Of a stretch of DNA of 64,000 bases, positions 1 through 64,000 are shown piece after piece. The stretch spans positions 1-64,000 of the forward strand of contig JAHHHV010000080.1 of assembly GCA_019359155.1 (NCBI GenBank), read 5' to 3'. The stretch comes from Pegethrix bostrychoides GSE-TBD4-15B. GTDB lineage: Bacteria > Cyanobacteriota > Cyanobacteriia > Elainellales > Elainellaceae. Each line of letters begins with the position of its first letter. The first letter of the stretch is position 1. The translations under genes and the position numbers were made by a program. The notes under the pieces were generated by a model, which made no database searches, was not told where the DNA came from, and worked only from the letters and a program-made list of their open reading frames with translations.

Positions 1-2
1 GC

Positions 3-440
3 GTCTATGTCTGCGGCTCAGAGGGCTTTATGCAGGCGAGCAAATCGCTGCTGGAGACCCTCAGCTTTCCGATGCAGAACTACGCTCAAGAGAGCTTTGG
101 TGCTGCCCCGAAGCCAAAGCCGCCAGCCGCCAAGGCCAGCCCTGAGCCGCCCCAGGTTTCGACCCCCAGCAGCACGTCATCAACGCTGTTGTTTTCTAGT
201 GCTGGCAAACAGACCGAGCATGACGGCTCAGAGTCGGTGTTAGAACTGGCTGAGCAGCTGGGAGTTAAGATCCGCAGCGGCTGCCGACAGGGCGTTTGTG
301 GAGCCTGCAAAAAGCGCAAGCTGGAGGGCGAGGTGCGCTACAATATCGAGCCAGATGCACTAGAGCCGAGCGACCGCGATGCGGGATGTATTCTCACCTG
401 CGTGGCTTTTCCGGTCGGTAAAGTCGTCGTTGAAGCTTAA
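3..440 (+). CDS. Ferredoxin-NADP reductase-like protein with C-terminal 2Fe-2S domain (5' truncated)
   Basis: The reading frame is open from the left edge, so only the last 146 residues are present. The first residues, VYVCGSEGFM, match the end of the NAD(P)-binding half of ferredoxin/flavodoxin reductases. After a proline- and serine-rich linker comes a plant-type 2Fe-2S domain with the cysteine spacing C-x4-C-x2-C (GCRQGVCGACK) and a last cysteine in ILTCVAFPVG. The layout is that of Hcr-like reductases, which pass electrons from NAD(P)H through flavin to the cluster. The gene at 22706-24247 ends in a clearly paralogous sequence (VYVCGPAAFM, GCRVGVCGVCK, ILPCVAYPVG). Whether this copy also carries an N-terminal FHA domain cannot be seen. 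The glycosyltransferase starts 14 bases downstream on the same strand. Confidence 0.88.
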   Translation, partial: VYVCGSEGFMQASKSLLETLSFPMQNYAQESFGAAPKPKPPAAKASPEPPQVSTPSSTSSTLLFSSAGKQTEHDGSESVLELAEQLGVKIRSGCRQGVCGACKKRKLEGEVRYNIEPDALEPSDRDAGCILTCVAFPVGKVVVEA

Positions 441-454
441 TTCAAGGGACATTC

Positions 455-2002
455 ATGCTTAGCGAATCTACCGTTGTCTCAGCTCCCAAACCGCTCAAAC
501 AGCAGCATCTTTTCCAAGTTCTGGCAGTTTTAGGCATTTTGTTTGGCGTTCTCGTGCGGCTGGTTCAATATTTGCACCGCCGCTCGCTCTGGGAAGACGA
601 GGCAAATTTGGCGCTGAACATTGTGAATCGTTCTTACCTAGAGCTACTCCAACCCTTAGACTACAATCAGGCAGCGCCACCGCTTTTTCTCTGGATTGAA
701 AAGGCTGCGGTTCAGGTTTTCGGCAATAGTGAATATGCCCTACGGCTATTTCCGTTTATCTGCGGAATCTTAGCGCTCGTGGGATTTTATCAGCTCGCGA
801 AGCGATATACCACAGCGCTGGCAGCTCCTATTGCTGTAATTCTGTTTGCCTGCTTAAAGTACATTCTCTACTATGGCAACGAGGTCAAGCAGTATTCTAG
901 CGATCTAATGGTTTCGGTTACGCTCTGTCTACTGCTCATTCCGCTGCGCCATCAAATTCTGAATCGGCGACAGCTGCTCGGACTGGGGTTGCTGGGTGCG
1001 GCTTTCATTTGGCTTTCCCATCCGGCCATTTTCGTGATGGCCGGCATCGAGGTCGGCTATTTTTTGGTCGCCACTCGTCCACAGCGTCGAGATATCTTGG
1101 TCAATCGTCTGCCGCTCTATTTAATCTGGCTGATCAGTTTTGCGGCGCTTTATGCGTTGACCATTCAAGGCACTCTAGAAAACCAGACCTTAGCCGAATC
1201 CTGGATTGAGCGCTATCCCCGATCGCCACTCGATCTCGTTTGGCTATTTGACGCATTTGGCCGATTTTTCTACAACCCGCTGGGATTTCTAGGCGTGGCA
1301 GACGGGATTGCGATTCTGCCATTCGCGCTCGGCTGTATTGCTTACTATCGCCGGGATCGTCTGCTGCTGCTGGCGATTCTAGCGCCAATCGTCACTACGC
1401 TGATTGCAGCTTGCCTGAAGCAATATCCATTTCGAGAGCGACTCGTTATCTTTTTAACGCCGCTGGCAATTTTAATCATTGCTCAGGGCATCGCTTCTCT
1501 CTTTACTCTATCTAAGCAGTGGCGTAAACCGGGCTTCTTTGTGGGTATCCTGCTGCTCTTCGCGCTGGTCACGCCGCCGTTTTTGCGATCTGGCAGGCTC
1601 ATGATCTATCCAACTGAAGTTGAAGAAATGCGCCCCGTACTCGCCTATGTTAAATCGCAGCAGCAGCCCAGCGATCGGCTTTATGTGTACCGTTCTGGAC
1701 TGAACCAGTTTATCTACTATGCGCCTACGCTAGGCTACGCTGCTGATCAGTATAAGCTGGGCAAAAGCCTGCTGGCTGAGGGGGGAGGCAAGAAGCTCCA
1801 GTCCAAGCAGGGCGTGAAGCAGTTTAAGCGAGAGGTCAAGTCTTTGCAAGGAGAATCGCGGGTTTGGTTTGTGTTTTGTCGAGCTTCAGAAGTAGAGGAG
1901 CAGGCATTTCTATCGACAATTGCCTCGTTAGGCGGTCAGCAGCTTGATCAGGTTCACCAGACTGGAGCGATGGCTTATTTGTATCAGATGAATGTAGATT
2001 AG
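455..2002 (+). CDS. GT-C fold membrane glycosyltransferase (family 39/ArnT-like)
   Basis: This 515-residue protein has about ten hydrophobic segments. It has an acidic first-loop motif typical of GT-C enzymes, SLWEDEANLA (W46-E49), just after the first membrane helix. Such enzymes move a sugar from a lipid-phosphate donor to a protein or lipid acceptor on the outer face of the membrane. Family members include the PMT/ArnT and RgtA-D-like groups. The C-terminal 130 residues are soluble and would lie in the periplasm. The ATG is preceded by AAGGGAC at suitable spacing. It may be co-transcribed with the reductase 14 bases upstream, although no functional link is obvious. The donor and acceptor cannot be told from sequence. 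Confidence 0.82.
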   Translation: MLSESTVVSAPKPLKQQHLFQVLAVLGILFGVLVRLVQYLHRRSLWEDEANLALNIVNRSYLELLQPLDYNQAAPPLFLWIEKAAVQVFGNSEYALRLFPFICGILALVGFYQLAKRYTTALAAPIAVILFACLKYILYYGNEVKQYSSDLMVSVTLCLLLIPLRHQILNRRQLLGLGLLGAAFIWLSHPAIFVMAGIEVGYFLVATRPQRRDILVNRLPLYLIWLISFAALYALTIQGTLENQTLAESWIERYPRSPLDLVWLFDAFGRFFYNPLGFLGVADGIAILPFALGCIAYYRRDRLLLLAILAPIVTTLIAACLKQYPFRERLVIFLTPLAILIIAQGIASLFTLSKQWRKPGFFVGILLLFALVTPPFLRSGRLMIYPTEVEEMRPVLAYVKSQQQPSDRLYVYRSGLNQFIYYAPTLGYAADQYKLGKSLLAEGGGKKLQSKQGVKQFKREVKSLQGESRVWFVFCRASEVEEQAFLSTIASLGGQQLDQVHQTGAMAYLYQMNVD

Positions 2003-2088
2003 CTTGAATTGCTGTCCTGCTGCCGGAACTTGAGCAAATGACTCCGACGGCAGAACACCCTTTTCTTTAGGCAAAACCGCGTGATCGG

Positions 2089-2196
2089 CTAGCTGCCGAG
2101 TTGGCTCAGGTTGCGAGGCGGCGGCAGGTTGCTCCCGCCTGTGGAGAAGGCTTTAGCGGTAAGAGTAAAGTCAGGTGCGAGGATGTAGTTTTTCAT
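2089..2196 (-). CDS. 35-residue LPPPR-motif peptide (copy 1)
   Basis: The peptide starts MKNYILAPDF, continues TLTAKAFSTGG and ends SNLPPPRNLSQLGS. The ATG has a good ribosome binding site (AAGGA, 7-8 bases upstream), which favours this start over an in-frame start 36 codons upstream. A second peptide at 60623-60733 has the same length and shares the layout GG-x2-LPPPR about ten residues from the C-terminus. Two unlinked short genes sharing this motif argue that both are translated. There is no hydrophobic signal segment and no cysteine. The gene lies on the same strand as, and downstream of, the CHAT-protease operon, beyond a terminator hairpin at 2299-2330, so it may have its own promoter or depend on read-through. 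I do not recognise the family. A signalling peptide, modified peptide precursor or protease substrate is possible but unproven. Confidence 0.7.
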   Translation of the reverse strand: MKNYILAPDFTLTAKAFSTGGSNLPPPRNLSQLGS

Positions 2197-2298
2197 GATG
2201 GCTTCCTTGAGGTAGTCAGTAAATGGGTCAGTAAATGAGCCTCTACTTACTAAACGCTCGACTTCGACGCCGTTATGATCTGACCTAAAGCCTCTGTA

Positions 2299-2330
2299 AA
2301 ACAAAAAGCCCCCAGAGATTTCTGAGGGCT
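2299..2330 (-). terminator. Rho-independent terminator after the CHAT gene
   Basis: Read on the minus strand, AGCCCTCAGA and TCTGGGGGCT form a ten-pair stem (one G-U) with an AATC loop, followed by TTTTTGTTTT. It lies 25 bases past the CHAT stop codon and about 100 bases before the LPPPR peptide start, so it separates the two genes or acts as an attenuator between them. Confidence 0.85.
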
Positions 2331-2354
2331 GGATGGTATCCGTGGCTGCTAGCG

Positions 2355-5075
2355 CTATGTTGCTGGGCAGGACGTACCGGGCACTAGCTTAAAGGGTTGG
2401 TTCATGTTGTTCTGGGGCGTGGTCAGCAGACGAGAATCCAGCTCTTTGCGGTCGCCATTTGCGTCAAAGCTGATCGTCTTGTCTTTGAACACAGCGCTTT
2501 CTACCCCGTTCAGACTGGTCAGGCTTTGCTGAATCTGAGTTGAGGTCACGTCAGGGCTAAGCGTCGCCTGCAAAGCTTGTACTGCTTCATAGGAGAGCGC
2601 AGCCGTACGGTTTACGCCCCCAAACCAGTAGACTTCTTCTGCATCCTTGACAAAGCTAACCCCATCTTCCACAGCACAGGCTCGGTACCAGTCGGTTGCA
2701 ATAATCAGTTTGGCTGTGAGGTTTTCAATTGCCCCGCCTGTTTTGATCACGATTTCGTCATAGAGCGGGTTTGAGCCAAGAACGAGGCGCTGGCCGCTGT
2801 TGGCTTTGATCACTTCTACGGCGCGATTAAACGCATCAGGATTGCCGCTGCGGCCATCGGGCAAGACCGCCAGCGCATCGACGCTGCTCACCTGGGTCAG
2901 GGCTGCTTCAACATCTAGCGGCTGGGACAGATCAACCGTCTGCACAACGACACCGTTTTTAGCATTCAAAGCCGCCTGAAATTGATTGAACAAGTCGAGA
3001 CTAAACGAATCCTCTTTGTTGTAAAAGATTGCCACCTTTGGGCGGGGCTGTGACTGCACCAGATAGTCTACCAACGCCTCTGCCTCAATTGCAGTCGAGG
3101 AAGTCGTGCGGAAGAAGAGGTCTGAATCGCCACAGTCTTGGCGTAGATTGGCCGCAGTGCTAAGCGGCGAAACTACCGGGATTTTGGCGGCGCGATAGAC
3201 TTCTCTCAGTGCCTCGCAGGTACTATCGCTGATGTAATGCCCCACAACGGCCAAAATGCGGCGACCGTCAAAGCGGGCATTATCTGCCAGCGATTTAGCG
3301 ACGGCCTTGGCTTGGCTTGGCTGATTGAGATCGTTCACCACCACAATTTCTAGATTAACCGGAGCGCCGCTGACTGGATTCACCGCCCGGTCTTGCGCCT
3401 GAGCGATACCAAACAGCATTTGCTGCCCGATGTTAAGACTCAGCGGCACCGCTGCGGCAATGGTGTAGATGGGTTCTCCGCTTTTGTGACGCAGCCGCAC
3501 TGCCGCGTTGTTTTGATAGATCAAGACAGTGGGATCTTTCAGCGCTTGATCTGCTGCCTGAAACTCTAGGCTGGTGCGAGACTCCTGCCGCCACTGCGTT
3601 TTGGCCTCAGAGCGGATCTGAGCAAACTTTGCCTCTGCCGTCGCGTAGTCTGCGTTGGCAAATGCACTCATTCCTTCCTGCTTCAGATCACCGTACCTGC
3701 CGCTCAGCTCAATAATGCTGTGACTCATCGGCTTTTCCCCCGCGCTAATCAGCTCAGCGGCAGGTAAAGGCGGGGCGACATGCCCAGACGGAGTCTCAGG
3801 CGAGCGAGCCACAGACGAAATTATTGGCAGCGCAATCTTGAGCAACCCTGCCAATAAAGCCATCGTGCCCACAGCCGCCGCAATTTTAATCGCATTTGAG
3901 CGAGGTGGTGGGGAAGGCGGTGTTGGGGGAGGTGGTGCTGGCTCTGGGGCTAGCGGCAGTAAATTATCCAGCAGCTTCTGCCAGGTCAGCGGCTCCGAGT
4001 TCTGCTTAATGCAGGCGGTCGGCAGCCAAGTCACCTCAGAATACCGCGTATTAAAATGCTCTAGCTCCTGCCGAGCCAGTCGGACTGAGCGCAGTAGAGG
4101 CTGCCGCTCCTGCACAAATTGGTGAAAAAACCGATCGATAAACTCAACGGCCACTCTGTCAGGGACTGGCTCTTTCATCACAATGCAGCGCGGCATATCG
4201 AGCTGCGCGAGCTGTTGCGCCAGCCCCAAACTGTCGCAAGAGTTAAAGATTGCCAGCTGCAACCCTTTTTGGATCACTTTTTTGAGCGCAAACTTAAAGT
4301 CAGCAATGCTCAATTCGTCGGTTTCATTCAGCAGCAGCCAGCCAATCTGACCGTCATCACTGCTCCTGCTATGCCCAACATATACCAGAATGTGATAGCC
4401 CTGAGCGTCGCTGAGCGCTGTTTGCAGATCTCTAGTCGAGGGCTGAGACAGCACAATCACTTCGACATGGTCGGAATCGTTAGTTTGTAAGGTCTCAAGC
4501 GTCTGCAAATCTGCTGCCGTCTGAATATCTGCACTCTCCCCAATAATTACCAAAATTCTGATCTTTGCAGCCTGCGGATAGATGGGCGACGCAGGGGGAA
4601 GCGCCTGTTGGGAAAGCGCTCTCAGCGCTGGGTCAGTTCTGGGATAGCGAGTCATCAGCAGATCCCAATCCTGCCAGGGCAGCTTTTTCAGAGTGGTTTC
4701 CTGCCCCAAGTCAATCATCAGGCGCGGTTCAGTGCGGTGGGAAAGCGCAACTAACGTTTCGCGAATTCGCCACCACTCTTTATCTGGAAAGCTCAGCCAG
4801 CTATTGAACTGATCCCTCAACACTTCAGAACGCTCAATTACCTCCCGGACGGAGAGCGTTGTGATCTCACCCGCAGCAATTCGATAGTGCGACCGCACGC
4901 CTTCCTGCCCGGAGTAGGCTCGCTTCCAGTCAGCTAATGCAGCCTGCAATTCTGGCGGCACTGGGGGAAGCAGCGCTTCAAGCTCCTCAGCACCTCCCGG
5001 ATCAAGCCTGACCCGAAAATCTGTATCTGGGCTGTTACTGTTGCGGGAACGAATTACTAACCGAATCATCGACAT
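2355..5075 (-). CDS. Transmembrane CHAT protease with periplasmic ligand-binding domain
   Basis: This 906-residue protein has a clear three-part layout. Residues about 170-360 form a CHAT (caspase-like) protease domain with the histidine in YVGHS (H235) and the cysteine in FNSCDS (C280), so both catalytic residues are present. A proline-rich linker (about 376-392) leads to one membrane helix (about 394-420). Residues about 520-890 resemble the type I periplasmic binding fold of branched-chain amino acid receptors, with the typical VVGHYISD and IPVVSPLST segments. The likely topology is protease inside and ligand sensor outside. The N-terminal 160 residues match nothing I know. It is the third gene of a minus-strand operon with a sigma-like regulator and DUF1822. 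In cyanobacteria, sigma-like/DUF1822/CHAT (often CHAT-CHASE2) gene sets recur; here CHASE2 is replaced by a ligand-binding domain. The ligand and protease target are unknown. Confidence 0.88.
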   Translation of the reverse strand: MSMIRLVIRSRNSNSPDTDFRVRLDPGGAEELEALLPPVPPELQAALADWKRAYSGQEGVRSHYRIAAGEITTLSVREVIERSEVLRDQFNSWLSFPDKEWWRIRETLVALSHRTEPRLMIDLGQETTLKKLPWQDWDLLMTRYPRTDPALRALSQQALPPASPIYPQAAKIRILVIIGESADIQTAADLQTLETLQTNDSDHVEVIVLSQPSTRDLQTALSDAQGYHILVYVGHSRSSDDGQIGWLLLNETDELSIADFKFALKKVIQKGLQLAIFNSCDSLGLAQQLAQLDMPRCIVMKEPVPDRVAVEFIDRFFHQFVQERQPLLRSVRLARQELEHFNTRYSEVTWLPTACIKQNSEPLTWQKLLDNLLPLAPEPAPPPPTPPSPPPRSNAIKIAAAVGTMALLAGLLKIALPIISSVARSPETPSGHVAPPLPAAELISAGEKPMSHSIIELSGRYGDLKQEGMSAFANADYATAEAKFAQIRSEAKTQWRQESRTSLEFQAADQALKDPTVLIYQNNAAVRLRHKSGEPIYTIAAAVPLSLNIGQQMLFGIAQAQDRAVNPVSGAPVNLEIVVVNDLNQPSQAKAVAKSLADNARFDGRRILAVVGHYISDSTCEALREVYRAAKIPVVSPLSTAANLRQDCGDSDLFFRTTSSTAIEAEALVDYLVQSQPRPKVAIFYNKEDSFSLDLFNQFQAALNAKNGVVVQTVDLSQPLDVEAALTQVSSVDALAVLPDGRSGNPDAFNRAVEVIKANSGQRLVLGSNPLYDEIVIKTGGAIENLTAKLIIATDWYRACAVEDGVSFVKDAEEVYWFGGVNRTAALSYEAVQALQATLSPDVTSTQIQQSLTSLNGVESAVFKDKTISFDANGDRKELDSRLLTTPQNNMNQPFKLVPGTSCPAT

Positions 5076-5140
5076 GCTGCTGCCCTAATCTCTCAGTTCA
5101 ATACCAATTCAATATAAGCACGAATGAATTGTCTTCTAGC

Positions 5141-6154
5141 TCAGACGCAGAATTCCTCTATGACGCTGCTCTCGCCAATTGAAATCCGAACGCTAAATCG
5201 CTCGCCGGGGCGACAGTCTAGCAGCTCTAGCTCCGTCCAAACGCTTTCTTCTTTGGGCTGAGATTCTAAAATGACCGTGCCCGACTCGTCCAGTGCGGCC
5301 ACTTTGAGCTGGCTGGGCAGGCAGGTCGAAGCTTGGTCTGGATAGAGTTTTAGGCAAACATTCAGGCTGTTTTCTGCTGCAACTACAGATAGCACCTGCA
5401 CCACCAGCACGACTGTCTGTTCAAGTTGCCCAGACTGCCCAGACTGCCCTGATTGAGTCAGCTGGATTGCCGTAGCTCGCGTCACTGAGCTGGCCTCAGC
5501 ATAGCGCGGCTCTTGCTCAGGAGAATTGCTGCCCATGGCGCTTCTAGAGCCAGACCGAGAGTTTCTAAATCGGCTGGGCACTAGCTCCTCTACAGAGCGC
5601 CACTTTTCGCTAAACTGCCCCTCTAGCCACTGCCGCAGATCGTTAATTGCCGCTTCAGGGTGTAGCAGGTTGAGCAGCGCATCGAGGGGCAGCAAATCCT
5701 GAAGCTGGATTTCTATTGGCGCAATTGCCTGCTCTGCCGACTGTGCTAATTGATCTGCCGCAGCCCGCACAAAGCCCAGCAGCTCGACCGTATTGAGATC
5801 TTCTTGAAACTGCACTGCTACATAGCCAATCCGATCTGTAGCTGATATCGGCACGGCAAAGGCGGCATCTCCTGGCAAGACGGGACGACATTCCAGCAGG
5901 CCAACTTCGGGAATAGCCAGATCTGCAATGTCAAATATGGCTCTTAGTCCGGGCTGCCAGCAGTCAGACTGGGTGAGATCGGTCGAAATTTCCAGCCAGT
6001 TGAGATAAGTATGTACAGCGTAAACGGCCAGCGTGTTCAGGTAAACCTGCTTGCCTTTGGCGGTCGTTGCCTGCTCAGCCGCGAATTGGGCAGCCTTTGC
6101 ATGGGCTTCGCGCGGCAGGGGAACTGGCATTCTCAGTAATGTTGCAATACTCAT
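5141..6154 (-). CDS. DUF1822 family protein
   Basis: The protein has 337 residues. The N-terminal segment, with TAKGKQVYLNTLAVYAVHTY followed by a WLEI motif, is typical of the cyanobacterial DUF1822 family, which has no assigned function. The middle (about 195-245) is low in complexity, with serine/arginine stretches and a short repeat of SGQ units. The C-terminal 95 residues look like a beta-rich domain. The gene sits between the sigma-like regulator and the CHAT receptor-protease on one strand, with 66-73 base gaps. No strong ribosome binding site precedes the ATG, so translation may depend on the operon context. Its constant pairing with these two partners suggests a role in the same signalling chain, which is inference. 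Confidence 0.85.
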   Translation of the reverse strand: MSIATLLRMPVPLPREAHAKAAQFAAEQATTAKGKQVYLNTLAVYAVHTYLNWLEISTDLTQSDCWQPGLRAIFDIADLAIPEVGLLECRPVLPGDAAFAVPISATDRIGYVAVQFQEDLNTVELLGFVRAAADQLAQSAEQAIAPIEIQLQDLLPLDALLNLLHPEAAINDLRQWLEGQFSEKWRSVEELVPSRFRNSRSGSRSAMGSNSPEQEPRYAEASSVTRATAIQLTQSGQSGQSGQLEQTVVLVVQVLSVVAAENSLNVCLKLYPDQASTCLPSQLKVAALDESGTVILESQPKEESVWTELELLDCRPGERFSVRISIGESSVIEEFCV

Positions 6155-6226
6155 GAGCGTTTAATGTCCATTGATGATCAGCGAAGAATTATCAGTAAAG
6201 AATTGAGCGAAAAACTGAGCGAAAAA

Positions 6227-7099
6227 CTATGAGCGAAACTGTTTTAGAATCGGCAGGCATTTACCTTCCCAATGTTGCCAAACATCCGCAACTCTGGGTA
6301 GATGCATCGCCTGAGCAATCTCCTGAACTCCTACTGCCGGATTGGTCAGTAAAAGCTGCTCTGAGAGATTCCAGCAGTTGCATTCTGGATGTCCCTCAAG
6401 CTGAACTTGACTCAGACTTTCTTTCAGCTCAGGGCTAACAATTTCCTGCTTCAACGGCTCGTCAAACCGTAAAGCAATCAGGCGGAGCAGCGGCTGACAT
6501 TTTGTTCTCCAGTGCGTGTAAAGCGCCTGTTCACGAACGCCAAATTCAGCAGCCACCGCTCGGACTGTTGCGGGCGGCTCCTGCAAATGTATTCGCACCG
6601 CCAAAACCTGACAGTTATATGCGGAATTTTGACGCAGATGGCAGCTACCTAAAATACCTTCCGGATCTTGTTCAATATATGTCCGAATTTCCTGACCAGT
6701 CCGCTTGAGTTGTTTCGCCTGCAAATCCTTGATCAGTTTGTCCAGTGAGCTGAGGCTTGGTGTCGGATCTGGGATGTTAGATTTTGCTATATCATTCCTA
6801 CCATCAGAACGATATAGCTCTGTGATTCGCCAGCTGAGATAGCGATTCACCCATTTCATAAAATCTTCTGACTGAGTCGGTGGCGGTTTGTCAGGTTCAA
6901 AGCCTTCGATTTTTTTGGCGACCCAGAGCAGGGTTCGATCTAGAGCATCATAGTAATCTGGATGTCTGTTGCGGAGCAGCCTCGGCGACTGCTGAATCTG
7001 CATGAGCAGTTTCGACAGGCAGCGTTCTCGCTGTAACCGTAGCTCCGAACGCTGATTAACCTGATCCAACAAATCCTGAAATCGCTGATCATCACACAT
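6227..7099 (-). CDS. Sigma-70-like regulator of the DUF1822/CHAT operon
   Basis: From the ATG at 7099 (MCDDQRFQDL) the protein has 290 residues. I prefer this start to one 16 codons upstream because it overlaps the stop of the preceding small ORF in the coupled arrangement ATGTGTGA. The segment FMKWVNRYLSWRI resembles the region-2-like helix of the divergent sigma-70-like proteins that precede DUF1822 genes in cyanobacteria. A helix-turn-helix of region-4 type is visible at TVRAVAAEFGVREQALYTHW. A second, weaker repeat of this layout occurs near the C-terminus (VQEIAQAMHL). The family is annotated as a sigma factor by similarity; whether it binds core RNA polymerase is not established. Confidence 0.75.
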   Translation of the reverse strand: MCDDQRFQDLLDQVNQRSELRLQRERCLSKLLMQIQQSPRLLRNRHPDYYDALDRTLLWVAKKIEGFEPDKPPPTQSEDFMKWVNRYLSWRITELYRSDGRNDIAKSNIPDPTPSLSSLDKLIKDLQAKQLKRTGQEIRTYIEQDPEGILGSCHLRQNSAYNCQVLAVRIHLQEPPATVRAVAAEFGVREQALYTHWRTKCQPLLRLIALRFDEPLKQEIVSPELKESLSQVQLEGHPECNCWNLSEQLLLTNPAVGVQEIAQAMHLPRVADVWQHWEGKCLPILKQFRS

Positions 7100-7292
7100 A
7101 GCTGGGAACCGCTTTAATAGGAGCACAGCCGAGGCCAGACTTCTCATCTCTCAACAGCAGCTTAGCCGCTTTGCAGAACAAACGAAACCCCGATTCACCC
7201 GACAGATTTTTCATGCTAGATCTCACTAAATCCTGTTGAAGCAGCTCTGATTTGACGCTCTCAGACTGGATATCCGGCGCGGCTTTTGACAT
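7092..7292 (-). CDS. Small protein translationally coupled to the sigma-like gene
   Basis: The ORF encodes 66 residues starting MSKAAPDIQSESV. The ATG has GGAG seven bases upstream, and the stop overlaps the start of the sigma-like gene by eight bases, which is typical of a genuine coupled first gene. The product is soluble, with one cysteine pair (LFCKAAKLLL and GLGCAPIK). It matches no family I can recall. If real it is the first gene of the sigma/DUF1822/CHAT operon and might be a regulator or an attenuating leader peptide. The evidence is only the start signal and the spacing. Confidence 0.5.
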   Translation of the reverse strand: MSKAAPDIQSESVKSELLQQDLVRSSMKNLSGESGFRLFCKAAKLLLRDEKSGLGCAPIKAVPSYV

Positions 7293-7485
7293 ATGCAGTC
7301 TCCGCATCAAATTTGGGTTCGTTGCAAAAGCACGCCATATTCTCTAGTGATACGCTGAGAGCATCTCCTAACTTGGCCGCTGGATCATGGATCATAATTG
7401 CTGAAGCCCTAAATCAGCGCAAGCATGCCCTAGACGCGCTGGCGCAGGGTCGCGGCGCTCAAGTCACGCTCAAGATATCTGCTTC

Positions 7486-8421
7486 ATGTCCATCCCCAGC
7501 CGTTCGCCCATGCTTGTAGATCCCGCTCCCGCTCCCGCTCCAGCCCCACCAGCGCTGCTGTTTGTGCAGCATGGCTGGGCTGACGATAATCGTGCCATGA
7601 TGGCGCTGGGCCAAACGCTCGTTAGCGACGGCACGCCGATTATTGCGCCCAACTTAGGCTATGTCCAAACCTGGCTGCGGATTGAGCCGCTGATTCAGCA
7701 GGTAGAGCAGATCGCTGCCGAAGCCGCCTCGGCCTATCCTCACCTGCCGCTGCGGATTGTCGGGCATTCCATGGGCGGACTAATCTGGCTGGAGGCGCTG
7801 CATCGCCACCCAGACTGGTGGGAGCGGGTGCATTCGCTGGTTTTAATTGCCTCGCCCGTTGGCGGATCTGACCTGGGGCGGATTTTCGATCCGCTACATC
7901 TGGGGCTAGGCATCGCCGCTGATTTGGGCAGCAATCGCAAGCCAATGGCCGAGCAAATTGCCGCCAAGATCCCGACGCTGACAATTGCGGGCGATCTCGA
8001 CGCGGGCAGCGACGGTACAGTGCCTGTCTCCTGCACCCGCTTCCCCAACGCCCATTTTGTCTGTCTGGAGGGGCGCTCCCATCCAGCCTTACGCAACGAT
8101 CCAGCCGTGACCGCTACAATTCGCCAGTTTTGGGCAGATTTCCAGCTGGGCGAAACCATCGAACTCAATGAGATGATCCGGCGACTGCAATCTGTGCCTG
8201 GTCTCACAGATGGCCACCGTCGCTACTTCCAGATCGCTCAGCCGCTGCTGACGCTGCCGGACGGTAGCAGCATTCGCATCTGGCGAGACTGGCTGAGCAT
8301 CGATCATGTTTTTGTAGCTTCTGCGGCGGGTGAATGCCTCTATGCGGGCTTTGTCGGCTGGCTGCATTCTGCCGAGCTGCGGCAGGCTCTCGCGGAGATT
8401 CAGCAGGAGCAGGTCGGGTAG
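7486..8421 (+). CDS. Alpha/beta hydrolase
   Basis: The protein has up to 311 residues; an alternative ATG lies at 7510. After an Ala-Pro repeat it shows LLFVQHGWADDN (oxyanion region), the nucleophile elbow GHSMGG, an acid-loop candidate IAGDLDAGSDGTVPV and a histidine at GRSHPAL. The layout is that of lipase/esterase-type hydrolases related to PGAP1/triacylglycerol lipases. The C-terminal 100 residues (after QFWADF) form an extra domain with the sequence LTLPDGSSIRIWRDWLSIDH that I do not recognise. It is transcribed away from the CHAT operon. The substrate is unknown. Confidence 0.8.
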   Translation: MSIPSRSPMLVDPAPAPAPAPPALLFVQHGWADDNRAMMALGQTLVSDGTPIIAPNLGYVQTWLRIEPLIQQVEQIAAEAASAYPHLPLRIVGHSMGGLIWLEALHRHPDWWERVHSLVLIASPVGGSDLGRIFDPLHLGLGIAADLGSNRKPMAEQIAAKIPTLTIAGDLDAGSDGTVPVSCTRFPNAHFVCLEGRSHPALRNDPAVTATIRQFWADFQLGETIELNEMIRRLQSVPGLTDGHRRYFQIAQPLLTLPDGSSIRIWRDWLSIDHVFVASAAGECLYAGFVGWLHSAELRQALAEIQQEQVG

Positions 8422-8440
8422 TTCGCAAGTGCCAGCTAGC

Positions 8441-9202
8441 TCAAGTGTCGGCTAGCTCAAAGGCTGTAACAATATGGCTGGTGTTGATGCTGGCTTGAGT
8501 CCGGCTTGTAGGTGCAATAAACATGACGTTTTCGGCAACTCCGGGCGGATAGATGCTCATTAGCTCTACGTCAATCCAAATCGAGCCGTCGGCAGCCTGA
8601 TAGGTGCGGTGAATCTGGTGGATGCCAATTACATTGCCGCTGGTGGTCAGCAGGCCAAAATGCCAGGCATCGGTCATCATCCGCTTCACAAACCAAGCGG
8701 GCAGCAGCTCCATGGCCTCCATGGTCGAGGCGGGGTAGTCTTCGTCTTCGTCGTCCAGCTCGCTGTCTTCGGTGCGGGTAATCAGCAGGTTGGCATCGGG
8801 CTGCTGTGCCAGTCCGGCCACATCTGCACACCACTGGTCAAAATCACCGTTGACCTCAAAGCCACCGTCGATGGTGGTTTCAAACAGAAAGTAGATCAGC
8901 GGACTGCGGGCAACCCGCCGACTCTCCAGCGTGAACCAGGTTGGCGTGAAGGTGAGGCTATACTGCCGCATTTCTAGCTCGCCCGGCACCTCCAGCTTTG
9001 GCTCTAGCCTCACGGTCAAGACGACCTCATAGGAAGCTGTTGGGCGAACAGGCAGAGCCTCTGCGGCGCGAGAAGCCTGGTGCAGCATCGTCCGCTGCTC
9101 CGAGGTCAGATCCTGACGTTGCAGCAGGGCATCTAGCAGGTCACGAGCGGCTTTGAGCGCTTCTTTGCCAATCGAATGCGATAGTTCCTCAAACATAACC
9201 AC
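8441..9202 (-). CDS. Conserved-looking protein of unknown function
   Basis: I do not recognise this 253-residue protein. Its N-terminal 50 residues are helical and charged. The rest looks beta-rich, with an acidic stretch EDSELDDEDEDY near the middle and several tryptophans (TPTWFTLESRR, DAWHFGLL). There is no signal peptide or membrane segment. It converges with the hydrolase gene, with 19 bases between their stops. A start at the second ATG (MFEELSHSIG) is equally possible. Confidence 0.7.
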   Translation of the reverse strand: MVMFEELSHSIGKEALKAARDLLDALLQRQDLTSEQRTMLHQASRAAEALPVRPTASYEVVLTVRLEPKLEVPGELEMRQYSLTFTPTWFTLESRRVARSPLIYFLFETTIDGGFEVNGDFDQWCADVAGLAQQPDANLLITRTEDSELDDEDEDYPASTMEAMELLPAWFVKRMMTDAWHFGLLTTSGNVIGIHQIHRTYQAADGSIWIDVELMSIYPPGVAENVMFIAPTSRTQASINTSHIVTAFELADT

Positions 9203-9299
9203 TGGTTGAACCCTTCTGAACTAGCGGCGCTGGAGAGCCTGAACCGGACGATCCATATTACTCGCTTTTGTAGCTTCCTAGTCTGAGATCTCTCAGGAA

Positions 9300-9327
9300 T
9301 TTTTAGGTATTGATTTTTAGGTATTGA
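9300..9327. repeat. 14-bp tandem repeat, two copies
   Basis: TTTTTAGGTATTGA occurs twice in direct succession in the intergenic region upstream of the fatty acid hydroxylase. Confidence 0.9.
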
Positions 9328-9479
9328 TCTGACATTGGTATTAAGTCTTGAGACTGGTCGCAATCTGGGGGAAATCCGTCCGCTGGAGCAATTGCCAAAA
9401 CCGCGACCAGGACAGTAGGCTAATCTAGCAAAAGACTCTAACCCTCAAGCTGTCGCTGGCACAGTAAGGAATTGCTGAA

Positions 9480-10349
9480 TTGACGTATCACTCGTTTTGG
9501 TATTACTGGGCCGCTTTCTTTGGGTTAATTCTGGTTCGCTACTTTGCGGTTGCTGGGGGAGCTTACCTGCTGTTCTATGGCCTGCCCAGTCGCTTTTCTG
9601 GTGGCACTGGCAACACTGGTGGCACTGGCAACACTGGCGGCTTGCTTGGACGCAGGCTGCGCTCAAAGCCGCCGCAGCTTCAGGCGATTCGCCAAGATAT
9701 TTATTTGGCGATGCAGTCTACGCTATTTTTTGCAACTGCGGCTGCCTTTGTAATCTGGCGCTATGACCGAGGGGAGACTTGCCTCTATGCCGATCTAAGC
9801 GCCTACGGCTATTTCTACGCGGTTACTAGCTTTGGCTTAGTCTTGATCTTGCAGGACAGCTATTTTTATTTTATCCACCGCGCGTTTCATCAGCCGTTTC
9901 TGTTCAAGCATTTCCATGCTGGCCATCATCGTTCCGGCGATCCCACCCCCTGGACATCTTTTGCATTTGACCCAGCAGAAGCCTGCCTACAGGCGATCTT
10001 CCTTGTTGGTATTACCTTCATCATTCCGCTCAACTTTTTTGTTCTAATTGCGTTGCTGCTGACGATGACCGTTTGGACTGTGGTCAACCATCTGGGATTT
10101 GAGCTATTTCCAGCCAGCTTTTCGCGGCATTGGCTGAGCAAATGGTTGATTGGCTCTACGCATCATTCACTGCACCATCGTAAATATCGCGTCCACTACG
10201 GACTATATTTCACCGTCTGGGACAAGCTTCTGGGTACAGATGACCCTGCCTATGAGCTGGAGTTTGATGATAGCCTTCGCTCGGAAAAGCTGCCAGAGAG
10301 ACTTCCAGAGAGACTTCCAGAGAAACTATCAAGACAGCTGAGTGATTGA
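9480..10349 (+). CDS. Sterol desaturase/fatty acid hydroxylase family membrane enzyme
   Basis: This 289-residue membrane protein carries the histidine boxes of the FA_hydroxylase superfamily: HRAFH, HAGHH and the later pair THHSLHH with HYG. These bind a di-iron centre that hydroxylates or desaturates lipids or carotenoids with oxygen. Four or more hydrophobic segments are visible. Translation appears to start at TTG with AAGGA about ten bases upstream. Two coding tandem repeats decorate it: an 18-bp repeat giving GGTGNTGGTGNT near residue 40, and a 12-bp repeat giving LPERLPERLPEKL at the C-terminus. Both are probably neutral expansions. The substrate is unknown. Confidence 0.85.
   Translation: MTYHSFWYYWAAFFGLILVRYFAVAGGAYLLFYGLPSRFSGGTGNTGGTGNTGGLLGRRLRSKPPQLQAIRQDIYLAMQSTLFFATAAAFVIWRYDRGETCLYADLSAYGYFYAVTSFGLVLILQDSYFYFIHRAFHQPFLFKHFHAGHHRSGDPTPWTSFAFDPAEACLQAIFLVGITFIIPLNFFVLIALLLTMTVWTVVNHLGFELFPASFSRHWLSKWLIGSTHHSLHHRKYRVHYGLYFTVWDKLLGTDDPAYELEFDDSLRSEKLPERLPERLPEKLSRQLSD
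9600..9641 (+). repeat. In-frame 18-bp tandem repeat
   Basis: GGTGGCACTGGCAACACT occurs twice, followed by a partial third copy, inside the hydroxylase gene; it encodes a Gly-Thr-Gly-Asn-Thr-Gly run between membrane segments. Confidence 0.9.
10293..10327 (+). repeat. In-frame 12-bp tandem repeat
   Basis: CCAGAGAGACTT is repeated almost three times at the 3' end of the hydroxylase gene and encodes repeated Pro-Glu-Arg-Leu units. Confidence 0.9.
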
Positions 10350-10456
10350 CCCCATGATCTGACGCGCTAGCGACAGGGTTCAAAAGTCTATTCAAGATAA
10401 ACTTTAATCAATTCAGGCTCTATCCCAGCTCTATCCCAGCTTGATCTATTTGATCT

Positions 10457-11353
10457 ATGGCTAATTCTGCCCGTTCCTATGCGGTGCTGTCGATTGTGGC
10501 GGCTCTTTGCACCATTGCCCTGAAAGGCTTTGCCTACTGGTTTACGGGGTCGGTGGGGCTGCTCTCAGACGCGATGGAATCCTGCGTTAATCTGCTGGCG
10601 GCGCTGGTGGCATTCTGGATGCTGTCGCTAGCGGCCAAACCGCCCGACGACGACCATCCCTACGGGCATTCCAAAGCCGAGTATTTTTCTAGCGGCACCG
10701 AAAGCGTTCTGATTGTGCTGGCGGCAATTAGCATCGCGGTGGCGGCGGTTCCCCGACTGCTGCACCCGGAGCCAATTCAGCAGGTTGGCCTGGGGCTAGG
10801 GCTGACGCTGGCGGCAACGGCTATGAATGCTATTGTGGCCTGGACTTTGCTCAAGGCTGGACATCAGCTCAACTCGATCACGCTCAGGGCAGACGCGCAT
10901 CATCTGTTGACGGATGTTTGGACTTCGGTAGGTGTCTTGCTGGGGATTTTGCTGGTCAAGGCAACAGGCTGGCTGTTTCTCGATCCGCTGATTGCCTTAG
11001 CTGTGGCCGCCAACATCATCTGGGCAGGATTTCGGCTGCTGCGCGAAAGCTGCTCTGGCTTGCTTGATCAGGCAATTCCAGAGCCAGAGCAGCGGCAGGT
11101 CAAGGCGATTCTGGAGCGCTATGAGGCCAGTGGCATTCGGTTTCACGCCCTGCGGACGCGAATGGCTGGAGCGCGGCGGTTTATCTCGCTCCATGTGCTG
11201 GTGCCCGATACCTGGACGGTTTCAAAAGGCCACAATCTCTGCGATCAGCTGGAGGTTGAGATTGTCCGTAGCCTGCCGCACACCAGCGTGATTACGCATC
11301 TCGAACCGCTGGACGATCCGCTCTCTGAACTAGATACTACGCTCGATCGGTAA
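10457..11353 (+). CDS. Cation diffusion facilitator (CDF) metal transporter
   Basis: The protein has 298 residues with about six membrane helices. It shows the family's first metal-site helix (LLSDAMES), the HPYGHSKAE loop and the second site HHLLTDVWTS, which carries the His and Asp expected for Zn2+/Fe2+/Mn2+ coordination. A cytoplasmic C-terminal domain of about 85 residues follows (QRQVKAILERYEASGIRFH). CDF proteins export divalent metals in exchange for protons. The second site here reads HADA-HH-x3-D, close to FieF/ZitB-type proteins, but the metal cannot be assigned with certainty. Confidence 0.9.
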   Translation: MANSARSYAVLSIVAALCTIALKGFAYWFTGSVGLLSDAMESCVNLLAALVAFWMLSLAAKPPDDDHPYGHSKAEYFSSGTESVLIVLAAISIAVAAVPRLLHPEPIQQVGLGLGLTLAATAMNAIVAWTLLKAGHQLNSITLRADAHHLLTDVWTSVGVLLGILLVKATGWLFLDPLIALAVAANIIWAGFRLLRESCSGLLDQAIPEPEQRQVKAILERYEASGIRFHALRTRMAGARRFISLHVLVPDTWTVSKGHNLCDQLEVEIVRSLPHTSVITHLEPLDDPLSELDTTLDR

Positions 11354-11369
11354 ATCTGAGTCAGGCGCG

Positions 11370-12818
11370 TCATTTAGGCTGAGCTGACGGCAGCAGCAGA
11401 TTTAGCAGCATCGCCGTCAGTCCGCCCGTTGAAATTCCGGACGAAAATAAATGCCGAATCATGGCAGGCTTATCGTCTAAAATGTCGGGTGCATAGACTA
11501 CGCCCAGTCCCAGCGCGAGCGACACCGAGAGAATCATCAGCGTTCTGCGATCGATTGGGTTAGCGGCGATGATATTCATGCCAGCCACCGCAATTGAGCC
11601 AAACATGACGATGGTTGCGCCTCCTAGCACAGGCTGCGGCAGAGTTTGCAGCAGGCCACCGACCGGGGGCAAGAGTCCCAGCAGCGCCAAGATGCCTGCG
11701 ACATAAAAGCCGACATAGCGACTGCCCACGCCCGTCATTTGAATCACGCCGTTGTTTTGGCTGAAGCTGGTGTTGGGGAAGCTGTTGAACATGGCGGCCA
11801 GCAGCGAGTTGAAGCCATCCCCCAGCACGCCGCCCTTGATGCGCTGCATATAGAGCTTGCCGCTAATGGGCTGCTTTGAAGCCGCTGAGGTGGCGGTCAA
11901 ATCACCGATGGTTTCAATTGCAGTAATGAGATAGAGCAGGGCAAAGGGAATGAACGCGGTGAACTCAAACTGCATCCCATAGCGAAACGGTCGCGGCAGC
12001 CTGATCCAGGGCAAATCCCCTAAGCCGCTAAAATCGACCAGCCCCAGCCAAATTGAGGCCGCATAGCCCACGCCCAGCCCAATCGCAATTGCCCCCATGC
12101 GTAAATGGCGGCTGTTCGTCAGGTTGAGCGCTACCACAATCAGCATCACCAGTCCGCCCAGCCCCAGATTTTGGTAGCTGCCGTAGCTGCCGCTCGCGCG
12201 AGCAATTTCGCCGCCCGCTAGACTGATCATGCCAGTTTTGATCAGGCTCAGCCCAATGATCATCACCACAGTCCCCGACACCACGGGCGAGATCAGCTGT
12301 TGCGCCAGATGTAAAAACTGGCTCAAAAAAATCTCGACGAATGCACCAAAAAAGCAGATGCCAAAGATCAGCGCCAGCGCCTCTTGGGGAGAGCGCCCTG
12401 ATCCAATAGCCGCTGTTCCAACCCCGACAATCGGCGCCAGAAAAGCAAAGCTCGTGCCCTGCAAACTCAGCAAACCTGAGCCAATCGGCCCAATTCTCTG
12501 GCATTGGATAAAGGTACAAATCCCCGAAGCCAGCAGCGACATGCTGACTGTGCGGCTCGTCTCGTCGGCGTTGAGTCCCAGCGCCGCGCAGATAATCAGC
12601 GGTGGTGTAATGATGCCAACAAAAGCTGCCAGCACATGCTGCAACGCTACAAACAAAGCTTCTAGAACGGGCGGCTGATCGTCCAAGCCATAGATCAGGT
12701 CAGGCAGATCTGACTCGACGGGCGCTGAGGGCGTGGGTTCGGCTGCTGGCTGCCCCTGGAGATTAGTCGCTGGCTCAGGTAACCCGACCTGCATCAATTT
12801 TAAATTGAGCTGCGTCAT
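11370..12818 (-). CDS. Nucleobase:cation symporter-2 (xanthine/uracil permease family)
   Basis: This 482-residue membrane protein has the NCS2 family signature near residue 360 (QNNGVIQMTGVGSRYVGF), where NCS2 permeases have the conserved QN-x-G motif. It also has the early segment GSGLLSLQGTSFAFLAPIVG. The family imports xanthine, uric acid or uracil with protons or sodium. The N-terminal 50 residues are a polar, proline-rich extension. It converges with the CDF transporter, 16 bases apart. Upstream lies a near-perfect palindrome (12977-12993) that could serve as an operator. The sequence cannot separate xanthine from urate or uracil transport. Confidence 0.88.
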   Translation of the reverse strand: MTQLNLKLMQVGLPEPATNLQGQPAAEPTPSAPVESDLPDLIYGLDDQPPVLEALFVALQHVLAAFVGIITPPLIICAALGLNADETSRTVSMSLLASGICTFIQCQRIGPIGSGLLSLQGTSFAFLAPIVGVGTAAIGSGRSPQEALALIFGICFFGAFVEIFLSQFLHLAQQLISPVVSGTVVMIIGLSLIKTGMISLAGGEIARASGSYGSYQNLGLGGLVMLIVVALNLTNSRHLRMGAIAIGLGVGYAASIWLGLVDFSGLGDLPWIRLPRPFRYGMQFEFTAFIPFALLYLITAIETIGDLTATSAASKQPISGKLYMQRIKGGVLGDGFNSLLAAMFNSFPNTSFSQNNGVIQMTGVGSRYVGFYVAGILALLGLLPPVGGLLQTLPQPVLGGATIVMFGSIAVAGMNIIAANPIDRRTLMILSVSLALGLGVVYAPDILDDKPAMIRHLFSSGISTGGLTAMLLNLLLPSAQPK

Positions 12819-13308
12819 CTTCTACCTCTGTCAGTGTGAAGGTGTGAAAGTGTGGAAGTGTGAAAGCGTAAATTGATTAGCGTGAATTAGTTAGCGTGAG
12901 TTGGTATGACAGCTCACAATCTCAAAGCGGCTTGACTAACGAGATGGCCGAGCAAATCCAGCAGCTTCATAGAAATTTGCATACTGTATACAATTTTGAT
13001 GATGGTTCACATCATAGAGTTCGTCAGGCTGGCTGCGTTGTACCGGAAGACACATCTCCTTAGAGAGCCATGCAGTATTTCAATGGAATCGCTAAAGAGT
13101 CTCGATGTCTACATAGATATCTACTCTTTGCTGTATCCTTTCATACATTTCTTCGCGGTAGGCGCAGCTTAGGATAGGAGGCTGAGTTAGTCTGATCCGA
13201 TCACCGATTCGCTAGCCCGGTTTGGCAAGCTCGTAGGCCAACTCAAATTCGCCAGACATGTCATCGGAAGCACGTAATTTAAAGCACGAAGGAAAGAGTT
13301 GGGTAATC
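12819..13308. other. Intergenic region between divergent permease and secreted-protein genes
   Basis: No gene is supported in this 490-base stretch. It begins with degenerate GTGTGAA repeats just upstream of the permease start (about 12835-12870) and contains the palindrome at 12977-12993. The right part, which includes an alternative upstream ATG for the next gene at 13258, shows nothing else I can name. Confidence 0.7.
12977..12993. promoter_or_regulatory. Candidate GntR-type operator upstream of the permease
   Basis: TTGCATACTGTATACAA is a 17-bp palindrome with one mismatch (TTGCATAC and GTATACAA around a central T). It resembles operators of FadR-type GntR regulators. It lies about 160 bases upstream of the permease start and about 315 bases before the divergent gene. 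Binding is inferred only from its form. Confidence 0.45.
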
Positions 13309-14121
13309 ATGGTCAAACTGATCAAATTGTTTGTTTCACGACATCTTTTAAAGCTGCATCAGCTCGGTCTGTTGGCGCTGCTGCTGATTGTTCTGCTGAC
13401 GGTTGCCCCTCAAGTTGCCCAAGCCGACAAAACTGCTGCCGCCTATCTGTTTGATCCAGGCAGCACCAGCGTCAACGTCGCTGAGATCTATGAAACAACG
13501 GCCACAACCCAAAAAGACATCGTTACGACCCTGATGAAATCCAGCAAGTCATTCTTCAAAAAAACGCCGGGGTTTGGCAGCTTTTCGGTCTTGCAGAGTG
13601 CAGATGGGGAGCGGGTGCTGAGCCTGACGCAGTGGCAGGATGCCGCAAGCTATGAGGCCTATCTTGCCCAGCCCGCAGAAGACTCAAAATCTTCTAAAAA
13701 AAAGGAGACAGCACCAGTTGCCCCGACTCGAACCATTCTGTTTGAAATTGACGATACGCTAGCTGCAACAGGCATGGTTCCGGCGATTCGCGGCAAGGAT
13801 GCGCTGGTGCAGTTCAACGAAATTACGGCCAAGAGTCTAGATGACTTGCCTAAGCTGGTGGATGCTGCCGAAACGCTGCTGCCCAGCATCAAGCAGGTTT
13901 TTCCTTCGCCGCGCTCTGCCGTACTGCTCAAAGCGGTCGATGGCACAGATATAGCGCTGCTCACCAACTGGGGATCGGCGGCAGAATATGGCGATTTGAC
14001 CGCAGTGCCAGCGCTGGACTCGCTAGATCCAGACCTGCTGAGTTTGGCTGAGAGCGACCTGCATCTTTACCAAGTGGTGAAGACAATTGTAGCCAAGCCC
14101 GCTAAGCCCGACAAAGACTAG
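13309..14121 (+). CDS. Secreted protein with two ABM-like (dimeric alpha/beta barrel) repeats
   Basis: From the ATG at 13309 the protein has 270 residues and a clear signal peptide (LGLLALLLIVLLTVAPQVAQA, cleavage likely after AQA). Two repeated segments follow, about 45-120 and 150-255, each with the layout of antibiotic biosynthesis monooxygenase-type domains: a strand, a helix of the LPKLVDAAETLLPSI kind and the late motif LTQWQDAASYEAYL (second copy LLTNWGSAAEYGDL). They are joined by a lysine-rich linker. In other bacteria single ABM domains bind heme or act on small aromatics, but no active-site residue is diagnostic here. An in-frame ATG 17 codons upstream is less likely because it would bury the signal peptide. 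Confidence 0.7.
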   Translation: MVKLIKLFVSRHLLKLHQLGLLALLLIVLLTVAPQVAQADKTAAAYLFDPGSTSVNVAEIYETTATTQKDIVTTLMKSSKSFFKKTPGFGSFSVLQSADGERVLSLTQWQDAASYEAYLAQPAEDSKSSKKKETAPVAPTRTILFEIDDTLAATGMVPAIRGKDALVQFNEITAKSLDDLPKLVDAAETLLPSIKQVFPSPRSAVLLKAVDGTDIALLTNWGSAAEYGDLTAVPALDSLDPDLLSLAESDLHLYQVVKTIVAKPAKPDKD

Positions 14122-14164
14122 CGGTAAAATTCTGGAGAAAGTTGCAGAAACTGGAGGAATAGCG

Positions 14165-15001
14165 ATGGTTGCAGGTTCACGGACAGCTCCTTTTAATTTT
14201 GGCGCTTTTTTGATTAGCGACGGTCCCGCCAACTTCTTGCTGAGCTGGACGGCGGGCTTTGTTGATACAGCTGCCTTTATTTCCCTGTTTGGTCTATTTA
14301 CAGCTCACGTTACGGGCAATATTGCGCTGGCCGGATCATCCTTTGTCGCCTCTGATGAAGGCAGTACGGCCACGCGGCTGCTGATGATTCCAGCTTTCAT
14401 GTTGACGGTGGCCTTGACTTCGCTGCTGGCTCGCTATGCTCGACGGCGAGACTGGCCAGTCTTTGCGGTGCTGCTGACTGCCGAAGCCATTGCCCTCAGC
14501 GCCTTTTTGATTATCGGCACCAATCTGTCGAGCCGACTGCTGCTGGACGTGCAGGAAGATCTGATTCTGCCGATTGGCCTGACTGGGGTCGTGGCCATGG
14601 CGATCCAAAATGCGCTGATGAAAGAATCTAAGGGCGTGTTTAAAAGCTACATTCCAACGACGGTAATGACGGGAAATACCACTCAGCTCACGATTGATCT
14701 GGTGCAGTATGGCATCTCTAAGCTCTCGCCATCAGCGGATGGATCGCCCGATCCGGCGGCGGCTGAGGCGCTAGAGCGGATCGGGCGGGTCGTTCCCACC
14801 ATCGTCGGTTTTGGTCTCGGCGGTTTTGCCGCCGCCTATTTTGTGCTGCTCTCCGAGGAATTTCGCAGCCTGATATTTCCGCTGATGATCATTACCATGC
14901 TGGCGATTGCCGCCTATAGTCAGCATAAGCCAGCGGCTCAACCGATGCCCGTCGCTGAAGCCGAGACCAGCGAGTTTAATGAACCTCGCATGGAAGCATA
15001 G
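14165..15001 (+). CDS. YoaK/DUF1275 family membrane protein
   Basis: The 278-residue protein shows the family opening LLSWTAGFVDTAAFISLFGLFTAHVTGN (read in two parts), the segment GVVAMAIQNALMK and the later motif TTVMTGNTTQLTIDL. About six membrane helices are expected. The family is widespread, and a transport role is often assumed but not shown. GGAGGAATAGCG precedes the ATG. It follows the secreted ABM-like gene by 43 bases and could share its transcript. Confidence 0.85.
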   Translation: MVAGSRTAPFNFGAFLISDGPANFLLSWTAGFVDTAAFISLFGLFTAHVTGNIALAGSSFVASDEGSTATRLLMIPAFMLTVALTSLLARYARRRDWPVFAVLLTAEAIALSAFLIIGTNLSSRLLLDVQEDLILPIGLTGVVAMAIQNALMKESKGVFKSYIPTTVMTGNTTQLTIDLVQYGISKLSPSADGSPDPAAAEALERIGRVVPTIVGFGLGGFAAAYFVLLSEEFRSLIFPLMIITMLAIAAYSQHKPAAQPMPVAEAETSEFNEPRMEA

Positions 15002-15005
15002 CGGG

Positions 15006-15061
15006 TGATAGTCACAGCCCGATAGTCACAGCCTGATAGTCACAGCCTGATAGTCACAGCC
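15006..15061. repeat. 14-bp tandem repeat, four copies
   Basis: TGATAGTCACAGCC is repeated four times (the second copy starts with C) between the DUF1275 gene and the next secreted protein gene. Confidence 0.95.
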
Positions 15062-15108
15062 TGAATCAGGCAGCTAGTATCGTTTGTACAATTTGGAAGA
15101 GATTTACT

Positions 15109-15846
15109 ATGAAACGTCTATTGATCGCCCTCTCTGCTTGTTTCTGCCTGCTAGGCTTCTCAGTGCCGCCAGCCGAGTCCCTGCCCCTGGCGCTACTCTC
15201 ACCTCAGCCGATTGCCCAGCTCTCGTTTCCTGGCTTTGGATCGATGCAGCTCACGCCAGAGCAAGAGGCCGCAGTGAATCAGCTAGAAACAGAAATCATT
15301 CCGCAAATTGAAGCGCTGCTCAGACCCGATCAGCTCGCAGAATTCAACCTGCAAGTTGAAGATGGCAAAAGCTTCCGTAAGGCTTTTAAATCACTGACGC
15401 TGGATCCTGACCAGAAAAAGTCGCTGGCCGGACTGATCAAATCGCTGCCGAAGAGCGATGCCTTTGCCACGCTCACCCCCGACCAAAAGCGGGCGTATTT
15501 CCTCAGCCACAAGACTCTATTCAAGCCAACTCCTGATGAGATTGCCACCCGGATTCAAGCTGGCGTCGAGGCCAAAGGGGGAACGATTCCCTCGATTCAG
15601 GACATCATTGAGAAAATTAAAACCAGCATGAGCGGTAAGTCGAGTTTTGCGCCTTCGAGTGAAGAAATTGCCGATAAAATTAAGGCGGGCATGAAAGATA
15701 AGGGCATCGATGCGCCTTCAATAGAGGAAATCACCGAGAAGATCAACATGGGCATGAAGAAAAAGGAGATGTATATGCCCACGCCTGAAGAAATTGGCGA
15801 AAAGATTAGCGCCAAAATGAAACTGCTCACCGACGCTGACGAGTAG
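15109..15846 (+). CDS. Secreted helical repeat protein
   Basis: The protein has 245 residues. A signal peptide (MKRLLIALSACFCLLGFSV) is followed by a helical domain with SMQLTPEQEAAVNQLE and LTLDPDQKKSLAGLI segments. From about residue 140 come four tandem units of roughly 28 residues built as P-(S/T)-x-(E/D)-(E/D)-I-x-x-K-I-x-x-G-M-K. Each unit should form one or two amphipathic helices. The domain before them resembles the periplasmic helical proteins with LTPEQ motifs found in cyanobacteria. GGAAGAG lies upstream of the ATG. Function is unknown; a periplasmic binding or scaffolding role is only a guess. Confidence 0.7.
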   Translation: MKRLLIALSACFCLLGFSVPPAESLPLALLSPQPIAQLSFPGFGSMQLTPEQEAAVNQLETEIIPQIEALLRPDQLAEFNLQVEDGKSFRKAFKSLTLDPDQKKSLAGLIKSLPKSDAFATLTPDQKRAYFLSHKTLFKPTPDEIATRIQAGVEAKGGTIPSIQDIIEKIKTSMSGKSSFAPSSEEIADKIKAGMKDKGIDAPSIEEITEKINMGMKKKEMYMPTPEEIGEKISAKMKLLTDADE

Positions 15847-15882
15847 AGTCTCCAGTAGCGTCAAAGCATAGAGCTACAATAG

Positions 15883-15914
15883 AGCCGCGAATGGATTAGC
15901 CGTTCGCGGCTTTT
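15883..15914 (+). terminator. Intrinsic terminator between convergent genes
   Basis: AGCCGCGAA and TTCGCGGCT form a nine-pair stem with an 11-base loop, followed by TTT. It ends exactly at the stop of the convergent response regulator gene. Confidence 0.75.
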
Positions 15915-16989
15915 AGGCTCTTTGGGCATTGCGAGCGGGCGCAGGCAGAGTCATTTCACTAGAAGCTGGCGGAACTTGCACTGTCTCAATCTGCCCAATT
16001 GCCTGTTGCAGTTGCCTCACCAGGCGAGCAATCGGCTCAGCCTCTATCTCAGCCTCTATCTCTATCTCAGCCCCCATCTCAGCCCGACTCAAATAGTCCT
16101 CTAGGCGGCGGGCGATCTGCATTTCCGGCAGCAGCCCAAAAATCCCTAGGGTTCCGGCCAGCTGATGCAGAATGTGAGCCTGTGAGCCTTGAGTCGCTTG
16201 AGAGAGCGCCTGCAACTGTTCGAGACAGCGTGGCTTAGTGCTGCGCCAGGTTTGGTTGAGGAAGGCGAGATAGGCAGCCTGCGAATTGGGGTTGCCTGTG
16301 AGTCCGCTCTGTTGCGGGGGCGGATTCAGATAGTAGCCGCGTCCATGCAGCGTCCCAATCAAGTCTGGTGGAGCACCCGCCTCCGTCAGCTTCTGCCGCA
16401 GCCGTCGTAGATGAGACCGCACGGTCGCCTCGGCTGGAAAGGCTTCAGAAGACCAGAGCCGGTCGAGAATTTCGTCAATGCTGAAGACATGATGACTCTG
16501 CCGCAGCAGCATCTCTAGCAGATCGTATTCTTTGGTGGTGAGGCGCAGCAGCTGATCACTGTAGCTGACTTCGCAGGTACCGGGATTCAGCCGCAGCTCG
16601 CCCCAGCTCAAGATCGGCAGCGGACTGGCGCTACATCGACGCAGCAGTGCCCGCAGTCGAGCCAGCAGCTCAGCTTGATCAAACGGCTTCACCACATAGT
16701 CGTCAGCTCCGGCATCAAAGCCCTGTACCTTAGCGCTGCTGCTGGCTTGAGCGGTGAGCAGTAAAATCGGGAAGCTGTAGCCCTCGGCTCGAAAGCGCTG
16801 ACAGAGGCAGATTCCATTCAGCTTGGGCAGCATAATATCGAGAATCACCAGATCATATTCAAACGTAGAGCCATAGAGCCAGCCCTGTTCGCCGTCCTCA
16901 ACGATATCGAGTACATAGCGCTCTGCTGCAAGACTCTGCGTCAGCAGCTTAATTAGGGTGGGATCATCTTCTACCAGCAGAATTTTCAT
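15913..16989 (-). CDS. OmpR-type response regulator with C-terminal Hpt domain
   Basis: The protein has 358 residues. A receiver domain occupies 1-118, with the acidic pair at EDD (7-9), phosphoacceptor D51 in LVILDIMLP and K101 in VVKPF. A winged helix of OmpR type follows (about 128-222, ending HGRGYYL). A third domain (about 240-340) has the motif ILHQLAGTLG, with H275 as the expected phosphorylation site of an Hpt domain. A low-complexity Glu-Ile-Ala stretch lies inside the Hpt. Such REC-wHTH-Hpt proteins occur in cyanobacteria and let one protein both receive and relay phosphate. The two genes upstream on the same strand encode a CheY-like receiver and a histidine kinase, the likely partners. 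Confidence 0.92.
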   Translation of the reverse strand: MKILLVEDDPTLIKLLTQSLAAERYVLDIVEDGEQGWLYGSTFEYDLVILDIMLPKLNGICLCQRFRAEGYSFPILLLTAQASSSAKVQGFDAGADDYVVKPFDQAELLARLRALLRRCSASPLPILSWGELRLNPGTCEVSYSDQLLRLTTKEYDLLEMLLRQSHHVFSIDEILDRLWSSEAFPAEATVRSHLRRLRQKLTEAGAPPDLIGTLHGRGYYLNPPPQQSGLTGNPNSQAAYLAFLNQTWRSTKPRCLEQLQALSQATQGSQAHILHQLAGTLGIFGLLPEMQIARRLEDYLSRAEMGAEIEIEAEIEAEPIARLVRQLQQAIGQIETVQVPPASSEMTLPAPARNAQRA

Positions 16990-17007
16990 CGGGGTGCACC
17001 AGTAGAT

Positions 17008-17382
17008 TTATTGCCAGTACAAAAGCTTGGTAATTTGTTCCGGCAGATTCAGCGAGTTGAACGGTTTGGTAATCACGCCGCTCACGCCTAGTTCGTCAAA
17101 CTGTCGTTGTTCGGCAGCTTGCGCTTTTGCCGTCAGCAAAATCACCGGAATCTGCTCAGTCTCAGGATGCGACTGCAAGATCTTGAAGGTGGAGATGCCG
17201 TCCATTTCTGGCATCATCACATCTAGCAAAATCACGTCGGGTCGCTCTGCCTGAGCCGTGGCGATGCCCGTTGACCCAGAGCTAGCCGTGATCACCTCCC
17301 AGCCTGCCGCCAGCCGAATCCCAAACCGCACCACTGTCTGGATTGTCTCTTCATCGTCAATAATCAGGATTCGCTTAGCCAT
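17008..17382 (-). CDS. CheY-like single-domain response regulator
   Basis: From the ATG at 17382 (MAKRILIIDDEE) this is a 124-residue stand-alone receiver with D9/D10, phosphoacceptor D54 in VILLDVMMP, T82-A83 and K105 in ITKPF. It has no output domain, so it acts by protein contact or phosphate relay. Its start overlaps the stop of the upstream histidine kinase gene by eight bases (ATGGCTAA), which implies coupled translation. It probably takes phosphate from that kinase and could hand it to the Hpt domain of the next gene. A longer in-frame start is rejected because it would lie inside the kinase gene and add nothing receiver-like. Confidence 0.92.
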   Translation of the reverse strand: MAKRILIIDDEETIQTVVRFGIRLAAGWEVITASSGSTGIATAQAERPDVILLDVMMPEMDGISTFKILQSHPETEQIPVILLTAKAQAAEQRQFDELGVSGVITKPFNSLNLPEQITKLLYWQ

Positions 17383-19231
17383 TGCGCTGTCTCGCTGTTT
17401 TAAGAGGGTTTGCCGATGATTTTGCGGGTAGGTTGGCGAAGATTTGCGCGGGTAGCTGCGCGGGCAACCTGAACATCGGCACCGTAAAAAAGAAGGTGCT
17501 GCCCTGCCCCAGCACACTCTCAGCCCAGATTTTTCCCTGATGGCGTTCGATGATTTTGCGACAGATAGCTAGCCCCAGTCCGGTGCCGCCTTTGCGACGT
17601 GAGTCCGAAGAGTCTACCTGCTGAAACCGCTCAAAAATACTTTCGAGCTTATGGTCTGGAATGCCCTGCCCTTGATCGCGCACCTGAAACAGCAGCTCTG
17701 TCGCCTCAGCTTCCGCCAGCAGCCAGACTGTGCTGCCCGCCGCCGAAAACTTGATCGCGTTGCTGAGCAAGTTGGTGAGCGCCTGCACAATATAGTCTGA
17801 GTCCACCCAGAGCAGATGATCGACAGACTGCGCCGCCAAAGAGAGCTGCACGCCATGCTGATTTGCCATTGGCTGCATAGACTCAACCGCCTGCATCATC
17901 AGGGCTGCGGCACTACAGGCTCGCTTTTCCATCTGGACTTCGCCAGACTCAATGCGCTGCAAGTCCAGCACGTTATTGACCAGCCGCACCAGCCGATCGG
18001 TATTTTCATCCGCGATTTCTAGCATCTGCTGACCGTCCAGCGAGAGTATCCCCAAGCGTCCCGTCGTCAGAATTTTGAGAGCGCTATGCAGCGAGGTCAG
18101 TGGTGTTCGCAGCTCGTGACTCACCACGGAGATAAATTCATCCTTGATTCGCTCTATGGCCTTTCGGTTGCTAATATCGCTGATCAGCGCAAAGAAGCCC
18201 TGCACCTGCTGCTGCGGATTGACATGGGGAATATAGGTGACGTTCACCGAGCGCCGACTGCCATCTTGAGTTGTGATTTCGTTTTCATAGATGACCATCT
18301 TCCCAGACAGCACTGCTTCGACCTGTGGCTGCATGACTCGATAGCAGGCTTCGCCCCAAATCTGCCGCAGGTGACAGCCATGGATCTGCTCAGGGGCGAT
18401 CCCCAGCCAGTCGGCATAGGCTTGGTTGTTGAATGAATACTGCTGCTGCTCGTTGATGTAGGCAATCAGCACGGGCAGCGCATTGGTAATCAGCCGCAGC
18501 TGTTCTTCACTGTGCCGCAGCGCTGCCTCTGTCTGCATCCGGTCGCTGATCTCTTGCTGCAAGCGCTGATTGGCAGACTGAAGTTCAGCCGTGCGGGCAG
18601 CAACTCGCTCTTCTAGATGCTCTAAGAGCTGGGACTGAGCCAGTGCAACGCTGATCTGATCGGCCAACTGCTGCATCAGCTCCAGCTCAAACTCGACCCA
18701 CAGGCGCGGCTGACTGCACTGATGGGCAATCAGCAGTCCCCAGAGCTGATTTTGAGCCGGATCAGTCGGCTGCTGCGCGCTGAGATTTTGCAGAATCGGC
18801 ACAATCAGCTTGGCTTTGATCGCAAACTGCTCGACCAGCTCAATCAGGCAGTCGGCTAGCCCTGCCGCCGGATCTCGCACGTCAGCAATCGACCGGACGC
18901 GGCCTTGAGCATAGCGCTGCTGGTAGTCTGTGGGAAAGACTTCTTCGGGAAACTGCATCCCCAAGATAGCCGGATAGTCCGGCAGGACGGCTTCGCTGAT
19001 CGGTTTGCCAGTGCCGTCGGGCAGCACCTGATAGATCAGCACCCGATCAGCCTGCAAAATCCGCTGCACTTCGGTGACGATGACCCGCAGGATTTCTTGC
19101 AGCTGCAAAGACTGCCGGATTTTCAGCGTCACTTCGGCAACCAGCGCTACTTGCTGCCGCTGTCGCTTTAGCTCTGCTGTAATCCTGTCAATTTCAGTCT
19201 TGTCCCGCTGGTCTGATGTTGTCTCTACCAT
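17375..19231 (-). CDS. GAF-PAS sensor histidine kinase
   Basis: The protein has 618 residues and no membrane segment. A GAF domain (about 45-200) resembles those of phytochromes and cyanobacteriochromes: ILQADRVLIYQVLPDG, YAQGRVRSIADV and FAIKAKLIVPIL. A cysteine (C128) stands where bilin would attach but is followed by Leu rather than His or Tyr, so chromophore binding is uncertain. A coiled coil leads to a PAS domain (about 240-360), a dimerisation helix with the phosphorylated H372 (VVSHELRTPL), and an ATPase domain with the N box (NLLSNAIKFS), DQGQGIP and GGTGLGLAI. It is the first gene of a three-gene phosphorelay operon. The signal is unknown. Confidence 0.92.
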   Translation of the reverse strand: MVETTSDQRDKTEIDRITAELKRQRQQVALVAEVTLKIRQSLQLQEILRVIVTEVQRILQADRVLIYQVLPDGTGKPISEAVLPDYPAILGMQFPEEVFPTDYQQRYAQGRVRSIADVRDPAAGLADCLIELVEQFAIKAKLIVPILQNLSAQQPTDPAQNQLWGLLIAHQCSQPRLWVEFELELMQQLADQISVALAQSQLLEHLEERVAARTAELQSANQRLQQEISDRMQTEAALRHSEEQLRLITNALPVLIAYINEQQQYSFNNQAYADWLGIAPEQIHGCHLRQIWGEACYRVMQPQVEAVLSGKMVIYENEITTQDGSRRSVNVTYIPHVNPQQQVQGFFALISDISNRKAIERIKDEFISVVSHELRTPLTSLHSALKILTTGRLGILSLDGQQMLEIADENTDRLVRLVNNVLDLQRIESGEVQMEKRACSAAALMMQAVESMQPMANQHGVQLSLAAQSVDHLLWVDSDYIVQALTNLLSNAIKFSAAGSTVWLLAEAEATELLFQVRDQGQGIPDHKLESIFERFQQVDSSDSRRKGGTGLGLAICRKIIERHQGKIWAESVLGQGSTFFFTVPMFRLPAQLPAQIFANLPAKSSANPLKTARQRNG

Positions 19232-19588
19232 GCTAGCCCGTCTAGTGCTCCGACCCGATTACCCTGTTCATGTCTCTATATAATTTTCCAGCCCACCGTA
19301 GCTCAATCCTAGCTTTATCCCTTGAATTAAAAGTTCAAATTTAATGAACTAGTGTTACATAACTTAATTATGTCCACAGGTTACAGCCGTTGCGTCTGGC
19401 TGTGCCTCTTCCTGTGTCTCTTAGCATTTCTTAACTGATTTTTGGGGAGCAGAGCCTGAAATTGCACAAAGCCTGCACAAGCGGCTTGCTTTAATCGAAT
19501 TAGTCTAAAACCCACTGAACCCCCGGCTAGATTAGCTTTGGAATCAGCAGGTTTTCCTCGCTTTGCAAATTTTTGGAGAAAATCAAGA
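19232..19588. promoter_or_regulatory. Divergent control region between the kinase operon and cpcB
   Basis: This 357-base region drives two operons. It holds two inverted repeats: AGTTCA/TGAACT at 19332-19350 with a seven-base spacer, and ACATAA/TTATGT at 19357-19373 with a five-base spacer, separated by only six bases. The remaining 215 bases up to cpcB are a leader typical in length for phycocyanin mRNAs. GGAGAAAATCAAG precedes the cpcB ATG. No -10 or -35 box can be assigned with confidence. Confidence 0.5.
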
Positions 19589-20107
19589 ATGCTAGATGCT
19601 TTCACCAAAGTCGTAGCCCAAGCGGATGCGCGCGGCGAATTTGTCAACGACAATCAGATCGACGGTCTCAGAAACATGGTGGCCGAAGGCAGCAAGCGCC
19701 TAGATGCGGTCAACCGGATCACCTCTAGCTCCTCCACGATTGTCGCGGATGCGGCTCGCGCTCTGTTTGCTGAGCAGTCTCAGCTGATTGCGCCGGGCGG
19801 CAATGCCTACACCAACCGACGGATGGCGGCCTGCCTGCGCGACATGGAGATTATTCTGCGCTACGTGACCTATGCCACGTTTACAGGCGATGCCAGCGTT
19901 CTCGACGACCGCTGCTTAAATGGACTGCGCGAAACCTACTCGGCGCTGGGTGTACCTGGTGCTTCGGTGGCGGTTGCGGTGAACAAAATGAAGGAGTCGG
20001 CAATTGCAATTGCCAACGACCCGAATGGCGTGACGCGCGGCGATTGCAGTTCGCTAATGGCTGAGCTGGGCGGCTATTTTGACCGAGCAGCAGCGGCTGT
20101 AGGTTAG
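19589..20107 (+). CDS. cpcB: Phycocyanin beta subunit
   Basis: The 172-residue product starts [18 protein letters not shown], the usual length and opening of CpcB. Both bilin-binding cysteines are present: Cys in [18 protein letters not shown] (classic position 82) and Cys in [12 protein letters not shown] (position 153). The asparagine at the GGNAYTNRR segment, normally methylated, is conserved. The loop insertion of phycoerythrin beta is absent. Phycoerythrocyanin beta shares part of the C-terminal segment (IANDPNG), but the [15 protein letters not shown] region fits phycocyanin. It forms alpha-beta hexamers in phycobilisome rods. cpcA follows after 82 bases. An in-frame GTG/ATG 17 codons upstream is rejected by homology. 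Confidence 0.96.
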
Positions 20108-20189
20108 TGATTGCTGGTTTATCTCTGCTAGTTAGTCTGCTCGAACTCGAAAACGTTCCAATATCTATTCTTTTTGAGGTTTATTCTGC

Positions 20190-20678
20190 ATGAAAACTCC
20201 TTTAACCGAAGCCGTTGCTGCTGCTGATTCACAAGGCCGTTTCCTCAGCTCGACTGAACTCCAAGTAGCCTTTGGCCGGATGCGTCAAGCAACCGCTAGT
20301 CTAGAAGCTGCGAAGGCGCTGAGCGGCAAGGCTCAATCTCTGGCCGACGGAGCTGCTAACGCTGTCTACCAGAAGTTTCCCTACACCACGCAAATGCAGG
20401 GCAACAACTTTGCCTCCTCTAACACGGGCAAGGCGAAATGCGTCCGCGATATTGGCTACTACATTCGCATGGTCACCTACTGTCTGATTGCTGGCAGCAC
20501 GGGGCCGATGGATGACTATTTGATTAGCGGTCTGGCCGAAATCAACCGCACGTTCGATCTCTCGCCAAGCTGGTACGTGGAAGCGCTGAAGCATATCAAA
20601 GCAAATCACGGGCTGTCTGGCGATTCAGCAGTTGAGGCCAACTCCTACATCGACTACGCCATCAACGCACTGAGCTAG
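20190..20678 (+). CDS. cpcA: Phycocyanin alpha subunit
   Basis: The 162-residue product begins [18 protein letters not shown] and ends [10 protein letters not shown], matching CpcA along its full length. The phycocyanobilin cysteine is in [19 protein letters not shown] (position 84). It pairs with the CpcB encoded just upstream. The lyase genes cpcE and cpcF that attach bilin to this cysteine do not follow in the operon, unlike in many standard cpc operons, so chromophorylation must depend on genes elsewhere. Confidence 0.97.
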
Positions 20679-20772
20679 GCGGCGACGCTGCGTTCTGGAG
20701 TTTCAGGCTTGTCGAGAGCCGAGAGCCAGGACGCAGCGTTTCTACGTGAACTGTAAATCTATAAATCTATGC

Positions 20773-20800
20773 ATCTGTGAATCTGTGAATCTGTGAATCT
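20773..20800. repeat. 8-bp tandem repeat
   Basis: ATCTGTGA occurs three times plus a partial fourth copy between cpcA and the first rod linker gene. Confidence 0.9.
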
Positions 20801-20861
20801 CACAGGCACTAGCAATATTCTCAAATACTCTCAATAAAATACGGCATTAGGAGCTGAAATC

Positions 20862-21677
20862 ATGACAAGTTCTATGGCGGCGCGACAGCTAGGGGTAGAA
20901 CCCTTTGTGGGAGCGGCTCCCGTCGAGCGACGCACCAACTGGACAGAAGCCGATATCCAGACTGTGATCAGCGCGGCTTATCGTCAGGTATTTGGCAATG
21001 AGCATGTAATGCAGTCGGAGCGACTAGTCAGCGCTGAGTCGATGCTGCGGCAGGGCAATATCAGCGTCCGGGAGTTTATTCGCAGTCTGGCACAGTCAGA
21101 GCTGTACCGCCAAAAGTTTTTTTACTCAACGCCACAGCTGCGGTTTATTGAGCTGAACTTTAAGCATCTGCTGGGTCGTGCGCCTGCAGATGAAGCAGAG
21201 ATTTCTCAGCATGTGAATCTGTATATTCAGCGGGGATATGTAGCAGAGATCGATTCTTACATAGATTCAGACGAATATCAAACGCATTTTGGCGAAGCGA
21301 TTGTGCCCCACTATCGCAGCTTTGAAAGCCAGCCCGGTCAAAAAACAGTTAGCTTTAACCGGATGTTTCAGCTCTACCGGGGCTATGCTAGCAGCGACCA
21401 GACGCAGCGCGCTCACAAGGTAGCCCGCCTGTCGCAAGAGCTGGCCTGCAACAGCGCCTCGCCGCTGCGAACGCCCATGACCGGACGCGGACTGGCTGGC
21501 ACGCATCGGGGCGACCGCGCTCAGTATCGGCTGCGCGTCACCCAGGCCAATCGGGGGCAAACGCCACAGCTGCGCCGCAGCATCAGCGAATATCTGGTGC
21601 CCTACGAGCAGCTCTCGTCTATCTTGCAGCGGCTCAATCAGCGCGGCAGTCGAATTATCAGCATCTCTCTGGCGTAG
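20862..21677 (+). CDS. cpcC: Phycobilisome rod linker, first copy
   Basis: The 271-residue protein has an N-terminal PBS linker domain (about 15-185), with [29 protein letters not shown], the signature [14 protein letters not shown] and [15 protein letters not shown]-terminal CpcD-like domain (about 215-271) follows, with YRLRVTQ and [17 protein letters not shown]. This layout is that of the 33-kDa-class rod linkers that stack phycocyanin hexamers. It lies downstream of cpcA in the same direction and is followed 31 bases later by a second linker. The two share most of the linker signature and arose by duplication. Confidence 0.94.
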
Positions 21678-21708
21678 AATAGTTAGGCAGGATTTAAGGA
21701 GTATATCT

Positions 21709-22572
21709 ATGGCAATCACAACTGGAGCATCTCGCCTCGGCACCAGTGGTTTTAGCGAAACTAGTCCGCTCGAACTGCGGCCAAACTGGACGGCAGAAGA
21801 AGCCAAGCCCGTGATTCAGGCGGTCTATCGTCAGGTGTTGGGCAATGACTATTTGATGGCCTCGGAGCGGCTGACCAGCCTGGAGTCACTGCTGGCAGAT
21901 CGACAGCTCAACGTGCGGGAGTTTGTGCGCGCCGTCGCTAAATCTGACCTCTATAAGCAAAAATTCCTCTACCCGCATTTTCAGACCCGCGTGATCGAGC
22001 TGAACTTTAAGCATCTGCTGGGTCGTGCGCCCTACGACGAAGCAGAAGTAATTGAGCATCTCGATCGCTATCAGACTCAGGGCTTTGAAGCAGACATTGA
22101 CTCCTACATTGACTCAGCAGAATACGACAAGAGCTTCGGCGATGCTGTCGTGCCGTACTATCGTGGCTTTGCCACCCAGACGGGGCAAAAAACGGTCGGC
22201 TTTACGCGGATGTTCCAGCTCTATCGCGGCTATGCCAACAGCGACCGCGCTCAGCTCGGCGGAGCTTCTTCTCGACTGGCTTCAGAGCTAGCTCGCAATG
22301 GTGCTTCGGCGGTGATTTCACCCGGAGCGGGCGGCTTTGCCTATCGTCCGGCTGAGCGGGGCGTGGTGCCGAATCGAGTCTTTGGCAGCGCGGTGGCGGG
22401 CAGCTCTGATCGGCTCTATCGGATTGAAGTGGCTGGACTCAATCTGCCAAGATATCCCAAAGTGCGGCGGATCAACAAGGAGTTTATCGTGCCCTATGAT
22501 CAGCTCTCTAGCAAGCTTCAGCAGATTCAGCGCACCGGCGGCAAAGTGGCCAGCGTCACGCTAGCGCAGTAG
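21709..22572 (+). CDS. cpcC: Phycobilisome rod linker, second copy
   Basis: The 287-residue protein has the same layout as its upstream neighbour: PBS linker domain (about 20-190) with [14 protein letters not shown] and a C-terminal CpcD-like domain (about 228-287) with [18 protein letters not shown] and [19 protein letters not shown] precedes the ATG. Two CpcC-type linkers in a row usually mean rods with three hexamers in which each linker sets one position. An 18-bp hairpin and a terminator follow the stop codon, so this appears to be the last gene of the operon. Confidence 0.94.
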
Positions 22573-22594
22573 ACTAGCCTACTGGCGTTTGGGG

Positions 22595-22635
22595 CTGTAG
22601 ATCGATGAATCGTAGACCGATTTATCGATCTACAG
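22595..22635. other. Strong hairpin downstream of the cpc operon
   Basis: CTGTAGATCGATGAATCG and CGATTTATCGATCTACAG pair over 18 positions with one mismatch around a TAGAC loop. No T run follows directly; it lies just before the terminator at 22650 and may protect the mRNA 3' end. Confidence 0.85.
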
Positions 22636-22649
22636 AATCGGCAATTTTT

Positions 22650-22674
22650 AGGCTGCTCCAGGGCAGCCTTTTTT
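22650..22674 (+). terminator. Intrinsic terminator of the cpc operon
   Basis: AGGCTGC and GCAGCCT form a seven-pair stem with a six-base loop followed by six T residues. Confidence 0.88.
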
Positions 22675-22705
22675 GATCCGGTTCTGCCCCAATGCTCAGA
22701 CCAGC

Positions 22706-24247
22706 TTACGCTTCTAGGACGACTCGCCCTACGGGATAGGCAACGCAGGGCAGAATGAATCCCTGCTGAAGTTCGGCGGCTTGGAGCGCCGCAGGCGCTT
22801 CTGCATAAGTCACCTCGCCATCGATAACTCGATGCTTGCAGACTCCGCAAACGCCAACTCGACAGCCGCTCGGCATTCGAATGTTTTCTTGCTCGGCAAT
22901 TTCGAGAATGCAGTCCTCGGCCTCGCAGGCCACTTCTTTGCCCGATTTGGTAAAGAGGATGGAGGTTCTCGCATCCGAGCGGCTGGCTGGCGCAATCGAC
23001 GGCACGATCTTTAAGTCCGGTTTTAACTCTGGGCTATGATGCCGGTCTAGATCGGGAATTGGCAGGGCGGCTGAATCGCGTGGCTGCGTTAAGCTGGGCT
23101 GGGATCGAGGCTTAGCAGCGCCAAAGCTCTCGGCAAAGTAGTGCTGCATCGGAAACTTGAGTTCAGCCAGCAGCGTTTTAGCGGCATCCATGAAGGCAGC
23201 AGGACCGCAGACATAGACCCAGCGCTCCTGTAGGTCAGGGGCAATGCTCTGCAACATGGCCGAACTGAGATGGCCGCTGTAGCCCAACCAGGCTTGACCA
23301 TGGCTGGAGCGAGTCAGCGTCACGGCTAGCTTCAGATTTGGATGCTGGGCGGCTAGCGCCTCTAGCTGCTGCCGAAAAATCAGATCTTGAGGGCTGCGGG
23401 CGCTGTGCAGAAAGATCACGTCTAGATCGCTAGCTGTATCGCAGAGCCACTGTGTCATCGAGATCATCGGCGTAATGCCGCTACCTGCCGAGAGCAACAG
23501 CAGCTTTGGCGCGGGCGCATCCAGACAGGTGAAACTGCCAAATGGCCCGTTTAGCCGCAGTTTTCTGCCGACGCTCAGATGATCATGCAGCCAGTTGGAA
23601 ACTAATCCAGGAGCGGCTGTGGGCGAGTCCGGCGGGGCAACAACTCGTTTGACGGTGATATCCAGCGTTTCGGGGCGTGAAGGACTGGAGGAAATGGAAT
23701 AGGATCGCTGCACGGGTTGCCCATCAATTTCCAGGCTCAGGGTGACAAACTGGCCAGGGCGATGGCTGAACAAAACAGCTGGTTCGGCCACAAAGCGGAA
23801 AGTTTTGACATCATGGGTCTGCTGAATGATCTGAACGCAGCGCACCACAATTTCTCCTCCGGCTGCGTCAGACCAGACTGGGCGGAGTGAACTGGCCTCA
23901 GCAGGCTGATCCAGCGCAGTCTGCTGAGGCAAATCGATGGCTTCGACGAGCAGTAGAAAATCGCCGATGCGAATGGTGTCTTCTGGCTTGAGCGGGTAGT
24001 GACGGTTGACCTGCACAGACTCGTTATTGAGGCGTGATCCGTCGGTGCTGCCTAAATCAGCAAAATAGCATTGTCCTTTCCAAAACAGTACCCGGCAATG
24101 GACTCGGCTAATTTCTGGACTGTCAAGCACTAAATCACAGCTAGCATGTCGTCCAATTAAGCATTCGCTGGGGCTACCCGGATTAGGAATCAGCACGGTT
24201 TCGTAGAACTGGTGGGTCTGGGGGTTGAGCACTTTGGTTTTGAGCAT
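22706..24247 (-). CDS. FHA domain-ferredoxin reductase-2Fe-2S fusion
   Basis: The protein has 513 residues in three parts. Residues 1-100 form an FHA phosphothreonine-binding domain (LIGRHASCDLVL, SRVHC, GSTDGSRLN). Residues about 125-360 form a ferredoxin-NADP reductase module with the flavin motif RSYSISSSP, the glycine-rich SAGSGITPMISM and VYVCGPAAFM. After a variable linker, residues 425-513 form a 2Fe-2S domain with GCRVGVCGVCK and a last cysteine in ILPCVAYP. The enzyme half resembles Hcr-like NADH reductases. The FHA domain suggests control by a Ser/Thr kinase. It lies 86 bases downstream of a membrane polyferredoxin gene on the same strand, its likely electron partner. The gene cut by the left window edge is a paralogue. 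Confidence 0.9.
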   Translation of the reverse strand: MLKTKVLNPQTHQFYETVLIPNPGSPSECLIGRHASCDLVLDSPEISRVHCRVLFWKGQCYFADLGSTDGSRLNNESVQVNRHYPLKPEDTIRIGDFLLLVEAIDLPQQTALDQPAEASSLRPVWSDAAGGEIVVRCVQIIQQTHDVKTFRFVAEPAVLFSHRPGQFVTLSLEIDGQPVQRSYSISSSPSRPETLDITVKRVVAPPDSPTAAPGLVSNWLHDHLSVGRKLRLNGPFGSFTCLDAPAPKLLLLSAGSGITPMISMTQWLCDTASDLDVIFLHSARSPQDLIFRQQLEALAAQHPNLKLAVTLTRSSHGQAWLGYSGHLSSAMLQSIAPDLQERWVYVCGPAAFMDAAKTLLAELKFPMQHYFAESFGAAKPRSQPSLTQPRDSAALPIPDLDRHHSPELKPDLKIVPSIAPASRSDARTSILFTKSGKEVACEAEDCILEIAEQENIRMPSGCRVGVCGVCKHRVIDGEVTYAEAPAALQAAELQQGFILPCVAYPVGRVVLEA

Positions 24248-24333
24248 ATCCCTGAATCCTATTAAATGAATCTGATGATCGCGATAGTTTTGATGAAACG
24301 CATCACTAACGTTAGCAATATGCTTTACAAAGC

Positions 24334-26016
24334 CTACAGTTTGCGTCTAAGCTGCGTTTTCTGATTCGACGACTCCTGAATTGATTGACTCGTAGACCGA
24401 TTGGTTCGCAGCCGAGTTTGCATCATCGGTTCCGCTGCGGTTGCTGCTGAATAGAGCCAGGTTTCGCCATTGCTGTCCAATTTCAGCAGCATCGCAAGAT
24501 GTTCTGCTTCTGAAATCTCTAGCTGCTGGCGCAGTGGCTCCAAGAGCTGTAGACTTTGGGTCGCGCTGACTTGCCCTGCCTGCAAAACGTCGCGCAATAC
24601 GTCTTGATAGATTTGGCAGTTCTGCTGCCGGGTCGCTCCAGGCAAAGTCTTAGCCAGGATATAGACTTCATCTAGCTTAAGCTGGTCGAGGCTGCGGCCA
24701 TCTGGCAGATTGGCGGCAATCGGCAGCTTTTTGAGCTGTCGTCGCAGTTTATCCAACAGGCTTTCACGCCTGTAGGTTTCTGGGCTGCAGCTCCAGGTTC
24801 GCATCAGCCAGACCGCACTCACCAGCACTGTGACAGCTTGAAATAGAAACTGAACGGCAATCGGTAGGCGATTAATTTCAGGACGACCTCCATATATAAA
24901 AAAGCTGTTGAATGCTACAAAGGCAATCAGCGAGAAGACTTCATGCAGCGCTTGCTCAGAGTCAATCGCAGAACGCCGCCGCCAAGCCCGGTAGAGCTTT
25001 TCAAATCGTTTGCAGAGTATAACGCTGAGGATTACAAATAGCCCCAGCGTTAGGGGCGCAGCAACCAGTTTGGGAACCGGAACCGGACTGTCAAACAGAT
25101 AGAAGCCGGGCTTGAATAGGCGATGCAGCGGATCAGGTTCATGCGCCCATGCGCCAGAGAAATAGTAGTTGAAATTGCCGGAATAGAGACGGTAATAAGC
25201 AAAATAGCCCAAGACTAATCCCAGGTAGCCGTACTGCACTAGCCGACGACCAGGCTGAACCAGATCTTCCCAATAGGATTTTTCAGAGTCGATATCCATG
25301 CAGGCTGACTTGCAGCCGATGCAGGTGCTCTGGGTCATGCCGCTGGCTGGCTCGACCCTGCGGCACATCGACTGTGTAATGCTGCCGGGGACAGAAGTAT
25401 GTGCCTTGCTGCCCAATAAGCCGCGAGGCCCCGTAAAGACGGTCTGCACGATCCCAAACGGGCAAATATAGTGACACCAGCTCCGTCCTCCGTAGAGCCA
25501 AACGACTGTCAGAGCGGCCAGTAGGGTCAGGATCAAAAAGGCTCCCAGCACAGGTCGAGCGGCGTTGATAAACAGAATCCTAGCCGTCAGGCCGATAAAA
25601 AACAGCACAAATTGTAGATAAAAATGATTGCGCTTCAGCCACGAATTCTGCTGGATGTTGAGTATCGGCTTTAACCCAACGGCACGAGGGATTTGAGAAA
25701 AAAAGTAAAGCGGACAAATTCTGCGCCAAGTCTCATGTCCAAACACGAGCAGAATCATAATAGCGCTGGGAACTACCATACCCCAGAAAACGCGGGTGGC
25801 AATTGGATAGGGGACGAGCGTTAGACAATCACCTTGAACCTGAATACAGTAAGCTGAATCAGTCGTGATATCGCTAAGGGGACTCCAGCTGTGAGTTGGA
25901 TCGGTGAGAGCGGCAGAAAATGGGTCATAGAACAGAGATAGAATCAGCAATAGCCAGCTAACAATTAGTATCCAGCGAACGATATGCAGAGTTTTCTCAG
26001 ATGCAGTTGACAGCAT
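24334..26016 (-). CDS. Membrane 4Fe-4S protein (NapH/NosR/CcoG-like polyferredoxin)
   Basis: This 560-residue protein has about eight membrane helices and cysteine motifs typical of membrane polyferredoxins: WCHYICPFG, MCRRVEP and STCIGCKSACMDID. The last group has C-x2-C-x3-C spacing. A further conserved-looking segment is RRICPLYFFSQIPRAVG near residue 110. The C-terminal 150 residues form a soluble helical domain rich in Leu and Gln. Relatives pass electrons across or within the membrane to reductases or copper/heme maturation systems. The next gene encodes an FHA-regulated NAD(P)H reductase with a 2Fe-2S tail, so the pair may form a membrane electron-input unit. The final acceptor is unknown. 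Confidence 0.78.
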   Translation of the reverse strand: MLSTASEKTLHIVRWILIVSWLLLILSLFYDPFSAALTDPTHSWSPLSDITTDSAYCIQVQGDCLTLVPYPIATRVFWGMVVPSAIMILLVFGHETWRRICPLYFFSQIPRAVGLKPILNIQQNSWLKRNHFYLQFVLFFIGLTARILFINAARPVLGAFLILTLLAALTVVWLYGGRSWCHYICPFGIVQTVFTGPRGLLGSKAHTSVPGSITQSMCRRVEPASGMTQSTCIGCKSACMDIDSEKSYWEDLVQPGRRLVQYGYLGLVLGYFAYYRLYSGNFNYYFSGAWAHEPDPLHRLFKPGFYLFDSPVPVPKLVAAPLTLGLFVILSVILCKRFEKLYRAWRRRSAIDSEQALHEVFSLIAFVAFNSFFIYGGRPEINRLPIAVQFLFQAVTVLVSAVWLMRTWSCSPETYRRESLLDKLRRQLKKLPIAANLPDGRSLDQLKLDEVYILAKTLPGATRQQNCQIYQDVLRDVLQAGQVSATQSLQLLEPLRQQLEISEAEHLAMLLKLDSNGETWLYSAATAAEPMMQTRLRTNRSTSQSIQESSNQKTQLRRKL

Positions 26017-26189
26017 GAATATACCTCCTTCGTTTCAGTATGGAGGAAGATTTTTAGATTGTCAGTACTCGGAGAGGGTATTTAAGATTGATCTCAGCTG
26101 CTTACGCTGAACTGGCTGTGCTTTACTGCAACAGATCCTAACTAAATGCCCTATGATCCTGAGAGACAGTCGGCTAGAGGAACATTAAG

Positions 26190-27245
26190 ATGGCGAATAT
26201 AGAGCAACTTGAGCGGTTAAAACAGGGCGTAGAGGCGTGGAATCAGTGGAGAAAGCAGTATCCTGATATTCCAGTTGATCTCAGCAGAGCAAACCTAACT
26301 TATGCAAACCTCAGTTATGCAAACTTGAGCGGCGCGCAGCTGAGCTACGCTAATTTTGGTGGAGCAGATCTCGGCAGTGCTGATCTCAACAAAGCGGTTC
26401 TGAGCTACGTGACGTTGGAGCGTGCGAACCTGAATCGGGCTAACCTCAGCAATGCGAACCTGAATCGAGCCAACCTGATTGAAGCCAGCCTCATCGAAGC
26501 AACCCTCAGTCAAGCCAACCTCAACCGAGCCAGTCTGATTGCTGCTAACTTCAGCAAAGCCAATCTCAGCCAAACTAACCTCAGTCAAGCAAATTTTGGC
26601 GACGTTAATTTCCGCGATGCCGACCTCAGCGATGCCGACCTCAGCGGTGCGACCCTGACGGGAGCCTATATAGAGGGCTGGCAGATCAACTCTCGCACGA
26701 GCTTGCAGGACGTGATCTGTGACTATATCTTCACGCAGTATGATCTAGAGGCTCAACAGATATCTGGACGCATTCCCAGCCATCCAGAAAGCTTCGCCCC
26801 AGATGGCCTTGCCCAGCTCGTGCAATCAGCGCTCGCTCAGCCTGAAAAGGCTACAGCATTCAATCAGCAAAACCATCAAAATTCGGTTGAGCAGCTTCTC
26901 ACCTTGCTGCGGCAAACTCAAGAACGGCTTGATAAATTTCAGACGATACTAGGCGATCAACAAGTTCAGAAACTGCTCGTGGAGCGGTATGAACAGGAGA
27001 AAATTATCTTGATCGACCAATATAGGCAGTCGCAGGCAGTGCTTGCAGAGAAGCATGAGCAGGAGCAGCGTCAGCTGGCAGCACAGCATGAACAGGCGAT
27101 TGCAGCCCTCACAGCGCAGCATGAACAGCTAGAGCAGTTCTTTGAGAGACAGGATGAGCTAGCTCAGCAGGCATCTATCCAGCAGTGTAGACAGGTGCTA
27201 GCTGAACCAAAGGAACAGCGTGAGCAGATCGTGCCGGAGGTGTAA
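26190..27245 (+). CDS. Pentapeptide repeat protein with C-terminal coiled coil
   Basis: The protein has 351 residues. Residues about 28-155 contain some 24 pentapeptide repeats of the form A(N/D)LSx, as in YANLSYANLSGAQLSYANF, which fold into a right-handed quadrilateral beta helix. Residues about 225-345 are Gln- and Glu-rich and predicted to form a long coiled coil, with repeated AEKHEQEQRQ and AAQHEQ units. No signal peptide or membrane segment is visible. Cyanobacteria carry many such proteins, mostly of unknown role. The coiled coil suggests it oligomerises or binds a partner. No neighbouring gene hints at a pathway. Confidence 0.9.
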   Translation: MANIEQLERLKQGVEAWNQWRKQYPDIPVDLSRANLTYANLSYANLSGAQLSYANFGGADLGSADLNKAVLSYVTLERANLNRANLSNANLNRANLIEASLIEATLSQANLNRASLIAANFSKANLSQTNLSQANFGDVNFRDADLSDADLSGATLTGAYIEGWQINSRTSLQDVICDYIFTQYDLEAQQISGRIPSHPESFAPDGLAQLVQSALAQPEKATAFNQQNHQNSVEQLLTLLRQTQERLDKFQTILGDQQVQKLLVERYEQEKIILIDQYRQSQAVLAEKHEQEQRQLAAQHEQAIAALTAQHEQLEQFFERQDELAQQASIQQCRQVLAEPKEQREQIVPEV

Positions 27246-27567
27246 TAGATGAAACTTAATCTGACAGTGGTGAGCTAGCGGACACTGACAAAGGGTGTCA
27301 GATGAGCGCGATTTGTCTCTCTCTTCTCTCCGGGTTGCTTTTTTGCTCTGTTGCTGATCTGTCGTCTGATCGTTACACCATCGATCCAGCATCTTGGCTT
27401 GCAACTAGATTGATGCCCCAAGCTTTAAAACACTACTTTGTCAAAAGCTATGACTTTAGTGAGAGGAAGTCACGAGCTTTTATAGATACGTTCTAATTGC
27501 AGGATGTTTGCTGCTACCTGCTTTGACTAATTTTCCTTGCAGTTTTGCTAATCAATTATGGTTAACT
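27246..27567. other. Intergenic region
   Basis: These 322 bases contain no supported gene. A 64-codon ORF beginning at 27302 has no ribosome binding site and no recognisable product. Just before the SDR start, ATGGTTAAC occurs twice in succession (27558 and 27568), the second in frame with the gene. Confidence 0.6.
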
Positions 27568-28596
27568 ATGGTTAACATTCGTCTCAAGCCGCTTAATCAA
27601 CAGGTAGCGGTTATTGTGGGTGCATCAAGCGGCATTGGGAGGGCAACGGCACTCGAATCCGCCAAGCACGGAGCTAAAGTTGTAGCCGCCGCCCGTAGTC
27701 AGACTGGACTCGAAACCTTAGTGGGCGAAATCGAGCAGTTTGGGGGCAGCGCGATCGCCGTAGTTGCCGATGTGGCTCAGCTGGATCAGGTTCAGAGGAT
27801 TGCTGAGCAAGCCGTTAATCACTATGGCCGTATTGATACCTGGGTTCACCTAGCAGCAACCGCCGTTTTCGCGCCGTTTGAGCAGATCACACCTGAGGAG
27901 TTCAAGCGCGTCATTGACGTTAATCTGCTGGGGCAAGTCTATGGTGCAATGGTGGCGCTCCCGCACCTGAGGAGAACTGGCCAAGGCGCACTCATTCACG
28001 TTTCTTCGGTTGAAGCTAGACGCGCCTTACCGCTGCAAAGCGCCTACGCAGCCTCCAAACATGGTATTGAAGGATTTTTGGAGTCGCTGCGGGTCGAACT
28101 TCAGCATGACGGCGTACCAATTAGCGTTACCAATGTTATGCCTGCAACAATCAATACGCCGTTCTATAACAAGGCTTTGACTAAGCTAGGCGTTCAGCCA
28201 ACAGGCATTCCACCCTATTACCAGCCTGAGCTAGTTGCGGACTCTATTTTATATGCTGCTGAGCATCCAACTCGCGACATGATTGTAGGCGACGTGGGGC
28301 GCGTGCTAGATTTTTTGCAGAAGGTTTCGCCCACTGCGGTTGACTGGTTGCTAAGCTCAACTGCCATAGAAGGACAGCGAACTCAAACCCCCAAAGCCGC
28401 CAGCGGCGACAACAATCTTTATCAGCCAGTCGAGGGGTATGATCGGGCAAAAGGAGATTTTAGCCATTTTGCAATTCCCAGTTTTCTAGACTGGCTTGAC
28501 TGGCATCCGATTATAAAGTGGGGAACGGGACTCGGATTAGGCACACTAGCCCTTTTGGCTATCCAGGTCATGAATAGTTCAAGTGAGAAAGTGTAA
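27568..28596 (+). CDS. Short-chain dehydrogenase/reductase with C-terminal membrane anchor
   Basis: From the ATG at 27568 the protein has 342 residues. It has the classical SDR motifs: cofactor-binding GASSGIGRAT, VADVAQ, the catalytic serine in HVSSVEARRAL and the YAASKHG motif with active Tyr and Lys. The C-terminal end has a hydrophobic segment (WGTGLGLGTLALLAIQVM) that may anchor it to a membrane. The substrate is unknown. It opens a same-strand trio with an SRPBCC protein and a zinc alcohol dehydrogenase, a combination I recall from other bacteria, often with stress genes. Confidence 0.88.
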   Translation: MVNIRLKPLNQQVAVIVGASSGIGRATALESAKHGAKVVAAARSQTGLETLVGEIEQFGGSAIAVVADVAQLDQVQRIAEQAVNHYGRIDTWVHLAATAVFAPFEQITPEEFKRVIDVNLLGQVYGAMVALPHLRRTGQGALIHVSSVEARRALPLQSAYAASKHGIEGFLESLRVELQHDGVPISVTNVMPATINTPFYNKALTKLGVQPTGIPPYYQPELVADSILYAAEHPTRDMIVGDVGRVLDFLQKVSPTAVDWLLSSTAIEGQRTQTPKAASGDNNLYQPVEGYDRAKGDFSHFAIPSFLDWLDWHPIIKWGTGLGLGTLALLAIQVMNSSSEKV

Positions 28597-28653
28597 AGTA
28601 GCTCGATAGTCAGAAGACTACCGTAAATCTCTATTATCACAGGAGAAAATATC

Positions 28654-29385
28654 ATGGAAGAAAATCTCAGCAATCAGCAGAATAGCGCAGCTGATAACTC
28701 AAATCAGGCTTCAGTGGGAGAGCAAGAGCGTTTAGGCTCCTTGATTGCGGGTGGAGCGATGGTTTTAATGGGGCTACAGCAGCGCTCATTGCGGGGAGTC
28801 TTAATGTCGCTAGCGGGCGGAGGATTAGCCTATCACGGTATGGCGGGAAAAAAGAGCTGGAAGGATGCGGTGCAGGGGAAGCTAGAGTCAGCAACCGGGA
28901 TGGGACAGAGCATTCGAGTGGAGCGAACGGTGACGATTCAAAATCAATCTCCCGAAACGCTTTATCAATTTTGGCGCAACCTGGAAAACTTGCCGACCGT
29001 TATGAAGCACCTCCAGTCGGTTACGGTGACAAGCCCGACTCGCTCTCATTGGGTTGCGAATCTACCCGTGGGAGATGCAATCGAATGGGATGCAGAAATT
29101 ATAGCTGATCAGGAAAATCGCTTGATTAGCTGGGCTTCCGTTGAAGCGGCGGATGTCGAGAATTCTGGCTTTGTGCGATTTCAGCCCTCCTCGCACAATC
29201 GAGGCACAGAAGTCAAGGTTGTGATGGAATATAATCCACCTGCTGGAATCGTTGGCGCAACTTTTGCCAAACTATTTGGTGAATCTCCAGATCAACAGAT
29301 TGCAGACGGTCTACGTCATTTCAAAATGCTGATGGAAGCGGGCGAAATTGCCACGACTGAAGGACAGCCGCACGGACAGAGATAG
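28654..29385 (+). CDS. SRPBCC family protein with N-terminal membrane hairpin
   Basis: The 243-residue protein has a polar start, then two short hydrophobic segments (LIAGGAMVLMGLQQR and GVLMSLAGGGLAYHGM), then a START/SRPBCC lipid-binding fold from about residue 88 (VERTVTIQNQSPETLYQFWR, NLENLPTVMKHL). The fold makes a deep pocket for lipids or polyketides. AGGAG precedes the ATG. It lies between the SDR and the zinc dehydrogenase on one strand, which suggests a common, still unnamed process. Degenerate GATAGA repeats follow the gene (29385-29420). Confidence 0.85.
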   Translation: MEENLSNQQNSAADNSNQASVGEQERLGSLIAGGAMVLMGLQQRSLRGVLMSLAGGGLAYHGMAGKKSWKDAVQGKLESATGMGQSIRVERTVTIQNQSPETLYQFWRNLENLPTVMKHLQSVTVTSPTRSHWVANLPVGDAIEWDAEIIADQENRLISWASVEAADVENSGFVRFQPSSHNRGTEVKVVMEYNPPAGIVGATFAKLFGESPDQQIADGLRHFKMLMEAGEIATTEGQPHGQR

Positions 29386-29459
29386 AACCGATAGAGATAG
29401 ACCGGACAGAGATAGAGATTGTAGAGACAAGTGTTAATTAGTAGATAAGGGCAGAATCC

Positions 29460-30626
29460 ATGAAAGCAGTTTGCTGGCACGGCACCAATCAAGTCAATGT
29501 TGAAACCGTACCCGACCCTAAAATTCTCAATCCCCGCGACGCAATTGTCAAAATTACCTCAACCGCCATCTGTGGATCTGATCTGCATCTCTACGACGGT
29601 TTCAACCCCACGATGAAACAGGGTGATATTTTGGGGCATGAATTTATGGGCGAGATTGTCGAGTTGGGCAGTGCAGTAAGAAACAAGCAGATTGGCGATC
29701 GGGTGGTTGTCCCGTTTACTATCTCCTGCGGCAGCTGCTTCTTTTGCAGTCGAGATCTCTGGTCGCTCTGCGATAACTCCAACCCCAACGCCTGGATGGT
29801 AGAACAAGTAATGGGACATTCCCCGTCAGGGCTGTTTGGCTACTCTCATTTGACAGGGGGCTATGCGGGCGGACAAGCAGAATATGCTCGCGTTCCCTTT
29901 GCAGATGTAGGCTTGTTCAAAGTTCCCGATGAACTCACCGATGAACAGCTGTTATTTCTCACGGATATCTTTCCGACAGGCTATATGGCAGCCGAGAACT
30001 GCAATATTCAGCCCGGTGATACGGTCGCAGTTTGGGGCTGCGGCCCGGTCGGGCAGTTTGCGATCCGCAGTGCTTATCTGCTAGGGGCTGAGCGAGTTAT
30101 TGCCATTGACCGCGTGCCTGAGCGACTTCAGATGGCGCAAGCAGGCGGAGCCGAAACTCTCAACTATGACGAAACTGAAGTGGGTGAAGCGCTGAATGAG
30201 ATGACGGGCGGACGCGGCCCCGACTCAGTGATGGATGCGGTCGGTATGGAAGCGCATGGCGCGGGTCTAGAGGGCTTTTATGATAAAGCGATGCAGGCCG
30301 TGCGTATGGAAACCGATCGCCCTACCGTGCTGCGTCAGGCAATTGTAGCTTGCCGCAAAGGTGGAACTGTCTCGGTGCCCGGTGTCTACACGGGCTTTGT
30401 GGACAAGATACCAATGGGTGCATTCATGAACAAAGGCTTGACGATGAAGACGGGACAAACGCATGTGCATCGGTATCTAAAGCCTTTGACAGAACGCATT
30501 CAAAAAGGCGAGATTGACCCATCGTTTCTCATTACACATCGCTTGCCGCTCGAAGAAGCGCCACATGCCTACGAGATTTTTAAGCATAAGCGCGATAGCT
30601 GTGTCAAGGTCGTGCTTAAGCCCTAG
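29460..30626 (+). CDS. Zinc-dependent alcohol dehydrogenase (formaldehyde dehydrogenase-like)
   Basis: The protein has 388 residues. Catalytic zinc ligands are visible at C38 (TAICGSDLH), the HE pair in GHEFMGE and a later Asp or Cys. The structural zinc site reads [15 protein letters not shown]. The NAD(P)-binding motif is VWGCGPVGQ. The insertion around residues 120-150 and the length are typical of the glutathione-independent formaldehyde dehydrogenase-like branch of the medium-chain family. The substrate may be an aldehyde or alcohol arising from lipids, but nothing in the sequence decides this. It closes the SDR/SRPBCC/ADH trio. Confidence 0.88.
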
Positions 30627-30779
30627 CTAGATTTTGGCTAATCAGACTGCATCTGGAGCGGAATCTATGCAGGTTTCATTCTCGATTGAACTCGTCATGC
30701 CTTGCAAACTATGGCAGGGCATTAACTTGTTGTGAGTTTGGCGAAGCGAGGTCAATTAGCTTTCAATTAGCCTATTCAA

Positions 30780-31301
30780 TTAGCCTATTACGGTTGTCCC
30801 ACTGCTAGGGGTAACAACTTGGTTCAAAGGACAGATGCAAGGGTCTTGCTCTAGCCACTGCGAGCCGACCTGATGCAGAGCCGCCATCACGGGCTGGATT
30901 TGCTGACCCTTGGACGTGAGGGAATATTCGACGCGGGGCGGGATCTCGGCGTAAATCCGCCGCTCGACTAGTCCGTAGGCTTCCAATTCGCGCAGGCGCT
31001 GCGTCAGAGTTTTGGTGCTGATGCCGGGAAGGGCACTCAGCAGTTCATGGGTGCGATGGTCGCCGCCGAACAGCTCGCGCAGCACCAGAATCGACCATTT
31101 GTTGCCCAGCAGATCCAGGACAAATTGAATTGGGCACTGCGCCTCTAGGCAGTGATCTCTGTCCAGCTTGGCTTCTAGTTTAGGTTGCAGTTCAGGTTGT
31201 AGGTCAAGTTGCAGGTTGGGGTTCAGCATCGCTTCGAGAATTCCGACTCTCAAAATTCTAGGCGGTTTGGTGCTGGCTTCCGGGCTGTTACAACAAAACA
31301 T
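30780..31301 (-). CDS. HxlR/MarR-type winged-helix regulator, candidate low-oxygen sensor
   Basis: The 173-residue protein has an HxlR winged helix (about 56-155) with CPIQFVLDLLGNKWSILVL, ISTKTLTQRLRELEAYGLVE and the wing RVEYSLTSKGQ. Cysteines lie at CLEAQC just before and at the start of the domain and at PCICPLN after it, plus a CC pair at the N-terminus. Four cysteines around a DNA-binding domain could hold an Fe-S cluster. It diverges from acsF-ho-hemN. In other cyanobacteria the MarR-family activator ChlR, reported to need an Fe-S cluster, switches on exactly this gene set under low oxygen. This is its probable counterpart; orthology is inferred from context. The N-terminal 50 residues hold a Gln-Pro-Leu repeat. 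Confidence 0.82.
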   Translation of the reverse strand: MFCCNSPEASTKPPRILRVGILEAMLNPNLQLDLQPELQPKLEAKLDRDHCLEAQCPIQFVLDLLGNKWSILVLRELFGGDHRTHELLSALPGISTKTLTQRLRELEAYGLVERRIYAEIPPRVEYSLTSKGQQIQPVMAALHQVGSQWLEQDPCICPLNQVVTPSSGTTVIG

Positions 31302-31354
31302 ATTATTTCTTTAGAACTGCCCGAACCCAAGCCAGGGCGGCAAGGCTTTACCTG

Positions 31355-31384
31355 GAGTAACTAAGGGGCAAACTGAGTAACCAA
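31355..31384. promoter_or_regulatory. Direct repeats in the regulator-acsF intergenic region
   Basis: GAGTAACTAA and GAGTAACCAA start exactly 20 bases apart, so they lie on about the same DNA face, 55-84 bases before the acsF start. They are candidate activator sites for the divergent regulator; binding is inferred. Confidence 0.45.
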
Positions 31385-31438
31385 CTTGCGGAGAACCAGG
31401 GATTCAAGAAAAGATGTTGCTCAGCCACGATTGGAATC

Positions 31439-32524
31439 ATGAATCCTATGGTCAGTTCAATTCCCGCACCCGAGACGGAGCAGCTGCGTCCGGGCATTAA
31501 AGCCCCTGTTCAAGAAACCCTATTAACGCCGCGATTTTATACAACTGATTTTGATGCTGTTGCCCAAATGGATCTGTCTGGGCAAGCAGAAGAAATGGCC
31601 GCTGTTATGGCCGAGCTGCGAGCCGACTATAATCGCCATCATTTCGTGCGCGATCAGGAGTTTGAACAATGCTGGGATCGGGTCGATGGCGAAACCCGGC
31701 GCGCCTTTATCGACTTCTTAGAGCGTTCCTGCACCTCAGAATTCTCTGGCTTTTTGCTGTTCAAAGAACTGTCGCGTAAGCTGAAAGACCGCAACCCGAC
31801 TCTGGCCGAAGCGTTTGGCCTGCTGGCGCGAGATGAAGCCCGCCATGCCGGTTTTTTAAATAAAGCCATGGCTGATTTTGGCCTGTCGCTCGATCTAGGC
31901 TACCTAACCAAAACTCGCACCTATACCTTCTTCCCGCCAGAATGGGTGATCTACAGCGTTTACCTGTCTGAGAAGATTGGCTACTGGCGCTATATTCTCG
32001 TGTATCGCCATCTAGAGCAGCATCCAGAGCACCGCTACTACCCGCTGTTTCGCTATTTTGAAAGCTGGTGCCAGGACGAAAATCGGCACGGCGACTTCTT
32101 TAAGGTGCTGCTGCGGTCGCAGCCTAAGCTCTGGCAGACCTGGCAATCGCGGCTCTGGAGTCGGTTCTTCCTGCTGACCGTGTTCGTCACCCATACGCTG
32201 ACAGTCCTGGAACGCACCACCTTCTATGAATCGCTGGGCATTGACCCGCGCGAATACAACAAGCAGGTGATTCACCAGACCAACGCCACGGCAGAACGAG
32301 CCTTTCCCAGCATTCTGGATACCAAGCACCCCCAATTCTTCCCGCGACTGGAGCGCTGTGCAGTCGCCAACCAAAAGCTGGCTGAAATTGCCAACAGCCA
32401 GCGGCCCGCTCCGATCCAGTTTTTGCAGAAGCTGCCCTGGATCGCCGTGATTGGCTGGCAGATGCTGCGGATTTACCTGGCACCCGCCATTGATGCCGAA
32501 GCGACCAGAGCAACGGTTCGCTAA
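31439..32524 (+). CDS. acsF: Mg-protoporphyrin IX monomethyl ester oxidative cyclase
   Basis: The 361-residue protein matches AcsF/CycI/ChlA across its length, with the two di-iron motifs LLARDEARHAGF and CQDENRHGDF. The enzyme uses oxygen to build ring E of chlorophyll. Cyanobacteria often have two copies; the copy clustered with heme oxygenase and hemN is the one used in low oxygen (ChlA-II type), and context places this gene in that class. It is the first gene of a same-strand run with ho (45-base gap), hemN and chlE. The run thus holds an oxygen-dependent and an oxygen-independent enzyme for the same step. Confidence 0.95.
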   Translation: MNPMVSSIPAPETEQLRPGIKAPVQETLLTPRFYTTDFDAVAQMDLSGQAEEMAAVMAELRADYNRHHFVRDQEFEQCWDRVDGETRRAFIDFLERSCTSEFSGFLLFKELSRKLKDRNPTLAEAFGLLARDEARHAGFLNKAMADFGLSLDLGYLTKTRTYTFFPPEWVIYSVYLSEKIGYWRYILVYRHLEQHPEHRYYPLFRYFESWCQDENRHGDFFKVLLRSQPKLWQTWQSRLWSRFFLLTVFVTHTLTVLERTTFYESLGIDPREYNKQVIHQTNATAERAFPSILDTKHPQFFPRLERCAVANQKLAEIANSQRPAPIQFLQKLPWIAVIGWQMLRIYLAPAIDAEATRATVR

Positions 32525-32569
32525 AACATGGCCCAAAGATTTAAAGAGATTTAATCAGGAGAACTTCCC

Positions 32570-33304
32570 ATGACACTATCGACTAGCCTGCGCGAAGGCA
32601 CCCAGCAGTCCCATACCCTGTCTGAAAACACGGCCTTCATGAAATGCTTCCTGAAAGGCATCGTCGAACGCGAGCCGCTGCGGAAGCTGTTTGCTGACCT
32701 GTTCTTTGTCTACAGCGCTCTAGAAGCGGCTCTTCAGCGCCAAGCCAATCACCCGCTGCTGGACGGCCTCTATTTTCCAGAGCTGAATCGGGTCGAGTCC
32801 CTGAGCCAGGATCTGGCCTTTTACTACGGCGATAAATGGCGCGATCAGATCAGCGCTACCCCGGCGGGGCAGATCTATTACGACCGGATTCAAACCCTGG
32901 CAGAGCATGACCCGGTGCTGCTGGTTGCCCATGCCTACACGCGCTACATGGGCGATCTGTCGGGTGGGCAGAGCCTGAAACAGGTGATTCGCTCGGCTCT
33001 GTCGCTGCCGTCCGATCTGGGCACCCGTTTCTACGAGTTCGCCCAGATTGCCACCCCGGAAGCTCGCCGCGCCTTTAAGGAGCGCTACCGCCAAGCCCTT
33101 GATGCCCTGCCTCTGGATGCCGCTACGGTCGAACGGGTCGTGGCTGAGGCCAATTTTGCCTTCAGCCTGAATCGCGATGTCATGCACGAGCTGGAAGCCG
33201 ACGTGAAAGCCGCGATTGGCGAGCATACGTTTGATCTGCTCACCCGTCAGGATCGCCCCGGCAGTACGGTGCGTCGCTCCGAACGCGAAACCGTAGCGGG
33301 TTAG
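32570..33304 (+). CDS. ho2: Heme oxygenase (biliverdin-forming)
   Basis: The 244-residue protein shows the axial heme histidine in GTQQSHTLSE and the distal helix motif YMGDLSGGQSLKQVI. It opens heme to biliverdin IX-alpha with ferredoxin electrons, the first step toward phycobilins. AGGAG stands eight bases before the ATG. Its place between acsF and hemN matches the low-oxygen copy (HO2) known in other cyanobacteria; the symbol rests on that context. It supplies pigment for phycobiliproteins such as the CpcBA encoded 11 kb upstream. A hairpin follows the gene. Confidence 0.94.
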   Translation: MTLSTSLREGTQQSHTLSENTAFMKCFLKGIVEREPLRKLFADLFFVYSALEAALQRQANHPLLDGLYFPELNRVESLSQDLAFYYGDKWRDQISATPAGQIYYDRIQTLAEHDPVLLVAHAYTRYMGDLSGGQSLKQVIRSALSLPSDLGTRFYEFAQIATPEARRAFKERYRQALDALPLDAATVERVVAEANFAFSLNRDVMHELEADVKAAIGEHTFDLLTRQDRPGSTVRRSERETVAG

Positions 33305-33322
33305 AACCGCCGCTGTTGATCC

Positions 33323-33355
33323 TCCAAAATCCCCCTTAAAAAGGGGGACTTTGGA
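33323..33355. repeat. Hairpin of the CCCCCTT/AAGGGGG type
   Basis: TCCAAA-A-TCCCCCTT and AAGGGGGA-C-TTTGGA pair as a 14-bp stem with one mismatch around AAA. This hairpin type is a dispersed repeat common in cyanobacterial intergenic regions. It may weaken transcription from ho2 into hemN. Confidence 0.8.
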
Positions 33356-33553
33356 TTTGCAGCAATCTTTTGCAGCAGTCTACAGATTAGATAAAAAACA
33401 ATCTCAGCTTCAGAGATGTTTGAAACGGGATATTTGAAAAGAGGCTTGCTATTGCAGGGAATTAAATCCGATTTGCAACAAACAACCCATCTTCTCAAAT
33501 ATCTTCTAAAAATTATTTCAGATCAGAATCTCTCCGGATAGGAAACATCGTTC

Positions 33554-34951
33554 ATGAAACCGTTGTCGCAGACCGTCGAATTTGATCTGGCCGTGCTGAA
33601 CCGATACAATCAGCCATTGCCGCGCTATACTAGCTACCCACCTGCCACAGAACTGACGCCCGACTTTGATCGCCATGCTTTCCAGGTAGCGATTGCAGCG
33701 GGCAACCATAAAAAAACGCCCCTGTCGCTCTACTGCCATATTCCGTTCTGTGAAACGCCCTGCTACTTCTGCGGTTGCAACACGGTGATCACGCCACGTA
33801 AACAGGTCGCAGATCCCTATTTAGACTATCTCAGCCGCCATATTCAGCAGATCGCCAGTCTGGTTAATCCTGAGCGGCGGGTGCATCAGCTGCACTGGGG
33901 CGGCGGGACACCCAACTACCTAAATTTAGATCAGGTTGAGTTTCTCTGGAATCAGCTGAATCAGCATTTCCGGCTGGATGAGGCGGCGGAAGTCTCGATC
34001 GAGATTAATCCCCGCTATGTGGATCGCAACTATTTACTGGAGCTGCGCCAGTTGGGATTCAATCGGATTAGCTTTGGGATTCAGGATTTTAATCCTAAAG
34101 TGCAGGAGGCTGTGAATCGGATTCAGCCGGAGGCAATGTTATTCGACGTGATGGATTGGATTCGCGATGCCGGATTCGAGAGCGTTAACGTTGATTTAAT
34201 TTATGGATTGCCGTTTCAGACTGCCATAACGTTTCAGGAAACGGTTCAAAAAACTCTGCGGCTCGATCCCGATCGGATTGCTGTGTTCAACTTTGCCTAT
34301 GTGCCCTGGCTGAAGCCAATCCAGAAACGAATGCCCGCCGAGGCGATGCCCAATGCAGGCGAGAAGCTGCAGATTTTGCAGCAAACCATCGGCCAGCTCA
34401 CCCAAGGCGGCTATGTGTTTATCGGCATGGATCACTTTGCCAAACCGACAGACGAACTGGCCGTAGCGCAACAGGCGGGCAATCTGCACCGCAACTTCCA
34501 GGGCTACACCACCAAACCCGAATCGGATTTGCTCGGCTTTGGCATGACTTCAATCAGCATGTTGCAGGATGTCTATTGCCAGAACCAGAAGCGCCTGAAG
34601 GACTTCTACCGCGCCCTAGATGCGAACGAATTGCCCATTGAGCGGGGCGTACAGCTCAGCCAGGACGATCTGATTCGGCGCACGGTGATCATGGAGTTGA
34701 TGTGTCAGTTTCAGCTCTCGGCCCATGATCTAGAGGCCAAGTATCACCTGGGATTCGATCTCGATTTCAACGACTATTTTGCCGCCCATCTGCCCAAGTT
34801 GGATGCGCTGGAGGCCGATGGCTTGATCCACCGCTGGGGCGACGGAATTGAAGTGACACCGCTAGGACGGCTGCTGATTCGCAATATCGCCTCGGTGTTT
34901 GATGCCTATCTCAAACAGAACACCACCTCTAGTTTCTCAAGAGCCATTTGA
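33554..34951 (+). CDS. hemN: Oxygen-independent coproporphyrinogen III oxidase
   Basis: The 465-residue radical SAM enzyme has the family opening RYNQPLPRYTSYPPA and the cluster motif C-x3-C-x2-C in HIPFCETPCYFCGC, followed by the fourth HemN-type cysteine. It converts coproporphyrinogen III to protoporphyrinogen IX without oxygen. The N-terminal segment before the motif and the YTSYPPA sequence distinguish true HemN from HemW-like proteins. In the low-oxygen cluster it replaces HemF, so heme and chlorophyll synthesis can go on when oxygen is scarce. The 249-base gap from ho2 contains a hairpin and may have a separate promoter. Confidence 0.95.
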   Translation: MKPLSQTVEFDLAVLNRYNQPLPRYTSYPPATELTPDFDRHAFQVAIAAGNHKKTPLSLYCHIPFCETPCYFCGCNTVITPRKQVADPYLDYLSRHIQQIASLVNPERRVHQLHWGGGTPNYLNLDQVEFLWNQLNQHFRLDEAAEVSIEINPRYVDRNYLLELRQLGFNRISFGIQDFNPKVQEAVNRIQPEAMLFDVMDWIRDAGFESVNVDLIYGLPFQTAITFQETVQKTLRLDPDRIAVFNFAYVPWLKPIQKRMPAEAMPNAGEKLQILQQTIGQLTQGGYVFIGMDHFAKPTDELAVAQQAGNLHRNFQGYTTKPESDLLGFGMTSISMLQDVYCQNQKRLKDFYRALDANELPIERGVQLSQDDLIRRTVIMELMCQFQLSAHDLEAKYHLGFDLDFNDYFAAHLPKLDALEADGLIHRWGDGIEVTPLGRLLIRNIASVFDAYLKQNTTSSFSRAI

Positions 34952-35002
34952 GCAGGAAATGTCAAGGACGACGCAAGAATATAACCAGGAAGGGAGTAAG
35001 CA

Positions 35003-37042
35003 ATGCGTATCTTAATGATTCAGCCTAACTATCATTCTGGTGGTGCCGAAATCGCTGGGAACTGGCCTCCCAGTTGGGTTCCCTATGTGGGTGGAGCGTT
35101 AAAGACCGCAGGTTTCAACGAGATCCGCTTCGTTGATGCCATGACAAACTATATTGCCGATGCAGATCTGGCGGAGATCATCCGCGAGTATCAACCCCAT
35201 GTCGTACTGGCAACGGCAATTACGCCCATGATCTACCAGTCTCAGCGCACCTTGAAGCTGGTAAAAGAAGTCTGCCCAGATGCCAAAGCCATTATGGGTG
35301 GGATACATCCCACATACATGTATCGGGAGGTATTAAATGAAGCGGCTTGGATTGATTACATCATTCGAGGTGAGGGAGAAGAAATTACAGTTAATTTACT
35401 ACGGGCGATCGCTAACGGCACGGATGAGCGCGATCGCCGCCAAATCCTGGGACTTGCCTTTCTTGAAGACGGTAAAGTTGTGGCTACCCCTGCTCACCAA
35501 CCGATCAAAGACCTGAACACGCTGACTCCTGACTGGACGCTGTTGGACTGGCCAACCTATATATATACACCGCTGAATGTGCGAGTTGCCGTCCCCAACT
35601 ATTCACGAGGCTGTCCGTTTCGCTGTCGCTTTTGTTCGCAATGGAAGTTTTGGCGTAAATATCGCTCCCGTTCGCCCAAACATTTCGTAGATGAAATTGA
35701 GCAGTTGGTCAAGGAGCACCAGATTGGATTTTTCATCCTAGCTGATGAGGAGCCGACCATTAACAAGTCACGGTTTGTGGCGCTCTGCCAAGAGTTGGTC
35801 GATCGCAACTTAGGGGTGCATTGGGGCATCAACACAAGAGTTACCGATATTCTGCGCGACGAGAAGGAATTACCCCTGTATCGTCAAGCTGGACTGGTGC
35901 ATGTTTCTTTAGGAACGGAAGCAGCGGCGCAACTGAACCTCAACCTCTTCCGCAAAGAAACGACGATCGCCGATAACAAACGAGCCGTGCAGCTCTTGCG
36001 GGATCATGGCATCTTGGCAGAAGTTCAATTCATCATGGGGTTGCCCAGTGAAACCCCCGAAACCATTGAGGAAACCTACCGAATGGCACGCGACTGGAAG
36101 GCAGACATGACCAATTGGAACATGTACACGCCCTGGCCATTCTCAGAGCTATTCCAGGATTTGCAGGACAAAGTTGAAATTCGCGATTATTCTCACTACA
36201 ACTTTGTGACACCCATCATCAAGCCCGATCAGATGACGCGGGAGGATGTCCTCAAAGGAGTGCTGCGTAACTATGCGCGGTTCTACTCTTGGAAGTTTCT
36301 AGAGTACTGGTTTGAACCCGATCCTTTTAAGCGCCGCTATCTCTTAGGCTGCCTCTGGGCGTTTGTCAAAACCACCCTCAACAAGCGCTTCTATAACCTG
36401 AGCCGCGTTAAGCAGAAAGGATTGCATACCGAAGTGGAGTTTGGCTTTGATGAATCCAAGATTCTTTCTGCCGAACAAATGGCTCAGCTCAAACAGCATC
36501 AGTCACCCGATATCGATTCATTGGGCACGATTTCAGCCTGCGGTGGATCGAATGAATCATCAGAAACCAGCGGTTACACCAAAGTACAGAACCCCCATGA
36601 GATTATCCAGGTGGCCGTCATTGAGGCAGATGAGCAAACTCGCGTTAACTTGCGGGTAGACTTGCGGGCCCAAGAGGGAATTGAAGTTGCCAGCGAAGCC
36701 ACCAACGCTGAGACCGGGATTGTGCTGCTGGAATCGATTGATGTTGACGTTGCCGTGGTGGATAGTAGCTTGCCAGATATGGATCTGGTTAAGTTCATTC
36801 GCATGGCCCGGAAAGCTCAAGCAAATTCCTATGTGATTCCATCCAAAATCCTAGTGCTCGTTACCCCTGCGAACCTCTCTGTGGTATCAGATGTGATCGC
36901 AGCCGGAGCCGATGCGATATACTTGAAAGGCTCGTCCATTGAGCAACTGGCGAATGCCGTCAGGATGACCCATCGCAATGGGATGTATCAAGATCCGGCG
37001 ATCGCCAACCTCCTTGAGCCAGCAGTAACAGCCTGGTCATGA
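35003..37042 (+). CDS. chlE: Anaerobic Mg-protoporphyrin ester cyclase fused to a receiver domain
   Basis: Residues 1-485 are a B12-binding/radical SAM protein of BchE type: NYHSGGAEIAGNWPP at the start, the cobalamin domain to about 140, and C204/C208/C211 in GCPFRCRFCSQWKFWR. Sequences FILADEEPTIN and WGINTRVTDILRDEK are near those of purple bacterial BchE. The enzyme forms ring E from water-derived oxygen. Cyanobacterial versions proven by complementation were named chlE. After a linker, residues about 535-665 form a receiver domain with D543 (EADEQ), phosphoacceptor D587 (VVDSSLPD), T621 and K642 (YLKGS), so it looks phosphorylatable. BchE proteins normally end before this. AAGGGAG precedes the ATG. 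Three GCGATCGC sites lie in the gene, unlike its neighbours. Confidence 0.93.
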   Translation: MRILMIQPNYHSGGAEIAGNWPPSWVPYVGGALKTAGFNEIRFVDAMTNYIADADLAEIIREYQPHVVLATAITPMIYQSQRTLKLVKEVCPDAKAIMGGIHPTYMYREVLNEAAWIDYIIRGEGEEITVNLLRAIANGTDERDRRQILGLAFLEDGKVVATPAHQPIKDLNTLTPDWTLLDWPTYIYTPLNVRVAVPNYSRGCPFRCRFCSQWKFWRKYRSRSPKHFVDEIEQLVKEHQIGFFILADEEPTINKSRFVALCQELVDRNLGVHWGINTRVTDILRDEKELPLYRQAGLVHVSLGTEAAAQLNLNLFRKETTIADNKRAVQLLRDHGILAEVQFIMGLPSETPETIEETYRMARDWKADMTNWNMYTPWPFSELFQDLQDKVEIRDYSHYNFVTPIIKPDQMTREDVLKGVLRNYARFYSWKFLEYWFEPDPFKRRYLLGCLWAFVKTTLNKRFYNLSRVKQKGLHTEVEFGFDESKILSAEQMAQLKQHQSPDIDSLGTISACGGSNESSETSGYTKVQNPHEIIQVAVIEADEQTRVNLRVDLRAQEGIEVASEATNAETGIVLLESIDVDVAVVDSSLPDMDLVKFIRMARKAQANSYVIPSKILVLVTPANLSVVSDVIAAGADAIYLKGSSIEQLANAVRMTHRNGMYQDPAIANLLEPAVTAWS

Positions 37043-37170
37043 GGTCATATTCAGTCGTGATCGCAACTAATGCCTGTGGGTGCCTATCGAGGCAGGTTTT
37101 ACCGTTGAGTCCTTGTTAAAACAAATTCTCTATTGGCCAAACCATCCCGATAATCAATTGCATTTCCCTA

Positions 37171-37226
37171 TTTATCCATTCTGTTTTATCCATTCTGTTT
37201 TATCCATTCTGTTTTATCCATTCTGT
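37171..37226. repeat. 14-bp tandem repeat, four exact copies
   Basis: TTTATCCATTCTGT is repeated four times without change immediately upstream of the desaturase start. Confidence 0.97.
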
Positions 37227-37242
37227 GGTTGAGGATTTTTTA

Positions 37243-38076
37243 ATGACTGGCAATACCGTGTCAATAGGCCCCAAGCGCCAACCTGCTTTGGATTGGGTCG
37301 CTGTCATCTTCTTCGGGAGTGTTCACCTGCTGGCGCTGACGGCACCCTGGTTTTTCTCTTGGTCTGCGTTGGGAATTACCATATTTCTGCACTGGCTATT
37401 TGGCAGCATTGGGATCTGTCTGGGCTATCATCGGCTCTTGAGCCATCGCAGTTTCCAGGTGCCCAAATGGCTAGAGTATGTCATTGCCCTGATCGGAGCC
37501 ACTGCGTTACAAGGCGGTCCCATTTTCTGGGTTGCAGGTCATCGGTTGCACCATGCCCATACCGAAGATGTCGATAAAGATCCCTACTCTGCCCGTCGCG
37601 GCTTCTGGTGGAGCCACATGCTATGGATTTTCTATCCCCATGCCGAATTCTTTGAGTATGAGCACTACCAGCGGTTTGCCCCTGATTTGGCACGCGATCC
37701 CTTTTATCGCTGGTTGAATCGCTACTTTTTACTGCTGCAACTCCCGCTGGGTCTGATCTTGTATGCCCTGGGAGGCTGGAAATTTGTGATCTGGGGTGTG
37801 GTGGTTCGAGCCGTTCTGCTCTGGCACAGCACCTGGTTTATTAACTCGATCACTCACATGTGGGGCTACCGCACCTTTTGCACAGAGGATAACTCCCGCA
37901 ATCTTTGGTGGGCGGCGATTCTCACCTATGGCGAAGGCTGGCACAATAACCATCATGCTTATCCCAATGTTGCCAAAGCTGGCTGGCGCTGGTGGGAGTA
38001 TGACCCAACCTGGTGGGCAATTTGGCTGTTAAAGAGCTTGGGCATTGCCCGAAAAGTGGTGATGCCGCCGACTTGA
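37243..38076 (+). CDS. Acyl-lipid/acyl-CoA delta-9-type fatty acid desaturase
   Basis: From the ATG at 37243 the protein has 277 residues; GAGG nine bases upstream favours it over a GTG six codons earlier. All three histidine boxes are present: HRLLSHRSF, HRLHHAHTED and HNNHHAYPN, together with membrane helices in the DesC pattern. Desaturases of this group put a double bond at carbon 9 of fatty acids with oxygen. Its place in a low-oxygen cluster fits reports that certain desaturases are induced under micro-oxic conditions in cyanobacteria, presumably to offset slow oxygen-dependent turnover; the exact copy cannot be named. Confidence 0.92.
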   Translation: MTGNTVSIGPKRQPALDWVAVIFFGSVHLLALTAPWFFSWSALGITIFLHWLFGSIGICLGYHRLLSHRSFQVPKWLEYVIALIGATALQGGPIFWVAGHRLHHAHTEDVDKDPYSARRGFWWSHMLWIFYPHAEFFEYEHYQRFAPDLARDPFYRWLNRYFLLLQLPLGLILYALGGWKFVIWGVVVRAVLLWHSTWFINSITHMWGYRTFCTEDNSRNLWWAAILTYGEGWHNNHHAYPNVAKAGWRWWEYDPTWWAIWLLKSLGIARKVVMPPT

Positions 38077-38134
38077 AAAGACAGTCTTGAAAAGACAGAT
38101 CTCAAAGCATAACTCTGGGAGGTCAACCTGACCG

Positions 38135-38971
38135 ATGCCGACTATCACCCCATCTTTCACGTCTGTCTACGGGCCAGTCCGGTCTTGGCGCTGGGGGCAA
38201 TCGCTGGGAATTGATCCGATTGGCCCGCTCTCAACCTGTTCCTTCAACTGTGTCTATTGCCAGCTCGGCGAAATTGAGCACCAAAGCGACCACCGCCAGC
38301 TGTTTATTCCCACCTGCAAAATCCAGCAGGATTTGCAGGATTTACTAGCTGGCCAGATTGATGCTGACCAGATTGATACAGTCACCCTCAGCGGCAGCGG
38401 CGAACCGACCCTAGCCCAAAACCTCGGCGAAATTCTGGCCTTGGCCAAGCAGCTGCTCCATAGACCTGTCGGCGTTCTGACCAACGGCAGCCTGTTGCAT
38501 AATCCGACCGTCTGTGCAGAGCTAGCCCTTGCTGACTGGGTGGCAGTCAAGCTAGACGCCGTTTCTGCCGATGGCCTGCGGCGCGTCAATCGGCCCGTTG
38601 CTAGTTGCTCGCTCCCGCAGCTCTGGGAGGGTTTGCAACAGTTCCGCCAGCGCTATTCTGGCCATCTGGCGATTCAGACCATGCTGCTGTCTGACTGGAG
38701 CGCCTCAGATCAGGCCGAATACAGCCAGCAAATGCAGGTATTGCGGCCTGATGAAATCCAGCTCAACACCCCCACCCGTCCCTGCCCTTTAGTGCATCAG
38801 CTCGAAGCGCGCGGCAACCATTTGCCCGATCCGGCCTACCCAACCCGTCGCCTCAAGCCCATCCAGCCAGAGCTGCTGCAAAACTGGGCGAATCAGCTCG
38901 AGCGGCAGTTGGGCATTCCGGTTCGGTATCCTTTACTCAACCCAACTACTCAACCTAACTACTCAACCTAA
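38135..38971 (+). CDS. Radical SAM protein (COG0731-like)
   Basis: The 278-residue protein has the cluster motif C-x3-C-x2-C in STCSFNCVYCQLG near residues 35-42, the segment TLSGSGEPTL that contacts SAM, and the VLTNGSLL strand. It falls in the group of short Fe-S oxidoreductases related to TYW1/wyosine-type proteins, with no assigned substrate. GGAGG lies 11 bases before the ATG. The next gene, 12 bases on, encodes a second radical SAM protein, so the pair probably works together. The C-terminal tail holds a repeat of CTAACTACTCAAC-type units with a Thr-Gln-Pro-Asn flavour. Confidence 0.85.
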   Translation: MPTITPSFTSVYGPVRSWRWGQSLGIDPIGPLSTCSFNCVYCQLGEIEHQSDHRQLFIPTCKIQQDLQDLLAGQIDADQIDTVTLSGSGEPTLAQNLGEILALAKQLLHRPVGVLTNGSLLHNPTVCAELALADWVAVKLDAVSADGLRRVNRPVASCSLPQLWEGLQQFRQRYSGHLAIQTMLLSDWSASDQAEYSQQMQVLRPDEIQLNTPTRPCPLVHQLEARGNHLPDPAYPTRRLKPIQPELLQNWANQLERQLGIPVRYPLLNPTTQPNYST

Positions 38972-38983
38972 CGGAGGAGCAGC

Positions 38984-39610
38984 ATGAGCCACACAAACCC
39001 CTACCTTCAGCTTCTGGAAATTCCACCCGGCTATCTCAACATCATGGGCTATGTCGATGAGTCAGAGGTGAACGGTCCAGGCTGTCGCGCCGTGATCTGG
39101 ATGCAGGGCTGCCTGCGGGAATGTCCGGGCTGCTTTAATCCAGCTTCCTGGTCGTTTGAGATCAACCAGCTGGTGGCTGTGGATACCCTAGTCGAGAAAA
39201 TCCTCAGCAACCCGCTCAACCAGGGTGTCACTTTTTCGGGCGGCGAACCTTTCTGGCAGGCTCCGGCGCTAGCCGAGTTGGCACGTCGGGTCAAGGCTGC
39301 CGGACTGAACGTCATGTCGTTTACTGGCTTCACGTTAGAACAACTGCAATCGGAACAAGCACCGGCAGGTGTTCAAGACTTGCTGGCGCAGCTCGATGTT
39401 TTAATTGACGGTGCCTACGTGCAGTCTTTGGCAATTCACTCCCCTGATTCTCTGGTTTCCTCTAGTAACCAGCGGGTGCATCTCTTCAACCCAGCTTTTC
39501 AGGATCAGCTAACTTGGGCCAGCGATCAGATCGAAATTCACATCCTCAAAGATGGCAGCCGGATTATCACGGGCTACCAAGGTCAGCTGCATTTGGCCGG
39601 GGTGGAGTAG
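38984..39610 (+). CDS. NrdG-like radical SAM activating enzyme
   Basis: The 208-residue protein resembles anaerobic ribonucleotide reductase activators: MQGCLRECPGCFNPASW gives the cluster motif C-x3-C-x2-C, and VTFSGGEPFWQ binds SAM. GGAGGAG precedes the ATG. NrdG makes a glycyl radical in NrdD, but no NrdD gene is nearby, and cyanobacterial proteins of this type are often annotated only as 4Fe-4S single-cluster proteins. The target is therefore unknown. It follows the COG0731-like radical SAM gene by 12 bases and precedes the flavin gene by 12 bases. Confidence 0.85.
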   Translation: MSHTNPYLQLLEIPPGYLNIMGYVDESEVNGPGCRAVIWMQGCLRECPGCFNPASWSFEINQLVAVDTLVEKILSNPLNQGVTFSGGEPFWQAPALAELARRVKAAGLNVMSFTGFTLEQLQSEQAPAGVQDLLAQLDVLIDGAYVQSLAIHSPDSLVSSSNQRVHLFNPAFQDQLTWASDQIEIHILKDGSRIITGYQGQLHLAGVE

Positions 39611-39622
39611 ATTTGGACAACA

Positions 39623-40804
39623 ATGCTTTTGCCACAATCCGGCTGTCCCGATGAGTGGGAAACCTGCGAGTTGAATCATCCCCGTTCTGCGTCCCATGCA
39701 TATTCTGAAAATTTTATGCTGCCCTTGCCGCCACTCCAGATTGGTTCCCATCTTGCCCCCTACCCCATCATTCAGGGCGCGATGGCTGTGCGCGTCTCTG
39801 GAGCACCGCTGGCCAGTGCAGTTGCCAACGCGGGCGGCATTGGCCTGATTTCGAGTTTTGGCATCGGCCTGCATCCGGACTATTTTGGGGCAGCCTATCC
39901 CAAACGCCGCTTGTTTGAGGCGAATCAGCTGGCGCTGATCGATGCCATCCAGGAGGCTCGGCAAACCAGCCCCACCGGAATGATTGGTGTGAATATTCTG
40001 GTGGCCACCCGAGACTACCCCGAACTGGCCCAAACCGCCGCTGCCCGAGGGGCTAACCTGATCGTCACCGCCGCCGGAATGCCCTGGGACTTGCCCCGCT
40101 ACACTGAGCAGTATCCAGAAGTAGCGCTGGTGCCGATTGTGTCGAATCTAGAATCAGCTCAAGCCCTTTGTGAAACCTGGCAGGAGCGCTACCAGCGCTG
40201 GCCAGACGGCTTGATCGTCGAGAACTGCAAGCTCATCGGCGGCCATTTTGCTAGCCAGTGCGAATCAGGGGATGTGGCGACAATTGCAACCACCGTGGCC
40301 GAGCTGCGGCATTATCTCAACTGGCAGGGTCGAGCCACGCCAATTATAGTCACGGGCGGCATCTGGGATCGGTCGGATATCGAGCGGATGTTGGCGATTG
40401 GAGCCGATGGCGTTCAAATGGGTAGCCGCTTTATCACAACCGCAGAGTGCAGCGCTGACCCACGCTATCAGGCTCTTCACGTCGGAGCTGAAACCCCGGA
40501 CATCATCACCGTGCCCAGCCCAGCCGGGAAACCAGCCCGAGTCATCCGCAATCGCTTTGCTGAACTGGCGCTGGCCGATTCGCCCGACCTAGAAAAACGC
40601 TGCATTGCCAACTGTCTAGCCGCCTGTCTCTGTCGCGACCGAGGCAAAACCTACTGTCTGCTGCAAGCCCTCTCCCGCGCCGCCCAAGGTGATACAGACC
40701 AGGGGCTGCTGTTTTCCGGTGGAGCGGTGCGAGCAGTGGAGCGGATTCTGCCTGTCGCCGAGTTGATGGCGACCCTGACCTGCTCTACCCTCACCGTTCC
40801 CTAG
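39623..40804 (+). CDS. Nitronate monooxygenase/FabK-like flavoprotein
   Basis: The protein has up to 393 residues; an ATG at 39716 (MLPLPPLQIG) would give 362 and aligns better with the family start. The TIM-barrel flavoprotein shows PIIQGAMAVRVSGAPLAS, ANAGGIGLIS, the motif LIVENCKLIGGHFA and the FMN phosphate site VTGGIWDRSD followed by GADGVQMGSRFI. Relatives oxidise nitronates or reduce enoyl-ACP. A C-terminal extension carries four cysteines (CIANCLAACLC), unusual for the family and possibly a metal site. It closes a run of genes from acsF onward on the plus strand. Confidence 0.85.
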   Translation: MLLPQSGCPDEWETCELNHPRSASHAYSENFMLPLPPLQIGSHLAPYPIIQGAMAVRVSGAPLASAVANAGGIGLISSFGIGLHPDYFGAAYPKRRLFEANQLALIDAIQEARQTSPTGMIGVNILVATRDYPELAQTAAARGANLIVTAAGMPWDLPRYTEQYPEVALVPIVSNLESAQALCETWQERYQRWPDGLIVENCKLIGGHFASQCESGDVATIATTVAELRHYLNWQGRATPIIVTGGIWDRSDIERMLAIGADGVQMGSRFITTAECSADPRYQALHVGAETPDIITVPSPAGKPARVIRNRFAELALADSPDLEKRCIANCLAACLCRDRGKTYCLLQALSRAAQGDTDQGLLFSGGAVRAVERILPVAELMATLTCSTLTVP

Positions 40805-40811
40805 CAATCCC

Positions 40812-41135
40812 CTAACGATTGCAGCGCTCGGTGGTCAGCGCTTGGGCAATCGACTCTGGGAGATCTTCCAAACCCGTATCTGCTTCTGTGGCTTGCACTG
40901 GCGAAGCAAAAGTATAGCTGGGGTCGCATTCACCGGTATCGTAAACTTGCAGCACCCATTTATCTGGCAGTCCTTCAACGCCAATTTCCACAACAGACCA
41001 AGTTTCCCCCGTGCAACGCACGCTCAACACCGAAAACCATTCTTGGTCATCGGCAGGGATTTCCAGATCATTGACGAGAAAGTCAATCGCTACTTGTTTA
41101 ACTGCATCGGTGGATTGATTGACGGTTGCCATCAT
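40812..41135 (-). CDS. Small protein of unknown function
   Basis: I do not recognise this protein of 106-107 residues (MATVNQSTDAVKQ). It is acidic and looks like an alpha-beta fold with WSVVEIGVEGLPDKWVLQVY. The first ATG overlaps the stop of the upstream gene (ATGA), and AGGAG lies inside that gene's end, so the two are translationally coupled. Cyanobacteria carry other short proteins with similar central sequence. The operon context is a cupin protein and a second small protein. Confidence 0.8.
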   Translation of the reverse strand: MMATVNQSTDAVKQVAIDFLVNDLEIPADDQEWFSVLSVRCTGETWSVVEIGVEGLPDKWVLQVYDTGECDPSYTFASPVQATEADTGLEDLPESIAQALTTERCNR

Positions 41136-41404
41136 GACTCCTGATTAGTCGGTTGGGGATAGAGGTTCAGCTGGATGGCCAGCTCACGGGCCACATGAAA
41201 TAGAAACTTAGCACCAGCTTGATTTTCTTGATGAGCCATCATTGTGCCGACTTTGACTAGGGTTTGTACCAAGCCTGGATCAATCAAGTCGGGTTGAGCA
41301 TCTAGAACTTCTGGCTCTTGGCCGTTAGGGCAGCTCAGCAGTTGCTCAATCAATTTCAAATATTCTTCTTGACGTTGTTCTGTGAGTTGTTGAGTCATAA
41401 CCAA
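41132..41404 (-). CDS. Small helical protein resembling the N-terminus of TPR-CHAT proteins
   Basis: The 88-90-residue protein (likely start MTQQLTEQRQEEYL) contains YLKLIEQLLSCPNGQEPEVL and LIDPGLVQTLVKVGTMMAHQ. From memory, very similar stretches open many cyanobacterial tetratricopeptide-CHAT proteins; here it stands alone. That suggests an adaptor helix bundle that recruits partners, which is inference. It is the middle gene of a three-gene minus-strand operon, 26 bases after the cupin gene and overlapping the next gene by four bases. Confidence 0.75.
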   Translation of the reverse strand: MVMTQQLTEQRQEEYLKLIEQLLSCPNGQEPEVLDAQPDLIDPGLVQTLVKVGTMMAHQENQAGAKFLFHVARELAIQLNLYPQPTNQES

Positions 41405-41430
41405 AGTCCAATCAAAAGTTCAATCAAAAC

Positions 41431-42057
41431 CTAAAAATTCTTAGCGGTGTGGGTTGCAGGATCAAACTCGAAACGTTTGAAGTGATGGGTCTCACCATAG
41501 ATGCTAAAGGTGACGGTTGGTTCATCACCAAGCGCTTCTACAGAATGAATCGCACCCGGCGTAAAGCTGATCAGATCACCGGGCAAAAGCGTCACTTCCG
41601 AGTTTGGCTCCACCCAGTCAGGAAACTGCGGAGCAGGTCTTCGCTTCCAAAGGGTGTTTTTTTCTTCTCCTTTAAGTACAGCAACAATACCCCAAGTCCC
41701 ATGATTGTGAATAGAGGAGCGAGTGCCCGGTAAGTAGGTAGCTATTTGTACAGTTAACGGATAGCCAATTTCGTCGTAGAGCATGATTATCCCAGTTCCA
41801 GTATTGGGGTTGGGTTCTATATACTGCGTCTGCAACCAGTAGGAGTTGGTGATCAATCGACGCACCAGCAACCAGAGCTGAGGTAAACAGTCTGTCTCGT
41901 CGATTGCCGCTTCCAGCAGATCTTCGACTTCTGTTAAAAACCGATGAAATCGATAGGATGTACGCAGCAGATCCCATTCGCGCGTCGGTTTACAGATCTG
42001 CCATTGTCCTGATTCTGTAACTAGTAAATCTCGATATTTCATCGCTGTTTTAACCAC
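41431..42057 (-). CDS. Cupin protein of the cysteine dioxygenase type
   Basis: The protein has up to 208 residues; MKYRDLLVTE at 42042 is an alternative start. It is a cupin with the metal-binding motif RSSIHNHGTWGIVAVLKGEE and the second motif LLPGDLISFTPGAIHSVEAL. The two histidines in HNH and one near GAIHS match cysteine dioxygenase type I, which oxidises cysteine to cysteine sulfinate using iron and oxygen. The N-terminal half is helical. It heads an operon with two small proteins. The substrate could equally be another thiol. Confidence 0.82.
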   Translation of the reverse strand: MVKTAMKYRDLLVTESGQWQICKPTREWDLLRTSYRFHRFLTEVEDLLEAAIDETDCLPQLWLLVRRLITNSYWLQTQYIEPNPNTGTGIIMLYDEIGYPLTVQIATYLPGTRSSIHNHGTWGIVAVLKGEEKNTLWKRRPAPQFPDWVEPNSEVTLLPGDLISFTPGAIHSVEALGDEPTVTFSIYGETHHFKRFEFDPATHTAKNF

Positions 42058-42717
42058 AGCTTATTCCTCCGATTCACACTGACTCAGTCAATTAACTCCG
42101 CAGACCCTACAGAACAATTAGCCCCTGCTCATATCTGCTTGTATCAGATAGTTGTTTGCCCGTCCACAGCCCTGACTGCCCTCATGGACTCAGTCCTATT
42201 AGAAATGTACTCAAATGCTCAAACCGTATAATGGCAGGACTTTCAAGTAGAAAATTAGTGGAAATTGGGGTGGGGGACAGGTATTTACCAATCTGGAAAT
42301 GAGTCTTTATGGGGTGAGGGGACTAGCATTTTGTCTCTGCCGTGCATCGGTGCAGGTACAGTACTTCAAATACTTCAAACCATGACAAAAGGTGCGGCAA
42401 AAGTGATGGATTAATCACATTTTTAGTAGCGAGTGTTACAAATTTCTAGCCTAACTTCTAACCTAACTTCTAGCCTCAGACCATTTGCAATGCGGAGTTC
42501 TAGCCACAATCTTAAGAAATTATTTAATCGCTTAAATTGAACAAAATTGCAGAACGATTTTATTTACAAATAGGTGAGCTGTATCGAGATTTTCCTTTAC
42601 TTGCTTGGGTATCAAGGTCAGCGTGAGTTGATCGATGAGTCGCTCTAGCTGCAAGCCATCTCAGGCTGATGACTGGGACGGCTGCTCAGTCCAGTTTGTC
42701 GTTACTCGGTGAATCCT
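42058..42717. promoter_or_regulatory. Divergent control region upstream of the cupin operon and cnfR copy 1
   Basis: This 660-base region has no supported gene. Two blocks, ATGTACTCA at 42205 and ATGAGTCTTTATGGGG near 42299, recur with similar spacing at 45493 and 45576 next to the second cnfR/parB region, so they appear to be conserved control elements. Short AT-rich runs and repeated CTTCTAACCTAA-type units (42450-42475) follow. Confidence 0.55.
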
Positions 42718-44316
42718 ATGGCACACACAATTACAAACCGCTGTAACCAGTGTGGAGATTGCACCCCCCGATGCCCTAAAGATGCGATTAAGCTCGAAGC
42801 TGGAGAATACTGGATCGACCCCATGCTCTGCAATGACTGCCGAGACTATGCGCCTGAGCCGCAGTGCGTAGCAGTTTGTTCGATTGAGCTGCCGCCCATG
42901 CCCCTGCAAGCCAAGAAAGGGCGTTGCAAAACGGCTGACAGGATGCTGCCCAGCCCTGACCTGTTTGTGAATGGCAGAAGTAATCCTTTTGCTTCAGCGA
43001 TTGCTGTCTGGGAGGCTTGTAATCTGCTGGCACAACGTCAGTCTTTGCCCTGGAATATTGACTCAGACGGCAAGCTTTATTATGAACGTCAGGTCAATGG
43101 CGGACGCGGAACGATGACGTTTCGCCTCATGTCTGACCTTGCCTCAGATGCGGTTGGTTTAGATAGCGCAACGGCTCAAGCTGAACTCGCAGGCTGGGAC
43201 GTGCGAGCTGCCTCGCTACACTTGATCTATGCCGCGCATGCGGTTGCCCTAGAGCGCCCTTGGGAGCAGGAATTTATCATTAGCGATTGCCAAATCGAAG
43301 CCTATTTGGGGCTAGAGAAACGCAAAGATTTGAGCAAGCTGGCTAAGTTAACCCTAATCAAAGAGCTGGCTCAGCAGCCTTGTCAGCTCCAGCTTGATAT
43401 GAATTGGGGTCAACAGGGCAGGATTCACGGGTTCTCGTTGGAGCAGAGCCGTCTTTGGCATTTGCTCGAAATTCAGCATCACTTTCAGGAAGATGACTTG
43501 GGCTGTAAGCATCTGACGGGACTCACCTTTCGGGTGAAAGCTGGAGCTTGGGCGAAGTACTTTCTCAATCAGCGCGGAGCCAAAGAGAGTACGGCATTTT
43601 ACCAATACAGCAGTTTGCCTAAATCACTGCTGCCGACTGTAACCAGCCTCTGGCAGCAGCATGAAGGGGCTTGTCGGATGCTGCTGTGGCTTTTGTTCAA
43701 GACCAAAATGGGTCACGAACAGCGCCTGACGATACCCACGCTGATGCGAATTGCCTATGGAGCAGCCAAGCTGTCACAGGCTGCCACTCAGCGAGAAGAG
43801 CGCAAGCGGCTGTTGCGGTCGTTCGAGAGCGATCTCGAAGTCCTGCATCACTATGGCCTCAAGCCGATCTTTGACCCCGTCACCTACCCCAGCGAGATTC
43901 AACCCCTCTGGGCTAGGCTCGCAGACATCCCAGATGATGCCGAAGCCGCACTCGAATTCTGGATTAGCGACGGCAGCAGTGGCAATCGCCTCACCGATGC
44001 GGCTCCCCGCGACAAGTGGAATCGTCTAATGCAGGCCAGGTTTCTGTGCTTCGAGCTGCCCGAAGGCTGGGAATCCCAAGCTAGCCAAGCCAGCCCCAAG
44101 AAGCGCCGCTCGCCCCAGCGCTCAACCCAGAAGCGAACCAGCTTTTCGGCGCAGCAGATTGTTGCGGCTCGGAAGCGACTGAAGCTGAGTCAGCGGGAGT
44201 TGGCCATGCATGTGGGGAAGAGCCAGAGCTGGGTGCGGGATATTGAGAGTGGACGTCTGCAAGCTGGCTTTAAAGATCAGCAGCTGTTAGTTCAAGTGTT
44301 GGGGGTATCGCCATAG
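42718..44316 (+). CDS. cnfR: CnfR/PatB-type nif regulator, copy 1
   Basis: From the ATG at 42718 the protein has 532 residues, matching its paralogue in length. The N-terminal 55 residues hold two 4Fe-4S motifs: CNQCGDCTPRCP and, with irregular spacing, LCNDCRDYAPEPQCVAVC. A long middle region follows, then a proline/lysine linker and a C-terminal XRE-type helix-turn-helix (LSQRELAMHVGKSQSWVRDI). This is the layout of CnfR in Leptolyngbya and PatB in Anabaena, activators of nif genes that work only when oxygen is low, probably through the clusters. The last 425 bases before the tail are identical to copy 2. It faces a ParB-like gene across an 82-base gap. Confidence 0.9.
   Translation: MAHTITNRCNQCGDCTPRCPKDAIKLEAGEYWIDPMLCNDCRDYAPEPQCVAVCSIELPPMPLQAKKGRCKTADRMLPSPDLFVNGRSNPFASAIAVWEACNLLAQRQSLPWNIDSDGKLYYERQVNGGRGTMTFRLMSDLASDAVGLDSATAQAELAGWDVRAASLHLIYAAHAVALERPWEQEFIISDCQIEAYLGLEKRKDLSKLAKLTLIKELAQQPCQLQLDMNWGQQGRIHGFSLEQSRLWHLLEIQHHFQEDDLGCKHLTGLTFRVKAGAWAKYFLNQRGAKESTAFYQYSSLPKSLLPTVTSLWQQHEGACRMLLWLLFKTKMGHEQRLTIPTLMRIAYGAAKLSQAATQREERKRLLRSFESDLEVLHHYGLKPIFDPVTYPSEIQPLWARLADIPDDAEAALEFWISDGSSGNRLTDAAPRDKWNRLMQARFLCFELPEGWESQASQASPKKRRSPQRSTQKRTSFSAQQIVAARKRLKLSQRELAMHVGKSQSWVRDIESGRLQAGFKDQQLLVQVLGVSP
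43831..44255 (+). repeat. 425-bp block shared with cnfR copy 2 (first copy)
   Basis: This segment appears identical base for base to 47439-47863. It covers the last part of the middle domain, the linker and most of the helix-turn-helix. Outside it the two genes differ at many positions, so recent gene conversion is likely. Confidence 0.93.
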
Positions 44317-44398
44317 ATTTTTGAGTTTTAGTCAGTTCTGCCACAGCTAATTCTGCCACAATCAAACACGTCCGTAGCGCTCTGAATCTCAGGAAATC

Positions 44399-45340
44399 TT
44401 AAGGTGGAGAATCTGGCTCTGCTTGATTTGTTTGTGTTTGATTTGTTTGTGTTTGATCTAATAGAGCTTCCAGCTGAGAGAGCAGCGTCTGGGCTTGCGT
44501 CCATCGCTGCGGGTCTTCCCAGAGTTTGGCCTTCAGCAACCGTCGATGCAGCGTCATCACCAAAACTTCAGGCGGTTGAAGCTCTGGTTTGGATCTGATC
44601 GCTTTGATGCAGGCGCGAATTTGATTCAGCGAAAGGTTCTCTGCAATCGCTTGATTCAGGAGCGTCTGACGTTGCGCTTGATCTTTGATGCGGGCGATGG
44701 CTAACGCCTTCGTATAGGCAATTTGGCCAGAGCGAATGGCCGTCAAAATCTCGTCGGGCAAGTTGAGCAAAGGCAGCCGATTGCAAGTGAATGAGAGCCA
44801 ATTCATCAGCCCCAAATCCTGAAAAACAGCCTGAATTTCTCGTTCCTGCTCGGCTCTGGAACTAGGAATAACGTTATTCCTGCCCTCCACAGCCCTGAGA
44901 TCCGCTTCCTTCTCCAGCATATTTTTCATCTGATAGAGCAGTGAAGGAATTCCTTGCACTGGCAGCTTGAGCTTGAACGCAAGCAGCTGCAATATACCTT
45001 CTGTCTCTTCGATTGGGTTGAGATCTTCCCGCTGGAGATTCTCAATCAGGGCGAGTTGGATGGCCTCTTCATCGTTCAGCTGCCGAATCACAACAGGCAC
45101 TTCAGGCAGACCTAGCTTAAGCGCAGCTCGGTAGCGTCTTTCACCTGCCACTAATTCGTATTGATTGGTATTCACAGGGCGTACTAGCAATGGCTCCAAA
45201 ATACCATGCTGTGCGATGGACTGAACCAACTGCTCTAGCTTGTCTGGGTCAAAGTAATGACGGGGCTGTTCACGAGTTTTGATCGATGCCAATGAAACCC
45301 ATTCAGCCACATTCTTAGTTTCTCGAATTAGAGATTGCAT
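44399..45340 (-). CDS. ParB/Spo0J-like DNA-binding protein
   Basis: From the ATG at 45340 (MQSLIRETKNV, with GGAGG nine bases upstream) the protein has 313 residues. The N-terminal ParB domain shows the CTPase-type motifs HGILEPLLVRP, LVAGERRYRAAL and ALIENLQREDLNPIEE. A middle helix-turn-helix region and a C-terminal helical part follow, ending in a Gln-Thr-Asn repeat from a DNA tandem repeat. The size and divergence fit plasmid-type or regulatory ParB proteins rather than the chromosomal copy, and no parA is present. Its place between two cnfR genes suggests a role in their regulation or a mobile origin; neither is proven. Confidence 0.82.
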   Translation of the reverse strand: MQSLIRETKNVAEWVSLASIKTREQPRHYFDPDKLEQLVQSIAQHGILEPLLVRPVNTNQYELVAGERRYRAALKLGLPEVPVVIRQLNDEEAIQLALIENLQREDLNPIEETEGILQLLAFKLKLPVQGIPSLLYQMKNMLEKEADLRAVEGRNNVIPSSRAEQEREIQAVFQDLGLMNWLSFTCNRLPLLNLPDEILTAIRSGQIAYTKALAIARIKDQAQRQTLLNQAIAENLSLNQIRACIKAIRSKPELQPPEVLVMTLHRRLLKAKLWEDPQRWTQAQTLLSQLEALLDQTQTNQTQTNQAEPDSPP

Positions 45341-46325
45341 CCGGACTGCCTCCAGCATGAACAAAGCTGAACCGTGAAGCTGAGTGGATAAAAGCAATCA
45401 CGTTTTTCTTTGCTGACTGTTCTGCTTATAGCAGCTTCGTTCAAGCCAGCTCGCCAGCTGACTCGTCAAACAGATGCTTGGCTCCATTAGTGATGTACTC
45501 AGCCTCTTAAACTACTGTCTATAGAGAGTTTGGGCAGTAGTAAGAGGCAGGGTATGCGTATTGCCCGACTGGTGCATGAGTCTTTGTGGGGCGGGGGTCT
45601 AGTGTTTTCTACAAATTTTTAGTTGCGCTCAGCTTTTTTGCACGTCGAAAAGCTATTTCGCAAATCGTTTAAGTATGCAGGAATAGATGAGGAACACTTT
45701 AATTCGCAGCTAGATAACAGAAAAAAGCTTGACGGTAATATACGGCAATATGCAGATTGTTCAACTTAGGTAAATTATTTAACTAATTTTAGTTAACTTC
45801 AATTCAAGCAATGTAGATGGACTTAGTTTAATTCTGCCTGCGAAAATATTGGGCGATTGAGGACAATATTTTGACAAGGCTATCAATAATTAAGAAATTC
45901 TTTTATAGCTCCTGTTGAACAGAAGCAAATAAATTTTGAGATTAAAACTAATACTAGAAAAGCTCAGGACTGACGACTAAGTGAAGATAACTGAGCGAAG
46001 ACGACTAAGCGAAGACGAATAAGTGAAGATGCCTGTGTGAAAACGCCTGTTGAAAACGCCTGAGATATGAGAATTCGAGTCAGTAGCTCTCCAAGAAGGT
46101 AACGCTATCAAAAGCTGAAACATTTGTCAGGCAAAGATTTTAATCCAACTCTCTGGAGTTCATTTTTTGCCTCAACCAAAAAGTCTTAGATGGTATCGCC
46201 ATCTTTCTTAATCGCCATCCGATTTAATTCGCCAAGGACATCAGTGGATATCTAAAGGCGACAACCCAGCATAAAAGATTAAATACTCTCAGTTCACTGT
46301 TCACCTCAAGTAATCAGACACAACT
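45341..46325. promoter_or_regulatory. Long AT-rich intergenic region between parB-like gene and cnfR copy 2
   Basis: No gene is supported in 985 bases. The left part carries the conserved blocks ATGTACTCA (45493) and ATGAGTCTTTGTGGGG (45576), also present upstream of cnfR copy 1. The middle (about 45650-45960) is strongly AT-rich. From 45975 to 46060 there are degenerate repeats of about 15 bp (AAGCGAAGACGAAT-type). The rest shows nothing I can name. Confidence 0.6.
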
Positions 46326-47924
46326 ATGGCTTATACCATTACAGGTCTCTGCACTCAATGTAATGACTGCTTACCCTTATGTCCGACAGGTGCTATCAAG
46401 CAGGAGGGCGAAAAGCTTTGGATTGATCCAATGCTCTGCAATAACTGTGAGGGATTTCATGAGCAGCCTTTATGTGCTTCGATCTGCTTAAACGACGTGC
46501 CGATTCCCTTGCAGGCCAAGAAAGGGCGATGCAAAGTGGAGGATCAAGTCAGCACAAATCCCAGGCTGTTTTCCAATGGCAAAACCCATTCCTTCGCTTC
46601 GGCAATTGTGGTTTGGGAAGCTTGCAATGTGCTGGCTCAGCGGCAATCTTTGCCCTGGCAGCCCGATGAGTCTGGCAATCTTTGTCATCGGCGGCAGGTC
46701 AGCGGCGGCAGAGGAGAGGTGACATTATGCATCACAGATACCTACAGGCCAGATTCCCCAATTGTGCTGGCAGTAGAAGCAGCGCAGACAGAGATTGCCT
46801 CCTGGGACATTCGGGCGGCTTGCCTGCATCTGATGTATGCGGCTTATGCAACATCCCTAGAGCGCCCTTGGGAGCAAACTTTTACCGTTAACGATCAAGA
46901 TATCTCTGACTATCTAGGGCTGGGCAAGCGCAAAGACCTCAGTAAACTCGCCAAACTAACCTTGATCAAAAGCTTGGTTGAGCAACCCTGTAATTTGCTG
47001 GTGACAGTGGACTGGTCGCCTCAGGGCAGATTTAGAAAGATCACGGTGCCCCAAAGTCACCTCTGGCATCTGGTCGAAACTCAGCAGCACTTTCAGCAGG
47101 ATCAGCTCGGCTGTAAACATCTGACTGGCTTAACCTTTACTATTCAAGCAGGAGAGTGGGCGCAGTTCTTTCTGAATCGACAGGGAGCCAAAGAAGGCAC
47201 AACATTTTATCAATATGGCAGTTTGCCCAAATCATTACTGATGAACGTGATGAGTATCTGGCAGCAGCATGAAGGGGTGGCTCGGATGATGCTGTGGCTC
47301 TTGTTCAAAACTCGGATGGGAACTGAACAGCGGATCACGGTTCCGACGCTAATGCGGATTGCCTATGGCGAAACCAGGCTGCTTAAAGCCTCCGCTCAAC
47401 GAGAAGAGCGCAAGCGGCTGTTGCGGTCGTTTGAAAAGGATCTCGAAGTCCTGCATCACTATGGCCTCAAGCCGATCTTTGACCCCGTCACCTACCCCAG
47501 CGAGATTCAACCCCTCTGGGCTAGGCTCGCAGACATCCCAGATGATGCCGAAGCCGCACTCGAATTCTGGATTAGCGACGGCAGCAGTGGCAATCGCCTC
47601 ACCGATGCGGCTCCCCGCGACAAGTGGAATCGTCTAATGCAGGCCAGGTTTCTGTGCTTCGAGCTGCCCGAAGGCTGGGAATCCCAAGCTAGCCAAGCCA
47701 GCCCCAAGAAGCGCCGCTCGCCCCAGCGCTCAACCCAGAAGCGAACCAGCTTTTCGGCGCAGCAGATTGTTGCGGCTCGGAAGCGACTGAAGCTGAGTCA
47801 GCGGGAGTTGGCCATGCATGTGGGGAAGAGCCAGAGCTGGGTGCGGGATATTGAGAGTGGACGCTTGCAAGCTGGCCTCAAGGATCAGCAGCTGCTGGTT
47901 AAAGTATTGGAGGCGTCACCCTGA
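46326..47924 (+). CDS. cnfR: CnfR/PatB-type nif regulator, copy 2
   Basis: The 532-residue protein mirrors copy 1. Its 4Fe-4S motifs are CTQCNDCLPLCP and LCNNCEGFHEQPLCASIC, and the C-terminal helix-turn-helix is almost identical. The first 360 residues differ at many positions from copy 1, whereas codons from about 372 on are the same down to the DNA level. The conserved spacing of cysteines in both copies suggests both sense redox or oxygen. One may be specialised, for example for different nif promoters or metal conditions; this is inference. A stop follows in tandem with CTGCTGGCTGTTAG-type repeats before cysK. Confidence 0.9.
   Translation: MAYTITGLCTQCNDCLPLCPTGAIKQEGEKLWIDPMLCNNCEGFHEQPLCASICLNDVPIPLQAKKGRCKVEDQVSTNPRLFSNGKTHSFASAIVVWEACNVLAQRQSLPWQPDESGNLCHRRQVSGGRGEVTLCITDTYRPDSPIVLAVEAAQTEIASWDIRAACLHLMYAAYATSLERPWEQTFTVNDQDISDYLGLGKRKDLSKLAKLTLIKSLVEQPCNLLVTVDWSPQGRFRKITVPQSHLWHLVETQQHFQQDQLGCKHLTGLTFTIQAGEWAQFFLNRQGAKEGTTFYQYGSLPKSLLMNVMSIWQQHEGVARMMLWLLFKTRMGTEQRITVPTLMRIAYGETRLLKASAQREERKRLLRSFEKDLEVLHHYGLKPIFDPVTYPSEIQPLWARLADIPDDAEAALEFWISDGSSGNRLTDAAPRDKWNRLMQARFLCFELPEGWESQASQASPKKRRSPQRSTQKRTSFSAQQIVAARKRLKLSQRELAMHVGKSQSWVRDIESGRLQAGLKDQQLLVKVLEASP
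47439..47863 (+). repeat. 425-bp block shared with cnfR copy 1 (second copy)
   Basis: Identical to 43831-44255 as far as I can compare by eye. The flanking bases on both sides show many differences between the paralogues. Confidence 0.93.
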
Positions 47925-47971
47925 CATGACATCCCTGACTCAGCTAGCTGCTGGCTGTTAGCTGCTGGCTG

Positions 47972-48967
47972 TTAACTACTGACTGTAGCAGCTATGCAAT
48001 CGTGACTCTTGAGATCGGCAACTTCTACCTCTGGCAAATCTTGAAACAGCACTGTGCTGAGGTAGCGCTCACCAAAGCTGGGCTGCACAAAGACCACTAG
48101 CTTACCAGCATTTTCAGGGCGTTTTGCCACCTGAATGGCCGCAAACAGAGCCGCCCCCGCAGAAATCCCTGATAGCAAACCTTCTTCTCGCGCCAGCCGA
48201 CGACTGAAGCTGACGGCTTCCTCGCTGCTGACCTGGATGATTTCATCGATCAGGTCAGGTTTCAAAACCTGAGGCACGAAACCTGCCCCAATCCCCTGAA
48301 TTTTGTGAGAGCCGGGACTGCCACCCGACAGTACAGGGCTTTCCTGAGGCTCAACGGCAATGGCCTTAAATTCTGGCTTGCGCTGCTTCAGCAGTTCTGC
48401 AATCCCGGTGATTGTCCCGCCCGTGCCCACTCCAGCAATCAGAATATCAATCTGGCCATCTGTATCAGCCCAGAGTTCTTCAGCCGTGGTTTCCCGGTGA
48501 ATTTTCGGGTTGGCTGGATTGGCAAACTGCTGAGGTATGAACGCATTGGGCAGCGCTTCGGCAATTTCTGTGGCTCTTGCTATGGCACCTTTCATGCCCT
48601 GAGCGCCAGGTGTCAGCTCGACCTGAGCCCCATAGGCTTTCAGCATCGCCCGTCGTTCTAGGCTCATGGTTTCGGGCATGGTCAAAATCAGCTGATAGCC
48701 TTTGGCCGCTGCCACCATTGCCAAGGCGATGCCCGTATTTCCAGAGGTCGGCTCGACCAAAATTGTTTGGCCGGGAGCAATCAGTCCAGCTGCCTCAGCC
48801 TCCTGCACCATGCTCACCCCAATCCGGTCTTTCACCGAAGCTGCCGGGTTCATCCCCTCTAGCTTAGCGATCACTTGGGCGACGGCTCCTTCTGCCTGAG
48901 GAATTCGATTTAGGCGAACCAGCGGCGTTTTGCCAATCAGTTCGGTAACGTTGGTTGCAATCTGCAT
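47972..48967 (-). CDS. cysK: Cysteine synthase A (O-acetylserine sulfhydrylase)
   Basis: The 331-residue protein has the pyridoxal-phosphate lysine in [11 protein letters not shown], the substrate loop [10 protein letters not shown] and the phosphate-binding GTGGTITGI, all typical of CysK. It makes cysteine from O-acetylserine and sulfide. A C-terminal tail with a cysteine (SHDCIAATV) extends slightly beyond the usual end. Cysteine feeds Fe-S cluster assembly, so its place beside nif-related genes is sensible, but a housekeeping role is equally likely. It converges with cnfR copy 2, 47 bases apart. Confidence 0.94.
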
Positions 48968-49590
48968 GATGAAGCCCCTTAAGACAAAAGAGATTAACGT
49001 TTATGCTGGCTGAGCTACGCTGCTCGACTATGCGTTTCCAGATCAATCTACTTTAACCAGCATACTCGGTAAATTTGATAAGAACTATCAGTTAATCAGG
49101 ATTAAAGAAACTTCTATGCGTTGATTGAATACCGATAATTATCAATTAATTGTCAATTAACTATCAATAGCGATAGAACGCATTTGAGATTTTTCCTTCA
49201 GATAAAAGGGATGCAGAAAAGCCCTTAAGCCCAAGACATCTGCTGTCGCTCAGCTCTCATCGTCTGTTACAGAATTCGGGGGCTGAGAATTCTGTAACAG
49301 TCTGGAGCAGCTAGAAGAGTAGCTGGATTTGGCGAGCTTCTGCTAGATGAAGTTGGATTTGTTACAGACTATTGATTCACAAAAATGCTCACACCCTGTC
49401 CTCAGAGTACTCGCAGCCTGTCCCAGAGAAATTTGAGAAGTTGACTGCTGAACGGACTCGGACGAGTCAGGCGATCCTTTCCTGTATTAATCCCAGGCTA
49501 ATTTGAGAGTCTAAACTCTCTGAGGATGTGATACCAATATAGTTGGTAGTCGAGAAAGCCCAGTTATGCTGCTTACGCCGCTTGAAATCC
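48968..49590. other. Intergenic region with a perfect inverted repeat
   Basis: No gene is supported. The region is AT-rich near the cysK start (TATCAATTAAT-like repeats at 49085-49165) and contains the 14-bp perfect inverted repeat at 49264-49300. TGTTACAGA occurs again at about 49359. The remnant gene that follows could also begin at a TTG at 49543. Confidence 0.6.
49264..49300. other. Perfect 14-bp inverted repeat
   Basis: CTGTTACAGAATTC and GAATTCTGTAACAG are exact reverse complements around a nine-base GC-rich loop. No T run follows, so it is not a typical terminator; an operator or mobile-element end is possible. Confidence 0.85.
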
Positions 49591-50496
49591 ATGAGTCGAT
49601 CGCCCCAAACCATCGCTAATCCCGCTAGAGTCTCTGTTGCCCCTTGGCTGAACTGCTCTAAGCCCAGTGAACCCATGATAGAACCGTTGCTGACTTGGTT
49701 CGAGGTGCTGGGCTATACTGTTCTGCTACAGTCAGATATTGTTTCAGGACGACATCAGGCTGTTTTGCAAAATTGTCGGAACGGGATATTGGGCGATCGC
49801 TTTCGTCAAGCGATGCAGCGGATCAATCCTACGGTTCCGCCTCAGCAGATTGAGTCGATCCTCCGGCAGCTAGCAAGGACTCACACCATGCCGATGCTAC
49901 AACAAAACCGTCGATGGCATTTTCAATTGTTGAACGGCATCCCAGTCGGAGCTTCAGCAACAGAACCTGATCGACTCGTCACCCTGAAGCTAATAGATTT
50001 TGCTAATTTGCGGAACAACGACTGGTTAGTCATCCAGTCCTTTCCTGTGATTGAGTCAGATTATCAACATTGCCTGGATCTGGTTGTGTTTATCAATGGA
50101 TTACCATTGGCGGTGTTTCATGGCCTTGATATGGAGAAAGCCTGGTCACTTCAAGCTGCTTATTTACAGCTTCAAGAGTATCAAGCTCATCTGCCTAAGT
50201 TTTTCTCGTTGAATGAGTTGCTGGTACTTGCTAATGGGGTTCAATCTCGGATTGGGACATTGACCAACCCCTGGCGAGGCTTCATGCCGATTCGCTCTGT
50301 GAATGGAGAAGAGACTTTTGCAGGCGAGATTGACGAGATTGAAATGGAAACATTAGTGCAAGGTATTTTCGATAAGCGTCGCTTTGCTGAAATTATTCAG
50401 CACTTCATTCTGTTTCGACAGAGCCACACCCAGTTGACCAAGAAGCTACGTCGCCACTCATTTTGTACAATTACCATTCCTAAATCTCGGAGATAA
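49591..50496 (+). pseudogene. Remnant of type I restriction subunit HsdR (N-terminal nuclease domain only)
   Basis: The ORF gives about 301 residues (alternative start ATG at 49675, MIEPLLTWFEVLGY). It follows the HsdR N-terminal domain closely: LDLVVFINGLPLAVF, then AYLQLQEYQAHLPKFF, ANGVQSRIGTLTNPWRGFMP and FAEIIQHFILF. In active HsdR the segment after LPLAV is E-L-K, part of the PD-ExK nuclease; here it reads FHGLDMEK, so the catalytic Glu and Lys are lost. The protein stops before the helicase domains, so about two thirds are missing, and no hsdM or hsdS gene is nearby. It is a decayed or reused fragment. The next gene starts four bases later. Confidence 0.8.
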
Positions 50497-50499
50497 ATC

Positions 50500-51510
50500 G
50501 TGAAAACAGGACTCTTCTGCACCTACGAAAACCCCTACCAGGATGCCCACCGCGCGATTGCTGAGCAGACTGCGCTGGTACAACAGGCCGAAGCCTTGGG
50601 CTTTGAAGAAGCTTGGATCACGGAGCATCACTTCAGCGATTTTCATGTTAGTCCGTCCATTATGGTGTTGATGGCATACTTGGCAGGAGTGACATCGCGC
50701 ATCCGGCTTGGAACGGCTGCCGTCCTGCTGGCATTTCATAATCCCGTAACCGTAGCAGAAGATGTCGCCACCCTGGATCACTTGTCGCAGGGCAGATTGT
50801 TGCTGGGGGTCGCCAAGGGAGGGCCATTTCCAGAGCAGAATCAACATTTTGGCATTGCAATGAGTGAATCTCGCCGACGCATGTTAGAAGCACTGGAACT
50901 GCTGGAGAAGTTGCTGTATGGAAGCGAGGTTTCGTTTGACGGAACCTACTATCAATGCGATCGCCTGACGGTTCATCCTAAACCGTTACAAGCTCATATC
51001 CCAGTTTATCTGGCGACCAGCGATCGAGAGGCGATTGAACTCGCGGCATTACATTCCTTTGGCTTGATGGGAGGTGCGCCATTTTCGCTGAATCGATTAA
51101 AGACAAACTTGGCTCAGTATCGTGCAATTAATTCTAGTGGCTCTGAGCAGTTCGTGCTGTCTCGGTTCTTTTTTGTCAGTCAGACCGATGAAGCCGCGAT
51201 TCAGGAATCTCTCCCCTTCATTCGCTCTTTTGTAACTCGGATGACGAAAAATGTTGCCAGTCTAAAACAAGATGGCAATACTCAGCATCTCAAACCATCC
51301 GCCAATCAACAGACCTGCTTTGATGAAACCTATCTGCTGGAGAACTCGATTATCGGTAGTGTCGCCACCTGTCGCGACAAGATTAAACGATTGCAAGATG
51401 AATTAAACTTAGGCACGTTAGCCTTAAAGCCTTGCTCGTTTGATTTACAACAGAATCTGGCAAGTCTGACCTGCTATGCAGAACAAGTGCGTGATGCTGT
51501 ATCAGCATAA
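50500..51510 (+). CDS. Luciferase-like (LLM class) flavin monooxygenase
   Basis: The 336-residue protein starts at GTG with GGAG seven bases upstream. It has the bacterial luciferase family fold: EAWITEHHFSDF near residue 40, IRLGTAAVLLAFHNPV, VAKGGPFPEQNQHF and the flavin site VYLATSDREAIELA. The family uses reduced FMN and oxygen on aldehydes, sulfonates or related compounds. Members of this kind appear near nif genes in some cyanobacteria. It is followed 54 bases later by the NifO-like gene. The substrate is not predictable. Confidence 0.87.
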   Translation: MKTGLFCTYENPYQDAHRAIAEQTALVQQAEALGFEEAWITEHHFSDFHVSPSIMVLMAYLAGVTSRIRLGTAAVLLAFHNPVTVAEDVATLDHLSQGRLLLGVAKGGPFPEQNQHFGIAMSESRRRMLEALELLEKLLYGSEVSFDGTYYQCDRLTVHPKPLQAHIPVYLATSDREAIELAALHSFGLMGGAPFSLNRLKTNLAQYRAINSSGSEQFVLSRFFFVSQTDEAAIQESLPFIRSFVTRMTKNVASLKQDGNTQHLKPSANQQTCFDETYLLENSIIGSVATCRDKIKRLQDELNLGTLALKPCSFDLQQNLASLTCYAEQVRDAVSA

Positions 51511-51564
51511 CACCCCGTAAACATAGCTCAACAGGATATGAATAGGAGATAAACAGGAGATAAA

Positions 51565-52032
51565 ATGGTAACTATCACTTTCTATGAAAAACCGGGATGC
51601 ATCAACAACACAAAGCAAAAAGCGTTGTTGAAAGCAGCAGGACATACCGTTGAAGTACATAATTTGTTGACTGAAACCTGGACAGTTGAAGCGCTGCGTC
51701 CGTTTTTCGGGGATCTACCCGTTGCAGATTGGTTTAATTACACCGCGCCGCCGATTAAATCAGGAGAGATCCTGCCAGCCCAACTGGATGCCGAAACGGC
51801 TTTAGAGCTGATGATTCGTCATCCCCTGCTGATTCGCCGTCCGCTCCTACAAGTAGGCGAGCGGCGGGAAGTCGGCTTTGACCAAGACAAAATTGCCGCC
51901 TGGATCGGATTAGAAGCAACCGATGCATCTCAGCGAATCGTGCGAGATCAGTTACTTCAGCAAGATCTACAGAGCTGTCCTAAGAGTAATCACCCTAACC
52001 CTGTGCCCTGCAAGGTTGCTGAAATTGTTTAG
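51565..52032 (+). CDS. ArsC/Spx-fold nitrogenase-associated protein (NifO-like)
   Basis: The 155-residue protein has the thioredoxin-like ArsC/Spx fold with the opening ITFYEKPGCINNTKQKALLK, the segment VADWFNYTAPPIKSGEI and the later LLIRRPLLQVGERREVGF. This is the layout of the nitrogenase-associated proteins found beside nif genes in cyanobacteria and proteobacteria. Their single N-terminal cysteine differs from the redox pair of thioredoxin, and function is uncertain; a role in nitrate-insensitive nitrogen fixation or cofactor supply has been proposed for NifO. AGGAG precedes the ATG. Confidence 0.85.
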   Translation: MVTITFYEKPGCINNTKQKALLKAAGHTVEVHNLLTETWTVEALRPFFGDLPVADWFNYTAPPIKSGEILPAQLDAETALELMIRHPLLIRRPLLQVGERREVGFDQDKIAAWIGLEATDASQRIVRDQLLQQDLQSCPKSNHPNPVPCKVAEIV

Positions 52033-52071
52033 AAATTAGGATCAACTATTTCCTACTCCTGATTAAATCAA

Positions 52072-52416
52072 ATGCCAATGAAAAATTTTATGCTTCCCCC
52101 CGATGATCTAGCTCCCATTCCAACCCGGCTAGATCAGATTTTACAGTTACAGCTTGAGGAATCCGCGAGCCAACGTTTCTATGCTGGTTGCGATCAGACT
52201 ACCCAGACCCTTTTAGCTCAGTGTCGATGGTCGATCACAAGTTTAGATGTACCCACATTGACGATCGCCTGTCCTGATACTGAAACATACTGGAACTTGG
52301 TTGGCAATATTAAAAGTATCAGCAAATATTTGTTGCTCGTGACCCGTGCCAGCAGAATTGAAGTGATTCCCAAAAATAAGAAAAATATCAGCTTTGAGGT
52401 TGAAGTGAGAGCATGA
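52072..52416 (+). CDS. Small protein of unknown function near the nif-associated genes
   Basis: I do not recognise this 112-114-residue protein; ATGs lie at 52072 and 52078. It has an N-terminal acidic part (MLPPDDLAPIPTRLDQIL) and a C-terminal alpha-beta part with TLTIACPDTETYWNLVGNI and VIPKNKKNISFEVEV. There is no signal peptide. It stands 40 bases after the NifO-like gene and before the molbindin gene, all on the plus strand, so it may belong to the same operon. Confidence 0.7.
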   Translation: MPMKNFMLPPDDLAPIPTRLDQILQLQLEESASQRFYAGCDQTTQTLLAQCRWSITSLDVPTLTIACPDTETYWNLVGNIKSISKYLLLVTRASRIEVIPKNKKNISFEVEVRA

Positions 52417-52507
52417 GTCGGAAACAGATCAATCCGAACTGGATTCAAAGAGGGGCAGTATACTCTTGAATTAGATGTGGGGTTGACTGTTAGTCTTTAC
52501 TGGTAAT

Positions 52508-52517
52508 ATAACGTTAT
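52508..52517. promoter_or_regulatory. Palindrome upstream of the molbindin gene
   Basis: ATAACGTTAT is a perfect 10-bp palindrome 57 bases before the molbindin ATG. It is reminiscent of half-sites of molybdate-responsive ModE operators (TATAACG), but no ModE gene is seen here. Confidence 0.3.
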
Positions 52518-52573
52518 GGATCTTTTGACTAGAAAGATTTATAATTGTAAAGGTGTATAGTACAGGAAAAATC

Positions 52574-52783
52574 ATGAGAATTAGCGCGCGTAATGCCTTG
52601 AAAGGAACAGTGAAGTCTATCGTAGCAGGGTCTGTCAATGATGAGGTGGTCGTCGAAGTGGCACCTGGTTTAGAAGTGACAGCCATAATTACTAAGTCAT
52701 CGGCTGAGAGCTTAGGATTGGCAACTGGCAAGGAAGTGTACACAGTAATCAAGGCATCGGACGTGATGATTGCCGTCGATTAG
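52574..52783 (+). CDS. mop: Molbindin (single Mop domain)
   Basis: From the ATG at 52574 (MRISARNALKGTV, with AGGAAA upstream) the protein has 69 residues and consists of one Mop/TOBE domain. ISARN, VEVAPGLEVTAIITKSSAE and GLATGKEVYTVIKASDVMIAV match molbindins, which assemble as hexamers that hold molybdate at subunit interfaces. It likely buffers cytoplasmic molybdate for nitrogenase or nitrate reductase cofactor. A related domain forms the C-terminal half of the regulator at 55788-56231. It faces the modBC gene. Confidence 0.9.
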   Translation: MRISARNALKGTVKSIVAGSVNDEVVVEVAPGLEVTAIITKSSAESLGLATGKEVYTVIKASDVMIAVD

Positions 52784-52964
52784 TGATTACTACGAATACT
52801 ATTTGAAGCTGCCGCTGGTCATATAGAAGATATCTTGACTGGCGGTTTGCTGACAATCCCTCTTTTCACCGCATCCGATTCAGAAAACACCGAAAGCCGT
52901 CTGCCAGCCAGTCAGGGCAGGGTTTTGCAGGCTGAAAGCTGATGCAACTGTGATGCAGATGGGT

Positions 52965-54815
52965 TTAGTCCACCATCAAAATTAACCGCAGCGGATCAAA
53001 CTGCACATACCAAGGAAACGGCTGATCCTTGATGGCCTGCCACTTTTCTTTGAAGATTTCTGCCTGCACCTGATAGTCCTGCAAGCCCGTCGGCGCAGAA
53101 TTGAACTTGAGAAAAAGCGTCATGCGATGAGGGGTTTCACTGGTTGAGGCTAACCAGCATGGAACTGTATTAGTCTGGCTAGGATCAAGATTAGGCATGA
53201 TACTAATTTGATGAGCGCGAATGCCAATATCTGCTAGGTCATCGGGGATTGCTTCCACAACCTGTACTGTAATCCCCCAATCGAGCGCCTTTACTAAATT
53301 AGCCCCCACTGCAACTGCGCGCGAAAAGTTTTTACAGCCGGTGAGTTGAGCCACACGCGCAGTTCTAGGACGCTCAAAAATATGATGTTTCGTATCGAAG
53401 GCGATTGGTTTTCCACCCGACATGACTATCAGATTTTCACAAACTCGATAGGCTTCATCGAGGTTATGGGTGACAAACAATGTGACACCCGGATAGGTCG
53501 CTAAGGTTTCGACAAGCTGACGCTCCATTTGGCTCCGCAGATAGGTATCTAGAGCCGAAAAAGGCTCATCTAGCAGTAAAGCTTCGGGTTCGGTGGCCAA
53601 GGCTCTGGCCAAAGCGATTCGCTGCTGCTGCCCACCCGAAAGCTGATGCGGGAATCGATCCCCCAATCCCTGCAACTGCACGAGCGCGAGCTGTTGCTTG
53701 ACTCGCTGCGAACGCAGAGCTTTGGGCAGTTTTTGTAAGCCAAAGCCAATATTCTGCGCGATGCTCATGTGAGGAAACAGGGCATAGTTTTGAAAGACTA
53801 GGCTCACCTTGCGCTGATGGCTGGGCAGATTAATTCCCTGCTCGGCATCAAACAGCGTCTGCCCATTTAAGACAATCCGCCCGCTGGTTGGGGTTTCCAC
53901 TCCCGCAATACAGCGTAGCGTCATGCTCTTACCTGAACCGGAGCCGCCTAAAATTCCCAGCGTTTCTTGCTTAGCTGCAAACGTTGTGTCCAAGGTGAAA
54001 TTGGCCAATTGCTTTTGAATATCTACCACCAATCCTTCCTGGCTGCTGGAGAACTGGGAGGTCATCCATTGCTGCAAACTAGATGATTCTCTGCTTTTAC
54101 CACCCCGATCCACCGGATCATCAGATTCAACGAATCCCTGTCTGCCTTTGAGACGCTGCTGATATTGCTTTTGCCAGAGGTTAACTGCAATAATGCCTGA
54201 CAGCGAGATCGTCATAATCACAATTACCCAGAGCCAAGCCTCCTGCATATCTCCGGCTTCCACCGCAAAGTAAATTGCCATTGGAACCGTCTGAGTTTGC
54301 CCCGGAATATTTCCAGCCAGCATCAGGGTTGCACCAAATTCTCCCAGAGCACGCGCGAAGGCTAACGTGGTTCCCGCCAAAATGCCAGGAACCGAGAGCG
54401 GCAGTAACACCCGCAAAAAAATCCGCTGCTTCGATGCCCCTAGCGTTTGGGCGACTTGCAGCAGACTGGCATCAACCTGCTCAAATGCCCCCAATGCCGT
54501 TTTGTACATTAAGGGAAACGCCACAACCGTCGCCGTGATTACAGCTGCGTACCAGGTAAAAATCACCGTAAAATTAAACTGCGCCATGAGTTGTCCCAAT
54601 GGCCCATTTTTGCCAAACAGCAGCAGCAGCAAAAAGCCCACGACTGTGGGCGGCAAAATCAACGGTGAAACAAAAACCCCCTCGATCACTGACTTCCATC
54701 GCCCCCGATAGCCCAACATCCAATAGGCTGCGGCAATGCCTGTAAAGAATGTAGCGACAGTTGCAAGCCCAGCCGTTTTCAGAGAGATCCAAAGGGGGGT
54801 GAGATCAGCAGTCAT
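52965..54815 (-). CDS. modBC: Molybdate ABC transporter, permease and ATPase fused
   Basis: The protein has 616 residues. Residues 1-225 are the ModB permease with five or six helices and the ATPase-contact loop GASKQRIFLRVLLPLSVPGILAG. After a linker, residues about 258-470 are the ModC ATPase: Walker A GGSGSGKS, signature [15 protein letters not shown], Walker B ALLLDEP and the switch histidine in FVTHNLDEAY. The last 110 residues form a degenerate TOBE-like domain. Fused ModB-ModC proteins are known in cyanobacteria. The transporter imports molybdate supplied by ModA, whose gene lies 52 bases upstream on the same strand. Confidence 0.94.
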   Translation of the reverse strand: MTADLTPLWISLKTAGLATVATFFTGIAAAYWMLGYRGRWKSVIEGVFVSPLILPPTVVGFLLLLLFGKNGPLGQLMAQFNFTVIFTWYAAVITATVVAFPLMYKTALGAFEQVDASLLQVAQTLGASKQRIFLRVLLPLSVPGILAGTTLAFARALGEFGATLMLAGNIPGQTQTVPMAIYFAVEAGDMQEAWLWVIVIMTISLSGIIAVNLWQKQYQQRLKGRQGFVESDDPVDRGGKSRESSSLQQWMTSQFSSSQEGLVVDIQKQLANFTLDTTFAAKQETLGILGGSGSGKSMTLRCIAGVETPTSGRIVLNGQTLFDAEQGINLPSHQRKVSLVFQNYALFPHMSIAQNIGFGLQKLPKALRSQRVKQQLALVQLQGLGDRFPHQLSGGQQQRIALARALATEPEALLLDEPFSALDTYLRSQMERQLVETLATYPGVTLFVTHNLDEAYRVCENLIVMSGGKPIAFDTKHHIFERPRTARVAQLTGCKNFSRAVAVGANLVKALDWGITVQVVEAIPDDLADIGIRAHQISIMPNLDPSQTNTVPCWLASTSETPHRMTLFLKFNSAPTGLQDYQVQAEIFKEKWQAIKDQPFPWYVQFDPLRLILMVD

Positions 54816-54867
54816 AGTGGCAGCTCAAATAAATAAAGGTGTGAGGTGGGAATAGAACGGACTGCTA

Positions 54868-55662
54868 TTAAGCAATGCCAAAACCATACTTTGTAAAGAT
54901 TGACTTGGCTGCATCGGTTGTCAGAAACTGAACATAGGCTTTAGCTGCATTGTCATTGCGACTTGCGTCGATCACGGCGATGGGATAGACAATCGGCGAG
55001 TGAAGATTATCCGGTGCAGTAGCCACCTGCTTCACCTGGTCTGAAATCAGTGCGTCGGTTCGGTAGACTACACCCGCATCGGCATTGCCACTCTCAACGC
55101 TACCTAAAACATTTCGCACCGAGTTGCCATAGACAAACTTAGGCTGCAATTGCTCTAAAATCCCCAAGTTTTTGAACAACTCTTCGGCATATTGTCCAGC
55201 CGGAACGCTGCGTGGCTCACCGATCGAGATTCTTTTCACCTGTGGATTGGTGAGCTGCTGGAAGCTGGTGAGTCCCAAGCTTGAGCTGCTGGGCACCACG
55301 AGCACGAGCCGATTGGTCAAGATATTCCGGCGTGTCTCTTTGAGCAGCAAGCCCTTTTCTTGCAGAGCATCCATCTGCTTTGTTGCGGCGGAAATAAAGA
55401 CATCGACTGGCGCACCCTGCTCAATTTGCTGTTGTAGCGGGCCAGAAGCCGCAAAGTTATAATTGGCTGTGATCCCTGAATTCGCAGATTCAAACAGCGG
55501 ATCAATTTCCTCCAGCGCGTTTTGCAAACTGGCAGCGGCGGCAATCAGCAGCGTTGCAGATTGAGATTGAGATTGAGCAGGCATGGCCATCTTGAGGCCT
55601 ATTGCTAGCAATAAGGCTGCGAGAAAGCCGCTTAACGAGGCGAGAATACGTCTTCGTTGCAT
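54868..55662 (-). CDS. modA: Molybdate-binding periplasmic protein
   Basis: The 264-residue protein has an N-terminal signal/anchor (ILASLSGFLAALLLAIGLKM). The mature part starts LLIAAAASLQNALEEIDPLF and shows NFAASGPLQQQIEQGAPVDVF, the serine and tyrosine region that holds the oxyanion in ModA, and the NRLVLVVPSSS strand. It collects molybdate (or tungstate) and passes it to ModBC. It is divergent from the ribbon-helix-helix/Mop regulator, with a palindrome in between. Confidence 0.93.
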   Translation of the reverse strand: MQRRRILASLSGFLAALLLAIGLKMAMPAQSQSQSATLLIAAAASLQNALEEIDPLFESANSGITANYNFAASGPLQQQIEQGAPVDVFISAATKQMDALQEKGLLLKETRRNILTNRLVLVVPSSSSLGLTSFQQLTNPQVKRISIGEPRSVPAGQYAEELFKNLGILEQLQPKFVYGNSVRNVLGSVESGNADAGVVYRTDALISDQVKQVATAPDNLHSPIVYPIAVIDASRNDNAAKAYVQFLTTDAAKSIFTKYGFGIA

Positions 55663-55762
55663 AAACTTAAATTAAGAAAGAAGGGTTGGTATGTTCGACT
55701 CAGAGCGTCCAGATTATCGATCTAACGCTAGAATTACCTCAGAGCGATATTATACCAACTTT

Positions 55763-55781
55763 ATACCAACATATTTGGTAT
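55763..55781. promoter_or_regulatory. Candidate operator between modA and the RHH-Mop regulator
   Basis: ATACCAA and TTGGTAT form a perfect inverted repeat with a five-base spacer, and TATACCAAC is also repeated directly just upstream (55751). The site ends seven bases before the regulator start codon, so binding there should block its translation start region or promoter. Autoregulation by the neighbouring gene is inferred. Confidence 0.6.
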
Positions 55782-55787
55782 TCTACG

Positions 55788-56231
55788 ATGCCAAAAAAAG
55801 CGCAGGGCTGGATTACGTTTCAATCATCAGCAGAAGAGCGGCAGATTTTAGAACAAATTTGCCAGCAAACTCAACGCACCAAAACTGATGTCTTGAGAGA
55901 AATGCTTCGTAAGATGAGGCAATCCGATGAGCTGATTGCAGCCGAACCCGAAGCACAGCCTGACTTGGAGGAAGAAGACAATGAATTGATCATGGCCAAA
56001 GGAACCGCCATGCTTCAGTCAGTGAACATTAGCGCTCGCAATATTTTCAAAGCCAAAGTAAAACAAGTTGTGAAGGGAACGGTTAACGCTGAGATCACGT
56101 TGATCATTGCACCTGATATTGAGCTGGTCTCAATGATTACTCGTGGATCTGCCGAAAAACTAAAGCTGAGGAAAGGAAAGATTGTCTTTGCCGTGATCAA
56201 ATCTAACAGCGTCATGCTGGCAGAAGCCTAA
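55788..56231 (+). CDS. Ribbon-helix-helix protein fused to a molbindin domain
   Basis: From the ATG at 55788 (MPKKAQGWITF) the protein has 147 residues. The first 45 look like a ribbon-helix-helix DNA-binding unit of CopG type: a short strand (WITFQSS) followed by two helices with TKTDVLREML. After an acidic linker, residues about 80-147 form a Mop domain (ISARNIFKAKVKQVV, IIAPDIELVSMITRGSAEKL) akin to the molbindin at 52574. The obvious reading is a molybdate-sensing repressor of modA-modBC and of itself. ModE uses a winged helix with Mop domains, so this would be an analogous sensor with a different DNA-binding fold. An earlier in-frame start 34 codons upstream is less likely because it would overlap the palindrome. 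Confidence 0.82.
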   Translation: MPKKAQGWITFQSSAEERQILEQICQQTQRTKTDVLREMLRKMRQSDELIAAEPEAQPDLEEEDNELIMAKGTAMLQSVNISARNIFKAKVKQVVKGTVNAEITLIIAPDIELVSMITRGSAEKLKLRKGKIVFAVIKSNSVMLAEA

Positions 56232-56305
56232 TCAGTCCAAGTTTGACCCAGCGCACAGCGACGTTCTGCCCTCAACCTGCCTGCTCTTAACCTGGCGGCG
56301 GCGCT

Positions 56306-56353
56306 TCTCTACTGGTCTCAGTTAGCTCATCTCTACTGGTCTCAGTTAGCTTA
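56306..56353. repeat. 24-bp tandem repeat, two copies
   Basis: TCTCTACTGGTCTCAGTTAG followed by CT(C/T)A occurs twice in succession upstream of the ABC transporter operon, with one difference. Confidence 0.95.
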
Positions 56354-56387
56354 GAATAACTTGTGCCTAGTAGAAAGTAGAGATCAA

Positions 56388-57320
56388 ATGAGACAGTTTA
56401 TATTGGCGGCTTGCCTGCTGGCGCTGGGTGCTTGCACTCAAGCTCAGTCCCCTTCTGCTGCGCCTTCTGCCATTCCGCCTGTTAATCCTAGCGTTGATGC
56501 TACCGTCAAGCCGCTGACGACCGGAGCAATTCCCGACCAAGACCCCGAAAAACTTCAGCGGCTTTACGGCAAGCTCGCCCAGTATTTGGAAGCTGAGCTG
56601 AAGGTGCCTGTGGTCTACAAGCCGGTGACTGACTACACTGCCGCCGTGACCGCCTTTAAGGTAGAAGAGTTGGATCTCGTCTGGTTTGGCGGATTGACGG
56701 GCGTGCAGGCTCGCTTGCAGGTGCCGGGTGCTGAGGCAATTGCTCAGCGAGATATTGATGCCAACTTCCATAGCGTTTTTATCGCCAACCGCAAGTCTGG
56801 CATCGAGCCGCTCAAAGACAGCTCAGATCTAGCGCAGCTCAAGGGACGTAGCCTGACGTTTGGCAGTGAATCCTCTACTTCAGGTCGGCTGATGCCGCAG
56901 TATTTTTTGCAGCAGGCTGGCGTTCAGCTTGAGGACTTTAAGGGGCAAGTCGGGTTTTCTAAGAATCACGACGCGACGTTGCAGCTGGTCACGGCTGGCA
57001 CTTACGAGGTAGGCGCGATGAACGAGGAAGTCTGGCAGAAACGGCTCAAGGCAGGCGAAGTCGATCTCGATAACGTGCAGGTGATTTGGCGCACCCCTGC
57101 CTACTATGACTACCACTGGGTGATGAGTCCGGCGGCGGCGCAGCGCTATGGAGCCGACTTCCCGCAGAAAGTGCAGGCCGCATTGCTCAAGCTCGATCCC
57201 AGCGTGCCAGAGCATCAGGAAATTCTGGAGCTGTTTGGTGCTGCCAAGTTTATCCCCACCCAAAACTCGAACTATGGCAATATCGAAGCGGTGGGTCGCC
57301 AGATCGGCAAGATTAAGTAG
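56388..57320 (+). CDS. phnD: PhnD-type periplasmic binding lipoprotein (phosphonate/phosphite/selenate class)
   Basis: From the ATG at 56388 the protein has 310 residues, beginning with a lipoprotein signal (FILAACLLALGAC). After a proline-rich linker it shows the PhnD-family fold: IPDQDPEKLQRLYGKLAQYL, DLVWFGGLTGV, the segment LTFGSESSTSGRLMPQYFL and the late IWRTPAYYDYHWVM. The family binds phosphonate, phosphite or related oxyanions; a branch annotated as putative selenate-binding has this same EVWQ and YYDYHW pattern. It is followed directly by the ATPase gene (no gap), then the permease. Confidence 0.87.
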   Translation: MRQFILAACLLALGACTQAQSPSAAPSAIPPVNPSVDATVKPLTTGAIPDQDPEKLQRLYGKLAQYLEAELKVPVVYKPVTDYTAAVTAFKVEELDLVWFGGLTGVQARLQVPGAEAIAQRDIDANFHSVFIANRKSGIEPLKDSSDLAQLKGRSLTFGSESSTSGRLMPQYFLQQAGVQLEDFKGQVGFSKNHDATLQLVTAGTYEVGAMNEEVWQKRLKAGEVDLDNVQVIWRTPAYYDYHWVMSPAAAQRYGADFPQKVQAALLKLDPSVPEHQEILELFGAAKFIPTQNSNYGNIEAVGRQIGKIK

Positions 57321-58073
57321 ATGGCGGCGCCTCTGTTTGAACTGAAGCAAGTCTCTCATCAGTTTGGCCAGGTTCAGGCTTTGACGGCAATCAGCCTCTG
57401 CATCTGGCCGGGGGATCGGGTGGCGCTAGTGGGATCGAGTGGGGCTGGCAAAAGCACACTAATTCGCCTGCTCAACGGCACGCTGCGTCCCAACCAGGGT
57501 GAAGTTTGGGCGCTGGGACGCAACCTCAATCAGCTGCGGCCTGCCCGCCTGCGTCAGGTGCAAAGCCAGATCGGCACAGTCTATCAGCAGTTGCATCTGG
57601 TTGATAATCTGCGGGTCGTACATAACGTGAACGCTGGGCATTTAAGCCGCTGGTCGCTGCCCAAGGCGCTGCTGTCGCTGCTGCTGCCGCTGGAGCTAGA
57701 AACTGCGACTCAGGCGCTGGCTCAGGTCGGCATTCCCGAAAAGCTCTATGCCGTCACCCGCGACCTATCGGGCGGACAGCAGCAGCGGGTAGCCTTGGCG
57801 CGGGTGCTAGTGCAAGATCCGCTAGCGATTCTGGCTGACGAACCGATCGCCAGCCTCGACCCAAGCCTCAGCCGAGAGGTGATGGATCTGCTGCGGCAGC
57901 TCTGTCAGCAGGCCGGACGGACGCTGGTGGTGAGCCTGCATGATGTCGGCTTTGCCCAGAGCCACTGCGACCGGATCATCGGCCTCCGGCAGGGCGCTGT
58001 GGTCTTTGACTGCCCCAGCCCGCAGGTTTCAGACGGGATGCTGGCTGACCTCTATAGCGCTCCGCATGAGTAG
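57321..58073 (+). CDS. phnC: PhnC-type ABC transporter ATPase
   Basis: The 250-residue ATPase has Walker [10 protein letters not shown], signature [15 protein letters not shown], Walker B LAILADEP and the switch histidine in [10 protein letters not shown], in the PhnC pattern. The gene starts at the base after the upstream stop, so it is tightly coupled. It powers import of the ligand bound by the lipoprotein. Its 3' end overlaps the permease start by eight bases. Confidence 0.93.
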
Positions 58074-59754
58074 CTTGCCGCGGAGGCTGCTGCTCACGCC
58101 GACGCTGGCCTGGGGACTGGCTGGCCTGGGAGCGATTCTGCTGTCGCTGCTGGCCGCCGGACTGTTTCAGCAAGATCTCGTCAATCTGGATGGGCTGCCG
58201 CTGCTGCTGCGGTTCTTGAGCGCCAGTCTCCATCCTGATCTGAGCCGGGAGATGCTGCAACTCACCTGGGACGCAACGCTGATTACTCTGGCTTATGCGG
58301 TCTGCGGCACAGCCCTTAGTCTGCTGTTTGGGCTAGTCGGGGGGCTGCTGGGATCGGAGGTTTGGTGGCTGGCAGTTAGCGGGGCTGGCGGCAATCAGGT
58401 GCAACCGCCGCCGCTCTGGCTGGGAATGCGAGCGTTGCTGGCGTTTCCGCGCGCCATCCACGAGCTGATTTGGGGGCTGTTTTTTGTGGGGCTTTGGGGG
58501 CTAGATCCGCTGACGGCAGTGCTGGCCATTGCGATTCCGTTTGGCGCTATCGTCGCTAAAGTCTTCTCAGAGATTTTAGACGACACGCCGCGTCAGCCGC
58601 TTCAGGTATTGCTGAACAGCGGCGTGTCGCCCCTGAGCGCCTGCTGCTACAGTCTGCTGCCTCAGGCATTTCTCAACCTGCTGTCTTACGCTTTTTACCG
58701 CTTTGAATGTTCTGTGCGCTCCGCGACAGTGCTGGGGCTGATTGGCGCAGGTGGCCTGGGCTACCAGCTTCTGCTCAGCTTTCAGTCTCTGCGCTACGAC
58801 CAGCTCTGGACGTTTTTTTACGCTCTGTTTGTGCTCAACGGGCTGGTTGACTGGAGCAGCGCTCGGCTGCGGCAACATCTAGGCTGCGCTAGCCGGATGG
58901 CGCTCAACTTCAAGCCAGCGGCAGCTCCCCTGTTGGCTCAGCAGCGCTCAGGCTGGCTGCTGGGATTGGGCAGTGCGCTGCTGATTGCCTACTGCTTTTG
59001 GTATATTCACCCGGACTTCAGCCGCCTCTGGTCAGCTACGACGGGTCAGCGGCTGGTTGAAATCTACCGCGCCAGCCAGCCGCCCGACTGGCAACTGCTG
59101 CCTGAGCTGGTGAGCGCTGCTTTGGCGACGGTTGCCATGTCGGTTTTGGCAATTGCTTTTGCAGCGAGTGGCGGTCTGCTGCTGGCCTTTCCGGCTGCTC
59201 ACAATTTTTTTCTACCGGGCGGACTGCTGAATCCAGGGCGCGGGTCAGGGCGCGGATCAGCCAGCCGATGGCCTTGGCTGAGCCTGCTCTTGGCGCGGGC
59301 ATTGCTGCTGATCACACGGGCGATTCCGGCTCCAATCTGGGCGCTAGCGGTTGTTTTTGTATTATTTCCCGGCATTTTGCCGGGGGCGATTGCGCTGGGA
59401 TTACATAACCTGGGCATCTTGGGACGGCTGATGGCTGAGGTGATCGAAAACCTGGATCAGCGCCCGCTGGAGGCTCTGAAAGCTCAGGGTGCGCCCGCTG
59501 GACTCGTCTTGCTCTACGGCGTGCTGCCGCTCAGCCTGCCTCAGTTTCTGGCCTATGCGCTATACCGCTGGGAGGTTTGCCTGCGAGAAACCGTGATTGT
59601 TGGTTTTGTGGGCGCGGCTGGGCTGGGTCGCCTGCTGAGCGAACAGTTGAGTAGCTTTGACTATCCAGGGCTGGTGCTCACCCTCGGCTGTTTTCTGCTG
59701 CTCACCTTTGCCGTAGATTGGGTGAGCAGTCGCGCTCGGCGCTCAATTCGCTAG
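58066..59754 (+). CDS. phnE: PhnE-type permease with two fused halves
   Basis: From the ATG at 58066 ([10 protein letters not shown]) the protein has 562 residues, about twice the usual PhnE length. Two homologous permease halves are visible, each ending in the same loop: EVLDDTPRQPLQVLLNSG then GLIGAGGLGYQL in the first (approximately residues 165-250), and ENLDQRPLEALKAQGAP then GFVGAAGLGRLL in the second (approximately 465-535). The fusion replaces a homodimer with one chain. It overlaps the ATPase gene by eight bases. A longer in-frame start inside that gene is rejected. The transporter operon ends here; tandem repeats of TTCGCTAGATTGA follow the stop. Confidence 0.9.
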   Translation: MSSLPRRLLLTPTLAWGLAGLGAILLSLLAAGLFQQDLVNLDGLPLLLRFLSASLHPDLSREMLQLTWDATLITLAYAVCGTALSLLFGLVGGLLGSEVWWLAVSGAGGNQVQPPPLWLGMRALLAFPRAIHELIWGLFFVGLWGLDPLTAVLAIAIPFGAIVAKVFSEILDDTPRQPLQVLLNSGVSPLSACCYSLLPQAFLNLLSYAFYRFECSVRSATVLGLIGAGGLGYQLLLSFQSLRYDQLWTFFYALFVLNGLVDWSSARLRQHLGCASRMALNFKPAAAPLLAQQRSGWLLGLGSALLIAYCFWYIHPDFSRLWSATTGQRLVEIYRASQPPDWQLLPELVSAALATVAMSVLAIAFAASGGLLLAFPAAHNFFLPGGLLNPGRGSGRGSASRWPWLSLLLARALLLITRAIPAPIWALAVVFVLFPGILPGAIALGLHNLGILGRLMAEVIENLDQRPLEALKAQGAPAGLVLLYGVLPLSLPQFLAYALYRWEVCLRETVIVGFVGAAGLGRLLSEQLSSFDYPGLVLTLGCFLLLTFAVDWVSSRARRSIR

Positions 59755-59784
59755 GTTGATTCGCTAGATTGATTCGCTAGTTAA
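59747..59784. repeat. 13-bp tandem repeat at the permease 3' end
   Basis: TTCGCTAGGTTGA, TTCGCTAGATTGA and TTCGCTAGTTAAT lie in succession across and after the stop codon. Confidence 0.8.
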
Positions 59785-59836
59785 TCAGCTGAAGTCTGGT
59801 TGCTCAAATCAAGAGGAACAGTCAAATAACAGACGG

Positions 59837-60238
59837 CTATTTGCGCAGCTGCCAGATTTCTCGGAGCTGTTGCGCCATATGTTTGAGCATCAGTTCGACC
59901 TCTGCGGAGGACAGATAGCCGAGATGCTGAGCGATCTGTTGAAACTGGGCGGCAGTGGGGGATGGGCAGGAGCCACGATAGCCCTCCGCACGCAGCTTCA
60001 GCAGGCCGGGACGATAGACTGCCTGATAGCGGGTGAGCAAGGCGCAGCTCTGAGCAGCTTCCGCCGCAGGCATCTGATTCATTTGGCTTAAAGCTCGAAA
60101 CCGCTCTGGCTTTGTCCCATTTAGGATAGCCCAGTCACTTTGTAGTGAGGAGCGCTGAATCAAACCTTCCTGAACTGCATAAGCTGTCTGCTGATCAACT
60201 GTAGAAGGTATTGTGAAAGCCTCAAAGTCTTGCGTCAT
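59837..60238 (-). CDS. Small protein of unknown function
   Basis: I do not recognise this 133-residue protein (MTQDFEAFTIPSTVDQQTAY). It is polar and mainly helical, with FRALSQMNQMPAAEAAQ and VELMLKHMAQQLREIW near its ends. There is no signal peptide, membrane segment or cysteine cluster beyond two cysteines (SCALLTRYQ, GSCPSPTAAQ). It is convergent with the ABC transporter and divergent from the LPPPR peptide, 384 bases away. Confidence 0.65.
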   Translation of the reverse strand: MTQDFEAFTIPSTVDQQTAYAVQEGLIQRSSLQSDWAILNGTKPERFRALSQMNQMPAAEAAQSCALLTRYQAVYRPGLLKLRAEGYRGSCPSPTAAQFQQIAQHLGYLSSAEVELMLKHMAQQLREIWQLRK

Positions 60239-60622
60239 GAGTTAAGTTCCTGTTCTAGATGCGGGATGGATCAATCTGCTTAGCGTTCACTGTTAGCGTA
60301 GTCAAAATCCAAATCACTTTTTAGCTGAATGTTCAGCCAAATGTTCAGCTTATAGTTCACTGATTCGGATGCGATGGCAATCAGCCTAGCGTCGTGCTCA
60401 GTCTGGCCTTCGCTGTACCTAGATGAAATTGCCCTGCCGATTTTTGCGGATCTGCAATAAAACTTTGCAATCTGCGTCAGGTTCTGCGCCAAATTCAGAT
60501 TTTTTGTAAAAAAACGTAAAGGACTTGTACTTTTAGCTGCTCGAAACCGATTTAGAACTGTCATCCCAAAGCATTTGGTTTCGCGGTCTGTGCTCTGACT
60601 TATCTTAATTAGGAGAACCAAA
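60239..60622. promoter_or_regulatory. Region upstream of LPPPR peptide copy 2
   Basis: This 384-base stretch lies between two divergent genes. An ORF of 120 codons on the minus strand (60280-60642) is rejected because it runs over the peptide's ribosome binding site and has no recognisable product. AT-rich tracts at 60488-60540 and the AGGAG at 60611 probably belong to the promoter and leader of the peptide. Confidence 0.5.
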
Positions 60623-60733
60623 ATGTTGAATCCAACAGTCAATGGAACGGCTCAGAGACTCTCTGGTGTCAACGGTGGTGATCAACTGCCGCCGCCTCGG
60701 CTGGCCTTTGGCAGCGCTAGCTGGCTAAGCTGA
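60623..60733 (+). CDS. 36-residue LPPPR-motif peptide (copy 2)
   Basis: The peptide starts MLNPTVNGTAQRLS, continues GVNGGDQ and ends LPPPRLAFGSASWLS. AGGAG lies seven bases before the ATG, an excellent ribosome binding site. It has the same length as the peptide at 2089-2196 and the same GG-x2-LPPPR block, with little similarity elsewhere. Its stop overlaps the convergent NB-ARC gene end by nine bases, so the two 3' ends are intertwined. It has no signal peptide or cysteine. It is too short for routine gene calling. I do not know the family; a peptide substrate, signal or modified-peptide precursor are options. Confidence 0.72.
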   Translation: MLNPTVNGTAQRLSGVNGGDQLPPPRLAFGSASWLS

Positions 60734-63259
60734 CCTAGCTTGGGATCTCGGTTGAGATTTGGCTGGGGATTTAGCTTGAGATTTGGCAATGGCGACAGCT
60801 CTTGCAGATTGGCTATCCTCAGCAATCAAGGCACTGGCTCTCTCGGCTTCGGCAGTCATGCCAATCTGCTCAAAAATTGCTAGCGCAGCGGTCGCATATT
60901 GCTGCTGAGTCACTCGATCGGCCTGAGCCTGAGCGAGTCTAGCAAACGAAAGCTGAATCAACGCGACCCGGCGATAGTCGGCGTTGGTCTCGGCAATTTG
61001 CAGCCCTTTCGTCAGCAGTCGGGCAGCTAGGTCAAACTCTGCCTCAGCAGTTGCCACGTCAGCGATTGAGGTCTCAATCACCTGAGCCAGTCGATCCATT
61101 TCTAGCGTTTGAGCGTAGTCCCGTGCGACTGTGAGGTGGGACTTGGCAGCAGCAATTTCACCCGCATCTAGATAAGCCCAGCCCTGATAGTAGCGGGTGT
61201 GGCTGAGGCATTCCAACCGCTTGCGCTCGTCTAGCCCTGCCTGCTCTAAGATCGCCTCTGACTGACTCAGCCAGGTTTGAGCCTGGGTATAGGACTGCTG
61301 CTTGATTTGTACCAGGCCGATCTGTCGGGCGAGGTTGGCCTGTTCTTTCAGGTCTTGATGCTCTCGGATATTCCAGGCTTGCTCTAGCAGATCGCTGGCA
61401 GCATGCAAGCCGCTGGGGTCTCCGGCTTCAATCAGCACCCAGGCTTGGAAAAACATGGCGGTTCCGGCAATCCGCCAGTCCTGACGCTCGGTTGCGGTAT
61501 CAATCAGCCATTTTGTCCAAGTCAGGCCAATTTGCCAGTAGCGCAGGCAAACTGTCCCTCGACCCGTGATGTAGAAGTAGGGCTTGAGGTTTTGCCAGAG
61601 CCGCAGCATATCCGCATAGTTCCCGACTTTCATACAGTAGTCGGCAACGGCCTGTATATTTTCCCATTCTTGATCAAGCCCATCAAACTGTCCCTGCCAG
61701 CCTGCTGGATCTTGACTACGATAGCATTCTGAAAAGTCGAGATACCAGTTCACCCAGCGGCTGCGGGCGGCCTGCTCAAACTGAGGCTGTCTAGCTAATT
61801 CGGCAAGTAGATAGCTGCGGGTGAGGGAGATAATCCAGTAGCGGCTATCGCCTTCGGCTGTGCGGGCTTGCGTAATCAACGACAGGGTTTGCAGCTGCAC
61901 CATCGCATCTTCGGCCAGATCGGTTTCTAGATCAGGAATAGCCGTGGCGATCAGAGCTTGGCGCAGGGCGGGTTCTGGGAACAGGACGGTGGCCAGCAGC
62001 AGCCAGTAGGCGGGCTGATTGTGAATCGACTGCACCGAACCTTCAAAGCAATATTGCGCCAGATGTCCGGTGGGCTGCAAAATCCGGCTTTGGACTTCCT
62101 GCATGGAATAGCCCCAGGCTAGCTGCCCCACGGCTAAATCAATCGCAATCGGCAGGCCGCCCGTGAGCTGATAGAGCGTTTTACTGTCTTCAGAGCGCAG
62201 CGACACGCCTAGCTCGCCTGCCTGCGACTGCACGAGGCTGAGGCCGTCGTCTTCGGGCAGGGCGCTGAGCCGCATCGGCACGCCGCTGATGCCTTCGCGG
62301 GTGGTAATAATGGTTTTGACCGAGAGCGGTAGGTCGCAGAGAAAATCGCTGATGTCCTGCTGATTCTCGACGACTTCTAGATTATCGACAATCAGCAGCG
62401 TCCGGTAAGCCGCCAGCACTCGATAAATTAGGGTAATTTGCTCTTCAAAGCTGAGCGCCGAACTCTGGGCTTCGATGAGATTGTTGCGATCGAGCATTTC
62501 AATAATCTGGCGGACGAGGTCTTTTTGGTGGGGGTCGCGTCGCGTCTGAAGACCGCTGTAGGTTAAGTGATGCTGCTTGGCGGTGCTGTAGATGATCATG
62601 TCGAAGATGGGCATGTTGGGCGGTGCTTCGGGGGCACAGCTCGCATGCAGGCAGCGTCTAGCACAGGCAATGGTCAGCGAGGTTTTACCCACGCCGCCGA
62701 GTCCGGTGATGCAGATGAGCGGAGCCGCATGGCTGGGCAGCAGCAGTTTTAGCAGCCGCGCTACTTCGGCTTGGCGACCGATGAATCGGTTATAGGGCTG
62801 TTGGGGAAGATTGTGCAGAATGCGCTTGGGGAGATGCGATGAGCGGTCGAGCAGAGCGGGGGGCGGGAAATTTGCTGGGCGATCTGCTGGGCGATCTGGT
62901 GAGGGAACAGGCTGCAACTCTGCGCTCAATTTAGCCTCGGCTTCTTCTAAAAACAGCCTGACGTTTTTGGCTCCGACCGTTTTGCCGCCAGCTTTGCCGC
63001 CAACTTTGCCGCCAGCTTTGCCGTCGCTGGTCTCGCCGAGCGCCTTCCAGAGCTTTGGGGCAATCTGGCGTTCGATGGTGGATTGTTCGTAGCCAATCGC
63101 GTTGCCCATGATCGCTTTGACTGTCTTCAGCGACCGACCCGCCAAAATATGTCGCAGAATAACCTTCTCATGCAGATCTAGCAGTTTGTTAGAGTGAGCC
63201 GCTAGCAGCTTCTGGGCAACGTCGATCAAAGCTTCGATTTTGGCGTTTTCTGGGTTCAT
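60725..63259 (-). CDS. NB-ARC ATPase with N-terminal helix-turn-helix and TPR repeats (STAND protein)
   Basis: From the ATG at 63259 the protein has 844 residues; a TTG start 11 codons upstream is possible. The N-terminal 95 residues resemble the helix-turn-helix that opens many cyanobacterial STAND proteins (LHEKVILRHILAGRSLKTVK, IAPKLWKALGE), followed by a Gly-Gly-Lys repeat. The NB-ARC domain shows the P-loop ITGLGGVGKTSL (about residue 190), Walker B TLLIVDNLEVV and GGLPIAIDLA. The C-terminal half is a helical TPR array (IRQIGLVQIKQQSYTQAQTW). STAND proteins act as switches in signalling or phage defence, triggered through their repeats. No effector domain is visible, so output may be DNA binding. 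It ends tail-to-tail with LPPPR peptide copy 2. Confidence 0.9.
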   Translation of the reverse strand: MNPENAKIEALIDVAQKLLAAHSNKLLDLHEKVILRHILAGRSLKTVKAIMGNAIGYEQSTIERQIAPKLWKALGETSDGKAGGKVGGKAGGKTVGAKNVRLFLEEAEAKLSAELQPVPSPDRPADRPANFPPPALLDRSSHLPKRILHNLPQQPYNRFIGRQAEVARLLKLLLPSHAAPLICITGLGGVGKTSLTIACARRCLHASCAPEAPPNMPIFDMIIYSTAKQHHLTYSGLQTRRDPHQKDLVRQIIEMLDRNNLIEAQSSALSFEEQITLIYRVLAAYRTLLIVDNLEVVENQQDISDFLCDLPLSVKTIITTREGISGVPMRLSALPEDDGLSLVQSQAGELGVSLRSEDSKTLYQLTGGLPIAIDLAVGQLAWGYSMQEVQSRILQPTGHLAQYCFEGSVQSIHNQPAYWLLLATVLFPEPALRQALIATAIPDLETDLAEDAMVQLQTLSLITQARTAEGDSRYWIISLTRSYLLAELARQPQFEQAARSRWVNWYLDFSECYRSQDPAGWQGQFDGLDQEWENIQAVADYCMKVGNYADMLRLWQNLKPYFYITGRGTVCLRYWQIGLTWTKWLIDTATERQDWRIAGTAMFFQAWVLIEAGDPSGLHAASDLLEQAWNIREHQDLKEQANLARQIGLVQIKQQSYTQAQTWLSQSEAILEQAGLDERKRLECLSHTRYYQGWAYLDAGEIAAAKSHLTVARDYAQTLEMDRLAQVIETSIADVATAEAEFDLAARLLTKGLQIAETNADYRRVALIQLSFARLAQAQADRVTQQQYATAALAIFEQIGMTAEAERASALIAEDSQSARAVAIAKSQAKSPAKSQPRSQARSA

Positions 63260-63446
63260 AAGTCGCTGGGGGCTTTGGTTTTGCAGAGCCAAGATCGCTG
63301 AGCTATCGGGTATGAGCTATAGAATACTAAGCTGTCGGTTCAGAATCGACCCTGATTTTCATCTATTTAACCAACTCTACTGGCTGAAATAGTTCAGAGA
63401 GTTCATTTTCTTCATTTTTGGGAGCTTGCTGCCGTCACAAAATAAT

Positions 63447-63555
63447 AGACTTGTTGCGGAATAGCCTAACGACGCTATTCGTGGAGTTGAAATCTGAAGT
63501 TTTTGGCTTTTAAGACTCTGCTAATAGTGTAGATCCTTTATTCCGCAACAGGTCT
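63447..63555. mobile_element. MITE-like element with 17-bp inverted ends
   Basis: AGACTTGTTGCGGAATA on the left and its counterpart TATTCCGCAACAGGTCT on the right are inverted repeats matching at 16 of 17 positions, bounding 109 bp. AAT(A) flanks both ends (AATAATAGAC left, AATAGAC right), which may be a short target duplication. There is no ORF inside. The ends TTGTTGCGGAATA look like those of insertion sequences, so it is probably a non-autonomous derivative. Confidence 0.65.
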
Positions 63556-63817
63556 AATAGACGGGTGCAGCAAGTTGGCTGATGCAGGGCTGGGCTTCCT
63601 CACAATTTACCTCATACCTGACCAGCGCCGGGGCAATTATGGCAGGAGTTGGGCAACCAAATCGGACAACGGCAGTTCGCCCCTGCGGTGTTCAGAGCGG
63701 GTTAGTTGAGTCCGTATCTGGAGATGACGCAAAGGAGATGGGCCGCGCTGCAACTCATTAGACAGCGCGTACCATATATCGACCTGTTTCGGAGAGCATG
63801 AAGACCCTGAGGTTTCA

Positions 63818-63850
63818 CCTGGATTGACCCTGGATTAACCCTGGATTGAC
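63818..63850. repeat. 11-bp tandem repeat, three copies
   Basis: CCTGGATTGAC, CCTGGATTAAC and CCTGGATTGAC follow one another directly. Confidence 0.9.
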
Positions 63851-63937
63851 ACGGTTCCGCTGTGGAGCAAATAGTCGCTGATATACCAAGCATCGCAAAA
63901 TCAGGTCGTGCTATTTGCTAAAGGACAGAGAATCACC

Positions 63938-64000
63938 ATGATTTCAGAAGCCTTGACTGACAAAGCTTTCAAAATCAGGCTTGTTCCTCTGTCCTATACG
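63938..64000 (+). CDS. Possible start of a gene cut by the right edge
   Basis: An ATG at 63938 opens a frame (MISEALTDKAFKIRL) with no stop to the window end, 21 codons later. AAGGACAG lies about ten bases upstream. The part seen is too short to assign a family. Confidence 0.4.
   Translation, partial: MISEALTDKAFKIRLVPLSYT

Follow-up and report, generated by a model that had tools for sequence, protein, structure and literature searches.

RRNPP-type signaling peptides of Gram-positive bacteria, such as PapR, carry a short C-terminal motif in a variable precursor. In double-glycine leaders, GG, GA, or GS stands at the cleavage site, and hydrophobic residues occupy positions of about -4, -7, and -12 relative to it. 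Three consecutive prolines (PPP) can stall ribosomes.

Among cyanobacteria, the micro-proteins norf1, norf4, nsiR6, and hliR1 are encoded by unannotated, free-standing open reading frames (ORFs) of <80 codons (PMC5126843). The EbfG peptides have precursors of 9 to 10 kDa and mature forms of 6 to 7 kDa (PMC4997328). C39-type double-glycine peptidases accept both GG and GA (PMC4997328). No literature report of LPPPR in cyanobacteria was found.

Peptide genes and their homologs

The host genome contained 5.72 Mb in 92 contigs and was 99.97% complete, and its class relatives are cyanobacteria. The window is the whole 64,000-nucleotide stretch that was analyzed. It contains two short ORFs of 35 and 36 residues with strong ribosome binding sites, as the original prediction had stated. 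Both start with ATG and have AGGA(G) 7 to 8 nt before it. The DNA pattern GG-x2-[LF]PPP followed by R or a few other residues has exactly two matches in the 5.72-Mb genome, both in the window. A reversed-pattern control for GG-x2-[LF]PPP gave zero matches in the whole genome, and the strict motif was expected 0.00 times by chance in shuffles of the window. Neither peptide matched Pfam or NCBIfam, even at an E value of 10.

Peptide gene 1 (own1) was located at positions 2089 to 2196. It lies on the minus strand and encodes the 35-residue peptide MKNYILAPDFTLTAKAFSTGGSNLPPPRNLSQLGS. Its ATG is at 2196, and the ribosome-binding-site-like AGGA is at 2204 to 2207 (minus strand), 7 nt before the ATG. 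It contains the core motif S-N-L-P-P-P at 2116 to 2133 (minus strand).

Peptide gene 2 (own2) was located at positions 60623 to 60733. It lies on the plus strand and encodes the 36-residue peptide MLNPTVNGTAQRLSGVNGGDQLPPPRLAFGSASWLS. Its ATG is preceded by the ribosome-binding-site-like AGGAG at 60611 to 60615 (plus strand). It contains the core motif D-Q-L-P-P-P at 60680 to 60697 (plus strand).

Homologs were retrieved through their neighbor genes, after strict-motif matches in relatives had proved to be chance. The strict GG-x2-LPPPR matches in 98 relatives were rejected; they lay in or across other genes or had no start. Two congeners contained homologs in the same syntenic positions. Genome G004 is the metagenome-assembled genome "uncultured cyanobacterium PMM_0073" of the same genus and was 77% complete. 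It encodes G004-1, MVIPTLASQALSSICRFSLGADNLPPPKATMTAAD, downstream of an ortholog (65% identity) of the CHAT gene that adjoins peptide gene 1. G004-1 has the length and motif position of peptide 1, and its D-N-L-P-P-P aligns with the core. G004 also encodes G004-2, MMNAMISETSQTIAKRAYSSGGEQLPPPINYSIN, between orthologs of the 133-residue and STAND genes that flank peptide gene 2. Both G004 copies have an AGGAG site, which at locus 2 is the site kept from peptide gene 2. The second congener, G002, encodes two tandem peptide ORFs (G002a and G002b) before the 3' end of the STAND gene. One, MTQVLFWGCTFSEHAFSGHASSGCALDAIGLSFTSLVGNGEQLPPPPA, has a GGAGG site and the other, MNQSITLSMMPNLSPFDGEEQLPPTKGM, has a GAGG site. 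Each of these G002 and G004 homologs combines an upstream purine-rich site with an open frame. The core of peptide 2 reads E-Q-L-P-P-P in both G004-2 and G002a.

A third candidate was retrieved from contig C41 of the host genome with a relaxed profile and pattern. This candidate (own3) is intergenic, has a GGAG site, and may encode the 22-residue peptide MNSIYTTIVRLKQTDGDNLPPP. Near it is an AstE/AspA-LysR pair with 63% and 65% identity to the pair beside the G002 peptides. The aspartoacylase (AstE/AspA) and LysR genes are divergent (L315:338-404, minus strand; L315:1236-3188; L198:1420-3491). G002 contained a weaker candidate, G002c (MKVTVILFWLDCDLDLAAEQLPPTLIPTVQR), with a poor ribosome site. 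Both candidates adjoin genes other than CHAT or STAND genes.

Because the G002 tandem copies differ in the core (G002b has PPT in place of PPP), the core common to the family relaxes to [DES]-[NQ]-L-P-P-[PT]. GG is present in own1, own2, and G004-2, with GA in G004-1, NG in G002a, GE in G002b, and DG in own3, so that GG or GA occurs in 4 of 7 members. LPPP or LPPT is followed by R, K, R, I, P, K, or a stop codon. Confirmed copies contained 28 to 48 residues, and the range is 22 to 48 with own3. The LPP part of the predicted GG-x2-LPPPR motif was therefore retained, its GG and final Arg were not, and a length of 35 to 36 residues is not a family trait.

Neighboring genes

A minus-strand run of three genes precedes peptide gene 1. 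It encodes an HTH-like protein (6227 to 7147), a DUF1822 protein (5141 to 6154), and, last, a 906-residue protein with CHAT and Peripla_BP_6 domains (2355 to 5075; Pfam). The run (2355 to 7147) has the same order in G004, and the peptide gene follows it there as well. The CHAT gene is regarded as a neighbor of the peptide gene. Its CHAT part weakly resembles the cell-division protein HetF (NCBIfam E value of 2.7e-6, far below the cut-off). A terminator-like hairpin with a T run follows the CHAT gene at 2307 to 2330 (minus strand) and separates the run from peptide gene 1. On its other side, peptide gene 1 is convergent with a PMT_2 glycosyltransferase gene (455 to 2002).

Peptide gene 2 is convergent with a gene for an 855-residue NB-ARC STAND protein (60725 to 63292, minus strand; Pfam). 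This gene, likewise regarded as a neighbor, also adjoins the peptide gene or genes in G004 and G002. The gene for a 133-residue protein (59837 to 60238, minus strand) is divergent from peptide gene 2. This protein had no match in Pfam, NCBIfam, or PADLOC. It corresponds, in stand-alone form, to one domain of a 524-residue protein of the host (L044; E value of 3e-11), whose gene adjoins a further gene. Homologs of the 133-residue protein in relatives are mostly inside frames of 450 to 580 codons.

Neither copy is cotranscribed with its CHAT or STAND neighbor, as copy 1 follows the hairpin and copy 2 is convergent. No same-strand gene follows the peptide gene at either window locus; the next genes are convergent. 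The hairpin and the convergent neighbors therefore make the peptides free-standing genes without a downstream gene to attenuate. No modification gene or export leader was seen at the loci.

The predicted location of the copies beside a CHAT gene and a STAND gene holds in more than one species. Peptide and CHAT genes are adjacent in both the host, where a glycosyltransferase gene forms the other flank, and G004, where a LysE-like transporter gene does. Peptide and STAND genes are adjacent in the host, G004, and G002, where the other flank is now LysR/aspartoacylase. That the peptide keeps its neighbor despite a changed flank hints at a functional link. CHAT and STAND relatives without a peptide are common in other genera. 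The CHAT ortholog of a further genome (G011, L055) contains an in-frame TAG. An inverted-repeat element and a transposase-like frame occupy the expected place of its peptide, which may reflect decay by insertion.

Selection and distribution

The core codons of the host and G004 differ at both loci. The NLPPP codons of locus 1 are AAC CTG CCG CCG CCT in the host and AAT TTA CCT CCG CCC in G004. The QLPPP codons of locus 2 are CAA CTG CCG CCG CCT and CAG CTG CCG CCC CCG, respectively. All of the core nucleotide differences are silent (8/8), a count that is partly circular because the homologs were recognized by the motif. Locus 1 retains N, and locus 2 retains Q. Beyond the core, the DNA of the locus-1 pair shows 34% identity, which is the random level, and 5 of 29 residues are identical (P = 0.08). 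The intergenic sequence around the confirmed copies is randomized. When the same number of changes was placed randomly, both cores were kept in about 0.0005 to 0.0035% of trials. This figure presupposes that the motif was found, and it serves to rule out that the DNA itself is what is conserved. Core amino acids that are kept while their codons change silently point to selection on the protein. RNA folding of the peptide loci was no better than that of shuffles (z = -0.45 and -1.01).

The positions of the homologs give an argument for selection that is independent of motif-based finding. A pattern of ribosome binding site, ATG, and motif had 5 matches in 388 other class genomes (~0.013 per genome). 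The only two matches from G004 fall in the two syntenic gaps. The host copies are not chance ORFs, because homologous short ORFs occupy the same two places in a congener.

A 23-nt block, GTCGARCGTTTAGTAARTAGAGG, was located at 2240 to 2262 (minus strand), 40 to 66 nt upstream of copy 1. The G004 ortholog is preceded by the same block at almost the same distance. It is likely a promoter or regulator site of gene 1. When up to 3 mismatches were allowed, the block occurred nowhere else in five congeneric genomes, and a role as a regulon-wide element was rejected in favor of a locus-specific one.

A profile hidden Markov model (HMM) was built from four of the peptides. It retrieved no credible member outside the genus from 36 genomes of the family and 390 of the class. 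Those next-best matches of the class search that were read in context (E values of 0.003 to 0.04) run across genes and were rejected. A pattern search of the 390 class genomes likewise yielded nothing credible outside the genus. Two look-alikes were rejected as antisense, L016 in a coding gene and L157 in a gene resembling that of gamma-glutamyl phosphate reductase. Among the matches listed for a relaxed pattern in 117 genomes, none outside the genus was credible. Those of its outside-genus matches that passed an [NQ]-L filter and were read in context crossed another ORF with 120 codons or more (38/38 among the matches listed). This overlap filter is imperfect, because a spurious long frame also overlaps G004-1, a true member. 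The pattern of ribosome binding site, ATG, and G[GA][DE][NQ]LPPP had 45 matches in 84,980 GTDB genomes, and the credible short ORFs were the two PMM_0073 loci only; this narrower pattern does not cover copy 1 or either of the G002 copies. Two frames were found in viral contigs, neither with an in-frame ATG, and plasmids and phages gave best E values of 3 or worse; neither set contained a credible member. Short diverged members may escape these searches.

Among the genomes searched, the family was found in three related genomes of one genus, and a widespread cyanobacterial family was not supported. The original prediction that the two ORFs are related small-peptide genes with a conserved core was borne out by the homologous short ORFs at both places in a congener and by the silent core changes; neither outcome named as refuting it, a lack of homologous short ORFs or codons without a sign of selection, was observed. 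Both syntenic conservation and a protein-level selection pattern, which mark a micro-protein family, were found. The two ORFs very probably represent a real coding family. It appears to be a new, unannotated, genus-restricted family of micro-proteins, whose translation we infer.

Candidate functions and known systems

We tentatively favor a multi-copy, genus-confined family of free-standing small peptides that is kept for its [DES]-[NQ]-L-P-P-[PT] motif while the rest drifts fast. The peptides would be translated and largely unstructured. They may act inside the cell as ligands or inhibitors, with a polyproline-type motif that would dock onto one shared partner protein; LPPP could be a natural polyproline ligand. 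Conservation in six residues towards the C terminus of drifting peptides is typical of a short linear motif. The AlphaFold model had a pLDDT of 68 and contained no secondary structure. A short-linear-motif regulator is suggested by this conservation pattern with some reserve, and a six-residue motif could serve other roles.

Chance likeness of ORFs in GC-rich sequence is very unlikely. Look-alikes with short frames do exist (L016, L129, and L157), and the locus-1 pair is barely alike outside the core. The members of the genus, however, recur at the same syntenic places with ribosome binding sites. The look-alikes outside the genus that passed the filter all lay across another ORF, and both of the rare G004 pattern matches were in syntenic gaps. 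A regulatory leader ORF with ribosomes stalled at PPP, or a dual-function small RNA, would fit short free-standing transcripts, which are likely here. It is improbable given that no same-strand gene lies within reach downstream at either window locus, that G002b contains PPT, and that the RNA folds no better than shuffles. The acidic or Ser residue, Asn or Gln, and Leu before the prolines are also kept as amino acids and not as DNA.

Processing by a peptidase was considered in two forms. In one, a C39 peptidase-transporter cuts after GG or GA and exports a signal or bacteriocin of 12 to 17 residues. Such peptides are common in cyanobacteria, and four members contain GG or GA. Double-glycine export fails because the GG is variable (G002a, G002b, and own3 have neither pair) and the hydrophobic leader pattern is missing. 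Read by eye, residue -4 is S, S, V, and S in own1, G004-1, own2, and G004-2. The remnants would be unusually short compared with mature EbfG. No C39 peptidase-containing transporter was seen within the window, and there is no transporter gene at the loci. This form is distinctly unlikely. In the other, the peptides are substrates or inhibitors of a CHAT or caspase-like protease that cuts LPPPR after Arg. A CHAT gene adjoins copy 1, and Arg or Lys follows PPP in own1, own2, and G004-1. The residue is Ile in G004-2 and Pro in G002a and is absent in own3; a P1 Arg is therefore not conserved, Arg-directed proteolysis fails, and this form is highly improbable. The peptides may instead be signals or triggers sensed by their neighbors, peptide 1 by the CHAT/periplasmic-binding protein and peptide 2 by the NB-ARC STAND protein. 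The adjacency that survives a change of flank (CHAT in two genomes and STAND in three) favors this. The genes, however, are convergent or separated by a terminator and never form one operon, gene order is kept anyway among close relatives, relatives of the neighbors occur in other genera without such a peptide, and own3 and G002c adjoin other genes. Sensing by the neighbors is unlikely. A broader version, in which diversifying ligands with [DES][NQ]LPP[PT] are read by the adjoining STAND and CHAT sensors and thereby give the conflict or programmed-death networks of cyanobacteria a branch that senses peptides, is quite unlikely.

If the core binds one shared partner, as in the favored linear-motif reading, a single peptide pull-down with GGDQLPPPRLAFGSASWLS could identify it. 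Should the neighbors be receptors, natural triggers of cyanobacterial CHAT and STAND proteins would become testable. The two host genes are a clear example of genes so small that they tend to escape standard gene calling. One genome led to the family, and synteny and codon pattern then confirmed it. Even such short peptides can thus be recognized as a family by a six-residue core when the remainder is saturated.

Like EbfG1-4 of Synechococcus elongatus, the peptides are small and cyanobacterial, contain GG or GA in some members, and diverge fast (PMC4997328). They differ from EbfG1-4 in their mass of 2 to 5 kDa, variable GG, lack of a leader pattern, and lack of a peptidase-transporter gene at the loci. 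They share with RRNPP-type peptides a short C-terminal motif in a variable precursor, here near a STAND protein. Unlike those peptides, they have no secretion signal and belong to a different phylum, and any maturation or receptor would be putative. The family differs from norf1, norf4, nsiR6, and hliR1 in that it is multi-copy and genus-restricted, is conserved only in a six-residue core, and is known here from its sequence alone. Like those micro-proteins, it is unannotated and free-standing and was found by comparing related strains (PMC5126843).

Follow-up and report, generated by a model that had tools for sequence, protein, structure and literature searches.

A variant EACC2-caspase/ECF-sigma/DUF1822-type operon in Pegethrix bostrychoides with a predicted CHAT receptor-protease and a candidate route to sigma factor release

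Gene neighborhoods combining EACC2-caspase, ECF-sigma, and DUF1822 genes have been described and interpreted previously (Kaur et al. 2021; PMC8195603). A locus of this kind lies in a 64,000-nucleotide stretch of Pegethrix bostrychoides GSE-TBD4-15B (contig JAHHHV010000080.1, positions 1 to 64,000; referred to here as the window). Because its layout already appears in that paper, the neighborhood is known, and the statement in a preliminary description of the window that sigma-like/DUF1822/CHAT neighborhoods lack an assigned function no longer holds; the locus is a variant copy of a gene set described in outline before. It shares with the EACC2 systems a caspase-superfamily peptidase, here preceded by a putative counterpart of their constant N-terminal alpha+beta domain, a variable C-terminal domain behind a transmembrane (TM) helix, and adjoining ECF sigma and DUF1822 genes. 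It differs from the EACC2 systems as described in that the variable part is a type I periplasmic-binding domain (PBP) and the sigma factor carries region 4 in tandem. EACC1-caspase systems (Kaur et al. 2020; PMC7159879) also have a caspase protein with a variable C terminus (including TM plus PBP), but they contain another constant component, occur mostly in actinobacteria, and have no sigma or DUF1822 named.

Two further kinds of system bear on the locus. In type III-E Craspase (Csx29 TPR-CHAT, Csx30, and CASP-sigma; PMC10028731), CASP-sigma is bound and inhibited by Csx30, and Csx30 in turn is cut by the CHAT protease Csx29. Here, too, a CHAT protein is co-encoded with a sigma factor and with a two-part partner whose linker is flexible, but the input would be an outer ligand receptor rather than target RNA bound by Cas7-11. 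The RseA-SigmaE and RsiW-SigW systems share with our proposal a membrane-linked signal leading to sigma release by proteolysis, and it is SigW and SigmaE that the modeled sigma factor resembles most closely in structure. In those systems, the anti-sigma factor is in the membrane and the protease is separate, whereas in this locus a single protein combines sensor with protease, and the inhibitor, as proposed, is a soluble protein. New in the present locus and its relatives are the support from structure prediction for the sigma fold, the tandem duplication of region 4, the exchange of the PBP sensor between CHAT, kinase, and caspase outputs, the two-domain architecture of DUF1822 with its disordered linker, and an HTH-TRADD-N-DUF1822 fusion that replaces the sigma gene.

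All features of the locus are on the reverse strand. A small open reading frame (ORF; 7092 to 7292; 66 aa) overlaps with its stop the start of an ECF-type sigma factor gene (6227 to 7099; 290 aa; region 2 and two tandem copies of region 4) by 8 bases (7092 to 7099), as noted in the preliminary description. The DUF1822 gene (5141 to 6154; 337 aa; Pfam PF08852, E 1.2e-58) follows after 72 bases, and a receptor-protease gene (2355 to 5075; 906 aa; CHAT, TM helix, and type I PBP) adjoins it after a further 65 bp. The operon is real, and its conserved core consists of three genes (ECF-type sigma, DUF1822, and the CHAT-TM-PBP fusion), not five. Co-conservation had been set beforehand as a test of the proposed unit. 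Among 36 genomes of the order, DUF1822 was directly downstream (within 600 bp) of 63 of 67 sigma-family genes, and a CHAT gene was downstream of at least 56 of the 67; conversely, 77 of the 90 CHAT genes listed had DUF1822 upstream. All four sigma-family members of the organism's own genome sit in sigma-DUF1822-CHAT operons, sigma and DUF1822 were the conserved neighbors of CHAT in the loci read, and the recurrence of this order in dozens of loci is more than chance. The claim of a single gene unit therefore stood for these three genes, which are strictly co-conserved, and fell for the small ORF and for a peptide that had been counted as pathway members, because neither had detectable homologs in most orthologous loci (phmmer and tblastn).

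The small ORF had no homologs by phmmer. Its overlap with the sigma start was the sole conserved trait: an ORF whose end, ...P[S/N][H/Y]V, covers the sigma ATG was kept in the three closest orthologous loci, and its counterpart in the same-genus locus resembled it only by KAAKLL-type similarity. It is a possible translational-coupling leader whose peptide sequence is hardly conserved. The peptide ORF (35 aa; ATG at 2196, stop ending at 2089; LPPPR motif) is a separate small gene that lies outside the operon span (2355 to 7292) in which it had been placed, and it is cut off from the operon by an intrinsic terminator (2330 to 2307; 10 pairs, then a T-run); the five-gene unit and its attenuator are therefore unsupported. 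The hairpin read earlier as an attenuator before the peptide is this ordinary terminator 3' of the CHAT gene, and the orthologous locus of the same genus also has its stem.

Upstream of the peptide ORF is a 23-nt element (2240 to 2262; GTCGA[G/A]CGTTTAGTAA[G/A]TAGAGG), which is likely a promoter or regulatory site of that ORF outside the core operon. None would be expected by chance in the window, and among the 36 genomes, exact copies were present only in this genome and at the syntenic same-genus locus, which speaks against a wider regulon. A peptide of the same length with FSxGxxNLPPP[RK] was encoded at the syntenic place in that same-genus genome (G013), together with a further, unlinked copy (the third overall) preceded by an AGGAGA ribosome site. 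The peptide pattern gave 18 matches in the order; apart from the window's own, just two of them, both in G013, looked real, and across 386 genomes of the phylum it gave this locus and one chance-like match. Rather than a widespread family, the peptide gene is, as judged from such searches, restricted to and known only from this genus. It is conceivable, though we consider it highly improbable, that the operon's sigma factor drives production of the peptide and that the peptide, after export and trimming, binds the PBP as its ligand, which would close a peptide-gated protease-sigma feedback loop. We retain this reading because the peptide core, the position by the receptor gene, and the 23-nt element are kept in both same-genus genomes with the locus; it is weakened by the lack of an evident export signal, the unlinked copy, and the more distant PBP-CHAT operons that have no peptide.

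The sigma-like ORF spans 306 aa when read from ATG 7147 to 6227, but the start at ATG 7099 given in the preliminary description is supported because three orthologs begin with MCD at that position. The sigma-like identity claimed there was likewise supported by structure prediction (AF2 pLDDT, 87.7) and structural matches. The best of these were SigW, SigmaE, AlgU, and SigK, with the SigW-RsiW and SigmaE-RseA structures on top. Residues 4 to 105 of the model superposed on SigW region 2 (Z 8.2; rmsd 2.7 over 87), and residues 120 to 214 superposed on SigL region 4 (Z 6.8). The Foldseek E-values were weak, the window's sigma by itself reached no Pfam or NCBIfam cutoff, and TIGR02937 matched 11 of 22 relatives at E values up to 0.1. 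A second copy of region 4 was found at residues 227 to 289 (i-Evalue, 6.9e-13), and no shuffle reached the self-alignment score. The usual ECF layout with a single region 4, which is not strictly defining, thus does not apply to this protein, and we file it as an ECF-type variant; its assignment as a predicted sigma factor of the ECF type (group IV) is supported by the modeled region 2 and region 4 folds. We know of no earlier description of a sigma factor with a tandem region 4. In an alternative reading, the sigma factor itself would be the protease substrate, for example, becoming active by loss of the extra copy, and the confinement of that copy to this clade and one case elsewhere fits the idea. 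We nevertheless consider it very unlikely, since 48 of 54 family ORFs lack a second region 4 and AF2 models copy 2 as a well-ordered domain that ends in no long, loose tail. Dyads 5' of 50 operons were no more common than in shuffles, giving no sign of a shared sigma-autoregulation promoter.

The DUF1822 protein was modeled as an N-terminal alpha+beta domain, a disordered linker (about residues 198 to 222), and a C-terminal beta-sandwich (AF2 pLDDT, 87.5 overall and below 50 at 202 to 215). The linker varies in length among relatives. The prediction differs from the TPR assignment of Kaur et al. (PMC8195603), since the model of this member has no TPR array. DUF1822 had no sequence similarity to Pfam anti-sigma families or solved structures, and its profile matched no PDB sequence at E values up to 5. 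In the fold comparison with the PDB, the matches listed concerned the C-terminal sandwich and did not include Csx30; with no sequence relation detected to Csx30, the likeness is an analogy of how the two may work. In one locus, the HTH-TRADD-N-DUF1822 fusion stands directly upstream of a CHAT gene, which ties DUF1822 to a DNA-binding output. Many Nostoc DUF1822-CHAT pairs have no adjoining sigma gene, and DUF1822 there would need either another role or a distant sigma as its target. We propose DUF1822 as a sigma inhibitor or adaptor and as the protease substrate; its anatomy and the Craspase precedent make it the better candidate for the cut partner, on which the co-made CHAT protease probably acts.

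The 906-aa receptor-protease comprises an N-terminal conserved domain (about residues 1 to 165), a CHAT peptidase (about 170 to 345; Pfam E 1.1e-12), a Pro-rich stretch, a single predicted TM helix (398 to 416), and a type I PBP (about 500 to 890; Peripla_BP_6, E 1.2e-18) closest to Leu/Ile/Val-type binding proteins. Pfam CHAT was matched in 27 of 27 sequences, and His235 and Cys280 were invariant in all 27 (G234-H235-S236 and N278-S279-C280). The CHAT match, these residues, and the one TM helix agree with the transmembrane CHAT protease proposed earlier, as a predicted protease, and the Peripla_BP_6 match beyond the helix agrees with the proposed outer ligand-binding domain, as a predicted topology. 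The Pro-rich stretch between CHAT and the TM helix fits autoproteolysis as put forward by the authors who defined the EACC2 systems (Kaur et al.): upon a stimulus, CHAT would cut its own polypeptide and free part of the receptor, with DUF1822 and sigma engaged downstream by protein contacts and not as substrates. This alternative is unlikely in our estimation, as it offers no reason why DUF1822, with its loose linker, accompanies CHAT more constantly than any other partner does (77 of 90 CHAT genes), and the known CHAT-sigma case (Craspase) cuts a separate protein.

Relatives keep a conserved stretch of ~165 residues before CHAT, which we liken to EACC2 by its description, while the C-terminal part is highly variable. 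Among 100 distinct proteins, it was CHASE2 in 61, PBP in 12, nSTAND/WD40 in 5, and other in 22 (including PBP_like_2, kinase, NACHT, and WD40). Such varied sensors on a constant triad are what would be expected of a fixed output with exchangeable inputs. The nSTAND, NACHT, and WD40 modules are typical of defense, and EACC2 relatives have been placed among conflict and apoptosis systems (PMC8195603); triggered CHAT might therefore degrade host proteins as a programmed-death or defense effector, with sigma and DUF1822 only controlling expression of the system. We regard this as decidedly unlikely: PADLOC matched none of the five proteins as an antiphage system, a ligand-binding domain on the outside is better suited to sensing nutrients or signals than phages, and most species keep several paralogous operons per genome.

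Our preferred reading, to which we give about an even chance, is that the operon encodes a transmembrane signaling system in which CHAT, gated by a ligand, cleaves DUF1822 and so releases the ECF-type sigma. A ligand would bind the PBP outside the inner membrane, and the one TM helix would relay the change to the CHAT protease in the cytosol. Once activated, CHAT would cut DUF1822, which normally would hold the sigma factor, in its disordered linker; the sigma factor would then be free to redirect transcription. We infer ligand gating and both roles of DUF1822 from the strict triad, the invariant CHAT His/Cys pair, the sigma fold, the loose and variable linker, the HTH fusion, the Csx29-Csx30-CASP-sigma precedent (PMC10028731), and the varied sensors on a constant triad. 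The lack of similarity of DUF1822 to anti-sigma families or solved structures, the sigma-less Nostoc pairs, the lack of a shared autoregulatory dyad 5' of the 50 operons, the sub-cutoff sigma, and the weak Foldseek E-values count against it.

If this mechanism is true, CHAT-protease sigma release would be a general chromosomal signaling scheme rather than a CRISPR oddity as in Craspase, one of which most of these cyanobacteria carry several copies and in which the outer sensors are exchangeable. A receptor-protease made of one protein would couple an external ligand to a transcriptional response, and DUF1822 would gain a function. A sigma factor with two tandem region-4 modules would, in addition, represent what is to our knowledge a new promoter-recognition arrangement.

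On the minus strand, a small ORF (66 aa; 7292-7092) is followed by a sigma-like ORF (7099-6227), a DUF1822 ORF (6154-5141), and an ORF for a 906-aa protein with CHAT and type I periplasmic-binding (PBP) domains (5075-2355). The stop of the small ORF and the sigma start share 8 bases; gaps of 72 and 65 bases separate DUF1822 from the sigma and 906-aa ORFs, respectively. A sigma start at 7099, not 7147, is supported by orthologues that open with MCD at this position. A short tandem repeat (TGAGCGAAAAAC; period 12; 2.7 copies) lies at 6204-6238, in the sigma-DUF1822 gap. The LPPPR peptide, described preliminarily as the fifth operon member, is encoded at 2196-2089 (minus strand), outside 7292-2355 and behind a good intrinsic terminator (2330-2307, minus strand) that follows the CHAT-PBP ORF; it is thus a separate small gene. 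Elsewhere in the window, a fatty-acid-hydroxylase/sterol-desaturase-like ORF (9480-10349) has, in its N-terminal portion, a run of in-frame GGTGNTGGTGNTGG repeats, possibly a length-variable tract.

Among 36 genomes of the order, the sigma family was present at 67 loci, with DUF1822 immediately 3' of the sigma-family gene in 63 and a CHAT gene next after DUF1822 in at least 56. DUF1822 was upstream of CHAT in at least 77 genes among the 90 CHAT matches listed (E cutoff, 1e-20; these counts are lower bounds). Within the Pegethrix genome itself, four loci besides that of the window bear a CHAT gene of this type, and all four sigma-family members (4/4) adjoin DUF1822. A scan of public genomes yielded 79 loci, chiefly from filamentous cyanobacteria; over all loci compared, DUF1822 was upstream of 90 of 114 CHAT genes, 48 of which also had sigma. 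The co-conservation expected of the proposed unit therefore holds for sigma, DUF1822, and CHAT. Some Nostoc loci have the DUF1822-CHAT pair with no adjoining sigma gene, and in another group a longer, different sigma-like gene fills the sigma slot. A second, longer sigma-like family (400 to 570 aa), its C terminus resembling sigma region 4, lies directly upstream of DUF1822 in the DUF1822-CHAT operons of loci L128, L136, L141, and L076. One further DUF1822 match in the Pegethrix genome (G000:C64:108624-112367 [L001]; L024) contains two internal stop codons, with no CHAT or sigma neighbor found, and is possibly a decayed copy.

The small ORF and the peptide lacked homologues in most orthologous operons and are not supported as pathway members. 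At the three nearest orthologous loci, an ORF likewise terminates over the sigma start; this overlap may reflect translational coupling, not a functional peptide. A syntenic counterpart of the LPPPR peptide, equal in length (MVIPTLASQALSSICRFSLGADNLPPPKATMTAAD), occurs in the sole other same-genus genome where the locus was found; an unlinked third relative (MMNAMISETSQTIAKRAYSSGGEQLPPPINYSIN) has a good, clear ribosome site (L227:2098-2199, minus strand, G013:C25). A 23-nt element upstream of the peptide (2240-2262, minus strand) is exact in both syntenic loci and occurs nowhere else in the 36 genomes. The peptide is thus probably a real, genus-restricted gene outside the conserved pathway. 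The third relative converges with a STAND-NTPase-type gene and is not near a CHAT gene.

The window sigma protein reached no curated sequence cutoff; half of its relatives match TIGR02937 (sigma70-ECF). Its AlphaFold2 model (pLDDT, 87.7) aligned best with SigW, SigmaE, AlgU, and SigK, residues 4-105 matching region 2 (Z, 8.2; rmsd, 2.7 over 87 residues) and residues 120-214 (approximately) matching region 4, and sigma factors make up nearly all of the best 50 structural matches listed. Because Foldseek E values were weak (best, 0.13), the predicted identity rests on sequence family and structure jointly. A second region 4 copy (residues 227-289; i-Evalue, 6.9e-13; self-alignment score, 65 versus a maximum of 45 among 1000 shuffles) is present in the window, its same-genus orthologue, and two genomes of another genus, and occurs separately in a Microcoleus locus.

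The DUF1822 model (pLDDT, 87.5) comprises an N-terminal alpha+beta domain and a C-terminal beta-sandwich of general likeness only to immunoglobulin-like sandwiches (Z, about 7), joined by a predicted linker (202-215; pLDDT, <50). The model does not resemble a TPR protein, which is how Kaur et al. (2021) name DUF1822. In an Oscillatoria princeps MAG (L104:4091-5974), one protein combines an HTH (GerE/sigma-4 type) with TRADD-N and DUF1822; an EACC2-CHAT gene follows directly, and no sigma gene was found at that locus. TRADD-N also occurs on a DUF1822 protein of the second alignment. This links the version of the system with TRADD-N to the one with sigma and places DUF1822 on the transcription side.

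In the 906-aa protein, an N-terminal conserved stretch (approximately residues 1-165) precedes a CHAT peptidase domain (Pfam E, 1.1e-12). Next come a proline-rich stretch, a single transmembrane helix (398-416), and a PBP domain (Peripla_BP_6; E, 1.2e-18) whose nearest solved relatives are Leu/Ile/Val-binding proteins. Gly234-His235-Ser236 and Asn278-Ser279-Cys280 are invariant in 27 aligned relatives, so CHAT is expected to be an active protease. PBP domains function outside the cytoplasm; given the single helix, CHAT is placed on the cytoplasmic side and PBP on the outer side. Autoproteolysis, as Kaur et al. propose, appears unlikely as the role of this activity. At about even chances, by analogy, a ligand bound outside would activate CHAT inside, which would cleave DUF1822 in its linker and release sigma. 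Of this scheme, the components, their order, and the active-site residues are shown, as are, by prediction, the sigma fold and the linker; ligand gating, inhibition of sigma, and the identity of the substrate are what we infer here. The precedent for CHAT cleavage of a sigma inhibitor is Craspase (PMC10028731): its CHAT protease, Csx29, cleaves Csx30, a protein that binds CASP-sigma and inhibits it. DUF1822 is proposed here for the role of Csx30. A role of the system in defense or death is, in our estimation, rather improbable. Cleavage of sigma itself would be a decidedly improbable course.

According to Kaur et al. (2021; PMC8195603), EACC2-caspase proteins have variable C termini and are encoded beside genes for an ECF sigma and DUF1822, so this locus belongs to a type already described. 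What marks it as a variant are its PBP input, its tandem region 4, and the structure modeled for DUF1822. PBP has been named for EACC1 systems; for EACC2, the passages drawn on here mention small-molecule-binding domains only in general terms. A same-genus relative of the window sensor (L058:3231-5132, G011:C261) is fused to a Ser/Thr kinase that lacks its N-terminal portion in the ORF, the kinase profile being matched only from position 155; this is either a start/frameshift problem or a decayed kinase. The 100 distinct CHAT proteins carry CHASE2 (61), window-type PBP (12), nSTAND/WD40 (5), or other partners (22, including a second PBP superfamily, kinase, NACHT, and WD40). The window-type PBP domain also occurs by itself and, in relatives, as a fusion partner of Ser/Thr kinases or of C14 caspases. 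The PBP-domain tree requires the CHAT label to change at least five times on well-supported branches, and the closest same-genus PBP that is not part of a CHAT protein belongs to a kinase. Judged from these sequences, sensor and output are exchanged freely.
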